Assembly: GCF_000179575.2 (NCBI RefSeq) | Contig: NC_015636.1 | Coordinates: forward strand, 62,001 to 126,000 | Reading direction: 5' to 3' | DNA: 64,000 bases | Origin: Methanothermococcus okinawensis IH1 | GTDB taxonomy: Archaea; AGJL01; Methanococci; Methanococcales; Methanococcaceae | Translations under genes and position numbers: made by a program | The notes under the pieces: generated by a model | What the model was told of the DNA's origin: nothing | What the model saw: the letters and a program-made list of their open reading frames with translations, nothing else | Databases searched by the model: none | Part shown: positions 1 to 64,000 of the stretch, in pieces | Layout: the number at the start of each line of letters is the position of its first letter | Numbering within the stretch: the stretch's first letter is position 1

Positions 1-1
1 T

Positions 2-385
2 CATATTGACCAGGTGTTTATAGGTTCATGCACAAATGGAAGATTAAATGATTTAAGAATAGCTGCAAAGTATTTAAAGGGAAAAAAAGTTCATGAGGGT
101 GTGAGATTGATTGTAATACCTGCATCAAAGTCGATACTTAAACAGGCTTTAAAAGAAGGTTTAATTGATATATTTGTTGATGCCGGAGCTCTCATCTGCA
201 CGCCAGGATGTGGTCCATGTTTAGGAGCTCATCAAGGTGTTTTAGCAGATGGGGATGTTTGTTTATCAACGACAAATAGAAACTTTAAAGGAAGAATGGG
301 TAATGTAAATGCTGAAATATATTTATCATCTCCAAAAATTGCAGCAATAAGTGCTGTTAAGGGATATATATCAAATGAAGAATAA
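2..385 (+). CDS. Aconitase-family large subunit (3-isopropylmalate/homoaconitase type), C-terminal part
   Basis: The 5' end lies outside the window; the frame is open from base 2 and ends at TAA 385, giving the last ~127 residues. Near the start is GSCTNGR, holding one of the three [4Fe-4S] cysteine ligands, and about 60 residues later [10 protein letters not shown] supplies the other two. This is the LeuC/HacA-type large subunit, which with a small swivelling subunit isomerises 3-isopropylmalate (leucine synthesis) or homocitrate homologues (coenzyme B synthesis in methanogens). The fragment does not show which substrate is used. A small subunit of the same family lies at 53299-53805, far away. 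The protein-level ORF call beginning at GTG 14 is internal, not a true start. Confidence 0.9.
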
Positions 386-493
386 TTATAAAATTGATAA
401 ATAATATTTAAATTTAAATATAAAAGTTTATATACATTTATTAACATATTCAATCGTTATAGGTTATAATTTATGGATTATTTTGGTGAGAAT

Positions 494-827
494 ATGGCTA
501 CAACCTATGAATTAAAGATATATGGAAAAGTTCAGCATGTAGGACTTAGAGGTAGAATAGAAAATATTGAAGGGGTTTAGGAATTGATGGGGTGGTATAT
601 AATTACGAAGATGGACAATTAAGGATTTTAGCAAATTTTGATGACGAAGAAATAAAAGACTTTTTTAAGAAAAGCATTAAGTTTTTGGAAAAAAAGACAA
701 TTTAATTAGGATAGAAGGAATCGAAGAAAAAGAACTAAATGCGTTTATTGAATTTCCAAAAGGCATTAACCGAATATCAGCAGATGATTTAATAGAACTT
801 AATAAAAAATTAGATGAAGGGGGTTAA
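494..827 (+). pseudogene. Decayed acylphosphatase-like gene
   Basis: ATG 494 opens [21 protein letters not shown], resembling the acylphosphatase N-terminus (YGxVQxVGxR phosphate loop). The frame stops at a TAG near 580, but the family-like sequence resumes in the -1 frame ([16 protein letters not shown]). It stops again after a run of seven A near 700 and resumes once more in -1 as an EEKELNAF stretch ending at TAA 827. Restoring one base at each site would give about 110 residues, close to a normal acylphosphatase (~90) plus a tail. Two independent lesions make a pseudogene likely, although sequence error would look the same. It would have hydrolysed acyl phosphates. Confidence 0.7.
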
Positions 828-837
828 ATATATTAAA

Positions 838-1004
838 ATGATATTTGGGGTTTTGGATGAAGTTAAAAAAGGTCAGGAAATATTAATTAGCAGTCAAATG
901 AGTTAGTCAATAGTCAGAGGGAACTATTGGAGGGACAGAAAGAACTATTGAAAGGACAGAATGAAATGAAAGAGATATCAATAAAAATTGAACAGAAACT
1001 TTAA
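838..1004 (+). pseudogene. Broken small coiled-coil ORF
   Basis: ATG 838, 10 bases after the acylphosphatase-like remnant, opens MIFGVLDEVKKGQEI. It reaches a TAG near 900, after which a heptad-like segment (QRELLEGQKELLKGQNEMK) continues in the -1 frame to TAA 1004. One extra A in the short A-run near 897 would join both halves into about 55 residues. The spacing and shared decay suggest it was co-transcribed with the preceding remnant. I do not recognise a function beyond a likely coiled coil. Confidence 0.45.
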
Positions 1005-1722
1005 GATTTAATTTTTTCTTTTATTGCTACAACACCAATATAACATCCAAAGTTCTTTAAAAAACTTTTATAAAGGAATGTGTCTATAAAAGAATTGGTG
1101 ATATTTGTTCCAAATGTGTATTTTATATGAAAACCATATTTATCAAGTGCCTTAATGACATCGTCTAAATTATAAAACTTCGTTTTTACCTTTATTTTTT
1201 TCCAGCTATAACTTTTACAATCTCTCCTTTTTTATTTTTAACAGCTTTTTTAGTATTTTTTATACCTTTTCGCATTAGGGCTTTAATTATCCATCTTATA
1301 TCATAGACATTTGCAACTGTGAATATTAAAATTCCATCGTTTTTTAATACGCGTCTTATCTCTTTCAGAGCTCGGTTAAGTTGCACATGATTCAGAGCTC
1401 CGAAAAATGATATTACACAATCAAAAGTTTTACTCTTAAATGGGATATTTTCTACATTACCTACTACAATAAATTTATTTGTTTTGCTATGTGCTATTTT
1501 TGCCATTTTTAGGGATATATCAAGACCTATTGCAGTATTATTCAATTTTTGTAATTGCTCGCCTGTTCCGCATCCAATATCAAGAACCAAATAATCCTTT
1601 TTAATTTCGTTTTTTATTATTATATTTTCTATTTCCCTCATCCATCTTAATTTTCTTCCATAATACAAATTATTGTATTCATTTGCTAAATTATCATAAT
1701 ATTCTACCAACTTTCTATTCAT
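1001..1722 (-). CDS. Class I SAM-dependent methyltransferase, frameshifted near the C-terminus
   Basis: The protein begins MNRKLVEYYDNLANEYNNLY, has SAM-binding motif I VLDIGCGTG near residue 47, and motif IV-like FDCVISFFGALNHV near residue 100. This is the UbiE/Methyltransf_11 type, acting on an unknown small molecule or macromolecule. The reading frame ends early at 1192 in KVIAGKK-stop. The -1 frame continues from the same A7 run with IKVKTKFYNLDDVIKAL and runs about 65 further residues to a TAA at 1001-1003, giving about 240 residues in total. The junction reads gg-A_AAA_AAA-taa, a canonical -1 slippery heptamer abutting a stop. It is therefore a one-base deletion, a sequence error or real frameshifting. 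Confidence 0.75.
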
Positions 1723-1990
1723 ATTTTCAACTTTTAACTTTCTACTTTATATAATAAATAATAATATATATAGATACATAACAATATATAGATATGCCTA
1801 AATAATTATACCAAAATATTAACAATACTTAATAATATTTAATAATAATTACAAAATTATTGTTATTAACCTTTTTTTATTAATGATATAGTTAATTTTA
1901 AATATTAGATGTATATTTATTTTTAGTGTTATTATATTATTCTTTAAATTATAAAAAAATCACCAAAATATCTAAAATATAGGTGACACC

Positions 1991-3391
1991 ATGAATAAAA
2001 ATGCAAAAATTATAGTGGGTATCATATGTATTATAGCCACTGTTGCTTTGGCAATTAACGCATATTCAACATATACATCAAAGGCAACAGCAATAAAATA
2101 TACAAATGAAGCAATACCCATAGTAAGAGACGCAATAGCAAACGACAACATGACGGAATATCAAGAAGCAGAAAGTTTATTAAAAAAAGCTATTAACGCC
2201 GACCCAAATTATCCTTGGGCTTGGTATAACTTAGCAAATGTATATATAAATCAAGACCATTTCCATCACTACGATAAATACCCATACCACACTTATGAAC
2301 AGGATGGATTATCTGACGAACAAAAATACTACGATGAAGGAATCCATGCAGCTAAAAAGTTCATGGAACTAATGCCTGAGGCAAAAGCATTAGGTCTTGT
2401 AAGAATTGGAGATGCAAATTACTTCTACTACGATAGTTATCCAGATAGAAAAAATAAAGTATTACCACCTTATTTTGAAGCATCAAAAAACATAAAAGTT
2501 CTTGAAAAATACGGTGGAAAAGGAGCCGTATCTACATTATATGCTAACATAGCAAGAACCTATTTGGCTATGGACGAATTCCCAAAGGCTCTTGAATATT
2601 ACAATAAATCTGCCGAAGTAGTTCCAGAAGGTCCAGCATACGAGCACTATATATGGTCATATATAATAAATGCAGAATTCGGAAATTCAGATTATAAAAC
2701 AGCAAATTACTTCTGTCATAAATTCGTAGATGAATACGGTCCAAAAGAAGATTGGACAATGGATTTAGGAATGATGCCAACAGCAGTTTCAGCTTATGAA
2801 TTAGGTAAATATGATGAAGTTCTAAAAATGTGCAATGGCATATTCGATTATGACTCAGAATCCGCATACACAGGAGAAGCAAATAGATATATTGCAATGG
2901 TAGATATGAAAAAAGGTAAAAAAGAAGATGCCATAAAACACCTTATGAAAAATGTTGAATTCTCCACAAGCATGACTCCTGAGGCTGGAGATGATGCTCC
3001 AGCAGATATTCCAGTTGGATACTATGAAAGAGGGTTAGCATATTACTATCTTGGAGAATACACCGGAAATAAAACATACTATCAAAAAGCTTTAAAAGAT
3101 TTCGAATACTTAGCAAACAATAAAAATGTCAGCGATAGAATTATTGCCCATGAAAACTATTATTTCTTAGGAACTGAAATGGCTGCATTTACCAGTGCTA
3201 AATTAGGAAATAATGAAGATGCAGTTAAATATGCTAAAAAGGCTGTTTATGAGCTAAACAACGATAAACTCCAACTTGTTGGATGGAATAAATACTTTGG
3301 AAAATATGCAAATAATATATATGAGCTCGCAAAAGAAGGCAAGTTATCCAATAGCCCACTCCCTTCATTCCTGTATCAGGTAGAACATTAA
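1991..3391 (+). CDS. Membrane-anchored TPR-repeat protein
   Basis: Residues ~7-25 (IIVGIICIIATVALAINAY) form one hydrophobic N-terminal segment, either an uncleaved anchor or a signal. The rest should then be extracytoplasmic or membrane-tethered. TPR-like helix pairs are visible at ~residues 55-90 (YQEAESLLKKAINADPNYPW), 180-215 (ARTYLAMDEFPKALEYYNKS), 265-285, 345-375 (RGLAYYYLGEY) and 390-420. The length of 466 aa suits a scaffold. The start is ATG 1991 after a GGTGA ribosome binding site. It stands 165 bases upstream of two tiny MCAP peptides and is followed by a radical-SAM gene; the proximity hints at a shared role but each unit may have its own promoter. The substrate or partner is unknown. 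Confidence 0.7.
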   Translation: MNKNAKIIVGIICIIATVALAINAYSTYTSKATAIKYTNEAIPIVRDAIANDNMTEYQEAESLLKKAINADPNYPWAWYNLANVYINQDHFHHYDKYPYHTYEQDGLSDEQKYYDEGIHAAKKFMELMPEAKALGLVRIGDANYFYYDSYPDRKNKVLPPYFEASKNIKVLEKYGGKGAVSTLYANIARTYLAMDEFPKALEYYNKSAEVVPEGPAYEHYIWSYIINAEFGNSDYKTANYFCHKFVDEYGPKEDWTMDLGMMPTAVSAYELGKYDEVLKMCNGIFDYDSESAYTGEANRYIAMVDMKKGKKEDAIKHLMKNVEFSTSMTPEAGDDAPADIPVGYYERGLAYYYLGEYTGNKTYYQKALKDFEYLANNKNVSDRIIAHENYYFLGTEMAAFTSAKLGNNEDAVKYAKKAVYELNNDKLQLVGWNKYFGKYANNIYELAKEGKLSNSPLPSFLYQVEH

Positions 3392-3501
3392 TTAATAATC
3401 TTTTATTTAAATTCTATTTAATTTTATATTATTTTTAGGAAAATTAATAATATTTATTCTTAAATTTTTAAAAAAACTGCTATTAAGTTAATATAGGAAA
3501 C

Positions 3502-3509
3502 TTTATATA
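3502..3509 (+). promoter_or_regulatory. Archaeal TATA box for the MCAP peptide genes
   Basis: TTTATATA preceded by a purine-rich BRE-like GGAAAC lies 48 bases before the ATG of the first MCAP peptide. It separates that gene from the upstream TPR gene and implies a transcript of its own with a short leader. Confidence 0.6.
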
Positions 3510-3556
3510 TTATAAAATAAACATTATTATATGTAAAATTAACGAGGTGATAATCC

Positions 3557-3718
3557 ATGTGTGCACCAATTGCAATAACAACCGGATACGGAGCTCCTAC
3601 ATTAGGAATGGTATTGCCACAACTAATGGGTATGGTAATATTAGGAGTTGCAGGTATAGCAGCTTTAATATCAGCAAGAGCTCCAGAAACTACAAAAAAT
3701 ACAGCAGTTGAGGCTTAA
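3557..3718 (+). CDS. Small membrane peptide, MCAP family, copy 1
   Basis: 53 residues, starting MCAPIAITTGYGAP. One hydrophobic helix spans about residues 17-40 (MVLPQLMGMVILGVAGIAAL), followed by a short polar tail RAPETTKNTAVEA. The start is fixed by GAGGTGATAATCC immediately before ATG. The second small gene at 3804 shares the same ribosome binding site context, the same first four residues (Met-Cys-Ala-Pro), the same size and the same layout, so both are real paralogues although too short for a usual ORF filter. The single cysteine at position 2 is conserved. A radical-SAM enzyme and a polytopic membrane protein follow. I do not recognise the family; a modified-peptide precursor or a small membrane subunit are possibilities. 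Confidence 0.75.
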   Translation: MCAPIAITTGYGAPTLGMVLPQLMGMVILGVAGIAALISARAPETTKNTAVEA

Positions 3719-3729
3719 ATGCCTTAATG

Positions 3730-3774
3730 TTTTGTTTTAAAGAGCTATATAATATTAAATATATTAAAACAAAA
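3730..3774 (+). promoter_or_regulatory. Stem-loop between the two MCAP genes
   Basis: TTTTGTTTTAA (3730-3740) and TTAAAACAAAA (3764-3774) are perfect 11-base inverted repeats with a 23-base loop. They sit 11 bases after the first MCAP stop codon and 29 before the second start. It could be a processing or stability element, or an attenuator that sets the ratio of the two peptides. Confidence 0.5.
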
Positions 3775-3803
3775 ACCTATAAAGGGATAAGAGGTGATAA
3801 ACC

Positions 3804-3962
3804 ATGTGTGCACCAGTTTCAGCAACAGTAGGTGTTACTGCATCAACATTAGCAACAGCATTTTCAGTAGCACAAATCTTAGGTATTTCAGTATTATTAG
3901 GTGCTGTGTTATTGGCAGTAAAAGGTTCAAAATCAAAAGTAGTAGAAGCTACTGCCCAGTAA
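3804..3962 (+). CDS. Small membrane peptide, MCAP family, copy 2
   Basis: 52 residues, MCAPVSATVGVTASTLATAF, then a hydrophobic stretch (ILGISVLLGAVLLAV) and a basic tail KGSKSKVVEATAQ. It begins at ATG 3804 after GAGGTGATAAACC, nearly the same leader as copy 1. Outside MCAP the two sequences have diverged, but both keep a Thr/Ala/Gly-rich segment before one helix and a charged end, and both finish in an Ala-containing polar tail (VEA; EATAQ). No catalytic residues are visible. The positive-inside rule would put the C-terminal tail in the cytoplasm and the Cys end outside, but this is weak inference. It lies 58-90 bases upstream of the radical-SAM gene. Confidence 0.75.
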   Translation: MCAPVSATVGVTASTLATAFSVAQILGISVLLGAVLLAVKGSKSKVVEATAQ

Positions 3963-3978
3963 AATAATTAAATAACTA

Positions 3979-3995
3979 ATTTTTTATTTTTTTTA
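3979..3995 (+). terminator. T-rich terminator after the MCAP genes
   Basis: A run of T with single A interruptions begins ~17 bases after the second MCAP stop. Archaeal termination commonly uses such T-tracts, so full or partial termination before the radical-SAM gene is likely. Confidence 0.45.
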
Positions 3996-4019
3996 TACAC
4001 ACATATTACTAAAATTTTA

Positions 4020-4885
4020 TTGAATAGTTATAAAATTTATTATCGGGAAATCATGATATCACTGTTGATAAAACCAAAAGTATTACAGATTGAAACTACC
4101 AACGATTGTAATAGTAATTGCAAAATATGTATGAGAAGTTATTTAAAACGTCCAGTAGGCTACATGAATTTCGAAGACTTTAAAAAATTACCACTGAAAG
4201 ATTTTAATGAGGTAGCATTACACGGTTGGGGAGAATGTTTATTACATCCTGATTTGTTTAAAATGGTGTCCTATGTTCATTCTCTCGGAGTAAAAACAAG
4301 TTTATGCTCTAATGGAACATTGTTGGATAAAAGATTAGATGAACTTCTTAATAGTGGATTGGATGAAATTGCATTTGGAATATATTCACTAGAAGGTAAG
4401 GATAAAGTTATTGAAAACATAAGAATGCTTGTTGAAGAAGCAAAAAGAAATAATAATCCAATTAAAACATATATCGACATTACAATGTTTAAGGATAACT
4501 TGGAAAATATTCCTGAAATTATAGATAAAGGTATAGATATCGGTGTTAGTGGAATAGTATTGCATAGACTTTTTGACATATATGGTGTTGATGACAGTAT
4601 TAAATATGGTTTAAATAGCAAAGAAGAAAAAAATTTACAAGGGAAATTGTTGAAAAATATAAAGGTAAAATAAATGTATATCCACCTTTGCCCCATACAA
4701 CACCATGTAGAATATTATTAAATTGCATGTTTGTAAAATGGGATTGCCAACAATCTCCATGTGTATATCTTACCAACGATTCATTAGGCGATGCACGAAC
4801 TACATATTCTGAATTAAGAAAACGGCATATAATGTTTATAAAAAAGGTGAAAAAAAATGACATCTGTAAGCAATGTATCTGGTAA
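4020..4885 (+). CDS. Radical SAM protein with C-terminal cysteine cluster, frameshifted
   Basis: Residues ~27-37 (TTNDCNSNCKICMR) carry the CX3CX2C radical-SAM iron-sulfur motif, followed by a typical MNFEDFKKL segment and an HGWGECLLHP strand. The first frame stops at 4673, shortly after an A7 run near 4627. The -1 frame carries on as FTREIVEKYKGKINVYPPL, then a cysteine-rich end (PCRILLNC, WDCQQSPC, ICKQC) like a SPASM or twitch domain that binds extra clusters, ending at TAA 4885. The restored length is ~288 aa. Such enzymes often modify ribosomal peptides or enzyme active sites; the two MCAP peptides just upstream are candidate substrates by position only. The start may be TTG 4020 or ATG 4053. 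The restored 3' end overlaps the next gene by 29 bases. Confidence 0.75.
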
Positions 4886-5426
4886 TGTTTCTACATCAGC
4901 CTTTATAAAATTTGCAATAGCATTTGTGCTTGCATGCTGTGGATATTATATAAGTATCTTAATGGGTGGTGAAGCTTCACTTTCTTCATGGATACATGCT
5001 CCTTTTTTAGGACCTGCAATATTTGGGGGAATCCAATGGATATTTTGGGTAGTTTTAGGAAAAGAGTTATGTGGAAAATACTATGGAATTGTAATTGCAT
5101 TGTTAATGGCAGGATTTTATTTAATGGTTCAGCCATGGTTTAATATTGTATCCCCTACCTGGTATAGCATAGTAGGTGTAATATCTGCTATTGTATTAGG
5201 TTATTTAACCGAAAAATACAACGGTGCTGTGGGACTTGCATCTTTTGTGATTATAAATTGGGCTTGTTTTGCTGGATTAGCACAATACCCAACATGGAGC
5301 TCAGCCTATACATATTCAGGATTAGGAATTGCATTTGTTTTAAGCATCGTCTCAGGATATGTTGGGGATATTGTTGCTAAATATATTGCAAAATATTTAA
5401 AACCTCATTTGGAATCTTACCTATAA
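4857..5426 (+). CDS. Polytopic membrane protein of unknown function
   Basis: 189 residues with about five hydrophobic segments: ~14-34, 46-66, 78-97, 101-121 and 126-180 (the last region probably two helices). The short hydrophilic N-terminus is MTSVSNVSGNVSTS. ATG 4857 follows GGTG at ~4845 and lies inside the restored 3' end of the radical-SAM gene, so translation of the two is probably coupled. Size and topology recall substrate-binding (S) components of ECF vitamin transporters or a small permease, but I cannot assign a substrate. No ECF ATPase or T component is adjacent. Confidence 0.6.
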   Translation: MTSVSNVSGNVSTSAFIKFAIAFVLACCGYYISILMGGEASLSSWIHAPFLGPAIFGGIQWIFWVVLGKELCGKYYGIVIALLMAGFYLMVQPWFNIVSPTWYSIVGVISAIVLGYLTEKYNGAVGLASFVIINWACFAGLAQYPTWSSAYTYSGLGIAFVLSIVSGYVGDIVAKYIAKYLKPHLESYL

Positions 5427-5652
5427 GACCAAATAATTTTATATTTATTTTTTAAATTTTTATTATTTTTTTCTTTTTAATTATTTTTCAACACTTTTTT
5501 ATTTTTAGTTTTTTATTTAGTTTCTATTTATTTTTTATCTCCATTATTATTCATATAAATATATAAATTAAGATACTATAAAATATAAGAAAAACTATTA
5601 TTATATTATAATATTTATATAATCCCTTTATAACCCACGGTGGTGAAATATA

Positions 5653-6141
5653 ATGCATAAAGGACTGGATAATGTAAAATATGCTGTAATAACTGTAAGT
5701 GATAGTAGATTTAATGAGCTCCTATGTGGAAAAGATATCGAGGATAAATCAGGAGATTATTTAAGGAACGAATTAAAGGCTCAATATTATGCACTAATTC
5801 CAGATAACAGGGATATGTTAAAAGGATTAATAAACCATATAATAGATTTTTTTGATATAGATTGCATTGTAATCACCGGGGGAACGGGTATATCAAATAG
5901 GGATAACACACCCGATGTATTGAGCGAGTTATTTGAGAAGGAGCTCTATGGATTTAAAATAGCATTCCATAATTTAAGCTATAATGAAGTAGGGTATGCA
6001 ACAGTTCTTTCAAGAGCAACTGCGGGAATTTACCGAAATAAAGTAATATACGCACTACCTGGCTCATTAAATGCCTGTAAAACTGCAATTAATATTATAA
6101 AAAAAGAAACTGGTCATATTATAAGACACCTATTGGAATAG
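5653..6141 (+). CDS. moaB: Molybdenum cofactor biosynthesis protein MoaB/Mog family
   Basis: 162 residues of the MoCF-binding fold: AVITVSDSRF near residue 11, the loop ITGGTGIS near residue 74, DNTPDV, and ALPGSLNACK near the C-terminus. These contact molybdopterin. In the Mo/W cofactor pathway this protein adenylylates molybdopterin before metal insertion; methanogens need the cofactor for formylmethanofuran and formate dehydrogenases. ATG 5653 has the ribosome binding site GGTGAAATATA. A radical-SAM gene starts two bases after its stop, so the two are one operon. Confidence 0.9.
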   Translation: MHKGLDNVKYAVITVSDSRFNELLCGKDIEDKSGDYLRNELKAQYYALIPDNRDMLKGLINHIIDFFDIDCIVITGGTGISNRDNTPDVLSELFEKELYGFKIAFHNLSYNEVGYATVLSRATAGIYRNKVIYALPGSLNACKTAINIIKKETGHIIRHLLE

Positions 6142-6143
6142 TT

Positions 6144-7040
6144 ATGGGTGAGATATTGAAAATTGTTCTTAGAAATGAAATTTGCGACAGATTAGAATCT
6201 ATTGTGAAAAATTTAAAGGTATCAAAACACTGTATAGGTTGCGAAGGGCTTGATTTAAATAATAAAAATCCATACCATCACCCATCAATAGAAATAACCC
6301 AAAAGTGCGAACATAACTGCATATTTTGTTATTCAAAGTTGGTAAAAATAAAACCGGGAATTTATGGAATTGACCCCAACAATCCAGATACCAAAGGACA
6401 TACCGCTATAACAATTAGTCAATATGGAGAACCGCTTACCTATCCAGATAAGGTTAAAAAGGCTATAAAATTTACAAAATCATTAAATTTAAGGTGTGAT
6501 TTGCAGACTAATGGGGTTAATTTGAATGAAGAGTTAATAAAAGAATTTAAGGAAATAGGGCTTGATATTGTAATGATAAGTTTAAGTGCTTCAAAACCTG
6601 AAACTCATAAGATTATTACAAATTCAGACACCTTTGAAAAGGTTTTAAATAATATACAAATAGCATCGAAGTATATATATACCATTGTAAGATGTGTATA
6701 TATTCCAAATTTTAATGAAAATGAACTTACTGAATTAGCAGAGATATTAAATAATAACACGAATGTTAAAGAGATTATGGTTCATCAATTAATCGTTCAT
6801 GATAAAAATTTAAAGGATTTAAAAAATATAGGAAATATAGATATGGTTGGAAAGATTAGAGACCTTCTCTTACTTGTTGATGAAATGAAAAAGAGAGCTC
6901 CGAATATTAACATTACAATAAAGGGATGTCTTTTAGTTAATTTAAAAGGTATGGATGGTTTTATGCTAAACTCTATAACTTCTGACTGTTTTGCAGATGT
7001 GCCAGAAATTAAAAGGGAACATTATCCATTTATATTATAA
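6144..7040 (+). CDS. Radical SAM protein, function unassigned
   Basis: 298 residues. CEHNCIFCYSK (~residues 52-62) is the CX3CX2C radical-SAM motif, preceded by an extra pair of cysteines in HCIGCEG at ~29-35. A glycine-rich SAM-binding SQYGEPLTY and LQTNGVNLNEEL follow, as in the MoaA/NifB branch. It is two bases downstream of moaB, suggesting a link to molybdenum or tungsten cofactor work, but it is not a clear MoaA (the paired C-terminal cluster of MoaA is not evident). ATG 6144 contains GGGTGAG within its first codons, so TTG 6156, correctly spaced from that sequence, may be the true start. Confidence 0.75.
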   Translation: MGEILKIVLRNEICDRLESIVKNLKVSKHCIGCEGLDLNNKNPYHHPSIEITQKCEHNCIFCYSKLVKIKPGIYGIDPNNPDTKGHTAITISQYGEPLTYPDKVKKAIKFTKSLNLRCDLQTNGVNLNEELIKEFKEIGLDIVMISLSASKPETHKIITNSDTFEKVLNNIQIASKYIYTIVRCVYIPNFNENELTELAEILNNNTNVKEIMVHQLIVHDKNLKDLKNIGNIDMVGKIRDLLLLVDEMKKRAPNINITIKGCLLVNLKGMDGFMLNSITSDCFADVPEIKREHYPFIL

Positions 7041-7163
7041 ATAACTAATTATTATTAAAAATAAAATAAATATATAAAATTATAATAAATTAGTTAAATT
7101 TTAAATTATTAAAAATTATATTAATAGGATAAAAAAATAAAATAAGAAAGAAATGGTGATTAT

Positions 7164-8414
7164 ATGTTTGCTAGGGAAATCGAATTAAGGGGACATATTA
7201 TTGATAATTTAATACTTCCAAAGGCATTTGATACAATATTGGAGCTCGAGGGGGATTATAAAGTATTAGAATTTGATATAGGAAAAAGAAAAACCGACCC
7301 GTCCTATGCAAAGTTGCTTGTAATAGGAAAAAATCAATCTCATCTCGATAGAATACTTGAAGAGCTACAAAATATAGGGGCAGAAATTCCAGAAATTGAA
7401 GATGTAGAGGTAAAAGCTGCTGAAAGAGACAAAGTCTTACCAGATGGATTTTATTCAACAACCAATCATCCAACATATATAAAATATAATGGGGAATGGA
7501 TATTGGTAGAAAAGCCAAAAATGGATGCTGTAATTGTAGTATATCCTGATGAAAAAAGGGCAGAAACAAAGGTTATGAGAGATGTTAAAAAGGGCGATTT
7601 GGTTGTTGTAGGTCATAAAGGTATAAGGGTAATGCCACCAGAAAGACCTAGGGAAAAAGGAGAATTATTTGAATTTATGAACTCTGAGGTATCTGCTGAA
7701 AAGCCTAAACAGGCAATTATAAGAAAAATAGCAAATGAAATGTATCAAATAAGAGAGGAATATAGAAAAACAGGAAAAGGAGGTATAGCTGTTGTGGGAG
7801 GTCCTGCTATAATACATACAGGCGGAGCTCCTGCTCTTGCAAAGTTAATCAAAATGGGTTATGTGCAGGCACTTCTTGCGGGGAATGCTCTTGCAACTCA
7901 TGATATGGAAAGCGTTTTATATGGAACATCTCTTGGTGTAGATATAAAAACTGGAAAGCCTGTCCTTGGAGGTCATAAACACCATATATACACCATAAAT
8001 ACTATTATGAAAGCAGGAAGTATCAAAAATGCCGTTGAACAGGGGGTACTTAAAAAAGGGATTATGTATGAATGCGTAAAAAATAATGTTCCTTATGTGC
8101 TTGCAGGTAGTATAAGAGATGATGGACCACTTCCAGATGTTATTCCAAATACAATCGAAGCTCAAAACAAAATGAGAGAGGCAATACTTGATAAAAAAAT
8201 GGTTATTATGATGGCTACCTTATTACATTCCATAGCTACTGGAAATCTAATGCCTTCATATATAAAAACTGTATGTGTAGATATTAATTCGGATGCCGTA
8301 ACAAAACTGATGGATAGGGGAACATCCCAAGCTATTGGAGTAGTAACTGATGTAGGGGTGTTTATAACATTACTTGTAGAGGAGCTCGAAAGAATGGAAA
8401 TGGAAAGAAAATAA
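7164..8414 (+). CDS. Archaeal ornithine cyclodeaminase, LOR/SDH bifunctional type
   Basis: 416 residues beginning MFAREIELRGHIIDN, with an N-terminal LOR-type domain (~1-100) and a longer C-terminal half holding GKGGIAVVGGPAIIHTGG, ALLAGNALATHD and LGGHKHHIYTIN. This matches the TIGR00300 family shown in methanococci to convert ornithine to proline with release of ammonia, distinct from bacterial ornithine cyclodeaminase. ATG 7164 follows GGTGATTAT. The previous gene ends 123 bases upstream, so it probably has its own promoter. The ammonia it frees links it loosely to the nitrogen genes at 12-16 kb. Confidence 0.85.
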   Translation: MFAREIELRGHIIDNLILPKAFDTILELEGDYKVLEFDIGKRKTDPSYAKLLVIGKNQSHLDRILEELQNIGAEIPEIEDVEVKAAERDKVLPDGFYSTTNHPTYIKYNGEWILVEKPKMDAVIVVYPDEKRAETKVMRDVKKGDLVVVGHKGIRVMPPERPREKGELFEFMNSEVSAEKPKQAIIRKIANEMYQIREEYRKTGKGGIAVVGGPAIIHTGGAPALAKLIKMGYVQALLAGNALATHDMESVLYGTSLGVDIKTGKPVLGGHKHHIYTINTIMKAGSIKNAVEQGVLKKGIMYECVKNNVPYVLAGSIRDDGPLPDVIPNTIEAQNKMREAILDKKMVIMMATLLHSIATGNLMPSYIKTVCVDINSDAVTKLMDRGTSQAIGVVTDVGVFITLLVEELERMEMERK

Positions 8415-8496
8415 AAAATTAAGAATAAGTAATAAAAAAATGAAATAATAATAAAATAAATAAGGATAAATTAAGGATTTAATAAAATGTGATAAT

Positions 8497-9177
8497 ATGA
8501 ACAGATTAAATGATTCAAAAATACTTATAAAAAAGGCAGTAAATACAATAGATAAGTTAGATTATGAATTGAAATTAAAAAATAACACTAAAACCAAAAC
8601 CATTTCAGAATCTAAAAGTATATCATATAAAGATGCTAAATCTGGAACTATCAATGTAGATGAATTTAAAAAGGCAGTTTATGCAATTATTGAGGCAGAT
8701 GATTACCTTTACAAAAAAGCACCGCTACATAATTTAAATGATGATGAGGCTAAGATGTTTTGTAAATTAGTATTCCAAACTCAAAAGCATCTTAACAATG
8801 TATTAAAGGCATTTGGATTTGAGTTTGAAGAAGGAGCTCAGTTGGATGAAAGTGCATTATATATTGTAAGCAACAAGAAATTGTTAAAAAATCTAAAAAA
8901 TAAAATGCCAAATTTAAATATAATTTCCACAGAGGGCATTTTGGAAGCCGAAGATATGAAAGTCATAAATCCAAATATGCCAGAAGGAGCTCTTAAAGGC
9001 ATTGAAAAAAAATGTAATATAACCAAAGAGCAAATAACCAAATTGATAAATAAATTAAATCCTTCCAAGGTCATTGTAATTGTGGATGATAGCAATAAAG
9101 CAGATGAATTAATATATATAAGGGCAAAAGAACTATATGGTGCTGAAAAAATAAGTATTGATGATATTGATTTATAA
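8497..9177 (+). CDS. Methanogen conserved protein, DUF2100-like
   Basis: 226 residues, largely helical and charged, with a Lys/Ser/Thr-rich segment ~residues 30-55, a central helical block (AVYAIIEADDYLYKKAP) and a C-terminal alpha/beta part VIVIVDDSNKADELIYIRA. The overall pattern fits DUF2100, known only from methanogens, function unknown. It lies 82 bases after the ornithine cyclodeaminase gene and before the PRC-barrel gene. No catalytic motif or membrane segment is visible. The family call is from memory and moderately sure. Confidence 0.6.
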   Translation: MNRLNDSKILIKKAVNTIDKLDYELKLKNNTKTKTISESKSISYKDAKSGTINVDEFKKAVYAIIEADDYLYKKAPLHNLNDDEAKMFCKLVFQTQKHLNNVLKAFGFEFEEGAQLDESALYIVSNKKLLKNLKNKMPNLNIISTEGILEAEDMKVINPNMPEGALKGIEKKCNITKEQITKLINKLNPSKVIVIVDDSNKADELIYIRAKELYGAEKISIDDIDL

Positions 9178-9246
9178 TTAAACATTTATTTATATATAGC
9201 AAATAGCAATATTATAAGATTATATATAAATATTGGAGGTTTTAAA

Positions 9247-9507
9247 ATGGCAATTAAAATTAGCGAAATATTGGGTAAAGAGGTATATACAACAAAAGGA
9301 CTTTATGTTGGAAAAACCTATGATGCTATGGTAGATATTGAAAAATCGTCTGTAAGTGGCATTGTAATATCCGATGCATCAAAAGGTTGTTTAAAAGATA
9401 ATGTAAGTGACCCCACTAAAAAAATAGTTCTTCCATATAGGATAGTGGAGTCAATAGGTAATATCATATTAATAAAACCACCTGCAACGGAAAGAAAATT
9501 AGTATAA
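9247..9507 (+). CDS. PRC-barrel domain protein
   Basis: 86 residues: ISEILGKEVYTTKGLYVGK then VDIEKSSVSGIVIS and KKIVLPYRIVESIGNIILI, the alternating beta pattern of the PRC barrel also found in RimM. Small stand-alone PRC-barrel proteins are common in methanogens and are thought to mediate RNA or protein contacts. A strong GGAGG ribosome binding site precedes ATG 9247. Confidence 0.8.
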   Translation: MAIKISEILGKEVYTTKGLYVGKTYDAMVDIEKSSVSGIVISDASKGCLKDNVSDPTKKIVLPYRIVESIGNIILIKPPATERKLV

Positions 9508-9650
9508 AACTTTTTTATAGAATATATATTAATAAGTAGAAGGAATAAAATATTAATTAATATAATATTATAATTAGTATATATGGTTTAATTTATCATT
9601 TTTTATTTTTAATTTATTTTTTTATTATAAAATTACGAAGTGATGCTAAA

Positions 9651-10450
9651 ATGTTAAAAATAGGCGTGGTTGGATGTGGAACAATAGCCACATTGATAAC
9701 AAAAGCAGTGATATCAGGAAAAATAAACCCAAAAATTGTTGCACTGTATGATAAAAATAGACATAAATCAGAAGAGCTCAAAAAATTGATAGATGCAGAA
9801 ATATGTGATTCAGTAGATGAACTTGTAAGCAAGGACTTAGATTTAATAATTGAATGTGCCTCAGTTAATGCTGTTGAGGAGACAGTATCCAAGGCACTTA
9901 ATAATGGCAAGGATGCTATTGTAATGAGTGTTGGAGCATTTGCAGATAAAAACTTATTTTTAAAATTATACAATCTTGCTAAGGAAAAAATAAAAAAATA
10001 TATATTCCATCAGGTGCTATTGCAGGAGTTGATGCCGTTAAAGCCTCATCCTTAGGTCATATTGATGAAGTTACTTTAACAACAACAAAACCGGTTTATG
10101 GATTAAAGGATGCATTAAAAAAACTCGGAGTAGATACCAATGCTATTTCAAAACCTACAACAGTTTTTGAAGGAGATGTATTTGAAGCCATTAAAGAATT
10201 CCCACAAAATATAAATGTATCTGTAATCCTTTCACTGGCTTCGAAAGTTCCTGCAAAAGTTAAAATAGTGGCAGACCCATCCGCAGTATCAAATAAACAC
10301 GAGATATTGGTTAAAGGTTCCATAGGGACTATAAAAACTGTAGTTGAGAATAACCCATGCAAGGATAATCCTAAAACCTCAGCATTAGCTGCATACTCTG
10401 TAATAAGGCTTATAAAAGACCTATCAGAACCTGTAAGAGTAGGAACTTAA
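9651..10450 (+). CDS. nadX: L-aspartate dehydrogenase, frameshifted
   Basis: The N-terminal Rossmann fold [16 protein letters not shown] binds NAD(P). [10 protein letters not shown] and VMSVGAFAD follow. At an A7 run near 9993 the annotated frame drifts into [12 protein letters not shown] and stops at 10055, while the -1 frame continues [18 protein letters not shown] to the expected family end [21 protein letters not shown] at 10450. SGAIAGVDA is the substrate-binding region of aspartate dehydrogenase. The joined protein is ~266 aa, full length. It makes iminoaspartate for NAD synthesis with quinolinate synthase. The site is at-A_AAA_AAA, again a -1 shift. One missing A in the sequence, a real mutation or frameshifting could each explain it. 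Confidence 0.85.
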
Positions 10451-10505
10451 ATAATATTTTATTTTTAAATTTTTAATTGATGTTGTATATAAAATCACCG
10501 AAAAC

Positions 10506-10513
10506 TTTATATA
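10506..10513 (+). promoter_or_regulatory. TATA box of tRNA-Thr
   Basis: TTTATATA preceded by CGAAAAC (BRE-like) lies 26 bases before the first base of the tRNA, the right spacing for transcription to begin at or just before the mature 5' end. Confidence 0.7.
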
Positions 10514-10539
10514 TTAGTTTATATTTTATATATCTTGGT

Positions 10540-10613
10540 GCCTTGGTGGCTCAGCCTGGTAGAGCGTCTGCTTGGTAAGCAGAAGGCCGCGGGTTCAAAC
10601 CCCGCCCAAGGCT
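10540..10613 (+). tRNA. tRNA-Thr (GGT anticodon)
   Basis: The acceptor stem GCCTTGG pairs with CCAAGGC. The anticodon loop TTGGTAA between TCTGC and GCAGA gives anticodon GGT (reads ACC/ACT). The TPsiC arm has GGGTTCAAACCCC. The discriminator is T, as usual in archaeal tRNA-Thr. CCA is not encoded and no intron is seen. A T-run follows directly as terminator. The last nine bases are repeated 114 bases downstream. Confidence 0.95.
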
Positions 10614-10764
10614 TTTTTAATAGATATTATTTTAAGAAGATTATTTTTAGATTCCAACCGAAGCGAAGCGAGGTTGGACTTTTGATGCAACTTTTTTAAA
10701 AGTTGCGTTTGAACCTCACCCAAGGCTTTTTTAATAGATATTATTTTAAGAAGATTATTTTTAG
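10605..10764 (+). repeat. 46-bp direct repeat of the tRNA-Thr 3' end (att-like)
   Basis: A 46-base stretch starting CCCAAGGCTTTTTTAATAGA occurs at 10605-10650 (tRNA 3' end plus flank) and again, apparently unchanged, at 10719-10764. Before the second copy, GTTTGAACCTCACCC resembles a decayed TPsiC arm. The 68 bases between hold two hairpins, CCAACC...GGTTGG and GCAACTTTT-TT-AAAAGTTGC. tRNA 3' ends are classic integrase targets, so this may be a collapsed integration footprint or a partial tRNA duplication. Confidence 0.7.
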
Positions 10765-10855
10765 GTTAATCGACGAATGAGTTTTGGATTTTCAATTTAT
10801 TCTAAAATTTTTTATTTTTAAAAATATATATTTATTAATTTAAATAAAATAATTA

Positions 10856-11812
10856 TTATTGAAATTTATAAAATCCTCCAAATAATCCATATTTATTGAG
10901 TAACTCATTATCTTTTTTATCCAATGGATATTTTTTTGTTGGTGAAACTGGCGAACCTTCTTTGGCATAAATTACTCCTCCCTTTTTCTTAGCACCCAAA
11001 AACTTTCCAGCATTTCCATTTACAATTATTATACCATTTTTCATTTCGAAACCTGTAAAATCTCCCGTATCTCCCCCATATATTATTACAGTTCCACCAT
11101 TTAAAACCGCACCTGTATTTTTTCCAGCATTTCCATTTACAACGACTTTCCCTTTTTTCATCAATATTCCTGTGGATAAATCAACATTTCCATTTATTGT
11201 TATAGTAACATCCTTTTCCAACCGAGCTCCGATAGTGTCCCTAATAATTTTATCATTTAATATTAAATTGTGGTTGTTTTTATCGAATTTGTTTGGTTTT
11301 AAAAGTTTTTCATCTTTATATCTTCCTTCAACATATTGAGTAATGGAGATATATTTTTTATAACCTTTAATATCACTTTCAACCTCAATAATATTTCCAA
11401 CAGGCTCTTTTATGTTATTATGCTCATTTACATAAACTGTTCCAGAAACCATGCTTATTCCAAATCTTGTATCAATATCGCCATCAACAATCACAGTCCC
11501 AGTATCTATTTTACTACCAGTGCCTCCAAAATACTTTAAATCTGCACCCATTGAACTGCAAAATCTATGACCAACATTTCCTTTAATATAGACTATCCCT
11601 CCATTTTTTAAATGCTCTACTAAATCTTTAAATGATACTCCATCAACGACTTTTTGATTGTAGTCAAAGGAGCTCTGCCATATAAAATTATATGTAAAAT
11701 CACAGATGCAATCAATAGGTTCATTTAGATGTATATTTAAAATTCGCTCCTTATTTTTATCTAAAAAATCATTTATGGTGCTCTTTTTTTTACTAAAAAG
11801 TCCGAAAACCAC
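10856..11812 (-). CDS. GXGXG-repeat beta-helix protein (GltB/FwdC-type domain)
   Basis: 318 residues. Two blocks, ~70-130 and ~190-290, carry repeating V.GN.G / GGT..I.G motifs (for example [44 protein letters not shown]). This right-handed helix is shared by the glutamate synthase C-terminal domain and formylmethanofuran dehydrogenase subunit C. No catalytic residues are known for the fold, which acts structurally. It is isolated on the minus strand, not beside fwd or glt genes, so its partner is not shown. The N-terminal ~60 residues are unlike the core and may contact that partner. Confidence 0.7.
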
Positions 11813-11858
11813 ATTATCACCAATATATATTATAGGTTAATATTTATTGATTATTTAA

Positions 11859-12170
11859 TTATTTAAATTTTTTATTTAATCTAAAAAAGTATTTTTCAAA
11901 ATTTATTATTCTGTTATTTTTGATTGGAATGCCTTCTTTTTTTAGGAGCTCTATTTTTCTTTCTATTCCCTCCACATATCCTCCAACTTCACCATTCGAT
12001 TTAACCACCCTATGGCATGGAATCACTACAAGATTTGGATTATTGTGTAGTGCATTTCCAACAGCCCTATATCCCTTAGTTCCAAGAGCTTCTGCAATTT
12101 CTTTATATGTTGTTATTTTTCCTTTTGGAATCTTTTTAACAAGTTTATAGCACTTTTCTTTAAAGTCCAT
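11859..12170 (-). CDS. ogt: Methylated-DNA-protein cysteine methyltransferase
   Basis: 103 residues, only the C-terminal active-site domain of the family. IPKGKITTYKEIAEALG is the DNA-binding helix-turn-helix with the arginine finger in YRAVGNALHNNP. VIPCHRVV holds the acceptor cysteine, and GGYVEGIERKIELL closes the pocket. It repairs O6-alkylguanine by transferring the alkyl group to its own cysteine. Because PCHR is intact, it is a true methyltransferase rather than an alkyltransferase-like protein. The short length is usual for hyperthermophile and methanogen members. Confidence 0.9.
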   Translation of the reverse strand: MDFKEKCYKLVKKIPKGKITTYKEIAEALGTKGYRAVGNALHNNPNLVVIPCHRVVKSNGEVGGYVEGIERKIELLKKEGIPIKNNRIINFEKYFFRLNKKFK

Positions 12171-12466
12171 ATGTATCCCTTATGTTATATTACTATAATT
12201 GTATAATGGGTATTATGTTAAATAATTAGATAAAATTATGATGAATAGCCATAGTTAAATAATAGTATATAGTGGTTATATAATTAGTTAATTCAATGTA
12301 AAAAATAAAATATACAAAAATAAAAGTTATTCTTGAAAAACATTATTATATATTAAATTAAAAATTAACTTAAAATGTAATTAAAAATATTTTTGTAAAT
12401 TAAACCTCCCTTTAAGTAGTTTTCCCCTTTAACATTTAAAAAATATAAAAAAGATTTTTTAATTAA

Positions 12467-13714
12467 TTAAAGTAATTCTTCCTCAGGATATGCAGGTAAT
12501 TTATGTTCTGCCAAGTCAAGACCTCTTTTCTCATCTTCCTCTGATACTCTAAGACCACCCATAACTAATCCTACTATTTTAGCCAATATATATCCAAGAC
12601 CTGTTCCATATACTATACAAAATATTGATGCTATTATTTGGTCTATTAAACTAATTCCTCCTGCTCCACCTAATGCAGTCATTCCAAATATCCCTGTACA
12701 GATAGCCCCTACAACCCCTGCAACTCCATGAACTGGGACTATACCACAAACATCATCCAATCCACTATTTTCAATAAGTTTGTAAGTTATAGGGACTTGG
12801 AGACCTGCCAATAATCCTATTATTAACCCCCCTATTGGACTTACAACATCAGTTCCCGAACAGATTGCCACAAGACCTGCAACTATACCATTTGCCGTAA
12901 ATAATACATCATTTTTTGACATTACAAGGGCACCAATACCACCACCTGCCATAGCAAGTGTAGTAGTTGCACATACTAACCCCGATACATTACCTAATGC
13001 TAATGAACTACCTACATTGAATCCATACCAACCAATAGCCAATGCAAATGCCCCAAATACTGCCATTGGAATATTATGTCCCAATATTGGCACTGCTTTT
13101 CCGTTGATAAATCTTCCAACCCTTGGACCTAATGCTGCAATAGCACCTAACCCTAAAAATCCACCTAATCCATGGACTACCAAACTTCCAGCATAATCAT
13201 GCCATGGAACTATACTTGCCCCCCATGGACCTAAATATACAAACAATGGATATAACAATGCTGTAATTACTATTGATATGATAACATAGGCTCCAAATTT
13301 TATCCTCTCAGCGACCCCTCCTGATACAATTGTTGCTGCGGTTGCTGCGAATACTAAACCAAAGAACCAGTTTGCTAAATCTAAACCATTATTTGGCCAA
13401 TTTGTGCCCAATATTTGACCCCACCAGCTTGTATATGCTGAGATGTCAAAACCTGATGAACATAAAACACCACCTATAAACAACCATGAAACACAGCCAA
13501 TCAACCAATCTACCATGTTTTTCATCATAACATTGTTGGCATTTTTCTTCCTAACCTGTCCTCCTTCGAGCATTGCAAAGCCCCACTGCATCATAAAAAC
13601 AAGGACTCCCATAACAACAAGGAAGAACACATCCGAAGCATTAGCCATGGTAGTCAAAGCCTGGACTATTGAATGTATAGTTGTTGCATTTGCAAATAAA
13701 TCTGCTGTAACCAT
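12467..13714 (-). CDS. amtB: Ammonium transporter Amt (copy 1)
   Basis: 415 residues with about eleven membrane helices. The signature is clear: FMMQWGFAMLEGGQVRKKN near the start, DYAGSLVVHGLGGFLGLGA with a pore histidine, IGWYGFNVGSSLA, and VHGVAGVVGAICTGIFG with the second pore histidine. It moves ammonium across the cytoplasmic membrane and is gated by GlnK, whose gene lies 62 bases upstream on the same strand. A glnK1-amt1 transcript starting from the operator-bearing promoter at ~14175 is likely. The DNA contains no GAGCTC, unlike most neighbours. Confidence 0.93.
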   Translation of the reverse strand: MVTADLFANATTIHSIVQALTTMANASDVFFLVVMGVLVFMMQWGFAMLEGGQVRKKNANNVMMKNMVDWLIGCVSWLFIGGVLCSSGFDISAYTSWWGQILGTNWPNNGLDLANWFFGLVFAATAATIVSGGVAERIKFGAYVIISIVITALLYPLFVYLGPWGASIVPWHDYAGSLVVHGLGGFLGLGAIAALGPRVGRFINGKAVPILGHNIPMAVFGAFALAIGWYGFNVGSSLALGNVSGLVCATTTLAMAGGGIGALVMSKNDVLFTANGIVAGLVAICSGTDVVSPIGGLIIGLLAGLQVPITYKLIENSGLDDVCGIVPVHGVAGVVGAICTGIFGMTALGGAGGISLIDQIIASIFCIVYGTGLGYILAKIVGLVMGGLRVSEEDEKRGLDLAEHKLPAYPEEELL

Positions 13715-13776
13715 TTATTATCACCTTTATTGTATATATTACATTTTACTTTTGTTTTACTTTTATTTTTTCTGTA

Positions 13777-14355
<579 letters not shown>

Positions 14356-14374
14356 TTATTAATATAAAAAATAA

Positions 14375-14755
<381 letters not shown>

Positions 14756-14762
14756 TTACTAC

Positions 14763-14776
14763 GGAAAAAAGAATCC
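14763..14776 (-). promoter_or_regulatory. Imperfect NrpR-like site upstream of glnK2
   Basis: GGAA-AAAAGA-ATCC matches the nitrogen operator in seven of eight fixed positions and lies 50 bases before glnK2. It could be a weaker operator; the mismatch leaves it uncertain. Confidence 0.35.
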
Positions 14777-14801
14777 TAATTCCTAAACAAAAAAGATATT
14801 A

Positions 14802-14817
14802 ATTCCCTAATGGGAAT
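14802..14817 (-). terminator. Hairpin terminator after amt2
   Basis: ATTCCC-TAAT-GGGAAT forms a six-base stem with a four-base loop about 50 bases after the amt2 stop. On the minus strand it is followed by a T-run (TCTTTTTT), so it probably ends the amt2 transcript. Confidence 0.45.
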
Positions 14818-14865
14818 ATTTATTCTTTTTTTATTTTATATTTATTTTAGGTTATTTTATAACCC

Positions 14866-16020
14866 TTAATCCAATTCAGAGTATGCCCTTACTTGAAGAA
14901 TACTTTCATCAAGCCCATTTTTTTCTTCTTTTTCGGAAACTCTTAAACCTATTGCCAAATCAAGCCCCTTATATATAATTATACCACCAATTATGGCTAT
15001 TAAAGCAATTACTATTGCCCCTACTGTCTGACCGATAAATGATGTTGCCGATGGGTCTCTTAACAAAAATGGAATACCTGCACAGATTACCCCTATAAAT
15101 CCACTCATGGCATGAACAGGTCCAATGGCACATACATCATCTATTTTTAACTTTTCTTCAATAAATTTGTAGGTATATGGCTGCTGCAATCCTGCCAATA
15201 GCCCAACAATTAGAGCTCCTATTGGAGTGTATAAATTAACTCCACTGCATACTGCAACAAGTCCTGCACACATCCCGTTTGCAGTATAAAGCGGGTCATT
15301 TCTTGAACTTAGAGCTCCCCCAGCAATACCGCCGGCAAGTGCCATGGTTGTAGCTATTGCAACCTGCACGAGCTCTAAGCCATTACCAACACCTGAAGCA
15401 CTTCCTATATTAAATCCATACCATCCAAATGCCAATATAAATGCACCTAAAACAGCAAGTGGAATGTTATGACCAGGTAATGCCTGAGGAATACCATTTA
15501 TATATTTTCTGAGTCTTGGTCCCAACGCCCATGCCGCAGTTAATCCAACCAAACCGCCAAATAAATGAACTGCTCCACTTCCAGCATAGTCTGTAAAGGG
15601 TATGCCTAAACTTGCAAATCCTCCACCCCATACGAGATGTTCCACTATTGGATATAGAATACCACCTACAAGCAATGCACCTATAAAATACGGAAGAATC
15701 TTTATTCTCTCAGCAACTCCACCTGTAATAATGGTTACAGCCGCCGCTGCAAACATCACCATTTTCATCCACTGAGCTCCTACATCAACATCAAATGTTC
15801 CAGTTATCAATGGCATAATATGTTCAAATCCATAGGATATTCCATATCCAATAAATAAATATCCAATAAACACTGCAAATAAATCAACTAATTTTAAAAC
15901 ACAGTGATAAGCCGCATTTTTATGGCTAAACTGACCAATTTCCAATGCAACAAAACCAGCTTTCATGAAAAATATTAATGATGCTGCCCATAAAAAGAAG
16001 AACACATCCAAACCAGACAT
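14866..16020 (-). CDS. amtB: Ammonium transporter Amt (copy 2)
   Basis: 384 residues, about 30 shorter than copy 1, mostly at the N-terminus. FMKAGFVALEIGQFSHKNA replaces the equivalent segment of copy 1. The pore motifs DYAGSGAVHLFGGLVGLTA and VHAMSGFIGVICAGIP keep both histidines, and FGWYGFNIGSA is present. It is a functional-looking channel with different regulation or affinity. Its promoter region holds its own perfect GGAA-N6-TTCC palindrome. The product would pair with GlnK2, encoded 152 bases downstream. Confidence 0.92.
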   Translation of the reverse strand: MSGLDVFFFLWAASLIFFMKAGFVALEIGQFSHKNAAYHCVLKLVDLFAVFIGYLFIGYGISYGFEHIMPLITGTFDVDVGAQWMKMVMFAAAAVTIITGGVAERIKILPYFIGALLVGGILYPIVEHLVWGGGFASLGIPFTDYAGSGAVHLFGGLVGLTAAWALGPRLRKYINGIPQALPGHNIPLAVLGAFILAFGWYGFNIGSASGVGNGLELVQVAIATTMALAGGIAGGALSSRNDPLYTANGMCAGLVAVCSGVNLYTPIGALIVGLLAGLQQPYTYKFIEEKLKIDDVCAIGPVHAMSGFIGVICAGIPFLLRDPSATSFIGQTVGAIVIALIAIIGGIIIYKGLDLAIGLRVSEKEEKNGLDESILQVRAYSELD

Positions 16021-16059
16021 ATATGCACCTCAGTTTTAGTTATATTTTTAATATTAATA

Positions 16060-16073
16060 GGAATGTGTTTTCC
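16060..16073 (-). promoter_or_regulatory. NrpR-type nitrogen operator upstream of amt2
   Basis: GGAA-TGTGTT-TTCC, a perfect palindrome, sits 40 bases before the amt2 start, downstream of a minus-strand TATA-like tract at ~16078-16088. A second site with one mismatch, GGAA-GCCGTT-TTCT, is at 16107-16120. Paired strong and weak sites resemble the two-operator layout of the methanococcal nif promoter. Confidence 0.8.
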
Positions 16074-16238
16074 TATATCCTATATATATGTTTTTTCAAA
16101 GAAAAGGGAAGCCGTTTTCTTTTTATTTTTAAATTATACGGAAAATTTTGTATATTACTTAATGATATATATAATATAAAATAAGAATAGAATTATTAAA
16201 AATGCAAATACGAATGATATATAAAGAAAGATGATAAT

Positions 16239-16526
16239 ATGGCTTTGGACTTTACAATTATTGGATATATAGCAGGCACATTAACGACATTTGCATCGCT
16301 CCCTCAATTGATTAAGTCATTAAAAACGAAAGATATGAAGGGGATATCACCATATTTTGTAATGTCATTTACAACAGGGTTATTTTTATGGCTAATATAC
16401 GGGTTATTTAGAAATGATTACCCGATAATCATATTCAATATTATTTCCCTTATGTTTTGGATACCTCTTTTATATCTATCTTTAATGGATAATTTAAAAA
16501 ATAAAATAAAAATAAATATAAAATAA
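16239..16526 (+). CDS. SemiSWEET-family (PQ-loop) sugar transporter
   Basis: 95 residues with three membrane helices. FASLPQLIKSLKTKDMKGIS carries the PQ motif in helix 1, and FTTGLFLWLIYGLFRND and FNIISLMFWIPLLYLS are helices 2 and 3. SemiSWEETs dimerise to carry small sugars or related solutes. It is alone on the plus strand, divergent from amt2. The substrate is unknown. Confidence 0.85.
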   Translation: MALDFTIIGYIAGTLTTFASLPQLIKSLKTKDMKGISPYFVMSFTTGLFLWLIYGLFRNDYPIIIFNIISLMFWIPLLYLSLMDNLKNKIKINIK

Positions 16527-16564
16527 TAAAAAATAAAAAGAAATTAAATGATAATATTAAAAAA

Positions 16565-17227
16565 TTAATAGAATTTATTAAATAGTTTTCTACAGTATAA
16601 ATTTAATGGGCAGGTATTACAAAGGGGATTTTTCTTTTTGCAATAATTTTTTCCGAGCTCTACAATTAATGCATGATATTCCTTATATATATTTAGACTT
16701 GGTATAATATTATCTTCAAAAATTAAACGGATTTCGTCATAATCCATATCTTTATTGATAATTCCATATCTACTAAATATCCGCCTTGTATATGCATCAA
16801 CCACAAATATCTTTCTATCCAATGCATAAAGTAATATACTATCAGCTGTTTCTTTTCCAACACCTTTTATATTCAATAGTTCATTTCTCAATATGTTAGT
16901 ATCTTTTTCTGTTTTTGCCAACTCATCTGTGGTTTTATAATTATCAACAATATATTTAGTTATATTTTTTAACCGTTCCGCTTTTATGTTGTAAAATCCA
17001 GCAGGTTTTATTAATTCCTTCAATTTTTCGGTGTTTATTTTTAAAATTCTTTTCTCATCAATTAAATCCTCATTTTTTAAATTATTTAATGCCTTTTCAA
17101 CATTTTTCCACGATATGTTTTGAGTAATGATGGCTCCTATTACAACCTCATATTTTGTTTCAGCAGGCCACCAATACTGAATTCCAAAGTGCGAGAGTAA
17201 TTTATTATATATCTTCATTAAATCCAT
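16565..17227 (-). CDS. Endonuclease III-like DNA glycosylase (HhH-GPD)
   Basis: 220 residues. The helix-hairpin-helix LLNIKGVGKETADSILLYAL includes the lysine-bearing GVGKETAD loop, then VVDAYTRRIFSRYG with the catalytic aspartate. The C-terminal CKKKNPLCNTCPLNLYC binds a [4Fe-4S] cluster. The opening FGIQYWWPAETKYEVVIGAI and the HhH pattern fit the archaeal Nth-related or mismatch-glycosylase group rather than classical Nth, as the position of the lysine nucleophile differs. It excises damaged bases. Confidence 0.85.
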   Translation of the reverse strand: MDLMKIYNKLLSHFGIQYWWPAETKYEVVIGAIITQNISWKNVEKALNNLKNEDLIDEKRILKINTEKLKELIKPAGFYNIKAERLKNITKYIVDNYKTTDELAKTEKDTNILRNELLNIKGVGKETADSILLYALDRKIFVVDAYTRRIFSRYGIINKDMDYDEIRLIFEDNIIPSLNIYKEYHALIVELGKNYCKKKNPLCNTCPLNLYCRKLFNKFY

Positions 17228-17278
17228 AATATCATATTTTATATTTTTTTATTTCTTTTTTATTTAATCATTTTTTTA

Positions 17279-18196
17279 TTAATCCTTAACAATCATAGTT
17301 CCAATACCTTCCTCGGTAAATATCTCCAAAAGAACAGAATGTGGTATTTTACCATTTATAATATGAACACTTTCAACCCCTTTGTTTAGTGCATTGATAC
17401 AGGCTTCGATTTTTGGTATCATTCCACCTGTAATTATTCCTTTTTCTATCATCTCCTCAACTTCCGAAATTGTAAGTTTCTTATAAAGTGTAGAAGGGTC
17501 ATTTATATCTGCCATAACGCCATCAACATCTGTAATCATTATCAATTTTTTTGCACCAATGGCTCCTGCAATATCTCCTGCTGCAATATCTGCATTTAAA
17601 TTAAATGCGTTTCCATAATTATCAATACCTAATGGAGATATTACAGGAATATATCTTTTTTCAATTAATATGTCAATTAACTCGGTGTTTATCTCTTCCA
17701 CTTCTCCAACTCTTCCTAAATCAACCTCCACTTTTTCATTCTCTTTTACCACATACTGAATTTTTTTCTTTGCCTTAATTAAATGCCCAGATTTTCCAGA
17801 AAGACCTACGGCTTTTCCCCCATATTTCCCAAGTTTTGATACAATATCACCGTTTATTTTACCAACCAACACCATTTTAACAATATCAAGGGTATCCTCA
17901 TCAGTTACCCTTAAACCATGGATGAATTTTGGTTCTTTTCCCATCTTTTCCATGGCTTTATTTATTTCAGGACCTCCTCCATGAACTACCACAGGGTTTA
18001 AACCTACAAATCTTAAAAGAACCACATCTTTTGCTATCCAATTTTTAGCATCTTCATTTACCATGGCATGACCGCCGTATTTAATTACTATTTTTTGGTC
18101 TTGGAATTTACATATATATGGTAATGCTTCAATCAAGACCTCTGCTTTCAATGTTCTGTTCATTTTGTTCATTTTCGTTTTCTCTATTTTCTCCAT
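17279..18196 (-). CDS. argB: Acetylglutamate kinase
   Basis: 305 residues from ATG 18196, chosen because GGGTGA lies just before it. The upstream GTG extension is probably not used. [12 protein letters not shown] is the kinase lysine-glycine motif, [13 protein letters not shown] binds N-acetylglutamate, and [20 protein letters not shown] and [13 protein letters not shown] complete the amino-acid kinase fold. It phosphorylates N-acetylglutamate in arginine synthesis. It stands alone, divergent from rpl31e, with a 324-base intergenic region. Confidence 0.95.
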
Positions 18197-18520
18197 TTTT
18201 TCACCCACATTTCCTTAAATTTATATATTAGAAATATGTATTTATGAAGGTTATAATTATTAAAACTAAATTATGGAATTAAATGTTTAAAATTATATGA
18301 TTAAAAAGTTATATATTTAAAAGATATATGTTATATAATATATTAAATATTAAAACTATAACCACAATGTTTAAATATCTATTTTATATATGGTTATAAA
18401 AGTAAAAGATTAAAAAAAGATTAAAAACTAAAAGGTAGAATGTATATAGTTATAAACTATGCCTACATGTTCTATATATTTTGAATATCCTATATTAAAG
18501 ATTATATTTGAGGTGCAAGT
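18197..18520. other. Divergent promoter region argB / rpl31e
   Basis: Very AT-rich, no ORF. TATA-like tracts occur on both strands (ATATATTA near 18220, TATATATTTT near 18475). I see no RNA structure or operator beyond promoter elements. Confidence 0.4.
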
Positions 18521-18772
18521 ATGGAAAACGAAATGATATATACTATACCATTGAGAGACATAACAAATAAATCAAAAGCTACAAAGAGAGCTCCAAGAGC
18601 AGTAAGAAAAGTTAGAGAATTTTTAAAAAGGCATACAAAATCAGAAATCGTAAAATTAGACAATTCCATCAACGAAAAAATCTGGGAAAGGAGTTTAAAT
18701 AAAATCCCTGCAAGAATAAGAGTTAAAGTTGTTAAAGAAGAAGGTGTAGCAAAAGCTACATTGGTAGAATAA
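18521..18772 (+). CDS. rpl31e: Ribosomal protein eL31
   Basis: 83 residues: [20 protein letters not shown], ALRKxRE-type [20 protein letters not shown] and [13 protein letters not shown], the archaeal/eukaryotic L31e family at its usual length. It binds the large subunit near the tunnel exit. ATG 18521 follows GAGGTG. The genes for aIF6 and LX come next, a conserved archaeal ribosomal cluster. Confidence 0.95.
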
Positions 18773-18887
18773 TATATATTTTATTAAAATTAAATTTTAA
18801 AATTTATATCTTATATTTTTATATTTATTTAATTTATTAGATGTTTTGACTAAATATTATACATCTATATATCTTATTGTGATAATT

Positions 18888-19567
18888 ATGATAATGAAAG
18901 AATACTTTTCTGGAATATCAATGATTGGAGTCCTTTCCCTTGCAACAGAAAAGTTTGGATTATTTCCTCATTTTATAGGGGAAAAATCGCTAAATAAATG
19001 TGGCAAGATATTGGATGTTCCAGTTAAAAACCTAAATATTGGAAATAGTTCCTTAATTGGTTCGCTATGTGTAGCAAACTCAAATGGTCTTATTCTTCCA
19101 CCATTTACTTTGGATAAAGAAAAAGAATTAATCACTAAATTTTTAAAGGAAAATGATATAGAAATCACCGTTAAAAAATTAAGTGCCAAAAACACAGCAT
19201 TTGGAAATTTAATATTAGCCAACGATAAAGGTTGTATAATTTCCAGAGAATTAAAAAATTTAGGACTACTATCGAAGATATCCTTGATGTAGAGGGAGTA
19301 GTTAGCGATATTGCAGGACTTTCCACAGTAGGTTCAAATGGTGTAGCTACAAATAAAGGTTGCTTAGTTCATCCAAATACAACAGAGGATGAGCTCGGAC
19401 TAATAAAGGATGTCTTGAAAATACACTCCATAGAAAGAGGAACTGCAAATAAAGGTATCCCATCAGTAGGAGCCTGTATTATAGCAAATTCAAAAGGTGC
19501 CGTAGTGGGTGGAGATACCACAGGACCAGAGATGTTAAAAATAGAAGAAGGTCTTGATTTAATATAA
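18888..19567 (+). CDS. eif6: Translation initiation factor 6 (aIF6), frameshifted
   Basis: The start is ATG 18888 after TTGTGATAATT. The pentein-fold repeats are plain: [71 protein letters not shown]. The first frame runs into [13 protein letters not shown] and stops at 19292, while the family sequence goes on in -1 from the tt-A_AAA_AAT site near 19252 as [15 protein letters not shown] to TAA 19567. The joined product is ~226 aa, full length. aIF6 binds the 50S subunit, prevents premature joining and is expected to be indispensable, so either the sequence lacks one A or expression needs a -1 slip. Confidence 0.92.
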
Positions 19568-19643
19568 ACATAATGATATATATAAAAACTATAATTGTGG
19601 TAAAAAGTAATAGGATAAATAATGAGATTTAAAAGGTGATAAA

Positions 19644-19871
19644 ATGGCTAAAATATTTAAAATAACAGGAAGAATATTAGGAAAAGATGAACCTATGGTA
19701 TTCACAAAAGAATGCAGAGCTCTAAAAGAAGAAGATGCTTTGGAATATATATATTCAGATATTGGAAGTAAACATAATGTAAAAAGAACATTGATAAAAA
19801 TTGAAGAAATTAAAGAAATATCCGAGGATGAAGTTACAGACCCTATTCTGCAAAAAATAGTAGCAATGTAA
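19644..19871 (+). CDS. rplX: Ribosomal protein LX (eL20/L18a family)
   Basis: 75 residues: [20 protein letters not shown] then [22 protein letters not shown], the LX/L18Ae fold found in archaea. It follows aIF6 by 76 bases with its own GGTGATAAA ribosome binding site. The eL31-aIF6-LX order is a recurrent archaeal ribosomal block. Confidence 0.93.
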
Positions 19872-20001
19872 GTTATTTTTATACTAATTTTATTCATTTA
19901 TTTAATTTTATTTGTCTAATTTTTTTATTATTTTACTTTTATTTTTTTATTATTTATTACTTTTATATTATTTTTTATTATTACCCATCATTATTATCAT
20001 A

Positions 20002-20964
20002 TTAAAACATTAATAGCATTACACATGCTATCAATAAAATTTTTATGATTAACGATACACTATAATTAATTATAGTTAATTTTATGCCAAATTTACCAAA
20101 TAAAGCAATATAATTACCAAATGTGTATTTTAAATATAACATAGTTGTTGTTATAATATTTCCAATCAATAATGTCAGCAATGCCTGTTTTTCATTTAAA
20201 ATCCCGTTTTTTATTAACATATCCACAGTAGCATATCCAGCAGAGGAATGGATAATATTTGCAATCAATACAGTTATTGCATCTCCGGGCAAGTTAAAAA
20301 TTTTGAATATTGGAGTAAAAATATAACCAATTACATCCATCAAACCAAGTTTTATTAAAATATCCATTAAAAAGGTAAATATTATAATCATTGGAATAAT
20401 TTTTTTTAAGATTTTTAATGATTTCTTAAAACCATTAATTATATCATTTACTGTTAAATGTAATTTTATGTCGGTTTTACTGTTATAATTATCATCATTA
20501 TTATTTATTTTTACTGCTTTTCTCTCAAAAAATAGGTTTGCATATAATATTCCAATTAAAGCCTGCAAAAATCCTGAAATAACTATAATAGATACATATA
20601 TAACTCCCAATTTAACACCCAAAATAGCAACAGCCAAAGGTAATATAATCCTAAAAATACTTTCTCCTAAAATTGTAGGTAATGGACTTATTATCGTTGT
20701 AATTATGGTTTCTTTGCTATTTATTTTATTTTCTTTGTAATATTTAGCAAGCATAGATTTTCCAACAGTTGGATTTATAAAATTCCCCAATAAGGATAAT
20801 ACGCACTCCTCAGGTAAATTTGAAATTAAACATAATGGTTTTGTTATTTTCTTAATTATAAAAAATATATTAGTTTCTTCAATAATTCCTGCAATAATAA
20901 TCCCAACTGATGATAAAAATAATATTTGGATTAAATAATGTAATATATTCAAAATATCGCCCAT
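20002..20964 (-). CDS. Gate/nucleoside-recognition domain membrane protein
   Basis: 320 residues with about eight hydrophobic helices and two related halves, each with a Gate-type signature: NFINPTVGKSMLAKYYKE at ~60-80 and NIIHSSAGYATVDMLIKNG at ~235-255. A hydrophilic Asn/Asp-rich linker at ~153-168 separates the halves. Gate-domain proteins are membrane transport or spore-maturation-like components; several are present in methanococci but none has a proven substrate. The T-rich DNA after the stop (19880-19980, read on the minus strand) is only A-rich. Confidence 0.75.
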   Translation of the reverse strand: MGDILNILHYLIQILFLSSVGIIIAGIIEETNIFFIIKKITKPLCLISNLPEECVLSLLGNFINPTVGKSMLAKYYKENKINSKETIITTIISPLPTILGESIFRIILPLAVAILGVKLGVIYVSIIVISGFLQALIGILYANLFFERKAVKINNNDDNYNSKTDIKLHLTVNDIINGFKKSLKILKKIIPMIIIFTFLMDILIKLGLMDVIGYIFTPIFKIFNLPGDAITVLIANIIHSSAGYATVDMLIKNGILNEKQALLTLLIGNIITTTMLYLKYTFGNYIALFGKFGIKLTIINYSVSLIIKILLIACVMLLMF

Positions 20965-21043
20965 AAGTAGCTTAATTTAATAGTAATATCCACCAATATT
21001 TACAACAATAATTACAAGTTTATAATGAGTTATAATTAAATTT

Positions 21044-21661
21044 TTATTCACAAATAATCATTAAATTTATTTTTTCGCAGTTTAAAGTTTCTACTTTAAA
21101 TGTTAAACTGCATTTATTTGCTATCTCTTTGAATTTTTCCAAATCTATGCCGTTTGAAAAAGGGAGCTCCTTTGCAATCTCTTCATTATAGTGATGACTA
21201 CCAACATTTTCTTCTTTCTTTTCACTTTCAATCAATATTAATTTACCCTCATTTTTTATAACCCTTGACCACTCTTTAATTGCCTTATCTGGATTTGGAA
21301 GTGTCCATAATATATGTCTCTCCACAACAATATCAAAAGAACCATCATCAAAAGGCAGATTTTCAGCGTCACCTATTATAAAATCAATATTTAATCCTAA
21401 ATCCCCCGCTTTCTTTTCTGCTTTACTGAGCATACCCTCAGATAAATCAATACCTACGACTTCATGTCCGAGCTCAGCTAAAATTAATGATAAAAAACCT
21501 GTTCCGCATCCTACATCAAGAATCTTCATTTTCCCTTTAAAAGTTTCAGACAAAACAGTCCTCCAAATATCTACAAAACCAGAATGACCGGGAGAATCAT
21601 CATAAGACTGGCTTCTAAAATCCCAATAGGTCTTAACTTCCTTTTTTACATTATTTACCAT
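21044..21661 (-). CDS. Class I SAM-dependent methyltransferase
   Basis: 205 residues. ILDVGCGTGFLSLILAELGH is motif I, VGIDLSEGML motif II, DAENLPFDDGSFDIVVERH motif III/IV. The start YWDFRSQSYDDSPGHSG resembles enzymes that methylate small molecules, for example tellurite or metalloid compounds and quinones, but nothing nearby gives a substrate. It lies between unrelated genes and probably has its own promoter. Confidence 0.8.
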   Translation of the reverse strand: MVNNVKKEVKTYWDFRSQSYDDSPGHSGFVDIWRTVLSETFKGKMKILDVGCGTGFLSLILAELGHEVVGIDLSEGMLSKAEKKAGDLGLNIDFIIGDAENLPFDDGSFDIVVERHILWTLPNPDKAIKEWSRVIKNEGKLILIESEKKEENVGSHHYNEEIAKELPFSNGIDLEKFKEIANKCSLTFKVETLNCEKINLMIICE

Positions 21662-21950
21662 GTTATCACACTTTATATCATTAATTACTAAAATTTACAT
21701 AACTAATATTATGATATATCAAATAAATAATATCTAATATTTATATTTTATGGTTTTGTAATATAATATAATAAAAAATTTAAAAATAAACATATATTAG
21801 TATAAAAAATAATAATCTAATAAAAGAAAACAATAAAAATTAAAAAAATAATAAAAGAATATGTAAAAGTGAGGATGATATGAAATAAAAATATATAAAT
21901 AAAATATGAATTTATTATGATATTTTATTCACAATATTAAAATTAAAAAT

Positions 21951-23231
21951 TTATCTTTTTCCGAGCTCCTCCACCATCAGCAATGCACAAAATTCACCGC
22001 AAACACTACATGCCTTTTCATCAGCAGAAGGCAATTCCTCCCTCATTTTTTTAGGTTTTTCTTTATCGATAGCCAATTCAAACTGTTTTTCCCAGTTATG
22101 ATTTTTCCTTGCAATAGCCATTTCTTTTTCCATGCTCCATGCTAAGGGATTTCCTTTTGCAACATCGGCAGCCTGAGCTGCTATTTTTGAAGCTATTAAC
22201 CCTTCTTTCACATCATTTTCATCCATTAATCTAATATGCTCAGCCGGTGTAACATAACATAAGAAATTTGCCCCACTGTATGCAGCCAGAGCTCCTCCAA
22301 TGGCAGCTGTAATGTGGTCATATCCTGGTGCCATATCAGTTACAATAGGTCCCAATACATAAAATGGAGCATTTTTGCATATTGATTTTTGTATTTTCAT
22401 ATTGGTTTCAATATTATTCAGCGGAACATGCCCAGGACCTTCAACCATTACCTGAACTCCAGCTTCCCTACACCTATCCACGAGCTCACCAAGTATTATG
22501 AGCTCATGTATTTGAGGTCTATCCGTATTATCACATAGACATCCAGGTCTCATTCCATCCCCTAAACTTAGGGTTACATCATGTTCCTTTAATATTTCAA
22601 GGAGATAGTCGAACTGCTCATAAAGGGGATTTTCTTTGTTATGATACATAATATATGCCGTTAAAAATGCTCCTCCTCGACTAACAACTCCCATTATTCT
22701 TTTATCCTTTTTTAAGGATTCTACACTGTTTTTTGTAATTCCGCAGTGAAGTGTCATAAAATCTACGCCTTCCTTTGCCTGCCTCTCTATTACATTAAAT
22801 ATGATATCCTCATCCATATCAATTACTCTACCGTATTTTTTCCTTGATTCTATACCTATTTCATATATTGGAACCGTTCCTATCGGTAAATTTGTATTTT
22901 CCATTATTGCCTTTCTTATTTCTGGTAAATTTCCCCCAGTGCTTAAATCCATAATAGCATGAGCTCCGTATTTATTTGCTATTTTTGTTTTTCTTATTTC
23001 CATATCGATATCTACACAGTCGGGAGAGGTTCCGATATTCACATTTACCTTTGTTCTTAGGTTATCTCCAATTCCTATGGGTTTAGTGTTTCTGTGGATA
23101 TTTTTGGGTATTACAACATATCCCTTTGCTATTAATTTTCTTAGTTTTTCGGGATTTATTTTTTCTTCCTTTGCTACAATCTCCATTTCTTTTGTAATTA
23201 TGTTGTTTTTAGCATCTGTCATTTGAGTCAT
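21951..23231 (-). CDS. thiC: Phosphomethylpyrimidine synthase ThiC
   Basis: 426 residues, the short archaeal form. RTKVNVNIGTSPDC opens the barrel, MDLSTGGNLPEIR and GTVPIYEIG follow, VMVEGPGHVPLNNIE binds substrate, and SADEKACSVCGEFCALLMVEE at the end holds the radical [4Fe-4S] cysteines as CX2CX3C. It converts aminoimidazole ribotide to the pyrimidine of thiamine by radical SAM chemistry. The gene starts at ATG 23231 after GGTGG. No TPP-riboswitch-like leader is apparent. The purE gene upstream, which uses aminoimidazole ribotide too, is divergent in function but on the same strand. Confidence 0.95.
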   Translation of the reverse strand: MTQMTDAKNNIITKEMEIVAKEEKINPEKLRKLIAKGYVVIPKNIHRNTKPIGIGDNLRTKVNVNIGTSPDCVDIDMEIRKTKIANKYGAHAIMDLSTGGNLPEIRKAIMENTNLPIGTVPIYEIGIESRKKYGRVIDMDEDIIFNVIERQAKEGVDFMTLHCGITKNSVESLKKDKRIMGVVSRGGAFLTAYIMYHNKENPLYEQFDYLLEILKEHDVTLSLGDGMRPGCLCDNTDRPQIHELIILGELVDRCREAGVQVMVEGPGHVPLNNIETNMKIQKSICKNAPFYVLGPIVTDMAPGYDHITAAIGGALAAYSGANFLCYVTPAEHIRLMDENDVKEGLIASKIAAQAADVAKGNPLAWSMEKEMAIARKNHNWEKQFELAIDKEKPKKMREELPSADEKACSVCGEFCALLMVEELGKR

Positions 23232-23454
23232 AATTCCACCATGTATAGTTTATAATTATTATGTCATTAAATTATAATAAAATTATAATAATTAAATATC
23301 CATATTTTATGTATCTATATCGTGTATAATCCCGTAATATTAAATATAATTTAAATCTATGTTAATAAATAAATTAATAAAACATTTAATAAAATATGTT
23401 AAAAATTAAAAATTAAAATTATTGGCTGTTAATTACTAATTCTTAATTATAAAA

Positions 23455-23928
23455 TCAGGAAAATAAATTTCTAACGGTTTCATCTGATTTTATAACCTTT
23501 TTTCTCTGTTTTTCTCTGAATTCATCTAATTTTTTTGACAGTTCTTCATTTGATATGGCAAGCATCTCAATAGCCAAAATTGCCGCATTATCTCCTCTAT
23601 CGATTCCTACTGTTGCAGTGGGTATTCCTGGGGGCATCTGAACACAACTTAAAAGAGCATCTATTCCATCAAGTTTGCTTTCAACAGGAACAGCTATTAC
23701 GGGTTTTGTTGTTAATGCTGCCACAACACCTGGAAGATGCGCCGCAAGTCCTGCAATTGTTATAAATATTTTTGCATCACTGTTTTTTACAATATCCTCT
23801 ACGAGCTCAGGTGTTCTATGAGCAGAAGCTACTCTTACTTCGAAATCTACACCAAATTCTTTTAAAATATTTACTCCTTTTTCAGCAATTTTTAAATCGC
23901 TTTCGCTTCCCATAATTATACATATCAT
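23455..23928 (-). CDS. purE: N5-carboxyaminoimidazole ribonucleotide mutase PurE
   Basis: 157 residues with [12 protein letters not shown] at the start (phosphate-binding), [13 protein letters not shown] (catalytic histidine), and [25 protein letters not shown]. It moves the carboxyl group in AIR carboxylation during purine synthesis. It stands 223 bases upstream of thiC on the same strand. The insertion sequence lies only 51 bases upstream of its start codon, so the promoter region may have been altered by the insertion. Confidence 0.95.
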
Positions 23929-23979
23929 ATTTTTATCACCATCAATATACTGTAAATATATATTATAATATAGGTTAAT

Positions 23980-24950
23980 TTAGAGCATGGTGCATAATTC
24001 ATACATTTGAATTTACACCCTAACTTCTTTAATCCTTATGAATGGATTAACATAAGTTTTTAATGTATAAATAGCTAATACTTGTGCCACTGCAACTGAT
24101 AACATGCAGAAAATGTATTTCTTCTTAAAACCTTTAATGTTCGTCCAGAATCTGTTCATAATCTGGTTTTTTACTATTGAATTCAGTTGTTCTATTCGTT
24201 TTCTCATGTTTGCAAATTTTTTATTCATTTTCCTTTTCTTATCTTTACCTAATCTTCTTGGATTGTCCAGTTCCTAACATAACACCATGAACTTGCCATG
24301 CTGTTAGTTTTAAATTCTTACAATCATAGGCAGAATCTGCACTACCATATTTTACAGGAGATAATAAACTTTCAGAAACAGTTACATCATGAATATTGGC
24401 TTTAGTAAATTCTGCCCTTAATGGCACTAAGTGTTCATCACAGGATAAGTGTAATTTAAATCCTACAAACCTTCCCTTGCTATTATATCCTACCTCACTA
24501 TCCTCATCTTCCTCATCGATTATAGGCGTAGAATCCATTACAAGCCATTTAGAATCATTCAAACATAAGTAAGTATCACCCAATAAGGAAGTTAGTTCCT
24601 TTAATTCTTTGTCTAACGATTTTTTTCCACCTATATATGGTTGTTCTATGTGGAACTGCATCAAAGCCCAACTCCTTTGAAATGTCAGGATTCTTCTTTA
24701 AATGTCTCCATAACTCCCTAGTGTAATGTAATCCTTTTAAAACTCCATAAACTAACAATCTCAACTTAAGTACTAACTCATAACCATTAGGTCCTCTACG
24801 ATTTGGTTGCTTGATTTTATCAGTAAGGTATTTATCTATTGAAGTAATAACTATTTCAACAGGATTCATTTTTGTCACTTTTTTGATTTTTATTTGGACT
24901 ATACTCACTTTCTTATATTTAAGTTTTTTAATTATGCACCACGCTCTAAA
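23980..24950 (-). mobile_element. Insertion sequence, ~971 bp, IS4/IS5-like, decayed
   Basis: Twenty-one-base terminal inverted repeats bound the element: 23980-24000 reads TTTAGAGCATGGTGCATAATT, and the reverse complement of 24930-24950 differs from it at one base (A to G). Inside is one DDE transposase gene split over three frames. A target-site duplication is not clear from the flanks. There is no GAGCTC inside, unlike the host DNA. It has inserted between purE and a pilin-like gene. Confidence 0.88.
24013..24908 (-). pseudogene. DDE transposase, two frameshifts
   Basis: Frame 1 (24908-24576) gives the helix-turn-helix part KLRLLVYGVLKGLHYTRELW and HRTTIYRWKK. At an A7 run near 24640 the frame shifts +1 into SLDKELKELTSLLGDTYLCL, then KWLVMDSTPI (first catalytic Asp), KGRFVGFKLHLSCDEH and YGSADSAYDCKNL (second Asp). 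A second +1 shift near 24280 leads to RRLGKDKKRKMNKKFANMRK and RIEQLNSIVKNQI (likely Glu), ending at 24013. The joined length is ~295 aa. Both lesions are +1, unlike most frameshifts in the host genes here. The element is probably not autonomous unless frameshifting occurs. Confidence 0.85.
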
Positions 24951-25089
24951 TATATTAATAAATGTATGTATTAAATAAATAATATTAGATGTAATTTATA
25001 CCATATTTTTTATGTAATTATCTGTTATGTAATTATTATTATGTGGTTATAATGTAATTTATTTTTTAATTTTTAAATGGGGTATTAAT

Positions 25090-25467
25090 ATGAAATTGTT
25101 ATCTAAGAGAGCTCAGCTATCTTTGGAATTCTCCATGTTAATTTTATCAATAATTGTAATGTCCACTTTCTCGATTTATTATTTTCTACATAATACATTT
25201 AATGAAAAAGAAAGAACAATGGATAAAATAGATATAGGTGCCAAAACTGCTGTTTCACTTGTAAATTCTAATTATAATGGAACTTATACTCGTTATCCAT
25301 TAATATACTTAGGTATGAAATACGATAATAGTAAAACTAATGTTACAATATATATTATAAATCGAAGTCCTGTAAATAGTTATACAAATAATTTTATTAT
25401 TAATTATATTATCAATACCCAACATATAAATAATTCAAAATACAATATATCGATATCATATCAATAA
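25090..25467 (+). CDS. Pilin-like protein with class III signal peptide
   Basis: 125 residues. KLLSKRAQLSLEFSMLILSI is an archaeal class III signal: a basic start, cleavage before Q, Glu at +5 of the mature protein and a hydrophobic stretch. It would be cut by the prepilin peptidase (EppA/FlaK type). The rest is Asn/Tyr/Thr-rich with several N-X-S/T sites (NGT, NVT, NRS, NIS), likely N-glycosylated. Such proteins form or decorate pili. It is separate from any pil cluster. Confidence 0.8.
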   Translation: MKLLSKRAQLSLEFSMLILSIIVMSTFSIYYFLHNTFNEKERTMDKIDIGAKTAVSLVNSNYNGTYTRYPLIYLGMKYDNSKTNVTIYIINRSPVNSYTNNFIINYIINTQHINNSKYNISISYQ

Positions 25468-25511
25468 AAAGTTAAAAGATATAATTACAATAAATTATTA
25501 AAGGGGATTGT

Positions 25512-25844
25512 ATGGCATGTATTGATAACTATAATTATGAGATATTATTAAAAGGTTCATTTAGGGAATGTGCAGAATATATTAAAAATAATTATAAGAA
25601 TATAAGAGATTTAAATGCAGGAGAGGAAGTTATAGAGGGTGTTATGTTAATCGGCAAACCACCAATTCCAATAGCTTATGAGGGGGATTATATCATATTT
25701 CCATATACAAAACCCTGCTATGGAAGTTTTGTTTTAAAGGTGCCTTTAAAAGAATATTTAAAAAGTGAAAAAAAGAAATATAAAGATATGAATAAAGATA
25801 AAAAAGATGATAAAAGCATATTATCTAAATTAAAATTTTGGTAA
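25512..25844 (+). CDS. Methanogen conserved protein, DUF1894-like
   Basis: 110 residues beginning MACIDNYNYEILLKGSF, with a middle GEEVIEGVMLIGKPPIPIAYE and a lysine-rich tail (KKYKDMNKDKKDDK). It resembles DUF1894, a family restricted to methanogens and usually next to DUF1890, which is what follows nine bases later here. The function is unknown. The pilin-like gene upstream ends 44 bases before; whether it is in the same operon is unclear. Confidence 0.7.
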   Translation: MACIDNYNYEILLKGSFRECAEYIKNNYKNIRDLNAGEEVIEGVMLIGKPPIPIAYEGDYIIFPYTKPCYGSFVLKVPLKEYLKSEKKKYKDMNKDKKDDKSILSKLKFW

Positions 25845-25853
25845 GGTGGTATA

Positions 25854-26297
25854 TTGAAGATAATGATTATTTTAGGATGTCCAGAACCTCCTGTGTTGAT
25901 ACCTTCTTTTATATATTTTTTAAATCTGCTAAAAAACAGTGGTCATGAGGTATTTGTTTCAGCCAATCCTGCGGCATTAAAATTGATTGAAACTGCTGAC
26001 CCTGAAAAATATTATTTAAAAGGAGTAGGATTTCAAAATATAGATGAAGGATTAAAAAACAAGTTTGATGTTGATATAATTATAGGTTTTGCACATAATG
26101 ATGCTGCTGTTAATTATATTATTACATATAAAACAGTCTATAATTCAAAAACTATGGCATTGGTATTTGGTAAAAACATAAACGAAGAATTTGTAAAAAC
26201 CTTGGAAGAAGAAAATATTAAAACATTTACCGCCAGGGCATTCCATAATCCAACACCCGTTATTGTGCAGTTAAAAAGATTAAAAGACTGCATATAA
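25854..26297 (+). CDS. Methanogen conserved protein, DUF1890-like
   Basis: 147 residues from TTG 25854, supported by AAGGTGGTATA directly before it. A Rossmann-like pattern is visible: IMIILGCPEPPVLIPSFIYF, GHEVFVSANPAALKLIE, VDIIIGFAHNDAAVNYIITY and MALVFGKNINEEFV. This matches DUF1890, the partner of DUF1894 in methanogens. A cysteine and the CPEPP turn near the start are notable. No substrate is known. Confidence 0.7.
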   Translation: MKIMIILGCPEPPVLIPSFIYFLNLLKNSGHEVFVSANPAALKLIETADPEKYYLKGVGFQNIDEGLKNKFDVDIIIGFAHNDAAVNYIITYKTVYNSKTMALVFGKNINEEFVKTLEEENIKTFTARAFHNPTPVIVQLKRLKDCI

Positions 26298-26493
26298 CAT
26301 TGACATAAATTTACAATATTGATACAACTTTAAAGTATATTTAAATATAATAATACAATAATATAACAATATAATTTTACAATGGACTATTTTTATATAA
26401 TATTTTATATCATTAAAAATTTTAAAGGAATTAAAATCCTATTTATTATTTTTTAAATCTAAATTAAATATTTTTTTATCTTAAAGTGATGGT

Positions 26494-27447
26494 ATGAGAT
26501 TTAAAGAAAATGAAAAAGAAAAATTATTGGAAGAAATAATTAAAAAAATAAAGAAAATAAGAAAAAGCTTAAATTTAAAAGATACAAATTTTGAAATAGT
26601 AGATATTGAATTAATGGATAATAATGATACCAACATAAAAGAAAATGAAAATATATTTTTAATAATATATGCCTTAACCCGCTCCGATAAATCTACAATT
26701 ATAGGTCCTGGTGGATGGGTTGTTGGGAAATTGAGAGAAGATTTAAAAAACCAATTTGACAAAAATTTAATAATAAGGGTGGAGAATTACATTGATAATA
26801 TTATATTAAAAGAAAAAAAGGAAAAAGCATTTTTATTTTTAAATAAAATCGGATTAAAAAAAGGTCAAAAAATAATGGTCTTAGTTCAATGTAGCTATGA
26901 TTTATCCATTTTAGACTTCTTAAAAAAATATTTTGATGTGTATGCCATATCTTTGGATATCGGAAGTGTTGTATTGCCACCAAAAAATAAAAATATAATT
27001 GAAGATTATCTCATAAATAATAAAATACCATATAATTTTATAAAACCTGTTGAATTGGATAAAAAAAACATACTAAAAGCGTTAAATAGTTATCCATGCG
27101 ATATTATCTGTGGCAATATGGGCAAATATCTTATAAAAGAATGTGTTAATAAAAATATAAAATATATTGTAAATAACCATATATCAGAAGATTACAGAAG
27201 AGATGATAATACCAAAATATATATTTTAAATTTTTTAAAGATATATCCATTAAAAAGAGGCTCTTTAAGAAGCCCTTATTTAAACTGCCCTTTGATGATA
27301 CAAACTTGTAAAAAAAATAAAAATAATAATAAAAATAATGTAAAAATAAAAATAAAATTAATAAAAGAAATAGTATCAAATGTATATGATGGATTAATAG
27401 AACCAACAGAAGGTTCTGAAAAGATTATGAAAATAATAAATTCATAA
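26494..27447 (+). CDS. KH-domain protein with a degenerate PP-loop ATPase-like half
   Basis: 317 residues. Residues ~1-110 look like a KH RNA-binding domain, with the GXXG loop in STIIGPGGWVVGKLRE. The C-terminal part starts GQKIMVLVQCSYDLSILDFL, placed like the P-loop of PP-loop ATPases (normally SGGKDS), but those residues are absent. Later strands PCDIICGNMGKYLIKECV and a cysteine-bearing LNCPLMIQTCKK match the general layout of tRNA-thiolation-type enzymes. I infer an RNA-binding protein derived from a PP-loop enzyme that lost canonical ATP binding. A poly-Lys/Asn stretch near residue 280 is low complexity. Confidence 0.55.
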   Translation: MRFKENEKEKLLEEIIKKIKKIRKSLNLKDTNFEIVDIELMDNNDTNIKENENIFLIIYALTRSDKSTIIGPGGWVVGKLREDLKNQFDKNLIIRVENYIDNIILKEKKEKAFLFLNKIGLKKGQKIMVLVQCSYDLSILDFLKKYFDVYAISLDIGSVVLPPKNKNIIEDYLINNKIPYNFIKPVELDKKNILKALNSYPCDIICGNMGKYLIKECVNKNIKYIVNNHISEDYRRDDNTKIYILNFLKIYPLKRGSLRSPYLNCPLMIQTCKKNKNNNKNNVKIKIKLIKEIVSNVYDGLIEPTEGSEKIMKIINS

Positions 27448-27550
27448 AATTATTAGAAATTATTAAAAATTATTAATTAAACATAGATATATAATATGAT
27501 TAAATATAATTGATAGAAAGTATTATGCGGTGTAAAATACTGGTGATTAT

Positions 27551-28336
27551 ATGATTATTACCGTAGCCTCTGGAAAGGGTGGCGTAGGAAAAACTACAAC
27601 TTCTGCAAACTTAGGGGTTGCACTGTCAAAAATTGGAAAAAAGACCCTCATTGTAGATGGGGATATTTCAATGGCTAATTTAGGTTTAATATTTAATTTA
27701 GAAAAAAAGAAACCTTCATTACATGATGTTCTTTCGGGAGAATGTGATGTAAGAGAGGCAATATATAAACATAAAACCGGAGCTCACATACTACCCACAA
27801 GTTTATCGATAGAGGGCTATAAAAAATCTGACTTGGATTTATTTCCCGAAGTTATATCAGATATTGCCGATGACTACGATTATGTAATTATAGATGCACC
27901 AGCTGGGCTAAATAGAGATATGGCTATACATTTGGCAATAGCAGATAAGGTTTTAGTGATACTAACACCGGAGCTCTTTTCAATAGCCGATGGAATTAAA
28001 ATAAAACAAAGTAGTGAAATGGCTGGAACTTCAATATTGGGTGCTGTTTTAAATAAAACTGGGAGGGATTTTGGAGAAATGGGAGTAGATGAAATTGAAA
28101 TGATTGTTAATGAAAAAGTAATCAGCACCATACCTGAGGATGAGAATATAAGAAACGCCACATTAAAGAGGATGACTGTAATTGAGTATTCTCCAAAATC
28201 TCCTTCATCAAAGGCATATATGGAACTTGCACTTAAAATTGTTGGTTCTTATGTGGATATAAATAAAATTGAAGAAGTTTATAATGAGGGCTTCATTGAT
28301 AAGGTAAAAAGAATTTTTTTAAGATTTAAAAAATAA
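27551..28336 (+). CDS. minD: MinD/ParA-family ATPase
   Basis: 261 residues. ASGKGGVGKTTTSANLG is the deviant Walker A with both lysines, LIVDGDISMANLG Walker A', YVIIDAPAGLNRD Walker B, and the C-terminus KVKRIFLRFKK is a basic amphipathic helix suited to membrane targeting. These ATPases position division or motility machinery. Here it is followed by a small GTPase and SepF, which strengthens a cell-division or surface-organisation role. Confidence 0.9.
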   Translation: MIITVASGKGGVGKTTTSANLGVALSKIGKKTLIVDGDISMANLGLIFNLEKKKPSLHDVLSGECDVREAIYKHKTGAHILPTSLSIEGYKKSDLDLFPEVISDIADDYDYVIIDAPAGLNRDMAIHLAIADKVLVILTPELFSIADGIKIKQSSEMAGTSILGAVLNKTGRDFGEMGVDEIEMIVNEKVISTIPEDENIRNATLKRMTVIEYSPKSPSSKAYMELALKIVGSYVDINKIEEVYNEGFIDKVKRIFLRFKK

Positions 28337-28404
28337 ATAAAATAAGGAATTAAAATAAGAATAAAATAAAAATATTTATATACTATTTTAAAAAAAGGTG
28401 TAGT

Positions 28405-28977
28405 ATGATTAATAACGCACCATCATATAATAAAGAATTTAAAGTAGTTTTGATAGGTCCAGAGAATTGTGGAAAATCGGCACTGTTGAATGCTATTTTT
28501 GGAAAATATATTTCTAATGTTTCGGAAGTTGGAGGAACTACGAAGAAACCTGTAAAAAAGTTTTGGGGAAAGTTAAAATATGGTAAATCGAAAAAGGAGC
28601 CGAAGATTGCAAACATATCATTTGTAGATTTAGGTGGGCTCTATGTAGGCGAGAAAAAATCTCCAATAATGGTTGGAAAAATTCTTGAAGAGACATATAA
28701 AGAGATAGAAAAGGCAGATATAATTATCCATGTTATTGATGGAGAAAAAGGCCTATCAAAAAGTTTTGAAAAACTCCATCACTTACTTAAATATCGATAT
28801 CAAAAGCCCATCATAGTAGTTATTAATAAATGTGACCTACTTGATAACGATAAACGGAAGTATTTAAAAAGTCATATTGAAAATAGGTTGGAAAATAAAG
28901 TTATATTTACATCAACAATAACATACGAAGGTATAACAAATTTAATTGATGCAATTATACAATTCTTAAAAAAGTAA
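28405..28977 (+). CDS. Small Ras/Era-like GTPase
   Basis: 190 residues. G1 is GPENCGKSALLNAIFG, G2 near VGGTTKKPVKKFWG, G3 DLGG in ISFVDLGGLYVGEK (Gly in place of the usual Gln region), G4 NKCD, and G5-like FTSTITYEG. It therefore binds GTP. It lies 12 bases before sepF and 68 bases after minD in one likely operon. A regulatory switch for division-site placement is an inference from this context. The exact subfamily is not recognised. Confidence 0.8.
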   Translation: MINNAPSYNKEFKVVLIGPENCGKSALLNAIFGKYISNVSEVGGTTKKPVKKFWGKLKYGKSKKEPKIANISFVDLGGLYVGEKKSPIMVGKILEETYKEIEKADIIIHVIDGEKGLSKSFEKLHHLLKYRYQKPIIVVINKCDLLDNDKRKYLKSHIENRLENKVIFTSTITYEGITNLIDAIIQFLKK

Positions 28978-28989
28978 AGTGGTGAAAAT

Positions 28990-29406
28990 ATGGTGCTTAA
29001 ATCTATAAAAAAAATGTTTGGTGGGACTGATGAAAATCAGTTAAAATCTGCTCCTGTATCATTGGATGACTATGTTGAGGTTCCAGTTAAAGTTCATGAT
29101 GATAGCAATATTGTAAAAATAAAAGTTTGCGAGCTCGATGATTATAGGGATGCAACAGATATAGCTGTAATGGTTGAAGCAGGATATATTGTTATTGCAA
29201 ATACCATAGATTTAGATAGAGAAATGGACGAGGAATATGCAAAATTACTAAAATATTTGAAGGATAAACTTTTAGATAGTAATGGAACAATAATAAGATT
29301 ATGTGATAACAAAATAATGGCAATTCCCAACAATGTGATAATTGAAAAATTAGTTAAAGAACCAGAAACAGAAAAATCAGAACCAGAACCAACATCAAAT
29401 GAATAA
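28990..29406 (+). CDS. sepF: SepF, archaeal FtsZ membrane anchor
   Basis: 138 residues. The N-terminus MVLKSIKKMFGG is an amphipathic membrane-binding helix, and the core VKVHDDSNIVKIKVCELDDY, AVMVEAGYIVIANTIDLDRE and GTIIRLCDNKIMAIPNNVII is the SepF domain. The tail is acidic (EPETEKSEPEPTSNE). SepF tethers FtsZ to the membrane and is essential in FtsZ-bearing archaea. GGTGAAAAT precedes the start. The pairing with MinD and a GTPase makes a compact division module. Confidence 0.9.
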   Translation: MVLKSIKKMFGGTDENQLKSAPVSLDDYVEVPVKVHDDSNIVKIKVCELDDYRDATDIAVMVEAGYIVIANTIDLDREMDEEYAKLLKYLKDKLLDSNGTIIRLCDNKIMAIPNNVIIEKLVKEPETEKSEPEPTSNE

Positions 29407-29562
29407 ATTATATAAAAGTTAATAATAACCATAAAATTTGGGATGTATAATATAAAATATAATATAATAATCAATGATTTTATAAAATAATGTTATAAAT
29501 AAACATTAATAAATAGAACTACTAATTAACATAACTATTGATAGATATAAATATTAAGAACA

Positions 29563-30444
29563 ATGGATGGAAAAATGGAAGACATACATATAATGGAAGC
29601 TCTTGGAAGAGCTCAGGTGGTTGTGAAAAATGGAAAAGTCATTGAGGTAGGCGAGCCTTTGATAAAATATTGTCCATTATTTGTAAAATATAGAAAAATA
29701 TCTGAATTAAATAAAGAAACCATTAAAAAGAATATAGAATTTAGAATAAAAGATTTTGGATTATTTACAGAAAATAGGATAGTTGAATCCAAAGAATGTG
29801 TAGTGGAATTTGGAACATCTGAAATATTTATGACTGCATTAAAAAATAAATTACTTGATGTCGTGGTAATTGTTAGCGACTGTGCCGGAACAGTAATAAC
29901 AAATAATCCATATTTAGTTCAGGGGTTATGTGGGCGAATATCGGGAATAATAAAAACTACGCCTATTCCAAAAGTTATCGAGAAAATAGAAAATGCCAAT
30001 GGTGTTGTATTAAATAAAGATAATGCCGAAATAAACCAGATAGAAGGTGTTAAAAAGGCATTGGAATTAGGTTATAAAAAAATTGGAGTAAGCGTAAGTA
30101 ATTTAGAAGATGCTAAAAAAATTAAAGAATTGGAAAAAACTTATACCAATAACTCTAAATCTATAAAAATTGTAACGTTTGGAGTCCATACAACAGGTTA
30201 TAATAAATTGGATGTTGAAAAATATTTGAAATATTTAGATTTAATTACATGTTGTGCGTCAAAAGGTGTTTTAGAAGCAGTAAAAGGGCATGTTAAGGTG
30301 CAGGTGGGAAAATCTATTCCAATATTTGCACTTACTCAGGAAGGAAGGGAATTAATACTGGAAAGGATGAAGGAATTAGAAAGACCAATATTTATTATAC
30401 CCTGTGATAAATTACCAAATATTAACGGTGATTTTTATATATAA
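29563..30444 (+). CDS. Methanogenesis marker protein 8 (DUF2099)
   Basis: 293 residues: HIMEALGRAQVVVKNGKVIE at the start, PLIKYCPLFVKY, VIVSDCAGTVITNNPYLVQG and ITCCASKGVLEAVKG with paired cysteines. This is methanogenesis marker 8, found in almost all methanogens and thought to help methyl-coenzyme M reductase maturation or activation. The atwA gene, whose product acts in that same process, is about 1.2 kb away. Either ATG 29563 or 29575 may be the start; no strong ribosome binding site decides it. Confidence 0.85.
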   Translation: MDGKMEDIHIMEALGRAQVVVKNGKVIEVGEPLIKYCPLFVKYRKISELNKETIKKNIEFRIKDFGLFTENRIVESKECVVEFGTSEIFMTALKNKLLDVVVIVSDCAGTVITNNPYLVQGLCGRISGIIKTTPIPKVIEKIENANGVVLNKDNAEINQIEGVKKALELGYKKIGVSVSNLEDAKKIKELEKTYTNNSKSIKIVTFGVHTTGYNKLDVEKYLKYLDLITCCASKGVLEAVKGHVKVQVGKSIPIFALTQEGRELILERMKELERPIFIIPCDKLPNINGDFYI

Positions 30445-30546
30445 GTATATACCAAGGTTATGTAATTACTTATATGTATAAACAAAAAAATAAAAATAAA
30501 AGAAAATAAATATTTATTTTTCTTAATATTTACTAAAAAACATTTA

Positions 30547-31416
30547 CTACAAATGTATTAATGTTTCTATCATGTTATATAGTTTATTATCAAGCGATTT
30601 TAGGTGAATCTTAACATCTTTTGAATTTCCGAGTGCCGACCATAGTATTGAATCGATATGGAGGGGAGGTATTCCCACCTCTGATGAGATATTGTTCCAA
30701 AATGTTATAACATCACCATTATTGGCAAATCTTTTTGTGTATTTTTCTATTCTACTATCCTTTGGTATTTCAATCTCAAAAGGATAAGGGATAAACTTTT
30801 TAAAAACCATTCTTGAAGCATATCCAAACATTTTAATGGTAAATACAACAGTTTTTGATGATTTTTTCGTGTTTAATTCCTTTGCAATATCATCTCTAAA
30901 TTTATTCATATTATGATAATAATTTTCCAAATCTGAAATAGATAAATCCTTTAAAAATGGTGTTATTTTATTAATTCTCTTTATCTTTACATTATTAAGG
31001 CGCTTATTTCCTTTTGAATTGGATAAAAATAATATATATTCCTTAAATAAGTTATTATTAATGTTTCTGTTATCATTGTTATTATTATTGTTTAAAATAT
31101 TATTCCAAGGGTATTCTGAAAATTCCTTCCACCACTTTTCACCTGTGGTTGAGAGCTGATAGGATACAATAGCATTGAGTATTACCAGTTTTAAAAATAA
31201 TTCATCATTATTTAAGGTTTTTTGAAGATTTTCTAAATAGCGATATTGTAAATCTACATTTTCCTCAATTATTTTTGCAGATTTTATGCCTAATCCTTTT
31301 AATATTGTTTTTAAAATATTAATATTATTTATATCGTCCATACTATTTATTTCTATATTATATACCTTATTTATATTAGTTATACGATTATTATCTGTTT
31401 TATCAGTATTTTTCAT
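30547..31416 (-). CDS. N-glycosylase/DNA lyase, archaeal 8-oxoguanine type (AGOG)
   Basis: 289 residues. AIVSYQLSTTGEKWWKEFSE (~residues 85-105) is the conserved AGOG opening, KTVVFTIKMFGYASR (~205) carries the catalytic lysine in the helix-hairpin-helix position, and RFANNGDVITFWN comes later. It removes 8-oxoguanine and cleaves the strand. An insertion of low complexity (NNNNDNRNINNN) near residue 112 and an Asn-rich N-terminus seem lineage-specific. It converges with mmp8 and is divergent from atwA. Confidence 0.85.
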   Translation of the reverse strand: MKNTDKTDNNRITNINKVYNIEINSMDDINNINILKTILKGLGIKSAKIIEENVDLQYRYLENLQKTLNNDELFLKLVILNAIVSYQLSTTGEKWWKEFSEYPWNNILNNNNNNDNRNINNNLFKEYILFLSNSKGNKRLNNVKIKRINKITPFLKDLSISDLENYYHNMNKFRDDIAKELNTKKSSKTVVFTIKMFGYASRMVFKKFIPYPFEIEIPKDSRIEKYTKRFANNGDVITFWNNISSEVGIPPLHIDSILWSALGNSKDVKIHLKSLDNKLYNMIETLIHL

Positions 31417-31602
31417 AATATCACAAATTTTATTATTTTATACTTTTATCATTATTTTATTTTTACACCACTATGTTATTATTCATATCATTCAAATATT
31501 ATGGTAAATATTTTATATTTTATTTTATACAATATTTAATACCACTAATATAACTATTATAGGTTAATTATAAAAAATTTTAAAAATAATATAAATTTAA
31601 AG

Positions 31603-33261
31603 GTGCAGATTATGGCAGTTAAAGTTAAAAATCTATCCAAATATTATGGTAAAAAAAAGGTATTAAATAATATAAGTTTTGAAGCTAAAAAAGGAGAAGT
31701 GTTGGGTATAATTGGAAAATCAGGAGCTGGAAAATCCACATTAATTAGAATTTTGAGAGGAGCCGATAATAATTATAGTGGAGATATTGAAATTTGCGGA
31801 AAAAACGATAATTTTAGGGAAATTACTGCCATACATTTACAAAGAAACTTTGCATTATGGGCTGAACCTGCAATATATAATATAATAAGAAAACTATATG
31901 CCATAAGAACTAATTCTGATGAATCTCTCCCAATGGAAGATGAGTGGGAAGAATATGAAAAAACGGCAATAGAAATTTTGAAGTTAGTTGGATTGGAACA
32001 TAAAAAAGATGCCTTTTCAAATATATTAAGTGGGGGAGAAAAACAGAGATTGATATTGGGTAGGCAAATAGCAAAAATGTACGAAAAAGGAGAAGGTGTT
32101 TTACTGCTTGATGAACCAGGCACCATGTCTTGCCCAGCTTCAAAACAGTTATTATTGGATGTTCTAAAAAATATAAACAAAAAATTAGGAATTACAATAA
32201 TAATCACATCACATCTTCCAGAAGTCCATGAGTATCTATGTGATAGATGTATTCTTTTGGATGAAGGCAATATAATAATGGAAGGAAAGCCAAAAGAGGT
32301 AATTAATGAGTTTTTAAAGGACATGGATAAACCATACATTAAAAAAACCACTCCAGTGGATAAAAATATTATAACTGTAAATGATGTATCAAAGAGATAC
32401 TTTGTTGTGCATGGTGGAGAAACGCTTAATATGAAAAATATTTCCTTTGATGTTAAGGAAGGCGAAATATTATCGCTTATTGGACCTAGTGGAACTGGAA
32501 AATCTGTTCTTTTAAGACTTCTCGGTGGTGTTGAATTACCAGATAAGGGAGATATTGTTGTTGATGGACTAAATTTAAATGACTATGGATGGGAGAGAAT
32601 CAATTTAAGAAGAAAAATGGGTATTATGCATCAGGAATTTTCACTGCCTCATTATTTAACTGTTGAAAGTATGTTAAAATATAGACTTGGAATTAAAGGG
32701 GAAAAAGCAGTGGCAAACGCAAAGTTAAAATCAGCTGAGCTCGGCATATCACCAAAAATTGTGGATGCCATTTATCAGTTAATAGACCTTCCAGAGCAGG
32801 AAATGAAAAACAAACTTGAAAAATTAGGTATATCAGAGGACATAATTAAGATACTCTTTCCTTCCATTGTAGATAACTTTAATCCAAAAGATGTTCTTAG
32901 AGCTCTTGACTTGGATGAGGAAATTTTGAAAAAAACACCGTTGGAATTAAGTGGCGGTGAAAAGGTAAGAGTTGCCCTTGCATTGCAACTTATAACAAAA
33001 CCTAAAATACTGCTTCTTGATGAACCATTTGGTGATTTAGACCCAATAACTCTTAGGGACATTTCTAACTATCTAAAAAAGATAAATGATGAATTTAGAA
33101 CAACAATAGTATTAATAAGTCATCACATACAACTTATTAAGGAAATAAGCGACAGGGTTATACTGATAGATAAAGGAAAAATAATAATGGAGGGCAAACC
33201 AGAAGAGGTTTGTAATACATTTATAGAGAGAAGCAATTTAAAATTTTTAAATAAAGAATGA
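31603..33261 (+). CDS. atwA: Methyl-coenzyme M reductase system component A2 (AtwA), double ABC ATPase
   Basis: 552 residues with two ATP-binding cassettes. The first has Walker A GKSGAGKST (~residue 39), the signature LSGGEKQR (~144) and Walker B VLLLDEPG. The second has GPSGTGKSV (~293), LSGGEKVR (~448) and ILLLDEPFGD. There are no membrane helices; component A2 is a soluble ATPase that, with partner proteins, reductively activates the nickel cofactor of methyl-coenzyme M reductase. Fusion length and the insertion between the halves match the methanogen family. The start is ATG 31612 or the upstream in-frame ATG at 31603/31612, where AGGTGCAG precedes. Confidence 0.9.
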   Translation: MQIMAVKVKNLSKYYGKKKVLNNISFEAKKGEVLGIIGKSGAGKSTLIRILRGADNNYSGDIEICGKNDNFREITAIHLQRNFALWAEPAIYNIIRKLYAIRTNSDESLPMEDEWEEYEKTAIEILKLVGLEHKKDAFSNILSGGEKQRLILGRQIAKMYEKGEGVLLLDEPGTMSCPASKQLLLDVLKNINKKLGITIIITSHLPEVHEYLCDRCILLDEGNIIMEGKPKEVINEFLKDMDKPYIKKTTPVDKNIITVNDVSKRYFVVHGGETLNMKNISFDVKEGEILSLIGPSGTGKSVLLRLLGGVELPDKGDIVVDGLNLNDYGWERINLRRKMGIMHQEFSLPHYLTVESMLKYRLGIKGEKAVANAKLKSAELGISPKIVDAIYQLIDLPEQEMKNKLEKLGISEDIIKILFPSIVDNFNPKDVLRALDLDEEILKKTPLELSGGEKVRVALALQLITKPKILLLDEPFGDLDPITLRDISNYLKKINDEFRTTIVLISHHIQLIKEISDRVILIDKGKIIMEGKPEEVCNTFIERSNLKFLNKE

Positions 33262-33372
33262 ATAATAAAAAAGAAAAAAATTATAATTTGGGATTATTAT
33301 TTTACTTATATTTATAATTATTATTTATTTACATTTATTAATTATTACAATTATTATTTACCAGGTGGTTTT

Positions 33373-34518
33373 TTGATAAAATTAGAGATTGATAAAAGGG
33401 CGTATAATTCTATTTTAAATTTTTCGAGGATTATTTATAAAAATGCAATAATAAATAAAGAGGATTTGCCAAATAATGAGCAAATAATAAAGTTGTATTA
33501 CAAAAATAAATTTGTGGCTAAGGCAATATATGATAGCGGAGCTCCGACAATCAAAATATTAACCTTAAAAGATGAGGAGATAAATAAAGACTTTTTTTAC
33601 AATAGAATAAAAAAAGCAAAAGATTATAGGGAAAATGTATTAAATTACAAAGACACATATAGGATGATATATGCAGAGGCAGATTATTTGCCGTCAATAA
33701 TAATCGATAGATATAACGATATAGCTTCAATGCAGGTATCTTCAAAAATTATAGAGGGTTATTCCCGTATTATATTTGAATGTTTAGAAGAAATAGCAGA
33801 TATCAATACACTGTATGTCCAAAATGCTAAAAAGGGGGACAAAATAATACCAAAAATATATGGGGATAAAAAATTCGAAACAGTAATAAAGGAGGGAAAT
33901 GCAAAATTCAAAGTAAATTTAAAAGGACATAAAACAGGATTTTTCTTAGACCAAAGAGAAAATAGAATGGATTTGGAAAATTATATCAAAAAAGGGGATA
34001 AAGTTTTGGATATTTGTTGTTATACTGGGGGATTTTCTGTTCATTGTGGAATAAAGGGTGCAGAAGTTATAGGTGTTGATATGTCCAATGAGGCTTTAAA
34101 AGTTGCAGAGGAAAATATGACATTAAATAATATTAAACATTATAATTTTATTGAAGGTAATGCCTTTGATATAATGAGGGATATGATAAATAAAAATGAA
34201 AAATTCGATGTTGTTATTTTAGACCCGCCGGCCTTCACAAAATCATCAAAAGATGTAAAAAATGCTTTAAAGGCATACAACACATTGAATTACTTGGGGC
34301 TAAAACTTGCAAAAAGAATGTTTATTACGAGCTCCTGCTCTCATCATATAGATAGAGAAATGTTTAAAAACATGGTGGTTTCATCTTCGTTAAGGGCTAA
34401 AAAAGAAATTAGGCAAATCGGAGGATATAGAACTCAATCTCCTGACCATATAATAACAATGACCAATAAAAATTTAGAATATCTAAAATGTCTGTTTTTT
34501 GGTGTTAATAACTTATAA
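33373..34518 (+). CDS. RlmI-like rRNA methyltransferase
   Basis: 381 residues from TTG 33373, preceded by CCAGGTGG. After an RNA-binding N-terminal half (~1-185) comes GHKTGFFLDQRENR, then SAM motif I VLDICCYTGGFSVHCG, VIGVDMSNEAL, and the DPPAF catalytic motif IV (VVILDPPAFTKSSKD), with SSCSHHI near the end. This resembles 23S rRNA cytosine-5 methyltransferases of the RlmI/YccW group; whether a cysteine or the DPPAF loop does the catalysis is not settled by sequence alone. It lies 111 bases after atwA. Confidence 0.85.
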   Translation: MIKLEIDKRAYNSILNFSRIIYKNAIINKEDLPNNEQIIKLYYKNKFVAKAIYDSGAPTIKILTLKDEEINKDFFYNRIKKAKDYRENVLNYKDTYRMIYAEADYLPSIIIDRYNDIASMQVSSKIIEGYSRIIFECLEEIADINTLYVQNAKKGDKIIPKIYGDKKFETVIKEGNAKFKVNLKGHKTGFFLDQRENRMDLENYIKKGDKVLDICCYTGGFSVHCGIKGAEVIGVDMSNEALKVAEENMTLNNIKHYNFIEGNAFDIMRDMINKNEKFDVVILDPPAFTKSSKDVKNALKAYNTLNYLGLKLAKRMFITSSCSHHIDREMFKNMVVSSSLRAKKEIRQIGGYRTQSPDHIITMTNKNLEYLKCLFFGVNNL

Positions 34519-34587
34519 TATAAAATAATAAAAAATAATCAAATAATTATAAATAAATATTTAACCAAATAGATATTTTAAGGTTAT

Positions 34588-35589
34588 GTGGTGTGTATTA
34601 TGGGTTGTATTATAGAGATATTCAATGTATCACTTTTGATAAATATTATATTTTCTTTTTTTGCAGTTATGATTTATTTGACTAATTTAGTAGAAGGTTT
34701 AAACAGTAATAAACTGAAAAATATTATTCTAAATGTTGTGCTTTTGTTTGATATAATTATAGCGATATCTTCACTATATACCAATATAGACTATATTTAC
34801 AAAGGTATTTTTTTAGGAATATCTCTATTATCAATGATTTTATTAATAAACAAACGATTATTCGATACATGCGTAAAAAAGTTAAATATGGATATGCAAT
34901 GGAGTAAAATAACACATAGAATATTTTTTCCATTATCACTTTATGTATTGTTAAATCCTATTGGATATACCACTTCAATGGGAGCTCACCTTATGATATT
35001 CCTAAATGGTTTTTTTCAAATGATTAATCAGTTGAGTTTTCATATTTTGATGTTTGCTTATTCTTTTATAGGCGTTGGCTTGGGAACCAGAAGAGGATTA
35101 AAAAGCTGTTTAAATAGGCTAAATATTGGTATTCCAAATATAAAATATATTATTGCTGGATTTTTGGCAATATTTTTCTTTGATTATTTTGTATGGAATA
35201 TATTGCCATTTATCGTTAAAATTATATCTCATATTTTACCAAATTTTGATATGTATTCAAAAATCACAGTAGAATCTTCAAATGTAGAAAATACCGTTCA
35301 ATCTATAAAAAATATTGCACCTTCATTAATGGACACTTTAATACTAACCACTGTTGTAGGTATAAGTGAAGAGCTCATATTTAGGGGAGCTCTACAACCA
35401 AGATTTGGAAATATCTACACGAGTTTATTATTTACAGTATTGCATTTCCAGTATTTTTCAGTTTTGGCATTGTTGGAGATATATATAATTAGTTATCTTT
35501 TGGGTGTTATAAAGGAAAAAACCAATACATCAACTACGGCATTTATCCATATAATTTATGATTTTGTTTCAATATGGTTCCAAATATAA
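34588..35589 (+). CDS. CPBP-family intramembrane metalloprotease
   Basis: 333 residues with about eight membrane segments. The CAAX-protease signature is complete: GISEELIFRGALQPRF (~residues 257-272, EE..R motif), TVLHFQYFS (~290) and FIHIIYDF (~320), which supply the metal ligands. Members cleave prenylated or otherwise targeted proteins within the membrane. In archaea the substrate is unknown. It follows the RlmI-like gene by 69 bases. Confidence 0.85.
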   Translation: MVCIMGCIIEIFNVSLLINIIFSFFAVMIYLTNLVEGLNSNKLKNIILNVVLLFDIIIAISSLYTNIDYIYKGIFLGISLLSMILLINKRLFDTCVKKLNMDMQWSKITHRIFFPLSLYVLLNPIGYTTSMGAHLMIFLNGFFQMINQLSFHILMFAYSFIGVGLGTRRGLKSCLNRLNIGIPNIKYIIAGFLAIFFFDYFVWNILPFIVKIISHILPNFDMYSKITVESSNVENTVQSIKNIAPSLMDTLILTTVVGISEELIFRGALQPRFGNIYTSLLFTVLHFQYFSVLALLEIYIISYLLGVIKEKTNTSTTAFIHIIYDFVSIWFQI

Positions 35590-35943
35590 AATATTAAAAA
35601 ATATGATAAAAATAAAACTTTAAATTAACATTTATATACTCTAAATTTTTAAAAATCCATATTTGATTTTTATTTTAAAAATAGCAAATGGTTAAAATAT
35701 ATTTTATCATAATAAACATAAATAAAATAATAAATAAAAAATAAGTAAATTTTATTGATTATATTATAACAGTAATACTTTTTTATATTTTTCTAGTAAT
35801 TTTTACTTAGGGAGTATATAAAAGCAAGAAAAATATCGGAGCTCATATAATAATAAAAAATATAAACTTTAAAATTCAATAGAAATTGAAAATATTAACC
35901 TTTCTATAAATAAATTTAATATTAAAGCATATATGGTGATATC
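35590..35943. other. AT-rich intergenic region before agmatinase
   Basis: 354 bases with no ORF of note. It holds one GAGCTC (35839), almost the only intergenic copy in the window, inside TATCGGAGCTCATATAATAA next to a TATATAAAA tract (35816-35823) that may be a promoter. No RNA gene was recognised. Confidence 0.4.
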
Positions 35944-36789
35944 GTGTATTTTGAGGATTTTTCTAAATATATATGTGCCTATTCTGATTTTGAAGATGCG
36001 GATTTTGCAATATTTGGAATACCTTATGATGCTACAACATCTTACAAACCTGGAACAAGATTTGGACCTGATGAAATAAGAAAGGCGTCTTGGGGATTGG
36101 AAACATATAGTCCTGTCTTAAAAAAGGATTTAACAGACATCGCGTTATGTGATTTATACAATATAATCATTGAAGGAGCTCAGGATGAAATTATTAGGAG
36201 GTCATATAGGGCCTCTAAAAATATTATGAAAAAAGGTAAAGTACCTATAATGATGGGAGGGGAGCATTCAATAACTTATCCAGTAGTAAAGGCTGTAAAA
36301 GATACATATGAGGATTTTATTTTAATACAATTTGATGCTCATTGTGATTTAAGGGATGAGTATTTGGGTAATAAATATTCTCATGCAAGTGTGATAAGGA
36401 GATGTTTCGATTTAACAAATAATATATATCAATTTGGGATAAGAAGCGGAGATAAAGAGGAATGGGAATTTGGAATGGAGAATACAAAAATATCCACAGA
36501 TTTACCTAAAAAGGATGATATAAAAGAAATTAAATCTTTGGATAAACCTGTGTATATCACAATAGACATCGATGTTTTAGACCCTGCATACGCCCCAGGA
36601 ACAGGGACTCCTGAACCATGCGGATTTTCTACAAAGGAATTAATAACTTCACTCTATTTATTTGAAGAATTAAAGGATAATATTGTAGGTTTTGATGTTG
36701 TAGAAGTATCTCCACATTATGATATAAACGATATTACATCTATTGCTGCGGCAAAGATAATAAGGGAGCTCATGCTGACAATATCATAA
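35944..36789 (+). CDS. speB: Agmatinase (ureohydrolase)
   Basis: 281 residues from GTG 35944 after ATGGTGATATC. The Mn-binding motifs are visible in order: GGEHSITYP (His), FDAHCDLRD (Asp-His-Asp), YSHASVIRR (His) and [20 protein letters not shown] (Asp-Asp). The N-terminal [21 protein letters not shown] is typical. It splits agmatine to putrescine and urea, the archaeal route to polyamines. Single gene with its own promoter. Confidence 0.92.
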
Positions 36790-36897
36790 TAATTGATGTA
36801 ACTTAATATAAGTAATATAAAAATAAGAATTAAAATAGAAATATTATGGAAATGTTATAGAAAAATATAATAATCATAATTTTTATGGGATGGTATA

Positions 36898-38496
36898 ATG
36901 GATGAGGATAAAAATAATAAAAATAATGCAAATAATAAAGAAAATAAGGAAAATAAAGAAATTCTCGATAAAAACAACCCTAAATATTGGATAAAAAAAG
37001 GAATAAAATTGGGCAATATAGGAAATCATGAAGGAGCTCTGAAATGTTTTGATATATCCATTAAATTAAATCCATTAAATGAGGAGGCATATTTTTACAG
37101 AGCTCTGGCTCTTAGAAATTTAAAAAGAATGGATGAAGCAGTAAAATGCTATAATAAAGGCCTTATAATTTCAAATTATATGAATATGAATGACAGAAAA
37201 AATAACAACCAAAACAATACCGACGATAACAAAAACAGCAATAATAAAAATAGCAGTAAAAATATTAATAAAAATAATATCTTAAATATTGGCGTAGTAA
37301 TCCATGGACCTGAAATAATTGATACGGGATATGCTAAAAAGATTTTAGAATATTTAAAAGAATTTTCAAAGGAATATGGATTAAATACAGATATAAGGGC
37401 AAAACTCGGCGGAACAATGGGAAGAGTAGCCGTAATAGATAATAATTTAGATAATATAATAGACATTTCGGAAAAACTTGTCCCATCTGAAAGTTTAAAA
37501 AAATTAAGAGATAACGATATTCTAATTTTGATGAACTATGGAAAATCAAAGGAAACTGGGCACACATTTGGAAAAATTGTTGTAGGGAGGTCAGGCGTAC
37601 ATAAACCAATAATTCAAATAGAGAGGCCAGGAGAACAGGATGGAACTATTTTGATATGGAATAACGATAAAAACAAAACTAACAAAAATTTAAATCGGTT
37701 AATAGAATACCTTTCAAAAAAACTAAACTTAAATATCGAAGAATGTATAAGCGATGGGTTAAATGTTTGGGAAGAGGATAATAAAGTATTTAGAAAGCTT
37801 CATGGGGTTGATATTGGAGAAGCCATAATGATAAATGGAATAGTTGTAGGTAAGGCAAAAGGAGCTCCTTTAATATTGGTGTCAGAAAATAACAAATTGG
37901 TAGATATAATAAACGGTGAGGTAAAATGGCATGGAGTTGAGAAACTTGGAGAGATTGATTTAAAAAGAGCCATTGTAAAAACAGGGGTTTTAAGGAGGCA
38001 TCCATCCAATATCAAAAAAGATAATATAAAAAATATAGAAAATAATGTAGAAAATAACAACAATATAAAAAATAAAAATAATATGGAAAATACAGAAAAT
38101 AAAATAATAATAGATAAAACCAATTTATCCAACATAGGAGAAATTATCATTGTAAATCATGCAGGCGAGGATGTTTTGGAGAAAATAAAAAATAAAAAAG
38201 TTTCTGCTGTAATTACTATTGGAGATGATACAACAACAGTATGTGGTGATATATTAGCAAGATTTGGCATTAAAATAATAGGAATAACAGATGGAGACAG
38301 GGATGAAATTTTAAAAAATCCAATAATAACCAGAGGTTCAAATATATTTTTAATAAAAAATTGGAAAGATGATGATGTAGGGGAGTTATTGAAAAAAGAA
38401 TTAAAAAATAAAAATATGAATTATGAAGAGGTTTTAAGTTATATAATAAAAATATTGGATAGGAATAAAATTGACTATGATATTAACAAACATTAA
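36898..38496 (+). CDS. TPR plus DUF2117-domain protein with Asn-rich linkers
   Basis: 532 residues in blocks: an Asn/Lys-rich start (1-28); two TPRs (~29-98, WIKKGIKLGNIGNHEGALKC and AYFYRALALRNLKRMDEAVK); an Asn-rich linker (~99-126); the DUF2117 core (ILNIGVVIHGPEIIDTGYAK to the cluster ending RRHPSN, ~127-370); a second Asn-rich linker (~373-402); then VVNHAGEDVLEKI and AVITIGDDTTTVCGDILARFG. The core is seen mainly in methanogens and its function is unknown; the final part resembles a nucleotide-binding or redox-sensing fold. The linkers are strikingly repetitive AAT/AAC runs and may vary between strains. Confidence 0.7.
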   Translation: MDEDKNNKNNANNKENKENKEILDKNNPKYWIKKGIKLGNIGNHEGALKCFDISIKLNPLNEEAYFYRALALRNLKRMDEAVKCYNKGLIISNYMNMNDRKNNNQNNTDDNKNSNNKNSSKNINKNNILNIGVVIHGPEIIDTGYAKKILEYLKEFSKEYGLNTDIRAKLGGTMGRVAVIDNNLDNIIDISEKLVPSESLKKLRDNDILILMNYGKSKETGHTFGKIVVGRSGVHKPIIQIERPGEQDGTILIWNNDKNKTNKNLNRLIEYLSKKLNLNIEECISDGLNVWEEDNKVFRKLHGVDIGEAIMINGIVVGKAKGAPLILVSENNKLVDIINGEVKWHGVEKLGEIDLKRAIVKTGVLRRHPSNIKKDNIKNIENNVENNNNIKNKNNMENTENKIIIDKTNLSNIGEIIIVNHAGEDVLEKIKNKKVSAVITIGDDTTTVCGDILARFGIKIIGITDGDRDEILKNPIITRGSNIFLIKNWKDDDVGELLKKELKNKNMNYEEVLSYIIKILDRNKIDYDINKH

Positions 38497-38529
38497 TAAA
38501 TGAAAAAAATGTATTGTATAATAACTTAC

Positions 38530-39552
38530 TTAAATAACTCCTGTTTCTTTTAATATTGATTCTGCCTTTTCCTTTGAAATTCCATTTCTCAATATGGTAT
38601 AGCGATTTCTAATTTTATGAGCTATTGTCAGTGCTTCTATTAATACATCATCATCAAAACCGAGCTCATGCCCTGTGGTTGGAGCTTTTGTTTTTTTAAG
38701 TGATAATTTTATATGTTCTATAATTTCTTTACTTAAATTTCCTTCGATATGGTGTATATATGATGAAATAATTGTTCCTACTCCGCACTGCTCTCCATGA
38801 AGGCTATTTACTTTCAAATCATATTTTATTTTTAAGTAATCAAGGGCATGGGAAAAGAGATGCTCACTTCCAGATGCAGGTCTTGTAGAGCCTGCTATGG
38901 CTATGGTAATACCGCTTCCAATAAGTGCTTTAACAAGTTTTTTTGAATATTCGTGGATATTGCACTCATAATCATCTGGTTCATTTACCACATATTCTAT
39001 TAATTCTTTGGCTATTGTTTTTGAAAATATGGCGGAGCTCTCACTGTATTCTTCACCAATTTCTTTATGTGCTAAATCCCAATCCAATACAGCAGTAATA
39101 TTTGAAACAACATCACCCAATCCCGCAGTTAAAAGTCTTTTGGGGGATTTTTCTATGGTGGTTATATCTGCAATTATTGCTATTGGGGATTCTGCCATGA
39201 TTGAAGGCTGTTTTAATGAGATTACAGGTGATGCTATACCGTCATTTGATGCAGTAGTTGGTATGGATATAAACGGCTTTTTTGAATGATATGCAATGTA
39301 TTTACCAATATCTATGGATTTTCCACCGCCAACACCAATTATAGCGTCATAATCTTTTGTAAGTTTATTAATGGATACAATATCATCTAAATTAACATCT
39401 GAATAATATATCCTATCAAAATTGGGAGCATATTTTTTTGTTTTTTTGCCAGATATTACAAGGGGATTCTTTAAATTAAGTTTTGAAAGTATATCATATA
39501 ATGCACTAATCCCATTTTCTTCAATAACTATATATCTTGGTATGGTTATCAT
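38530..39552 (-). CDS. egsA: sn-glycerol-1-phosphate dehydrogenase
   Basis: 340 residues. [20 protein letters not shown] binds NAD(P)[16 protein letters not shown] is the family signature, and the metal ligands come from AGLGDVVSN (Asp), [11 protein letters not shown] (His) and LHGEQCGVG (His). The enzyme reduces dihydroxyacetone phosphate to sn-glycerol-1-phosphate, the first step of archaeal membrane lipids. Geranylgeranyl reductase, which saturates the lipid chains, is encoded only 0.7 kb away, divergently. Confidence 0.95.
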
Positions 39553-39719
39553 TTTTTCACTATAAAAGTATTATTTGCTTATTTTCCCTATATGCACTTA
39601 TTATATATTATTATGTCATTTTATTATTATATTATTTCATTTATTTTCATTGATATTGTCTTTTCTATTTTATATTCCATATATTATCGTATATTACTTT
39701 TTATTTTATACTAATTTTT

Positions 39720-39929
39720 TTATTGTCTATTGTTATCTTTTATTTTATTACCTTTTAAATATAAAGCATCAATAGGGCAGTAATCCACACAAATTCCACA
39801 TTCTGTGCATTTTTCTTTATCAACAATAGCCATCCCATAGGTGGTGATAGCTTCAAAAGGGCAGAAAGGAACACATTCTCCACATCCTACACATTTATCC
39901 AATACAGTCATCATATTTTCACAGTGCAT
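39720..39929 (-). CDS. Small 2[4Fe-4S] ferredoxin
   Basis: 69 residues with two complete cluster motifs, CVGCGECVPFCPFEAI and CTECGICVDYCPIDAL, each CX2CX2CX3CP. It is an electron carrier. Its gene is divergent from geranylgeranyl reductase, an enzyme that needs low-potential electrons, so it may be the donor; that is positional inference. Confidence 0.9.
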   Translation of the reverse strand: MHCENMMTVLDKCVGCGECVPFCPFEAITTYGMAIVDKEKCTECGICVDYCPIDALYLKGNKIKDNNRQ

Positions 39930-40219
39930 GGTTTTTTAATGTAAATAATTTTTTAATATAATTTTTAAATTTATTATTTTTATTAATTTTTAAATTTTAA
40001 TATTATTATATTTTTTGTTTTTGTTAAACTTACTTATAATTAAATCATTATTCCAATTATATTAAAATTTTTCTTTTATAAAACCTAAATCATGTTATAT
40101 ATTTAAATTATAGTATCATAAAAAGAGTAAGAAATAAAACTATAAGAATAATAAGAAGAATAATAATAAAAATAAGATAAATAAAATAAGAAAAAATTGA
40201 ATAAATTAGGGGAAGTTAT

Positions 40220-41425
40220 ATGGATTTTGAAAAATACGATGTGGTTATAATAGGTGGAGGTCCTGTGGGCTGTATTACTGGGGAACATATAAAAAATCAT
40301 AAAGTTTTGATTGTTGAGGAACATCAAACAATAGGAGCTCCTTTACAGTGTGCAGGATTGGTGAGTAAAAAAGGTGTGGAAGAGCTCGGTAATCCTAAGG
40401 GAGCAGTAAATAAGATAAGGGGAGCATATATTCATTCAAAGAATCACACTGTAAAAATAGGAAATGAAGAAGTTAGGGCTTATGTATTTGAAAGAAAAGT
40501 TATGGACAAAGACATAGCAATAAGAGCTTCAAAAAAAGTTGATTTTTTATTAAAAGCCTATGGAAGATTAATAACTGATAAGAATAATACAATAAATGAA
40601 AAAAAGAATTTACTAAATTTTAACAGGTTAAATTTTTTAAAGCGTTCAGGGAATAAATATGGATTATCCATTAATCATCTTAGGGATACATATAAACTTT
40701 ATCCAAAGGTGGTAATTGGTGCAGATGGTGCAAGGTCAAGTATTGGAAAATCCGCAGGTATTCCTATGAATAGAGAAATATTATCCGGAGCTCAGGTTGA
40801 GGTGGTTAATGTAGATATCGATGATGATTTTGTCCATGTCTTTTTTGATAAATCCTACTGTAAAGATTTTTTTATGTGGATAATTCCAATGGGAAAAGAT
40901 AGGGCAAGGGTTGGCATGTGTGATAGCTCAAATACCTATAACAAACTTTTAAATTTTATAAACAATCATCCAATAGCATCTGAAATTTTGAAGAATGCTG
41001 TTCCAGTAGAATTTTCAGTCGGAGCTCTTCCAATAGGTCATCTAAAAACGACTGTTAAAAATAATTTAATGCTTGTAGGTGATGCCGCAGGACAGGTAAA
41101 ACCTTTAAGTGGAGGAGGTCTATATTATGGGGCAAAATGTGCTAAAATCTGTGGAAAAATTGTGGATGAATTTTTATCCAATGATTATAATATAAATTAT
41201 TTAAAAAAATATGAACTCATGTGGAGAAAAAGTATAGGTAATGAAATTGATTTTGGATTAAGATTTAGAAGCATATTAAAAAAAATGGATGATAAAAAAT
41301 TAAATATGTTTCTGGAATTTGTAATAAAAAATAATCTTATAGAGTATATAAATGAAAAAGGGGATATGGACAATCCTTCAACCATTTTAAAAGATTTATT
41401 TAAAAGATTTTTGGGTATTAATTGA
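40220..41425 (+). CDS. Geranylgeranyl reductase family protein (archaeal lipid saturation)
   Basis: 401 residues. The FAD-binding dinucleotide fold opens at DVVIIGGGPVGCITGEHI, LQCAGLVSKKGVEEL is the conserved cysteine-containing GGR segment, VVIGADGARSSIGKSAGI and LMLVGDAAGQVKPLSGGGLYY complete FAD binding. It reduces the double bonds of digeranylgeranylglycerophospholipids to phytanyl chains. The start follows GGGGAAGTTAT. It ends ~40 bases before the CRISPR array begins. Confidence 0.88.
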   Translation: MDFEKYDVVIIGGGPVGCITGEHIKNHKVLIVEEHQTIGAPLQCAGLVSKKGVEELGNPKGAVNKIRGAYIHSKNHTVKIGNEEVRAYVFERKVMDKDIAIRASKKVDFLLKAYGRLITDKNNTINEKKNLLNFNRLNFLKRSGNKYGLSINHLRDTYKLYPKVVIGADGARSSIGKSAGIPMNREILSGAQVEVVNVDIDDDFVHVFFDKSYCKDFFMWIIPMGKDRARVGMCDSSNTYNKLLNFINNHPIASEILKNAVPVEFSVGALPIGHLKTTVKNNLMLVGDAAGQVKPLSGGGLYYGAKCAKICGKIVDEFLSNDYNINYLKKYELMWRKSIGNEIDFGLRFRSILKKMDDKKLNMFLEFVIKNNLIEYINEKGDMDNPSTILKDLFKRFLGIN

Positions 41426-41465
41426 ATTTATATCCTTTTAAAATAAACTATTTTTCTTTATTTAG

Positions 41466-43101
41466 ATTTCCATCCATCAATGGTCTGATTTTAACAGAAA
41501 ATTAACAGCAAAAATTGAAAATGTAAAAATAGTATTTCCATCCATCAATGGTCTGATTTTAACATAAAATGTTTTAAATTTATTATATGATTCATCTCCA
41601 TTTCCATCCATCAATGGTCTGATTTTAACGCAGTAGAAGAGATAATTATAATTAAAGAGCTCAAATTTCCATCCATCAATGGTCTGATTTTAACTATCAA
41701 TTTGAATGTATTATATCAGTTGATACTAAAATATTTCCATCCATCAATGGTCTGATTTTAACAAGTGCAGATATTCTTTCAATGATAGCAAAATCGTTAT
41801 TTCCATCCATCAATGGTCTGATTTTAACTTAAAAGTTCGTGCAGAAAAAACCTAACTTTCCTTGCATTTCCATCCATCAATGGTCTGATTTTAACTTAAA
41901 GAACCAACATTAAAAGAATACATATTAAAAGTATATTTCCATCCATCAATGGTCTGATTTTAACAAAATAAGCGAAATAATAACCTATGTTAATAAAAAA
42001 ATTTCCATCCATCAATGGTCTGATTTTAACGGACAAATACTTCAAATTATTGAGAGTATTTTATATTTCCATCCATCAATGGTCTGATTTTAACCTTATG
42101 TCTTTTTTTAGTTTGGCTTGCGGATGGTCGTATTTCCATCCATCAATGGTCTGATTTTAACGATAAATTTAAAACACATGATTTTGTTAAATTTTTTAAT
42201 TTCCATCCATCAATGGTCTGATTTTAACAGTCGTTAAAAAATTATCTAAAAAATTATCTAAAAAAATTTCCATCCATCAATGGTCTGATTTTAACTATCA
42301 CATCCGTTAAAGCATATGTAGTTGATGATTCATTTCCATCCATCAATGGTCTGATTTTAACGTTATTGATGTTGATAACTTATACAGTAGGCTAAATTTC
42401 CATCCATCAATGGTCTGATTTTAACATAGTAGTTTGTAATTAACATCTGTTTTAGTTTAGGATTTCCATCCATCAATGGTCTGATTTTAACCTGGAAATT
42501 TCCAGCAAGAAGTTTAAACGGATATGTTATTTCCATCCATCAATGGTCTGATTTTAACTTAGGAACTACAACACCAATTGATTTTTTATTACCAGAATTT
42601 CCATCCATCAATGGTCTGATTTTAACAAAAATGAAATAAGTTTAACTGAATTATGTGTTTCATCATTTCCATCCATCAATGGTCTGATTTTAACTGTGTT
42701 CACCTCATACGTATCTAATATATTGGTGAATTATTTCCATCCATCAATGGTCTGATTTTAACGGAAGAGATATTGGAATGTCCAGGTGGGGCATACCATT
42801 ACTCCAATTTCCATCCATCAATGGTCTGATTTTAACATTTTTAGGGGTTGTTGGTTTTACAGTTTTTCTTTTAATTTCCATCCATCAATGGTCTGATTTT
42901 AACAATCATCCCTATTATATTAGCCGCTATCATCATCTTATTTCCATCCATCAATGGTCTGATTTTAACCGGGGGTTACCACAACCACCACCATTACACA
43001 TATAGATTTCCATCCATCAATGGTCTGATTTTAACTAATAGAAATATAAACCCTGAAGAATGCGAAGAATAATTTCCATCCATCAATGGTCTGATTTTAA
43101 C
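41466..43101 (-). CRISPR. CRISPR array: 25 identical 30-bp repeats, 24 spacers
   Basis: In the orientation of the cas genes (minus) each repeat starts GTTAAAATCAGACC and ends ATGGATGGAAAT, much like the M. jannaschii repeat, so crRNAs would carry an ATGGAAAT 5' tag. Every repeat I checked is identical, including both ends. Spacers are 34-39 bases except one of 44 (42763-42806). The internal CCAT-CA-ATGG gives a small hairpin. The first repeat starts at 41466 and the last ends at 43101; the leader side is at high coordinates. The spacer at 42229-42265 has an internal AAAAAATTATCT repeat and that at 41630-41664 contains GAGCTC. Confidence 0.98.
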
Positions 43102-43472
43102 AGTTCAAAAATTTTCTTATTTTCTATAAAATACCTTTGCATTACCCCTATATAAACCTTGCATCTCGAATCACATTGATTTTTGTTATTTATATAGTTT
43201 TGGTGGTGATTTACGACGGATGATTTGGAGATATTTAGGAATATAAAAGATATTAAATTGATATTTTTTTAAAATCTAAAAAATTTACAAGGAACAGATG
43301 AAAACAACATAATATATAAAAAATCTCTTAAAAATCTCTATAATTTTATTTATATAAATATATTAATTATACTAAAAATTTTAGTGATTTACGACGAATA
43401 ATTTAAAGAGATTTAAAAAAATAAAAATTATATAAGCAATATAATAAAAAAATAAGTAAAATTAGTAAGGAT
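43102..43472 (-). promoter_or_regulatory. CRISPR leader with a duplicated GTGATTTACGACG motif
   Basis: 371 AT-rich bases between the array and cas6, with no ORF. A block beginning GTGATTTACGACG occurs at 43206 and again at 43384, 178 bases apart, each followed by a similar ~30-base purine-rich tail. It should contain the promoter for the pre-crRNA and sites used in spacer integration; the repeated block is the only clear conserved element. Confidence 0.7.
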
Positions 43473-44174
43473 TTATACTTTACATATTCCAAAGCCCATT
43501 GAATTTTTCTCACCAAATCCGCATTCATAACCAAACTTAATTAATTCATAGTCTCCTTCAACTTTAAACACGAGCTCCGAACATCTATGATATATACCTT
43601 TTAATTCAACCCTTTTCTTTTTAAATGCCCTTATTTCAAAATCAAAATCATAATCGCATTTGCCGTAGAATCTTTCATACTTGTTTATTAGGTTATTTTT
43701 AAAGTATTCGTAAAACCTACTATCATCGGGAAGGATATCTATTATTTTATCATTTTCTTTGTTTCCCATTCTTAAATATACAGGAGATATTGTTTTTAAC
43801 ATGTTAAATTCCTCAGGAATTTTTTCAATGGTTAATGTATATGGCATGAATTTAATACCTCCAACATCGAGCTCGCCATAGCAATTGAATAATCCATCAA
43901 TAAAATTTTTCATAAATTCATCATCTGGTGAAGATATATGTAAATATGCCCGCCCATCTTTTGTAATTATCCCGTTATCTTTATTTAGCTTTCTTCTTGC
44001 TATATCCAACCTCGAAAATGTGAAAAATTTATATCTGTCATAATCATGAAGTTTCTTAGAATATTCTGGATTAAAATTATGAAGCACATCATATATCGCA
44101 GATGCCAAATGATACTGATAATTGAATGGAATTAGTTTTTCTTTTTCAGTTCGGAGCTCTAACTTTATCCTCAT
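43473..44174 (-). CDS. cas6: CRISPR endoribonuclease Cas6
   Basis: 233 residues of two ferredoxin-like folds: MRIKLELRTEKEKLIPFNYQ, then FTFSRLDIARRKLN, and the C-terminal glycine-rich GFGEKNSMGFGICKV typical of Cas6. It cuts the pre-crRNA within each repeat to leave the 8-nt tag. Candidate catalytic histidines are H22 (YQYHLASAIY), as in archaeal Cas6. It is the last gene of the cas set, nearest the array. Confidence 0.92.
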   Translation of the reverse strand: MRIKLELRTEKEKLIPFNYQYHLASAIYDVLHNFNPEYSKKLHDYDRYKFFTFSRLDIARRKLNKDNGIITKDGRAYLHISSPDDEFMKNFIDGLFNCYGELDVGGIKFMPYTLTIEKIPEEFNMLKTISPVYLRMGNKENDKIIDILPDDSRFYEYFKNNLINKYERFYGKCDYDFDFEIRAFKKKRVELKGIYHRCSELVFKVEGDYELIKFGYECGFGEKNSMGFGICKV

Positions 44175-44198
44175 ACTTACACTTCCCCTCTTTTTATT

Positions 44199-44462
44199 TT
44201 ATAATATATCGGATTGAATATTCTTATCAATCCCTATAATATTTCTATCTATAAATTTTCTATCTTTTAATTTAAATATTATTACGCTGTCAAGTTTTTT
44301 ATCTATTATATTATTAATACCTTGCTCCACTTTTATATATTCTGATTCTGTTAATTCTCCTTCAAATACACTATTTTGAACCCAATTCAACCAAACCCTT
44401 AAAAATTTCTTTATTTTATTTACCCTCTCAACCCCTACATCATAAACGATTATCACATACAT
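44199..44462 (-). CDS. cas2: CRISPR adaptation nuclease Cas2
   Basis: 87 residues. MYVIIVYDVGVERVNKIKKF has the conserved strand and aspartate (YDV), LNWVQNSVFEGELTESEY follows, with IIFKLKDRKFIDRNIIG near the end. Cas2 joins Cas1 in the complex that inserts spacers. It starts 10 bases after cas1 ends. Confidence 0.95.
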   Translation of the reverse strand: MYVIIVYDVGVERVNKIKKFLRVWLNWVQNSVFEGELTESEYIKVEQGINNIIDKKLDSVIIFKLKDRKFIDRNIIGIDKNIQSDIL

Positions 44463-44471
44463 ATATAATCA

Positions 44472-45437
44472 TCACCACCAAATTATAAAAGGTTCGTATT
44501 TTTCCATTCCTAAAATATGTTTTTGAAGTTTGTAGCATTCCAACCTTATTAATCTTTGATAAGATACTTTTCTGTTTAGTTTTCTATGTTTTATGGTATT
44601 TTCAAGCTGTTTTTTATAATAATTTAAAAATATTCTCTTCCCATCTTCATTCAATAGACAGTAATTTAAATCCTTCTCAAAATGCTCTTCTTGCATTATT
44701 TTTTTATTTATCAAATTAAATATTAACCTATCCACCAACAACGGTTTAAAAACATCGGCAATATCAAGAGCAAGTGAATACCTTCTATCCGAAGGCTCGT
44801 GAAGGTAGGATATTGTTGGATGCAAATAGGTATTGAATATTTCAGTAATTACCGTGGCATATAAAAGGGAGTTTCCAAAACTGATTAAGGCGTTTAACTC
44901 GTTGTGTGGTGGTCTTCTGCTTCTTTTTTCAAATTGAAAGTGATTTATTATCTTATCAAAATTTCCGTAGTATTCATTCCTCATCAAAGCCTCAACAGAC
45001 ATTATGTCGGTTATATTATTTGAATTATTTAGTCTTTTCATTATGTCTTCTATTGGAAAATCAATCTTATATCTTGCTAAATTCCGATAAATATTTTTAG
45101 CACTGCCTTCAACGAATTTCTTTGCAATGTAGTTTCTTTTATATTTATCCAAATAATGACTTGACTGATGCACCACCACATTTCCAGAAAATCGCTCCCC
45201 CTTTGGATAGAAACTCCCAACATACCAACCATTTCTATTAAAATAATGAATTGGAACACTGTATTTTGCCAATAGTTCGACAACCTTTGAAGTATATGAA
45301 ACTGCACCATAACTGTAAATAGCATATATTTTTTCAACGGGAATCGGTGTTTTTTTCCCATTTTTATCTATAAAATATATGGTATTTTCTTTTCTTACAA
45401 GTTTTCCATCTGTTGTAATATATTTATTTGATTTCAT
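44472..45437 (-). CDS. cas1: CRISPR integrase Cas1
   Basis: 321 residues, type I family. The metal-binding residues are in place: the glutamate in ALMRNEYYGNFDKIINHF region/NELNALISFGNSLLYA, the histidine in YLHEPSDRRYSLALDIADVF with its following aspartates. The N-terminal beta domain is KYITTDGKLVRKENTIYFID. It integrates new spacers at the leader end. Genes cas4, cas1 and cas2 are contiguous, 10-12 bases apart. Confidence 0.95.
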   Translation of the reverse strand: MKSNKYITTDGKLVRKENTIYFIDKNGKKTPIPVEKIYAIYSYGAVSYTSKVVELLAKYSVPIHYFNRNGWYVGSFYPKGERFSGNVVVHQSSHYLDKYKRNYIAKKFVEGSAKNIYRNLARYKIDFPIEDIMKRLNNSNNITDIMSVEALMRNEYYGNFDKIINHFQFEKRSRRPPHNELNALISFGNSLLYATVITEIFNTYLHPTISYLHEPSDRRYSLALDIADVFKPLLVDRLIFNLINKKIMQEEHFEKDLNYCLLNEDGKRIFLNYYKKQLENTIKHRKLNRKVSYQRLIRLECYKLQKHILGMEKYEPFIIWW

Positions 45438-45449
45438 ATTCCTCCCCCG

Positions 45450-45968
45450 TTATGAAAAACAAAATTCATAATAGGCACATTTTTTACAATAACTCTTTCT
45501 CTCAGGTTTTATAGGTTTATCTTGGTGTATTATGTTCTCAATATCTTCGATAATTTTCATCAATTCTTTTTCATCCTTTTTAGTTAATATTATTTTTTCT
45601 ACCTTATGTTTTGATGGATAATTTAGAATTCCGATGGCTTCTATACCTAATTTTTTTAGATAATACAGATAATATAAAAGCTGATATATATCTGCCTTTT
45701 TCATTCTATCGGATTTTTTAACCTCATGAACTTCTAAAATCCCCTCACTATTTCTTATAAAATCTATGGCTATGCTGTTGATAATTACCTCTTTTCTTTC
45801 ATTTTTGTAGGAGCTCCTATGGATAATATTACCGAGCTCTACAATGTCGCTCTCTTTTTCCATCTGAATATTTTTTGAAAAAAGATAAAGTTTTGTTTTG
45901 CATATGAAGTAGTAATTTATCTGAGCTCCTCTGATTTTTAATTCCTTAAATGAGTTTATTAAGTCCAT
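45450..45968 (-). CDS. cas4: CRISPR adaptation exonuclease Cas4
   Basis: 172 residues. A lone cysteine (YYFICKTKLYLF) near residue 23 and the C-terminal CKKCAYYEFC provide the iron-sulfur ligands. The RecB-type nuclease core is visible at IVELGNIIHRSSY, IDFIRNSEGILEVHEVKKSD (Asp...Glu-Val-Lys) and IYQLLYYLYYLKKLG. It trims and selects pre-spacers by their PAM. The gene begins eight bases after cas3'. Confidence 0.93.
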   Translation of the reverse strand: MDLINSFKELKIRGAQINYYFICKTKLYLFSKNIQMEKESDIVELGNIIHRSSYKNERKEVIINSIAIDFIRNSEGILEVHEVKKSDRMKKADIYQLLYYLYYLKKLGIEAIGILNYPSKHKVEKIILTKKDEKELMKIIEDIENIIHQDKPIKPERKSYCKKCAYYEFCFS

Positions 45969-45976
45969 AATATCCC

Positions 45977-47968
45977 TTAAAGAATATCATCATCAAATAT
46001 CTCCGTTAAATTAACTTTTAAATCATATATTTCAATCCTTTTCTTAGAATATATGGGTGATAACATTTCAATATTTTTTGTTAAATTCTCAAAAAATTTC
46101 CTATCATTAAAATATTTTCTTGCATGAATTTTCCAAATCTCAAATTTTTCCATAAATATGTCGCCTATATAATCAGAATATATAAACTTAAACCATTCAG
46201 ATTTATTTTTTCCACCAATGGTAGTTACACCCATGGCATCTTCTAATAACGAATATGTATCAATACCAACAACTACATTTTTCCGTTTATCCCTAAAATC
46301 CTCAATAAAAATAGTTTTAGTTTCTTTATCTATTTTAACAAATGCATTATTCAATAACCACATTAAATCATATTCTGTTTCCTTTTTACTATCATAGATT
46401 ACTTTCCAAATTATGCTGTCATTTCTAAATCTTTTAAATGAATTTTTTATGGTTTTCCACCATTTCAATAGATTGTCTCCCACATCTTTATCAACGATAT
46501 CTTCATCGATATCATCTTTAATAGCTTTCATCTTTTTATTTAAGTAATAAAATACCCAATAGTATTGAAATTTATTAGTTAAATCGTTTAAAATTTTCCT
46601 CCTATTGTATGATGGTTTATATAAATACTCCTCCATCGAGTTTATAATACTCCATAATATGGCACCGCAAAATTTAGGGATTTTGTCTTTTTTAAATTCC
46701 CTATCTTCAAAGACATTTTTCATTAAATCCACAAAATCGTAATAATTTATCTTATAATATTTTTTTACATTATCAATATTTTTTGTTAAATTATTATACA
46801 CCCTTGGAGTTATGGTGCAGTATATCTTACATTTTTCTTTACCTCTCCCAACTCTCCCAATCCTCTGCATAAAATTTCTAAAATACATCCCAGAATCCAT
46901 ATAACATAATGACACAGGATAATTTACACCAACCTCTGACTTTGAAGTTGTAATTATAATATCGGCGGCATTTATTTGGTTATAATTATTATTGTCCCTT
47001 TTTTCTTTTGTTTGTAATCCTGTGTCTATCCATACCTTGACATTTTCTTCCTTTAATTCCTTTTTAAGTATATATTTAAAGTTCATAGCATCCCTTAAAG
47101 AATTGAATATTATCAAAACCTTTTCATTTTTTGATAATGAAGACATTATTTCTGTTTTTACATTATAATTTAGCCTTTTATTGGTTACCAAATATCCAAA
47201 TAAACTTCTTTCAATATTTTTTGAGATTTTAATAAATTCAATATTCATCTCTCCTTGAATTATTCTTCCATCACTATTGTTATCCAATGGCTGTGTAACT
47301 ATATTTGGTATGATGGAATGTTCTTTGAAGAGCTCTATTAAGTTTTCCTCAGGAGTGGCAGAAACAAAAAACCATTTTATCTTTTTAAAATAATTCCATA
47401 AAGATAAAAATAAAATTAATATTGTTCCAAGTTGTTCCTCGTCGTATAAATGGTATTCATCAAAAATAATATAATCAAATTTATTAAAAAATTCAATCCA
47501 ATCTGAGAAATTTTTAACATGCCCAAATCTGTGGTATCCGCTATGCAATAGGTAATTTATTATATCTGGATTTGTTATAATAATTTCATTATCTTTTGTA
47601 GTTTCAATTAATTCTTCCCCTCTTTTCCTACCTTTTTTTATTAACGAATTTCCAGTTAATATTGCTGTTTTTATCCCCAAATTTTTAAAAGTCTTCTCAA
47701 TATCCTTTACCAAGGCATTTGTGGGTACTACGATTAATCCCCTCGGTTTTGTAAAAAAGTTATTATCCTCAGCATAACTAATTGGAAATGAAAAAGAAAA
47801 GGTTTTGCCTGCTCCAGTGGGAGCTACTATAAAATTTACATTGTTTAATTCAGCAATATCAGAATAAAAAATTTCTTGAAACTTGTGAAGGTTTATGTTG
47901 TATCTATCTATTGTTTTATTTCCAAGAGGGAGGGATTTTTTAGAAATCCTAATGTTTAAGTGCTCCAT
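45977..47968 (-). CDS. cas3: CRISPR helicase Cas3' (helicase only, type I-D)
   Basis: 663 residues. Walker A is APTGAGKTFSFSF (~residue 50), motif II DEYH (FDYIIFDEYHLY), motif III VSATPEE, and motif VI QRIGRVGRGKEKC. There is no HD nuclease domain at either end; in this locus the HD motif is in Cas10d, which is the defining arrangement of subtype I-D. The helicase unwinds target DNA for cleavage. DEYH instead of DEAH is a known superfamily 2 variant. Confidence 0.92.
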   Translation of the reverse strand: MEHLNIRISKKSLPLGNKTIDRYNINLHKFQEIFYSDIAELNNVNFIVAPTGAGKTFSFSFPISYAEDNNFFTKPRGLIVVPTNALVKDIEKTFKNLGIKTAILTGNSLIKKGRKRGEELIETTKDNEIIITNPDIINYLLHSGYHRFGHVKNFSDWIEFFNKFDYIIFDEYHLYDEEQLGTILILFLSLWNYFKKIKWFFVSATPEENLIELFKEHSIIPNIVTQPLDNNSDGRIIQGEMNIEFIKISKNIERSLFGYLVTNKRLNYNVKTEIMSSLSKNEKVLIIFNSLRDAMNFKYILKKELKEENVKVWIDTGLQTKEKRDNNNYNQINAADIIITTSKSEVGVNYPVSLCYMDSGMYFRNFMQRIGRVGRGKEKCKIYCTITPRVYNNLTKNIDNVKKYYKINYYDFVDLMKNVFEDREFKKDKIPKFCGAILWSIINSMEEYLYKPSYNRRKILNDLTNKFQYYWVFYYLNKKMKAIKDDIDEDIVDKDVGDNLLKWWKTIKNSFKRFRNDSIIWKVIYDSKKETEYDLMWLLNNAFVKIDKETKTIFIEDFRDKRKNVVVGIDTYSLLEDAMGVTTIGGKNKSEWFKFIYSDYIGDIFMEKFEIWKIHARKYFNDRKFFENLTKNIEMLSPIYSKKRIEIYDLKVNLTEIFDDDIL

Positions 47969-48010
47969 AATATATCACGACCGAGTAAATAAATTATGAA
48001 TATAAAAAAA

Positions 48011-48653
48011 TTAAGAAAATAATTCTAAAATATCATTATCATTACAGTTGGTAATTAATATATAATTGGAAAGTATATATTTTATAATTTGATTTTCCTT
48101 CAATTTTATATCTTTTCCAAATATTTTTTTGATGGTATACAGATTTAACCAGAGCTCCGATTCATGATGATTTTTCTCTTCCAACAGTATCAAACATTCC
48201 CTACCCGTTCCTATTCTTAGTGTGAATTTTTTTTGGAAGATTAATGGACTTATCATTTATCCATAATGACGCTTCAAATATCGAGCCCCCTTTAATTCCC
48301 TGAATATGAAAATAATTTTTAAACAGACCTTTTCCCATCTTCTCAATGATATTTTTTCTAACCATGTAATCGGAAATTTCAGATGTCTTTCTAGCATATA
48401 TTGGTGTTTTTTCAACTAATATTGGTCGTCCAATAGTCCAAAAAAAACCAAACTCTTTTATTTCTTCGTAGTTTGGTTTATCTTTCATCTGATAGGTGTA
48501 TTCTCGTTTCATGGCTAAATTGAAATTTAATGCATAATCCAATGCAATATCCCCTATGAATGGCTCAGTAGATGCCACACCTCCCTCGGTCCTATTGTAT
48601 GAAAATAATGGAGATAAGAGAGTTATTTTATAGTGTTTAAGCATATTAGACAC
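48011..48653 (-). CDS. csc1: Cas5-type effector Csc1, frameshifted
   Basis: The first frame (48653-48201) starts MSNMLKHYKITLLSPLFSYN and has TEPFIGDIALDYALNFNLAM, then drifts after INLPKK into IHTKNRNG-stop. The second frame (48256-48011) carries the matching family end FTLRIGTGRECLILLEEKN. They join across an A8 run near 48233 as a +1 shift, i.e. one A too many. Restored length is ~214 aa, normal for Csc1. It caps the 5' end of crRNA in the I-D Cascade. Whether the interference complex works here depends on this junction being an error, or on frameshifting. Starts eight bases inside the csc2 3' end. Confidence 0.88.
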
Positions 48654-49677
48654 CTAATTCATTTACTAATTTCTCCACTTCTTTTTCTTTCAATATTTTG
48701 CACATTGTCATGTAATTTAAACTGTCATCTAACATTTTTAAATATAGTTGCCTAAGTTTTTCGTCATCATTTAAATATTCGTTTATTAAGGAATTAAACT
48801 CTTTTAATTTTTCATTTTCAATAACTATCGATGAATTTTCTTTTAATTTATTAATAACAAAGTTTTTAATATTTTCAAAATTAATTTCTCCTGTATAGTC
48901 CTTAGATATTAAATAGGAAGATACAGCAGGTTCAAATGTATCTAATGCTATGGCTATAATATTATTTTTCATATTTGCATCCATCACATTTTGCTGAGCT
49001 CCGTATCTCATGGTTTTTAGATGGGATATTATTACATGAAGAAGACCCTCTGGGGTAATATCATAAAATGTTAAAAACTGTGGAAAATATGTTCCTGGTT
49101 TTATATATTGGATTTCATACAAACTCTGTCTTTGAGAACCTTTATCTTTATCCCACATTGTTCCTTCTTCACTTAATGCATTATGTGTAAGTTCTTCTGT
49201 TATTTCATCTTTATCTCTTATTGAATAAGCCCATTCATATATTGCCCTTGCAGGCAAGCCTGTGGAATCATTAGACTGAGTCACTGAATCACCAAATATT
49301 ATTGAATTTGGATTTGCCAGTTGTTTTGACTCTTTTATAAAATTATACTCTAATTCTGGATGAACTACTTTGTATTTTCTACATAATATCAATCCTGTAA
49401 GTTTTTCCTTAGATTTTAACTTTCTTGATGGAATAACCACAGGTTCTTTATTCCCTATGGATGTGCTTATAACCTCATCTGATTCGGTAGAACGGTTTAT
49501 GAAATATCCTGTGGTTTCTCTGATGGAAGCTACTTTTATTACATTTGGAGTTCTTTTATCAAATTTGTCTTGGAAATACTCTTCAGGGATTATAGAATAC
49601 ATTTTATTTCTAAACTCATCTACAATCTCTTTATTGTATGGGATGTTAAATTCAACAGTTTCTTTCTTTTTTGCCAT
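48646..49677 (-). CDS. csc2: Cas7-type effector Csc2
   Basis: 343 residues from ATG 49677, placed by GGTGATAAT directly upstream (the longer frame to 49710 is unlikely). Csc2 features: GYFINRSTESDEVISTS, LILCRKYKVVHPELEYNF, HNALSEEGTMWDKDKGSQRQ and LKTMRYGAQQNVMDANMKNN. Many copies coat the crRNA in the I-D effector. The frame is intact. Confidence 0.9.
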   Translation of the reverse strand: MAKKKETVEFNIPYNKEIVDEFRNKMYSIIPEEYFQDKFDKRTPNVIKVASIRETTGYFINRSTESDEVISTSIGNKEPVVIPSRKLKSKEKLTGLILCRKYKVVHPELEYNFIKESKQLANPNSIIFGDSVTQSNDSTGLPARAIYEWAYSIRDKDEITEELTHNALSEEGTMWDKDKGSQRQSLYEIQYIKPGTYFPQFLTFYDITPEGLLHVIISHLKTMRYGAQQNVMDANMKNNIIAIALDTFEPAVSSYLISKDYTGEINFENIKNFVINKLKENSSIVIENEKLKEFNSLINEYLNDDEKLRQLYLKMLDDSLNYMTMCKILKEKEVEKLVNELGV

Positions 49678-49757
49678 ATTATCACCATATAAATCGTTAT
49701 AAGCAAACATTTAACATTTAATAATATGTGATGTAGAAATAAATATGCAATAATGTA

Positions 49758-52307
49758 TTAGTTTTCGTTTTTAGAGTAATATTCATTTCTTTTTTCATCT
49801 GATTTTGTAGTATAGTATAATCCAAATCCATATGTCCAATATCTTTGTTCCTTTTTAGAAGGGATTTTTCCGTTCCAAATGCCCTCAAATAATTCATCGT
49901 ATAATATATCACAGAATTTCTCTATCAATTCTTTTTTGCTTGAATATGGATATTTTCGATAGAGCATCCCAGCCATTAATGATTTTATATTTTCCTTACT
50001 GTATCCTTTTTTTACGCCAGTTTTCAACACCTCCAAACTTTCTCTAATCATGGAAGTTTTAGAAGAAGCACTTTTTCTTGACCATTCTATTTCGGAAGCT
50101 ATATTTGCTAGTTTTTCTAGAATATTCATTTTTTCACCGCCAATTCGTTTTAAAACTGGATTTAATTCAATACCCCCCCTATTTATAAAGGATGTCGGAT
50201 GGTCTAATTTGAATAAATAGTAAAAAAATGCCAGAGGATTATCGGCATAATCATTAATAAGAGAAACTACAATATTTGCAGATTTAGAACTACCTTTTAG
50301 CGTATATCCTAATCTCCATAGCAAATCAAACTCTTTTTTTACATTTTCTATTTCATCGATTCTCACCCCATCCCATTTCAGTTTTTTGAATGATTTGGGA
50401 GCATAATCAAATGTTATAGTATATTTTTTTATTCTATCTGGATTAAATGGATAAGTTAAATAAATTTTAAAATCTGTATTATATACAAATTTCAATATAT
50501 TATTATAAAATCTTATAAAATCAATCTGATTTGATATATTTACAAAGCCCATTAAAAATGGGGTTAATTCCTCCTCACTTTTAACTCCAAATCCATATAC
50601 TATGGAATTTTTATAACCATCAATATCTTTTTTTAAGAAGTTTCCTAAATTCTCAGATATTTCTTCTACATATTTTGTTAATTTTTCATCGAGTATTGGA
50701 ACAAAGTAATCATAAGCGTCAATATATACCGCTTTAAGCTCCCCTATCTCTTTCTTTTTATGATTTTTACCAAAAATTAATTTTCTTAGAATGATTTCAA
50801 CTAAACATAAAGAACAAATATATTTTTTTTCATTTTTCAGTGAAACTACTACCCTATTAGTAAATCCTTGAGAACTAAATCCAAAACATAAGTTTTCTGT
50901 AGCCGTTGTTGTAGCTTTTTTACCACATAACGCACAAATATCCTTTTTTGAACCTATCTCGTAATTCAGATTGATATTTTTTCTTAAATTAGAATATTGT
51001 AATAATTCCAGAATAATTTCTTCTAAATTTATTTTCTCGTTTCTGTATCTTTCAGTTATCAATAAGATTAAATCAGTACCCAATTCGTCTTTTGGAATTT
51101 GTTCATTAGCTTTTTCTATTAATATTTGATAGGTAATAGCCCCCTTATGTTTTGGAATATATTTTTTCCTTAAATTTTCTTTTAGTTTTAAAAGTTCCTT
51201 TGAAGCTCCTTTTTTACTTATTAGTAATATCATTTTTAATAATACGAATCTTTCCAATTTTTCTCTATTTAATACTAAATCCTCAAATTTTTTTATTATT
51301 TCATCCCTAATTTCTTTATCGGTAGGTAATTTTGATATCAAGAATTTTCTATGATTTTCTTCTTTACTAATTAGCTCATTGATAAGATTTTCAATATTTT
51401 CTTTTGTAGGACTTACAAATCTAAAAACATCTAATTGAGCTTTTTGGTTGTCAATTGTGATAAGTTCTGATGAATATTTAATTATTACATTTTCTATTGC
51501 CTTTACTATTTCCTTTATTTTTTCATCTATTTTCAAATTTCCTTTATAAATAAATCCTCTTGGAGAAATAACATAACAATCCATAGTTTCTCTTAGTATC
51601 TCAATAACAAATCTTACTAAAACTTCATATGGAGTTTCATCAAAATAAATTATATTCACATCCACATACTCTTTTAATTTTTTCCATATTTTTAATAAAT
51701 CTCCATATTCATTTATTGGAATAGAGATAGAATCTGCTAAATGGATAATTTCAATTAAATCATCTTTTATTAATCTATCAATGCCTCGTCTTTCAGGTAA
51801 TTTTTCATCTGAAATTGTAAATCTTGTTCGTTCTTCTGTGGCCAATATAAGATATTTTATAATTTCTTTTTCTTCTTCATTTAGTTCAATTTCTAAATCC
51901 TTTAAATCATCTTTAAAATATTTCTCAACTGCTATTTTTAAATCAATTTCATTGTGTAGTTTATTTATGTCGTGAAATGTAAAAGCAATTAATAGGCACT
52001 TTAAAAGCATTTTTATGTCGTTATCTTCATTATCTTTATTTATTAATTCTCTATCTATCCACATATTCTCTAAAACTTTTAGTGAGGGAATTATTCCATT
52101 TAAAATATGCATGGGATAACTCATATCTGGTAAATCTAACGCATTTATCTCCCCTTTTTTAATTTTATGTTCAAAAGCTCTCCCTCCTTTTGCAGGATAT
52201 AATCTATATTTTTTAAATATTTTTATAAATACATTATTAAAATAAGATTTCGATTCCCTCTTAAAAACCTTTGATTTGAATATATCATTTGATTTTATTT
52301 TTATCAT
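49758..52307 (-). CDS. cas10d: Large effector subunit Cas10d (Csc3) with HD domain
   Basis: 849 residues from ATG 52307 after GGGTGGCACG. The N-terminal HD-type motif is LLIAFTFHDINKLHN (~residue 107), with a preceding histidine (MSYPMHILNG) and a later aspartate (IEIIHLADSIS), which would make the DNA-cleaving nuclease of type I-D. A zinc finger follows at ~467-510 (CALCGKKATT ... CSLCL). No GGDD polymerase motif is seen, as expected for Cas10d. It contains no GAGCTC over 2.5 kb. First gene of the cas operon. Confidence 0.9.
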   Translation of the reverse strand: MIKIKSNDIFKSKVFKRESKSYFNNVFIKIFKKYRLYPAKGGRAFEHKIKKGEINALDLPDMSYPMHILNGIIPSLKVLENMWIDRELINKDNEDNDIKMLLKCLLIAFTFHDINKLHNEIDLKIAVEKYFKDDLKDLEIELNEEEKEIIKYLILATEERTRFTISDEKLPERRGIDRLIKDDLIEIIHLADSISIPINEYGDLLKIWKKLKEYVDVNIIYFDETPYEVLVRFVIEILRETMDCYVISPRGFIYKGNLKIDEKIKEIVKAIENVIIKYSSELITIDNQKAQLDVFRFVSPTKENIENLINELISKEENHRKFLISKLPTDKEIRDEIIKKFEDLVLNREKLERFVLLKMILLISKKGASKELLKLKENLRKKYIPKHKGAITYQILIEKANEQIPKDELGTDLILLITERYRNEKINLEEIILELLQYSNLRKNINLNYEIGSKKDICALCGKKATTTATENLCFGFSSQGFTNRVVVSLKNEKKYICSLCLVEIILRKLIFGKNHKKKEIGELKAVYIDAYDYFVPILDEKLTKYVEEISENLGNFLKKDIDGYKNSIVYGFGVKSEEELTPFLMGFVNISNQIDFIRFYNNILKFVYNTDFKIYLTYPFNPDRIKKYTITFDYAPKSFKKLKWDGVRIDEIENVKKEFDLLWRLGYTLKGSSKSANIVVSLINDYADNPLAFFYYLFKLDHPTSFINRGGIELNPVLKRIGGEKMNILEKLANIASEIEWSRKSASSKTSMIRESLEVLKTGVKKGYSKENIKSLMAGMLYRKYPYSSKKELIEKFCDILYDELFEGIWNGKIPSKKEQRYWTYGFGLYYTTKSDEKRNEYYSKNEN

Positions 52308-52520
52308 CGTGCCACCCAAAACTTAAAAACTTTAATATATATTGGGTTAATTATAATATATAAATATAACCATTAACTAAAATAGTTAGGTATTATGGTA
52401 ATTACATTAAATTAAACGAATAAAAGGAAAAAAAGAATTATCTATATTATTTTAACTATTCTTTTTATTTTATTTTTAATTATGGTTTTATTACTAACTT
52501 TATTAGTATTGTAAATCTTT

Positions 52521-53168
52521 TTAGTTATTTATTCTCTCTGCTATTACAGTTTTTCCTGCATATACCCTTTCATTTTTCTTTACTTTTAGAATGTATTTTC
52601 CTTTTGGAAGTATTAGTGCTGTTTGGGAGCCTAAATTTATACGACCTATCCTCTGACCCATGGCTACATAATCCCCAACATTAACATTACAAATCGTTCT
52701 TCTTGCTAAAATACCAGCAACTTGAATAACACCGATATAATCGCTACCATTTTTAATAATAATTATATTTCGCTCATTTTTTTTAGTCAAATCCCCCATA
52801 AACGCAGGATAAAATCCACCATCTATATGTTTTGTATATACTACCTCGCCACCCACAGGAGCTCTATTGACATGCACATCAAACGGTGACATAAATATTC
52901 CAATAACATAGGAACCGTTTTTGTAATAGTTGTTGATGTCTTTTAAGATGTATTTATTCCCATCCTTGTAAATCTCCGGAATGCCATTGTATTCTTTTAT
53001 ATACAATATATTTCCATCTGCTGGGGAGAGACATAGATTATTGCCATTAGGTATGGTTCTGTCAGGGTCTCTATAAAAATAAACTGTAAATAACAAAATT
53101 GAACACACCCCAACAGCAAAAAGCTTTTGATAAGTTTTAATTTTTTTAGTTTTCAATAAAATCACCAT
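52521..53168 (-). CDS. asd: Archaetidylserine decarboxylase
   Basis: 215 residues. One hydrophobic helix at ~12-28 (FAVGVCSILLFTVYFYRDPD) and the RDPDR segment are typical; SPADGNILYIKEY, FMSPFDVHVNRAPVGGEVVY and INLGSQTALILPKG follow. Self-cleavage at Gly-Ser in LGS yields the pyruvoyl cofactor. It decarboxylates archaetidylserine to archaetidylethanolamine in the membrane. Clearly intact. Confidence 0.88.
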   Translation of the reverse strand: MVILLKTKKIKTYQKLFAVGVCSILLFTVYFYRDPDRTIPNGNNLCLSPADGNILYIKEYNGIPEIYKDGNKYILKDINNYYKNGSYVIGIFMSPFDVHVNRAPVGGEVVYTKHIDGGFYPAFMGDLTKKNERNIIIIKNGSDYIGVIQVAGILARRTICNVNVGDYVAMGQRIGRINLGSQTALILPKGKYILKVKKNERVYAGKTVIAERINN

Positions 53169-53298
53169 AAAATAAAATTTAAAAAAAATAATAAAAAATA
53201 AAAAATTGATATAAAATATAAACCCTTAAATTAGTCATTTATTTATTTTTTAGTCATATCAATCCATAATTAGTAATTATTATATAATTATTTATTAG

Positions 53299-53805
53299 TT
53301 ATTCATTAGCAGATAATTTCTTTTTTAAATGAGGCATTAATCCACCATCATTTAAAATTTCCATCATAAAATCTGGAAGTTTTTGACCTTTCAACTCTTC
53401 CCCTGTTGTAAGGTTTGTTATTGTTCCATTGTCCATATCTACTCTTAGAATATCTCCTTCTTTAACATGTTTTGTAATGTCTTTACATTCCAACAGTGGA
53501 AGACCGATATTTATGGAGTTTCTATAAAATATCCTTGCAAAACTTTCAGCAATTACCAACGATATGCCTAATCCTTTTAATCCCATAGGAGCATGTTCTC
53601 TTGAACTTCCAGAACCAAAATTTTTTCCGCCTACAATAATATCTCCTTTATTTGCTTTTTCTGGAAATTCTGGGTCTATTCCAGTCATTGCATACCTTGC
53701 CAGTTCTTCTTCTGTGGTATATATTAAATATCTTGCAGGAAGGATAGCATCTGTATCGACATTATCTCCAAAAACCCACGCTTTACCTTCTATTATTTTT
53801 TCCAC
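53299..53805 (-). CDS. leuD: 3-isopropylmalate dehydratase small subunit (LeuD-type)
   Basis: 168 residues of the swivelling aconitase domain: VFGDNVDTDAILPARYL, IIVGGKNFGSGSSREHAP (substrate phosphate/carboxylate loop), VIAESFARIFYRN. The loop after the start reads YLIY; methanogen IPM isomerases have YLVY there, while homoaconitases have YLRT, so leucine synthesis is favoured. The large subunit fragment at the start of this window is not adjacent. Start ATG 53805 follows GGTGGTAAT. Confidence 0.85.
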   Translation of the reverse strand: MEKIIEGKAWVFGDNVDTDAILPARYLIYTTEEELARYAMTGIDPEFPEKANKGDIIVGGKNFGSGSSREHAPMGLKGLGISLVIAESFARIFYRNSINIGLPLLECKDITKHVKEGDILRVDMDNGTITNLTTGEELKGQKLPDFMMEILNDGGLMPHLKKKLSANE

Positions 53806-53945
53806 ATTACCACCATCAAATTTTTATTTATCAGTTATGTATTTTTATTTCATTATAATTTTTAATTTATTTTATTAATTTTATTATTTTATATTATATT
53901 TTATTTTATAAATTCATTTTTTATTTTTATCATATATTTTTTATA

Positions 53946-55163
53946 TTATTCTTCGTTTATTATACTGTGAAGGACATCCATATCGCATTCAATTTCAATA
54001 GGTCTTTCGCTTGCTCTTATTGCAGCATCAGGGTCTTTTAACCCATGTCCTGTTGTAATACATACGATTTTTTCATCCCTATCGATAGCATCCATTTCAA
54101 TTAATTTTATAAGTCCTGCTATTGATGCTGCCGATGCCGGTTCAACGAATATTCCTTCTTTTCTTGCAAGAAGTTTCTGAGCTTCTACTATCTCTTCATC
54201 AGTTACACTTTCTGCAAGACCTCCTGATGAATATATTGCATCGAGTGCTTTTGGATAATTTACAGGATTTCCTATTCTTATGGCGGTTGCTATTGTTTCA
54301 GGATGCTTTTCTGGGACTATGGTTTTCTGTCCTTTTTTAAATGCTTCAACTATTGGCTTTGCACCTTCGGCTTGAATACCTGTCATTTTTGGAAGTTTAT
54401 CAGTTATGCCTGTTTCCTTAAATTCTTTAAATCCTTTCCATATTGCACTTATATTCCCTGCATTTCCTACTGGAAGTATAACTCTGTCGGGAACTTCCCA
54501 ATTAAGTTGGTCACAAATTTCGAACCCTATGGTTTTCTGCCCTTCCAATCTGAATGGATTTACCGAGTTTAATAAATACAATTTTCCTTCTTCGGCAAGT
54601 TTTCTTACCATCAATAAGGCATCATCAAAATTTCCATTTATTTGGATAACTTTTGCACCATAAAACATAGCCTGTGCTAATTTTCCAAGTGCAACATTTC
54701 CACTTGGCAACAACACAATACATTTTTTATTGGACCTTGCAGAATATGCTGCAAGTGATGCAGAGGTATTTCCTGTGGAGGCACATCCAACAATATTCAC
54801 TCCCAATTCGTTTGCCCTAGTAACGCCCATTGTCATGCCTCTATCTTTAAAACTACCTGTTGGGTTAGCCCCTTCATTTTTCACATAGAGCTCCTTCAAG
54901 CCGAGCTCCTTGGCAAGGTTATCACATTTATATAATGGAGTCCCTCCTTCATGAAGCGTAACTATTTTTTTTGGGTCTTTTACTGGAAGATAGTCTAAAT
55001 ATCTCCAAACTCCAATTTCTCTTTTTCTTAGGCTTTCTTTGGATACCTTTTCTTTTATGGATTCATAGTCGTATTTAATTTCTAATAATCCTCCACATTC
55101 GCATGTATATCTTATATCGTCTATATCATATTCTTTTCCACATACTATACATTTTTGAATCAT
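53946..55163 (-). CDS. thrC: Threonine synthase
   Basis: 405 residues. The N-terminal zinc ribbon CIVCGKEYDI...CECGG (~5-25) is characteristic of the archaeal enzyme. EGANPTGSFKDRGMT has the PLP lysine, CASTGNTSASLAAYSA and LPVGNAGNISAIWKG bind cofactor, and TTGHGLKDPDA is near the end. It converts O-phosphohomoserine to threonine. Transcribed alone. Confidence 0.95.
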   Translation of the reverse strand: MIQKCIVCGKEYDIDDIRYTCECGGLLEIKYDYESIKEKVSKESLRKREIGVWRYLDYLPVKDPKKIVTLHEGGTPLYKCDNLAKELGLKELYVKNEGANPTGSFKDRGMTMGVTRANELGVNIVGCASTGNTSASLAAYSARSNKKCIVLLPSGNVALGKLAQAMFYGAKVIQINGNFDDALLMVRKLAEEGKLYLLNSVNPFRLEGQKTIGFEICDQLNWEVPDRVILPVGNAGNISAIWKGFKEFKETGITDKLPKMTGIQAEGAKPIVEAFKKGQKTIVPEKHPETIATAIRIGNPVNYPKALDAIYSSGGLAESVTDEEIVEAQKLLARKEGIFVEPASAASIAGLIKLIEMDAIDRDEKIVCITTGHGLKDPDAAIRASERPIEIECDMDVLHSIINEE

Positions 55164-55609
55164 TTTTTCATCATCCTTTTAATTTTATTCCATATTTATA
55201 TTATCTTATTTTAGTTTTAGTTATAAGCTATTATTTTCATTTTTATTATTTATTTAATTATAATTTAATTTTAATTTTTATTACATTTAAATTTTATTTA
55301 TTTTATTTATTTTTTTTATTTATATTTCTAATATTTATTTTTATATCTTCTTTATATTATTTTATATCTTTTTATTATATATCACTATCTTAAATCACTT
55401 TAAGAGAATGTATTAAATAATTTTTTTATATAATATTTATCAATATGTAGTAAGGAATATATATAAAACAGATTATATTTACAATAATTTATAAAGTTTA
55501 TTTAAGTATTTAGTAAGATACAATAGGAAATATGTTCTAAAAGCGAAATATAATAATATAACAGTATAATAATATAATAATACATAAATTCAAACTAAAC
55601 GGTGACATT
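55164..55609. other. AT-rich intergenic region thrC / rpa
   Basis: 446 bases, among the most AT-rich of the window, lying between divergent genes. It contains promoter-like A/T tracts for both sides (for example ATATATAAAA near 55460). I found no ORF, RNA gene or repeat. Confidence 0.4.
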
Positions 55610-57535
55610 ATGGATATTGAAAAATTAAAACAAAAAATATTAACAAAAATGTCTGAAAAAGAACTTGAAACTAAAATTAATAATATAATAAAGGAAAACT
55701 CAGGACTGATAGATGAAAAAGCAGCAATTTCAATAATTGCAAACGACTTAGGTATATCTATGGATTATGACGATAACGAAGAATATGGATTTTCTATTAA
55801 AGATATAGCCGAAGGTCAAAGAAATGTTGAAATAACTGGAAAAATTATGGATATTTCTGATGTAAGGGAATTTAGCAGAAAAGACGGTACAAAAGGTAAA
55901 GTAAGGAGTATAATTGTTGCAGATAATACAGGTTCTATTAGATTAACATTGTGGAATGATAAAGCAGATTTGGTAAATAATCTAAAAAAAGGAGATGTTG
56001 TTGAGATAACAAACGCATTTTCAAGAAAATGGAACAATAAAATTGAATTAAACAGCGGTTCTGATTTAACTATTACAAAAATAGAGAATTATGATGAATC
56101 CAAATATCCGGTTGTTAAGGAATGCTATAATATATCCGAGCTCACACCAAATATGCCTGCTACAATAAGGGGGGAAATTATAGCATCCTATGATAAGAGA
56201 GAATTTCCAAGAAAAGATGGAACCACTGGAAGAGTAAAATCATTTATATTAAAAGATGATACTGGAACAATAAGGGGCACTCTTTGGGATGATTTAGCAG
56301 AAATTGAGATAAATAAAGGAGATATTGTTGAGATAAAAGGTTATGTAAAGGAAGGACTAAGGGGACTTGATATAAATGTTAATACCCTAAATATATTAAA
56401 TAAAGGCGAAGTTGCAGAGGTTCCAGAGGTAAATATATCGGAGCTCCCAAAATATAAGGATGACATTGTGCATGTAAAAGGTAGGATTACCAATATTTCA
56501 AATCCAAGGATGGTTAAATTTGACGATAGAGAGGTAGAGGTTAGAGAGATTTATTTAATGGATAATACGGGAAGTGTTAGAATATCATTTTGGGGAAATA
56601 ATATCAATGCTTTAAATGATATAACCGAGGGAGATGCTGTAAAAATCACAAACTGCAAGGTTAAATCCTACAATGATTTTGAAGGGAACGAAATAATATC
56701 ATTGTCTGCCCAATCCAATTCTCAAATAATAAAAGATGACTCTATCGGAGCTCCAAAATATACTGAAAACCTGATAAAAATAAATGATATTTATAACTTA
56801 GATGAGAAATCAAAAAACGACATTACCACAGTAGGAAGGGTATTAACCATATACGACATTAATGAATTTGAAAGAAGCGATGGAACAACAGGAAAGGTAA
56901 GAAATATAATAATAGAGGATGAAACTGGAAAAATTAGAGTGGTGTTGTGGGATAAAGATGCCGAGCTCGATATAAAGGAAGGAGATATTGTAAAGATAGT
57001 TCATGGATACGCAAAGGATAACGGGGAATTTGTAGATTTAAATATAGGTAGATTTGGAAGGATTATTGTTAATCCAGAAGGTGTATCTGTAAAAATAAAT
57101 AGAAAATTTATAAAAGAGCTTGAAGAAGGAGAAACCGCTGAAATTAGAGGAACAGTGGTAGATTATAGAAAACAGGATTTAATATTACATTTATGTCCAA
57201 ATTGCAATAAGAGGGCTGTTTTAAGTGAAGGAAAATATATCTGTGAGGAATGTGGAGAAGTTGAACCAAGGGAAGTTGCAGTGGCTACATTAACCGTAGA
57301 TGACGGCACGGGCAACATTACCTGTAAATTATTCGGTAAAACTGTGGAAAAAATCACTGAAACTCCAATGGATAAATTGAAAGGGGCTAATTTAGATATA
57401 TTAAATAAATTACTTGGTGAAGAATTTATATTTAATGGTTTGGTGAATAAAAGATTAGAAGACCTTGAATTCTCAGTAAAAAGCGTAAGAAAATTAGATT
57501 TAGATAAAGAAATTGAATTATTGTCTAATTTATAA
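55610..57535 (+). CDS. rpa: Single-stranded DNA-binding protein RPA (multi-OB)
   Basis: 641 residues. At least four OB folds repeat the pattern REFxRKDGTxGKVRSxxxxDxTGxxRxxLWxD: ~72-160, ~170-255, ~265-365 and ~395-490; a fifth OB-like part (~500-600) includes a zinc finger CPNCNKRAVLSEGKYICEECG. This is the single-subunit RPA typical of Methanococcales (M. jannaschii RPA has the same layout). It coats ssDNA in replication and repair. The repeated OB units show clear internal homology at protein level. Thymidylate kinase follows. Confidence 0.93.
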   Translation: MDIEKLKQKILTKMSEKELETKINNIIKENSGLIDEKAAISIIANDLGISMDYDDNEEYGFSIKDIAEGQRNVEITGKIMDISDVREFSRKDGTKGKVRSIIVADNTGSIRLTLWNDKADLVNNLKKGDVVEITNAFSRKWNNKIELNSGSDLTITKIENYDESKYPVVKECYNISELTPNMPATIRGEIIASYDKREFPRKDGTTGRVKSFILKDDTGTIRGTLWDDLAEIEINKGDIVEIKGYVKEGLRGLDINVNTLNILNKGEVAEVPEVNISELPKYKDDIVHVKGRITNISNPRMVKFDDREVEVREIYLMDNTGSVRISFWGNNINALNDITEGDAVKITNCKVKSYNDFEGNEIISLSAQSNSQIIKDDSIGAPKYTENLIKINDIYNLDEKSKNDITTVGRVLTIYDINEFERSDGTTGKVRNIIIEDETGKIRVVLWDKDAELDIKEGDIVKIVHGYAKDNGEFVDLNIGRFGRIIVNPEGVSVKINRKFIKELEEGETAEIRGTVVDYRKQDLILHLCPNCNKRAVLSEGKYICEECGEVEPREVAVATLTVDDGTGNITCKLFGKTVEKITETPMDKLKGANLDILNKLLGEEFIFNGLVNKRLEDLEFSVKSVRKLDLDKEIELLSNL

Positions 57536-57588
57536 ATTAATTTTCTATATATGTTTATTTTATGAATTATTTTTCTTTGGTGGAATAG

Positions 57589-58176
57589 ATGGCTAATAAA
57601 TTTATAGTGTTCGAGGGCATAGATGGTAGTGGCAAAACCACCCAATCAAAACTACTTGCTGAAAAAATAAATGGAAAATATACCTGTGAGCCTACAAATG
57701 GGGATATTGGAAAGCTTATAAGAGATATATTAAGTGGTAAAAAATGCGAAAAAGAAACACTTGCATTACTTTTTGCAGCAGATAGAGTTGAGCATGTGGT
57801 GGATATAGAACAGCATTTAAAAAAAACCCATATTGTTTGCGATAGGTATGTTTATTCTTCAATGGTTTATCAGGCTATTCAAGGTATTGACTTAAATTTT
57901 ATTATGAATATTAACCAATTTGCAAAAAAACCAGATATTTTAATATTTTTGGATGTGGATGTTGAAGAATCATTTAAAAGAATGAATGGTAAAAATAAAG
58001 AGATATTTGAAAATAAAGAAATGCTGAATAAGGTAAGAGCTAAATACTACGAAATTATTAAAAAAAGACTATTTGAACCAAAATATGGTTATATCAAAAT
58101 AAATACCACTGGAAAATCTATTGAAGAGGTGCATGACAATATATTGACTGAGCTCAGGGAAAAAAATATATTTTAA
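57589..58176 (+). CDS. tmk: Thymidylate kinase
   Basis: 195 residues. [19 protein letters not shown] is the P-loop, [13 protein letters not shown] the DRY motif, and [16 protein letters not shown] follows. It phosphorylates dTMP to dTDP. GGTGGAATAG precedes ATG 57589, 53 bases after rpa, so both DNA-replication genes may share a transcript. Confidence 0.95.
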
Positions 58177-58204
58177 GAACTATATATTTTAATATCATAT
58201 TTTA

Positions 58205-58948
58205 TTACATTAACTCAAAGAGCTCTCCAAGTGTAACTTTTTTATCGGTTTTAACCAGTTTAGGTATTTTTCCAATTTTGCCTGCATATTCTCCAACAAC
58301 TACAAAAACTCCATCTAAATAATCAATATCTTCTGCCTTTTCCAGACATTTATTAATGGCTTCATCGGGAGCTCCGGTGGCAAAGTTTCCTATGCTTGTA
58401 GCTGCGGCATCTGCTATACTGCTCTCATCTGCAAAAACCACCACTGCATCGGCATTTCCAAGACTTACAGAATGTCCAACAGTTCCCGAGGATGTGCAGA
58501 TTCCATATCCATTCAAGGCTTTATCTTTTTTTATCTCAAATCCAATCTGACCAGATAATGAAGAGGTTCCAGCATATAATCCAACTATAATATTTCTTTC
58601 AGTTCTTAGGGCTATATCCCCACCATTTTCTGATATTATATTTTTGCATCCATATTTTATAGCATTTTCAACTACCATCTGACTTATAGTTCCTGCAACG
58701 GATGCCATAGGACCAACATCGGCATTTTCGCCTGCTCTTGCCATTATTTTAACTATTTTAGGTGCATCAACACCAACACTTATAGGAACATAGCTTGTTA
58801 AAAATTCGGGATGCTTTAATATATAATTTTCAAGATTTATTCGTTCATTTATAATGGTATTTTTTGCAAGTTTTATAAATTTTTCTGAGTCTGTTTTTAA
58901 AGTAATATGTGTTTCTTTTATTGAAATCCTTTTATTTACCAAGAACAT
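58205..58948 (-). CDS. UPF0280 family protein (ApbE-like fold)
   Basis: 247 residues: RISIKETHITLKTDSEKFIK, ARAGENADVGPMASVAGTIS, IISENGGDIALRT, GYGICTSSGTVGHSVSLGNADAVVVF and GDIALRTERN. These match UPF0280, distantly similar to the flavin transferase ApbE. It is common in methanogens. The function is unknown; cofactor attachment is an inference from the fold. Converges with tmk. Confidence 0.85.
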   Translation of the reverse strand: MFLVNKRISIKETHITLKTDSEKFIKLAKNTIINERINLENYILKHPEFLTSYVPISVGVDAPKIVKIMARAGENADVGPMASVAGTISQMVVENAIKYGCKNIISENGGDIALRTERNIIVGLYAGTSSLSGQIGFEIKKDKALNGYGICTSSGTVGHSVSLGNADAVVVFADESSIADAAATSIGNFATGAPDEAINKCLEKAEDIDYLDGVFVVVGEYAGKIGKIPKLVKTDKKVTLGELFELM

Positions 58949-59266
58949 AACCTGATGACACCTTATTATTTATGTATCTTAATTAAAATTTATTTTTAAT
59001 TATTATTATTTTAATTATTATCTTAATTATTATTTTTATGTTTATTCATCATTTTTTATTTTTTATATTTATTTTATTTGGTATTTTACTATACATTATA
59101 TTATTATTTCCTCAAATGGTAGGATATTAAATTTATCAAAATAATAATGTATATATAATACTATTAATTTATTTAGTAATAATATAATATTATTTAGAAA
59201 TGTATTCATAAAAATGTGGATTATTTCTTTTTAGAAGTATTAACGATATTATAAATTGGTGATTAT
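58949..59266. other. AT-rich intergenic region UPF0280 / nikR-like
   Basis: 318 bases between divergent genes with no ORF, repeat or RNA structure recognised beyond promoter-like A/T tracts. Confidence 0.4.
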
Positions 59267-59662
59267 ATGGCTGAAAGAATAACCATGACTATCCAAAAAA
59301 ATCTTTTGGAAGATTTGGAGGAATGCATTAAAGAATCAAATAAATCGAGGTCTGAAATAATTAGAGAGGCATTAATTGATTATATAAAAAAATATGAATG
59401 GCTTCATCAAATAGGTTCAAGAGCTGGAGAAATCACTTTAATATACCCGTTAAATGTTCATAAAAAAGTTTTAGATATTGAGAATAGATATAGAAATATA
59501 ATATTGACCTCAGTTAGTTATATGGTAAATAATGAATTTTTAAGAGTAATAGTTTTAAAAGGTCCAAAGGAGGATATTATTAAATTAACGGAGAATTTAA
59601 AAAGTATCAATGACATAAAATACGCAAAATTATCAACAGTTGGTTTTGAAAATAAAAAATAG
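59267..59662 (+). CDS. NikR-like ribbon-helix-helix regulator lacking nickel ligands
   Basis: 131 residues. The N-terminal ERITMTIQKNLLEDLEECIK and NKSRSEIIREALIDYIKKYEW form a ribbon-helix-helix DNA-binding domain; the C-terminal ACT-like domain starts GSRAGEITLIYPLNVHKKVL. In NikR the nickel site is built by His/His/His/Cys in the strand H.H.D..NCLEV; here that strand reads LTSVSYMVNNEFLRVIVLKG with neither His nor Cys. It may sense something else or act without metal. It is not next to nickel transport genes. Start ATG 59267 after GGTGATTAT. Confidence 0.85.
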   Translation: MAERITMTIQKNLLEDLEECIKESNKSRSEIIREALIDYIKKYEWLHQIGSRAGEITLIYPLNVHKKVLDIENRYRNIILTSVSYMVNNEFLRVIVLKGPKEDIIKLTENLKSINDIKYAKLSTVGFENKK

Positions 59663-59748
59663 AAAGTAATAATAAATAATAAATGTAATATTAATAATAA
59701 ATAATATAATTAAAAATAAATAAGTAATATATAAAATAATAGATTTAT

Positions 59749-61560
59749 TTAATTTTCGAGTTCATTTAATGAATAAACTCCTAAATCTCCTTTTTTAATC
59801 GATTCTATTGCTTTAATTGTAGATAATGCTCCTTGGATTGTTGTAATGTATGGTATATTAAGTTCCACAGCTGCTCTTCTAATATAATAACCATCAGATT
59901 TTGCCTTACTTCCTGAGGATGTGTTTATAATTAAATCTATCTCACCCTTATGAATTAATTCAAGGATATTTCCAGACATACCCTCAGATATCTTTTTAAC
60001 AATCTTTACATTTAATCCTGCATTTCTAATAACTTCCGCAGTGCCCTTTGTAGCAACAATGTTAAATCCAAGTTCGTTAAATTTTTTGGCTATATTCAAT
60101 ATATGTTGTTTATCCTTATTTTTAACGCTTATAAATACAGTTCCAGAAGTTGGGAGCTCCATATTTGCAGATAACTGAGCTTTATAATAGGCCTTACCAA
60201 AATCTCTATCAATACCTATGGCTTCTCCTGTTGATTTCATCTCTGGACTAAGCACAGGGTCCACACCGGGTAGTTTTTGGAATGGAAATACTGCCTCTTT
60301 CACACTTACATATTTTGGTTTAGCAAGCCCAGTATATCCCATATCTTTAAGTTTATGACCAAGCATAACTTTTGTGGCAATCTTTGCAAGCGGAGCTCCG
60401 ATAGATTTACTCACATATGGAACAGTCCTACTTGCCCTTGGATTAGCCTCGATAATATAAACAATTCCGTCTTTTATGGCATATTGTATGTTTATTAAGC
60501 CAACTACCCCTAATTCTTTTGCAAGTTTTGTTGTGTAATCTACAATGGTGTTAATAATTTCTTTTGAAAGTGTTTGAGGAGGTATTACACAGGCACTATC
60601 TCCACTGTGTATTCCAGCCTCTTCGATATGTTCCATAATTGCCCCTATAAACACATCTTCACCATCACAAACTGCATCCACATCGATTTCAACAGCATCA
60701 TCTAAAAACTTATCAATAAGTATAGGATGCTCAGAGGATACCTTTACAGCCTCCTTCATATAATCCTTTAATTCATTCTCATTATATACGATTTCCATAG
60801 CCCTTCCACCAAGCACATAGGAAGGTCTAACAAGCACAGGATACCCAATTTTTTCAGCAATTTTTAAAGCATCTTTTTCGTTATATACCGTAGCCCCCTC
60901 AGCCTGAGGTATATTCAATTTTTTTAATATTTTGGAGAACTGCTCTCTATCCTCTGCTAAATCAATAGATTGAGGAGAAGTTCCAAGGATATTTACGCCT
61001 GCATTGTATAACTTCATAGCAAGATTTATTGCAGTCTGTCCTCCAAACTGAACAATTACACCCAATAGATTACCATTTTTCTTTTCATTTTCTACGATAT
61101 TCATAATTTCCTCAAAAGTAAGAGGTTCAAAATAAAGTTTATCAGAGGTATCGTAATCTGTGGATACGGTTTCTGGGTTGTTATTTACTATTATTGCTTC
61201 AATACCCATTTCTTTTAAGGCAAATATAGCATGAACTGTTGAATAGTCAAATTCTACACCCTGACCAATTCTTATAGGTCCAGAACCTAAAATTATTACC
61301 TTCTTTTTAGATGAAGGAATACTTTCATTCTGTTCATCGTAAAATAAATTTTCATAACAAGAATAATAATATGGAGTTTTTGCTTCAAATTCAGCAGCAC
61401 AGGTATCTACCATTTTATAAACAGGCAATACATTGAGTTTTTTTCTTAATTCCTTAATATCATTTTCACTTTTATTTAGTAAATTAGCCAATTGAACATC
61501 GGAAAAACCAAGCATTTTTGCTTTAAGTATTACCTCTTTTAGTTTTTCGTTTTCTATCAT
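59749..61560 (-). CDS. carB2: Carbamoyl-phosphate synthase large subunit, C-terminal half
   Basis: 603 residues. VIILGSGPIRIGQGVEFDYS starts the second synthetase unit, then GVIVQFGGQTAINLA, VLVRPSYVLGGRAMEIV, EIDVDAVCDGEDVFIGAI and IEANPRASRTVPYVSKSIG (ATP-grasp), ending in the allosteric MGS-like domain with TKGTAEVIRNAG and NTSSGSKAKSDGYYIRRAA. It makes carbamoyl phosphate for arginine and pyrimidines together with CarB1. It follows CarB1 by 25 bases on the same strand. A leading extension ~1-85 includes an oligomerisation-like part. Confidence 0.95.
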   Translation of the reverse strand: MIENEKLKEVILKAKMLGFSDVQLANLLNKSENDIKELRKKLNVLPVYKMVDTCAAEFEAKTPYYYSCYENLFYDEQNESIPSSKKKVIILGSGPIRIGQGVEFDYSTVHAIFALKEMGIEAIIVNNNPETVSTDYDTSDKLYFEPLTFEEIMNIVENEKKNGNLLGVIVQFGGQTAINLAMKLYNAGVNILGTSPQSIDLAEDREQFSKILKKLNIPQAEGATVYNEKDALKIAEKIGYPVLVRPSYVLGGRAMEIVYNENELKDYMKEAVKVSSEHPILIDKFLDDAVEIDVDAVCDGEDVFIGAIMEHIEEAGIHSGDSACVIPPQTLSKEIINTIVDYTTKLAKELGVVGLINIQYAIKDGIVYIIEANPRASRTVPYVSKSIGAPLAKIATKVMLGHKLKDMGYTGLAKPKYVSVKEAVFPFQKLPGVDPVLSPEMKSTGEAIGIDRDFGKAYYKAQLSANMELPTSGTVFISVKNKDKQHILNIAKKFNELGFNIVATKGTAEVIRNAGLNVKIVKKISEGMSGNILELIHKGEIDLIINTSSGSKAKSDGYYIRRAAVELNIPYITTIQGALSTIKAIESIKKGDLGVYSLNELEN

Positions 61561-61585
61561 AGTGTTTCACCAATTTTTAAATTAA

Positions 61586-63025
61586 TTAAATTAATTTAGA
61601 TAAAACTTCGAGCTCCTTCTTAGTATCAACAATATTTTTTATTTTCTTAATGAAAAATTCATCAATGCCTGTTAATTCGCATATTTCTGAAACAGTCCAT
61701 CCTTTATCAAGTGCTTCGGCAATCACAAACAATCTTTCGTCTGTTGGATTTTTTAATATATTATTAATAGTTTCATTACTATGGTTAATATCCTTTCCAT
61801 CCCCTATTAATCCATATCTTCCAATATCTAAACTCCTGATAGCCTTTTGAAGTGCTTCTTCAAGGGTTCTGCCTATTGCCATTACTTCTCCTGTGGATTT
61901 CATGCTTGTTCCTAAATGTTTATCAACAGTTCTAAATTTATCAAATGGCCATCTTGGTATCTTTACAACGACATAATCCAATGTAGGTTCGAAACTTGCA
62001 GGTGTTTCCTTTGTAACATCGTTTTTAATCTCATCAAGGGTCATTCCAATGGCTATTTTGGATGCTATCTTGGCAATTGGATATCCTGTTGCTTTACTTG
62101 CAAGTGCGGAGCTCCTACTTACCCTTGGATTTACCTCGATTACCCTATATTCAGTCATGTCTTTACTTACTGCAAACTGGACATTACAGCCCCCTTCTAT
62201 CCTTAAATGCTTTATAATTTTTAATGCTGCATTTCTAAGTCTCTGATGCACTTCGTCGCTTAGGGTTTGGGATGGAGCTACAACGATACTTTCTCCTGTA
62301 TGTATTCCCATAGGGTCCATATTTTCCATATTACATACAACGATACAGTTATCTTTTGCATCTCTCATTACTTCGTATTCATATTCTTTCCATCCAAGAA
62401 CGCTTTCATCTATCAATACTTGATTAATTAATGAGTAATTAAGTCCTTTTTCGGTTATTTCTCTTAATTCTTCTTCATTATGGGCAATACCTCCACCAGA
62501 GCCTCCAAGTGTAAATGCAGGTCTAACTATCACAGGATAACCGAGCTCAGCTACTGCATTTAATGCCTCTTCAACCGAATGTACAGCATGTGATTTTGTT
62601 ACAGGTTCGCCTATCTCTTCCATTGCTTTGTTGAATAGTTCCCTATCTTCACTAGTTTCTATAACTTCTACTTTTGAACCAAGTAATTCTACGCCATATT
62701 TATCTAAAATTCCCATTCTATGAAGGTCCATGGCTAAATTTAATCCAGTTTGGCCTCCCATAGTTGGAAGTATGGCATCAGGTCTTTCTTTCTCTATAAT
62801 TTTCTCCACAATCTTTGGATGAAGTGGTTCAAGATAAACCTTATCTGCAATATTGGTATCAGTTTGAATTGTTGCTGGGTTTGAATTTACCAAAATAGTA
62901 TATATTCCTTCCTCTCTCAACGACTTACATGCTTGAGAACCTGAAAAATCGAATTCTGCCGCCTGACCTATTACAATTGGTCCAGAACCTAATATCATTA
63001 CCTTATTTATATCCTTCCTTTTCAA
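61586..63025 (-). CDS. carB1: Carbamoyl-phosphate synthase large subunit, N-terminal half
   Basis: 479 residues. [74 protein letters not shown] and [19 protein letters not shown] mark the first ATP-grasp synthetase unit, which makes carboxyphosphate and carbamate. In most organisms both halves are one ~1070-residue chain; in M. jannaschii and relatives they are separate proteins, as here. The split occurs just after the linker with an HTH-like end ([20 protein letters not shown]). The two genes form an operon. Confidence 0.95.
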
Positions 63026-63243
63026 AATTCCACCTATGTCATATATTGAATTATTTAAATTACACCATAAAAATTATAAACTAAATATATTTTTCATAAA
63101 TGATTATAACAAATAGTATTTATTTTTAACTTAATTTTAAAATAGATTTATAGATTTATAAAATATAAAAATACGATATGTAATTAGGTTATATTAATTA
63201 AATTTAATATAATATATAACTTTAACTTATGAATATGAATGGC

Positions 63244-64000
63244 TTAATTATTAACCATTTCCATCAATTTTTTAGCAGCTTTTTCCATCGAATATTCAAA
63301 TGGAATACCGTTTTCAGTTAATATTCTCCTTCCCTCTTCCTCATTTGTTCCCATCATTCTTACGGCAAACTTCACATTTGGATGTTTCTTCAATACTTCA
63401 ACGATACCCCTTGCAACTTCATCGCACCTTGTAATACCTGCAAGCACATTTATGAATATTCCCTTTACATCCTTTTTCAATACCTTTTCAAGTGCCTTTT
63501 TAACAGTTTCTTCATTAGCCCCTCCTCCAATATCCAAGAAACATGCGGGATTTCCACCGTATTCTTTTATCATATCCATACTTGCAAGAGTAAGACCTGC
63601 ACCGTTACCTATTACTCCAATATCTCCGTCGAGCTCCACATAGGCAAATTCAAGTTTATCTTTTTTATTGAATTCTTCAAATTGTGTATAATCATGCCTA
63701 TAATATGCATCATCATCCACATTTAAAACTGCATCAGCTGCAAGAGCTCTGCCATCTTCGGTTATTACAAGAGGATTTATCTCCACAAGCATTCCATCCA
63801 TATCTTTAAATACATTGTATAATTTATAAACTATATCTGCAACCTTGGAGATTTCACTTGAAGGTATATCGGCATCTTTTAGGATATTCCTTGCAATATA
63901 TGGTAAAAATTCATTTAGTGGATTAACATGATATTTTATTATCTTTTCAGGGTTTGTTTTTGCGATTTCTTCTATTTCTACACCACCTTCTGTTGAAAAC
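63244..64000 (-). CDS. sucC: Succinyl-CoA ligase (ADP-forming) beta subunit, partial
   Basis: The stop is at 63244 and the frame stays open past the window edge; the ATG at 63801 is internal, since FSTEGGVEIEEIA and NPLNEFLPYIARNILKDAD lie in frame before it. MLVEINPLVITEDGRALAAD is the ATP-grasp/phosphate loop, DIGVIGNGAGLTLASMDMI and FLDIGGGANEETVKKAL follow, with CoA-ligase end NGIPFEYSMEKAAKKLMEMV. It makes succinyl-CoA from succinate with ATP in the incomplete reductive tricarboxylic acid route of methanogens. About 252 residues are visible of ~365. Confidence 0.93.
   Translation of the reverse strand, partial: FSTEGGVEIEEIAKTNPEKIIKYHVNPLNEFLPYIARNILKDADIPSSEISKVADIVYKLYNVFKDMDGMLVEINPLVITEDGRALAADAVLNVDDDAYYRHDYTQFEEFNKKDKLEFAYVELDGDIGVIGNGAGLTLASMDMIKEYGGNPACFLDIGGGANEETVKKALEKVLKKDVKGIFINVLAGITRCDEVARGIVEVLKKHPNVKFAVRMMGTNEEEGRRILTENGIPFEYSMEKAAKKLMEMVNN

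Follow-up and report, generated by a model that had tools for sequence, protein, structure and literature searches.

A single missing base splits aIF6 in the genome record of Methanothermococcus okinawensis IH1, most likely an under-called homopolymer

In the genome record of Methanothermococcus okinawensis IH1 (1,662,525 + 14,930 bases), the archaeal initiation factor aIF6 is encoded in two overlapping reading frames that are offset by one base. This raises the question of whether the cell makes aIF6 by frameshifting, has lost it, or carries an intact gene that the record misrepresents. A reading of the letters alone (hereafter, the sequence-only reading) had singled out this gene as a good test between an artefact and a programmed shift. 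It has served as such, and the outcome lies on the side of the artefact. The window, i.e., the whole stretch of 64,000 nucleotides under analysis, corresponds to C2:62001-126000; coordinates given without C2 are positions in the window.

The two reading frames of aIF6 and their relatives

The aIF6 locus lies between two ribosomal protein genes and comprises the following features:

18521 to 18772, plus strand: ribosomal protein L31e, upstream neighbour of aIF6
18888 to 19292, plus strand: aIF6 N-terminal frame (frame 0), PF01912 positions 4-115
19232 to 19567, plus strand: aIF6 C-terminal frame (-1 frame), PF01912 positions 121-197
19253 to 19259, plus strand: A_AAA_AAT at the junction, with six A's compared to seven in the sister genome
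19644 to 19871, plus strand: ribosomal protein L18a/LX, downstream neighbour of aIF6

Frame 0 opens with ATG at 18888 (or ATG at 18894) and stops at 19290-19292. It is authentic up to about 19256, and the stretch from there to the stop is an aberrant tail, while the -1 frame is authentic from about 19259. The only start candidate of the -1 frame is a TTG at 19232, with no ATG before its last residues. When joined at TTA_AAA_AAT, the two frames give one continuous aIF6 protein, confirming both the clean join and the coordinates of the sequence-only reading. The two halves match different parts of the Pfam eIF-6 profile (PF01912), and both frames together match it from end to end. A chance reading does not account for the split. 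The presence of an intact aIF6 gene elsewhere had also been raised as a point to check; a search of the whole genome yielded no second copy.

The frame-0 codons at the junction read GAA TTA AAA AAT TTA, so that A_AAA_AAT stands in the zero frame inside the frame overlap, as expected of a slippery heptamer for -1 programmed ribosomal frameshifting. In the nearest sister, the metagenome-assembled genome of Methanothermococcus sp. S013_52_esom (G003), whose aIF6 protein is 89% identical, the same junction reads GAA TTA AAA AAA TTT. Here seven A's stand in frame and the gene is intact, and the sequence around the junction is otherwise near-identical. A longer A run, named beforehand as evidence against the split, was thus indeed found, although in the sister genome and not in a re-sequenced copy of the strain.

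In a panel of 41 genomes, each of the 37 others with a match carries a single unbroken aIF6. None of these 37 matches was frameshifted, and the -1 shift is therefore not conserved. Additionally, both halves of the gene are constrained when compared to the sister (dN/dS = 0.23 for the N-terminal half and 0.09 for the C-terminal half). This signature of purifying selection indicates that aIF6 has stayed a single protein up to the very recent past or to this day.

One-base losses across the genome

In order to place the missing base in context, sister proteins were aligned to the DNA of this genome with a frameshift-aware aligner. The sample comprised 864 kb of the genome, taken in stretches (about half of it, including the window), against 1.06 Mb of the sister, and gave 424 orthologous pairs with 126,017 codons. 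Within these genes we counted 27 one-base losses and 4 one-base gains relative to the sister. One of the losses is offset by a paired gain, leaving about 26 clean losses. One-base losses affect about 6% of the genes compared, aIF6 and aspartate dehydrogenase among them. Of the 10 events that the reverse scan gave over 126,990 codons, at least three are mirror images of known losses and two represent a single gene counted twice.

Most of the losses lie within runs of A5 to A8. Others were found in G2, C2, G3, G5 and T3 contexts, and the pattern consequently extends beyond A runs. The frequency of losses per intact A run rose from 2/1112 for A6 (about 0.2%) to 5/407 for A7 (1.2%) and 10/102 for A8 (10%), the original run lengths having been assigned by hand from the alignments, with a few ambiguous cases. 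A/T runs of at least nine bases were five times rarer in the whole sample than expected from the rate in the sister (6 vs. 29, P = 3e-5). The losses thus climb with run length, hit unrelated genes independent of register and of base (A, T, G, C), and are accompanied by a scarcity of the longest runs. Run-length dependence and a shortage of long runs are the marks of under-called homopolymers.

Sense-strand losses were more frequent in A than in T. This excess was considered as a sign of rescue at the RNA level and rejected on run counts: it arises because A runs of at least six bases are about seven times as numerous as T runs in these genes.

Besides aIF6, three further genes in the window have lost one base:

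1019 to 1710, minus strand: methyltransferase-like gene (named by inspection), one base lost at about 1197
4620 to 4640, plus strand: radical-SAM-like gene, one base lost in an A7 run at about 4632
9651 to 10450, plus strand: aspartate dehydrogenase (nadX), sole copy in the genome, one base lost at about 9984-10001

In the methyltransferase-like gene, the lost base sits in an A7 run when compared to the sister. In nadX it lies in an A-rich stretch, and the gene is split in the same way as aIF6.

Several observations were made alongside. In the dihydroxy-acid dehydratase gene (ilvD; C2, about 308390), an A is lost from an A6 run and the product is about 20 residues short. A VWA-domain-like gene on the minus strand shows two one-base losses 89 bases apart (C2 152931 and 153020), from G2 to G1 and from C2 to C1, outside of long G/C runs. 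Window positions 482-1001 hold a coding stretch whose frame changes several times, in both directions, when set against its multi-copy relatives in the sister, and it resembles a decayed copy rather than a single under-call. At C2 261616-261679, four one-base gains occur within 65 bases compared to two sister copies, a sign opposite to the rest of the genome. This is probably a transposon gene, judged by eye from a zinc-ribbon motif.

That several core genes (aIF6, nadX and ilvD) are damaged by one type of event points to the record, not the cell, as being at fault. We therefore propose, with a probability of roughly 0.88, that the aIF6 split is a homopolymer under-call in the assembly and that the gene is intact in the cell. 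Homopolymers in the record would come out one base too short, and steeply more often as runs lengthen, which would be why the assembly displays six A's. The cellular junction would then read AAA AAA TTT, with seven A's, and ordinary translation would yield full-length aIF6 with no need for a frameshift. From the sequence comparisons, the missing base is most likely a sequencing or assembly error rather than a real deletion. Real replication slippage depends on run length as well, which is the main reason why we do not hold the under-call with greater confidence; the coincidence of the aIF6 site with a proven archaeal slippery heptamer also counts against it. A literature search returned nothing useful on genome errors, re-sequencing or the proteome of this strain.

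Slippage, programmed shifting and loss of function

The strain could truly have lost one A and tolerate this loss through ribosomal or transcriptional slippage on A_AAA_AAT, giving enough full-length aIF6. The identical heptamer directs proven -1 frameshifting in the Sulfolobus solfataricus gene fucA1 at about 5-10% (PMC8211752), and slippage at the junction would yield a perfect full-length aIF6. A candidate weak hairpin is located 5-7 nt downstream of the heptamer, and the 60 nt that follow have a better fold than is seen after 98% of ordinary A_AAA_AAT sites. However, the sister folds differently and does not conserve the hairpin. Over the 86 nt downstream, folding did not surpass that of shuffled sequences (z = +0.16), and the best 60-nt downstream window, which was chosen after looking, reached z = -1.6 against shuffles. 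We regard the downstream fold as weak evidence for slippage. Moreover, such tolerance would have to recur in about 6% of genes, including losses of G and C and the 12 of 27 losses in which the frame overlap contains no slippery heptamer, and we consider a tolerated loss unlikely. Somewhat less likely again is that the six-A run is real and aIF6 is made exclusively by slippage, as one of dozens of slippage-dependent genes in an AT-rich methanogen. Should the six-A run nevertheless be true, aIF6 would provide a rare example of frameshift dependence in an essential gene.

A programmed, regulatory -1 frameshift as a conserved feature of aIF6 would account for the in-frame slippery heptamer and the clean join of the product. 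Yet this heptamer is common in frame, with 297 copies spread over 166 of the 388 unbroken orthologous genes, and the shift is absent from every relative. Across the broken genes, losses in A6 or A7 runs fell into the slippery register in 11 of 17 cases, where random phase predicts about 9, i.e., there was no enrichment of this register, and downstream structure at such sites showed no significant gain in strength over ordinary sites (P = 0.12). No Shine-Dalgarno-like GGAG, GGTG or GAGG was present in the 25 nt upstream of the aIF6 heptamer, and an Rfam search around the junction gave sub-threshold chance matches only. The programmed shift weighed by the sequence-only reading thus finds no support: no relative has it, and the losses are random in register and include G and C, which cannot slip. 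Its probability is minimal.

Taken as written, the two open frames could also mean that the cell has truly lost the function of aIF6, or that it makes a working split protein from two separate polypeptides. No plausible start for a separate polypeptide exists in the second frame, though, and aIF6 is essential in Haloferax volcanii, where it could not be deleted (PMC3828320), and was found in 32 of 32 near-complete genomes of the panel. The expectation that a true knock-out is improbable therefore holds, and we rate loss or splitting of the protein as very improbable.

Comparison with known systems

The probable under-call in aIF6 can be set beside three published cases. The alpha-L-fucosidase gene fucA1 of S. 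solfataricus is the sole -1 programmed frameshift shown in Archaea (PMC8211752). It shares with aIF6 here an in-frame A-AAA-AAT and N- and C-terminal frames offset by -1; as the heptamer is the same, the idea of a programmed shift was not fanciful. Features of fucA1 that set it apart from aIF6 are tandem rare codons, a putative stem-loop, the same interruption in two strains, and experimental proof. In aIF6, by contrast, the shift is absent from relatives, and genes without a slippery site are broken as well.

In the GeneTack survey, frameshifted genes that occur as singletons are expected to be sequencing errors (PMC3711429). The aIF6 gene resembles these singletons in having database matches and no frameshifted orthologues. 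The broken genes in this genome record call for caution before they are read biologically.

A close parallel is aIF1 (SUI1) of S. solfataricus P2, for which proteomics also reported a peptide in the shifted frame (PMC8211752). Both are archaeal initiation factors annotated as split by a -1 shift, and aIF1, annotated as interrupted, turned out to be full-length once it was re-sequenced (PMC8211752).
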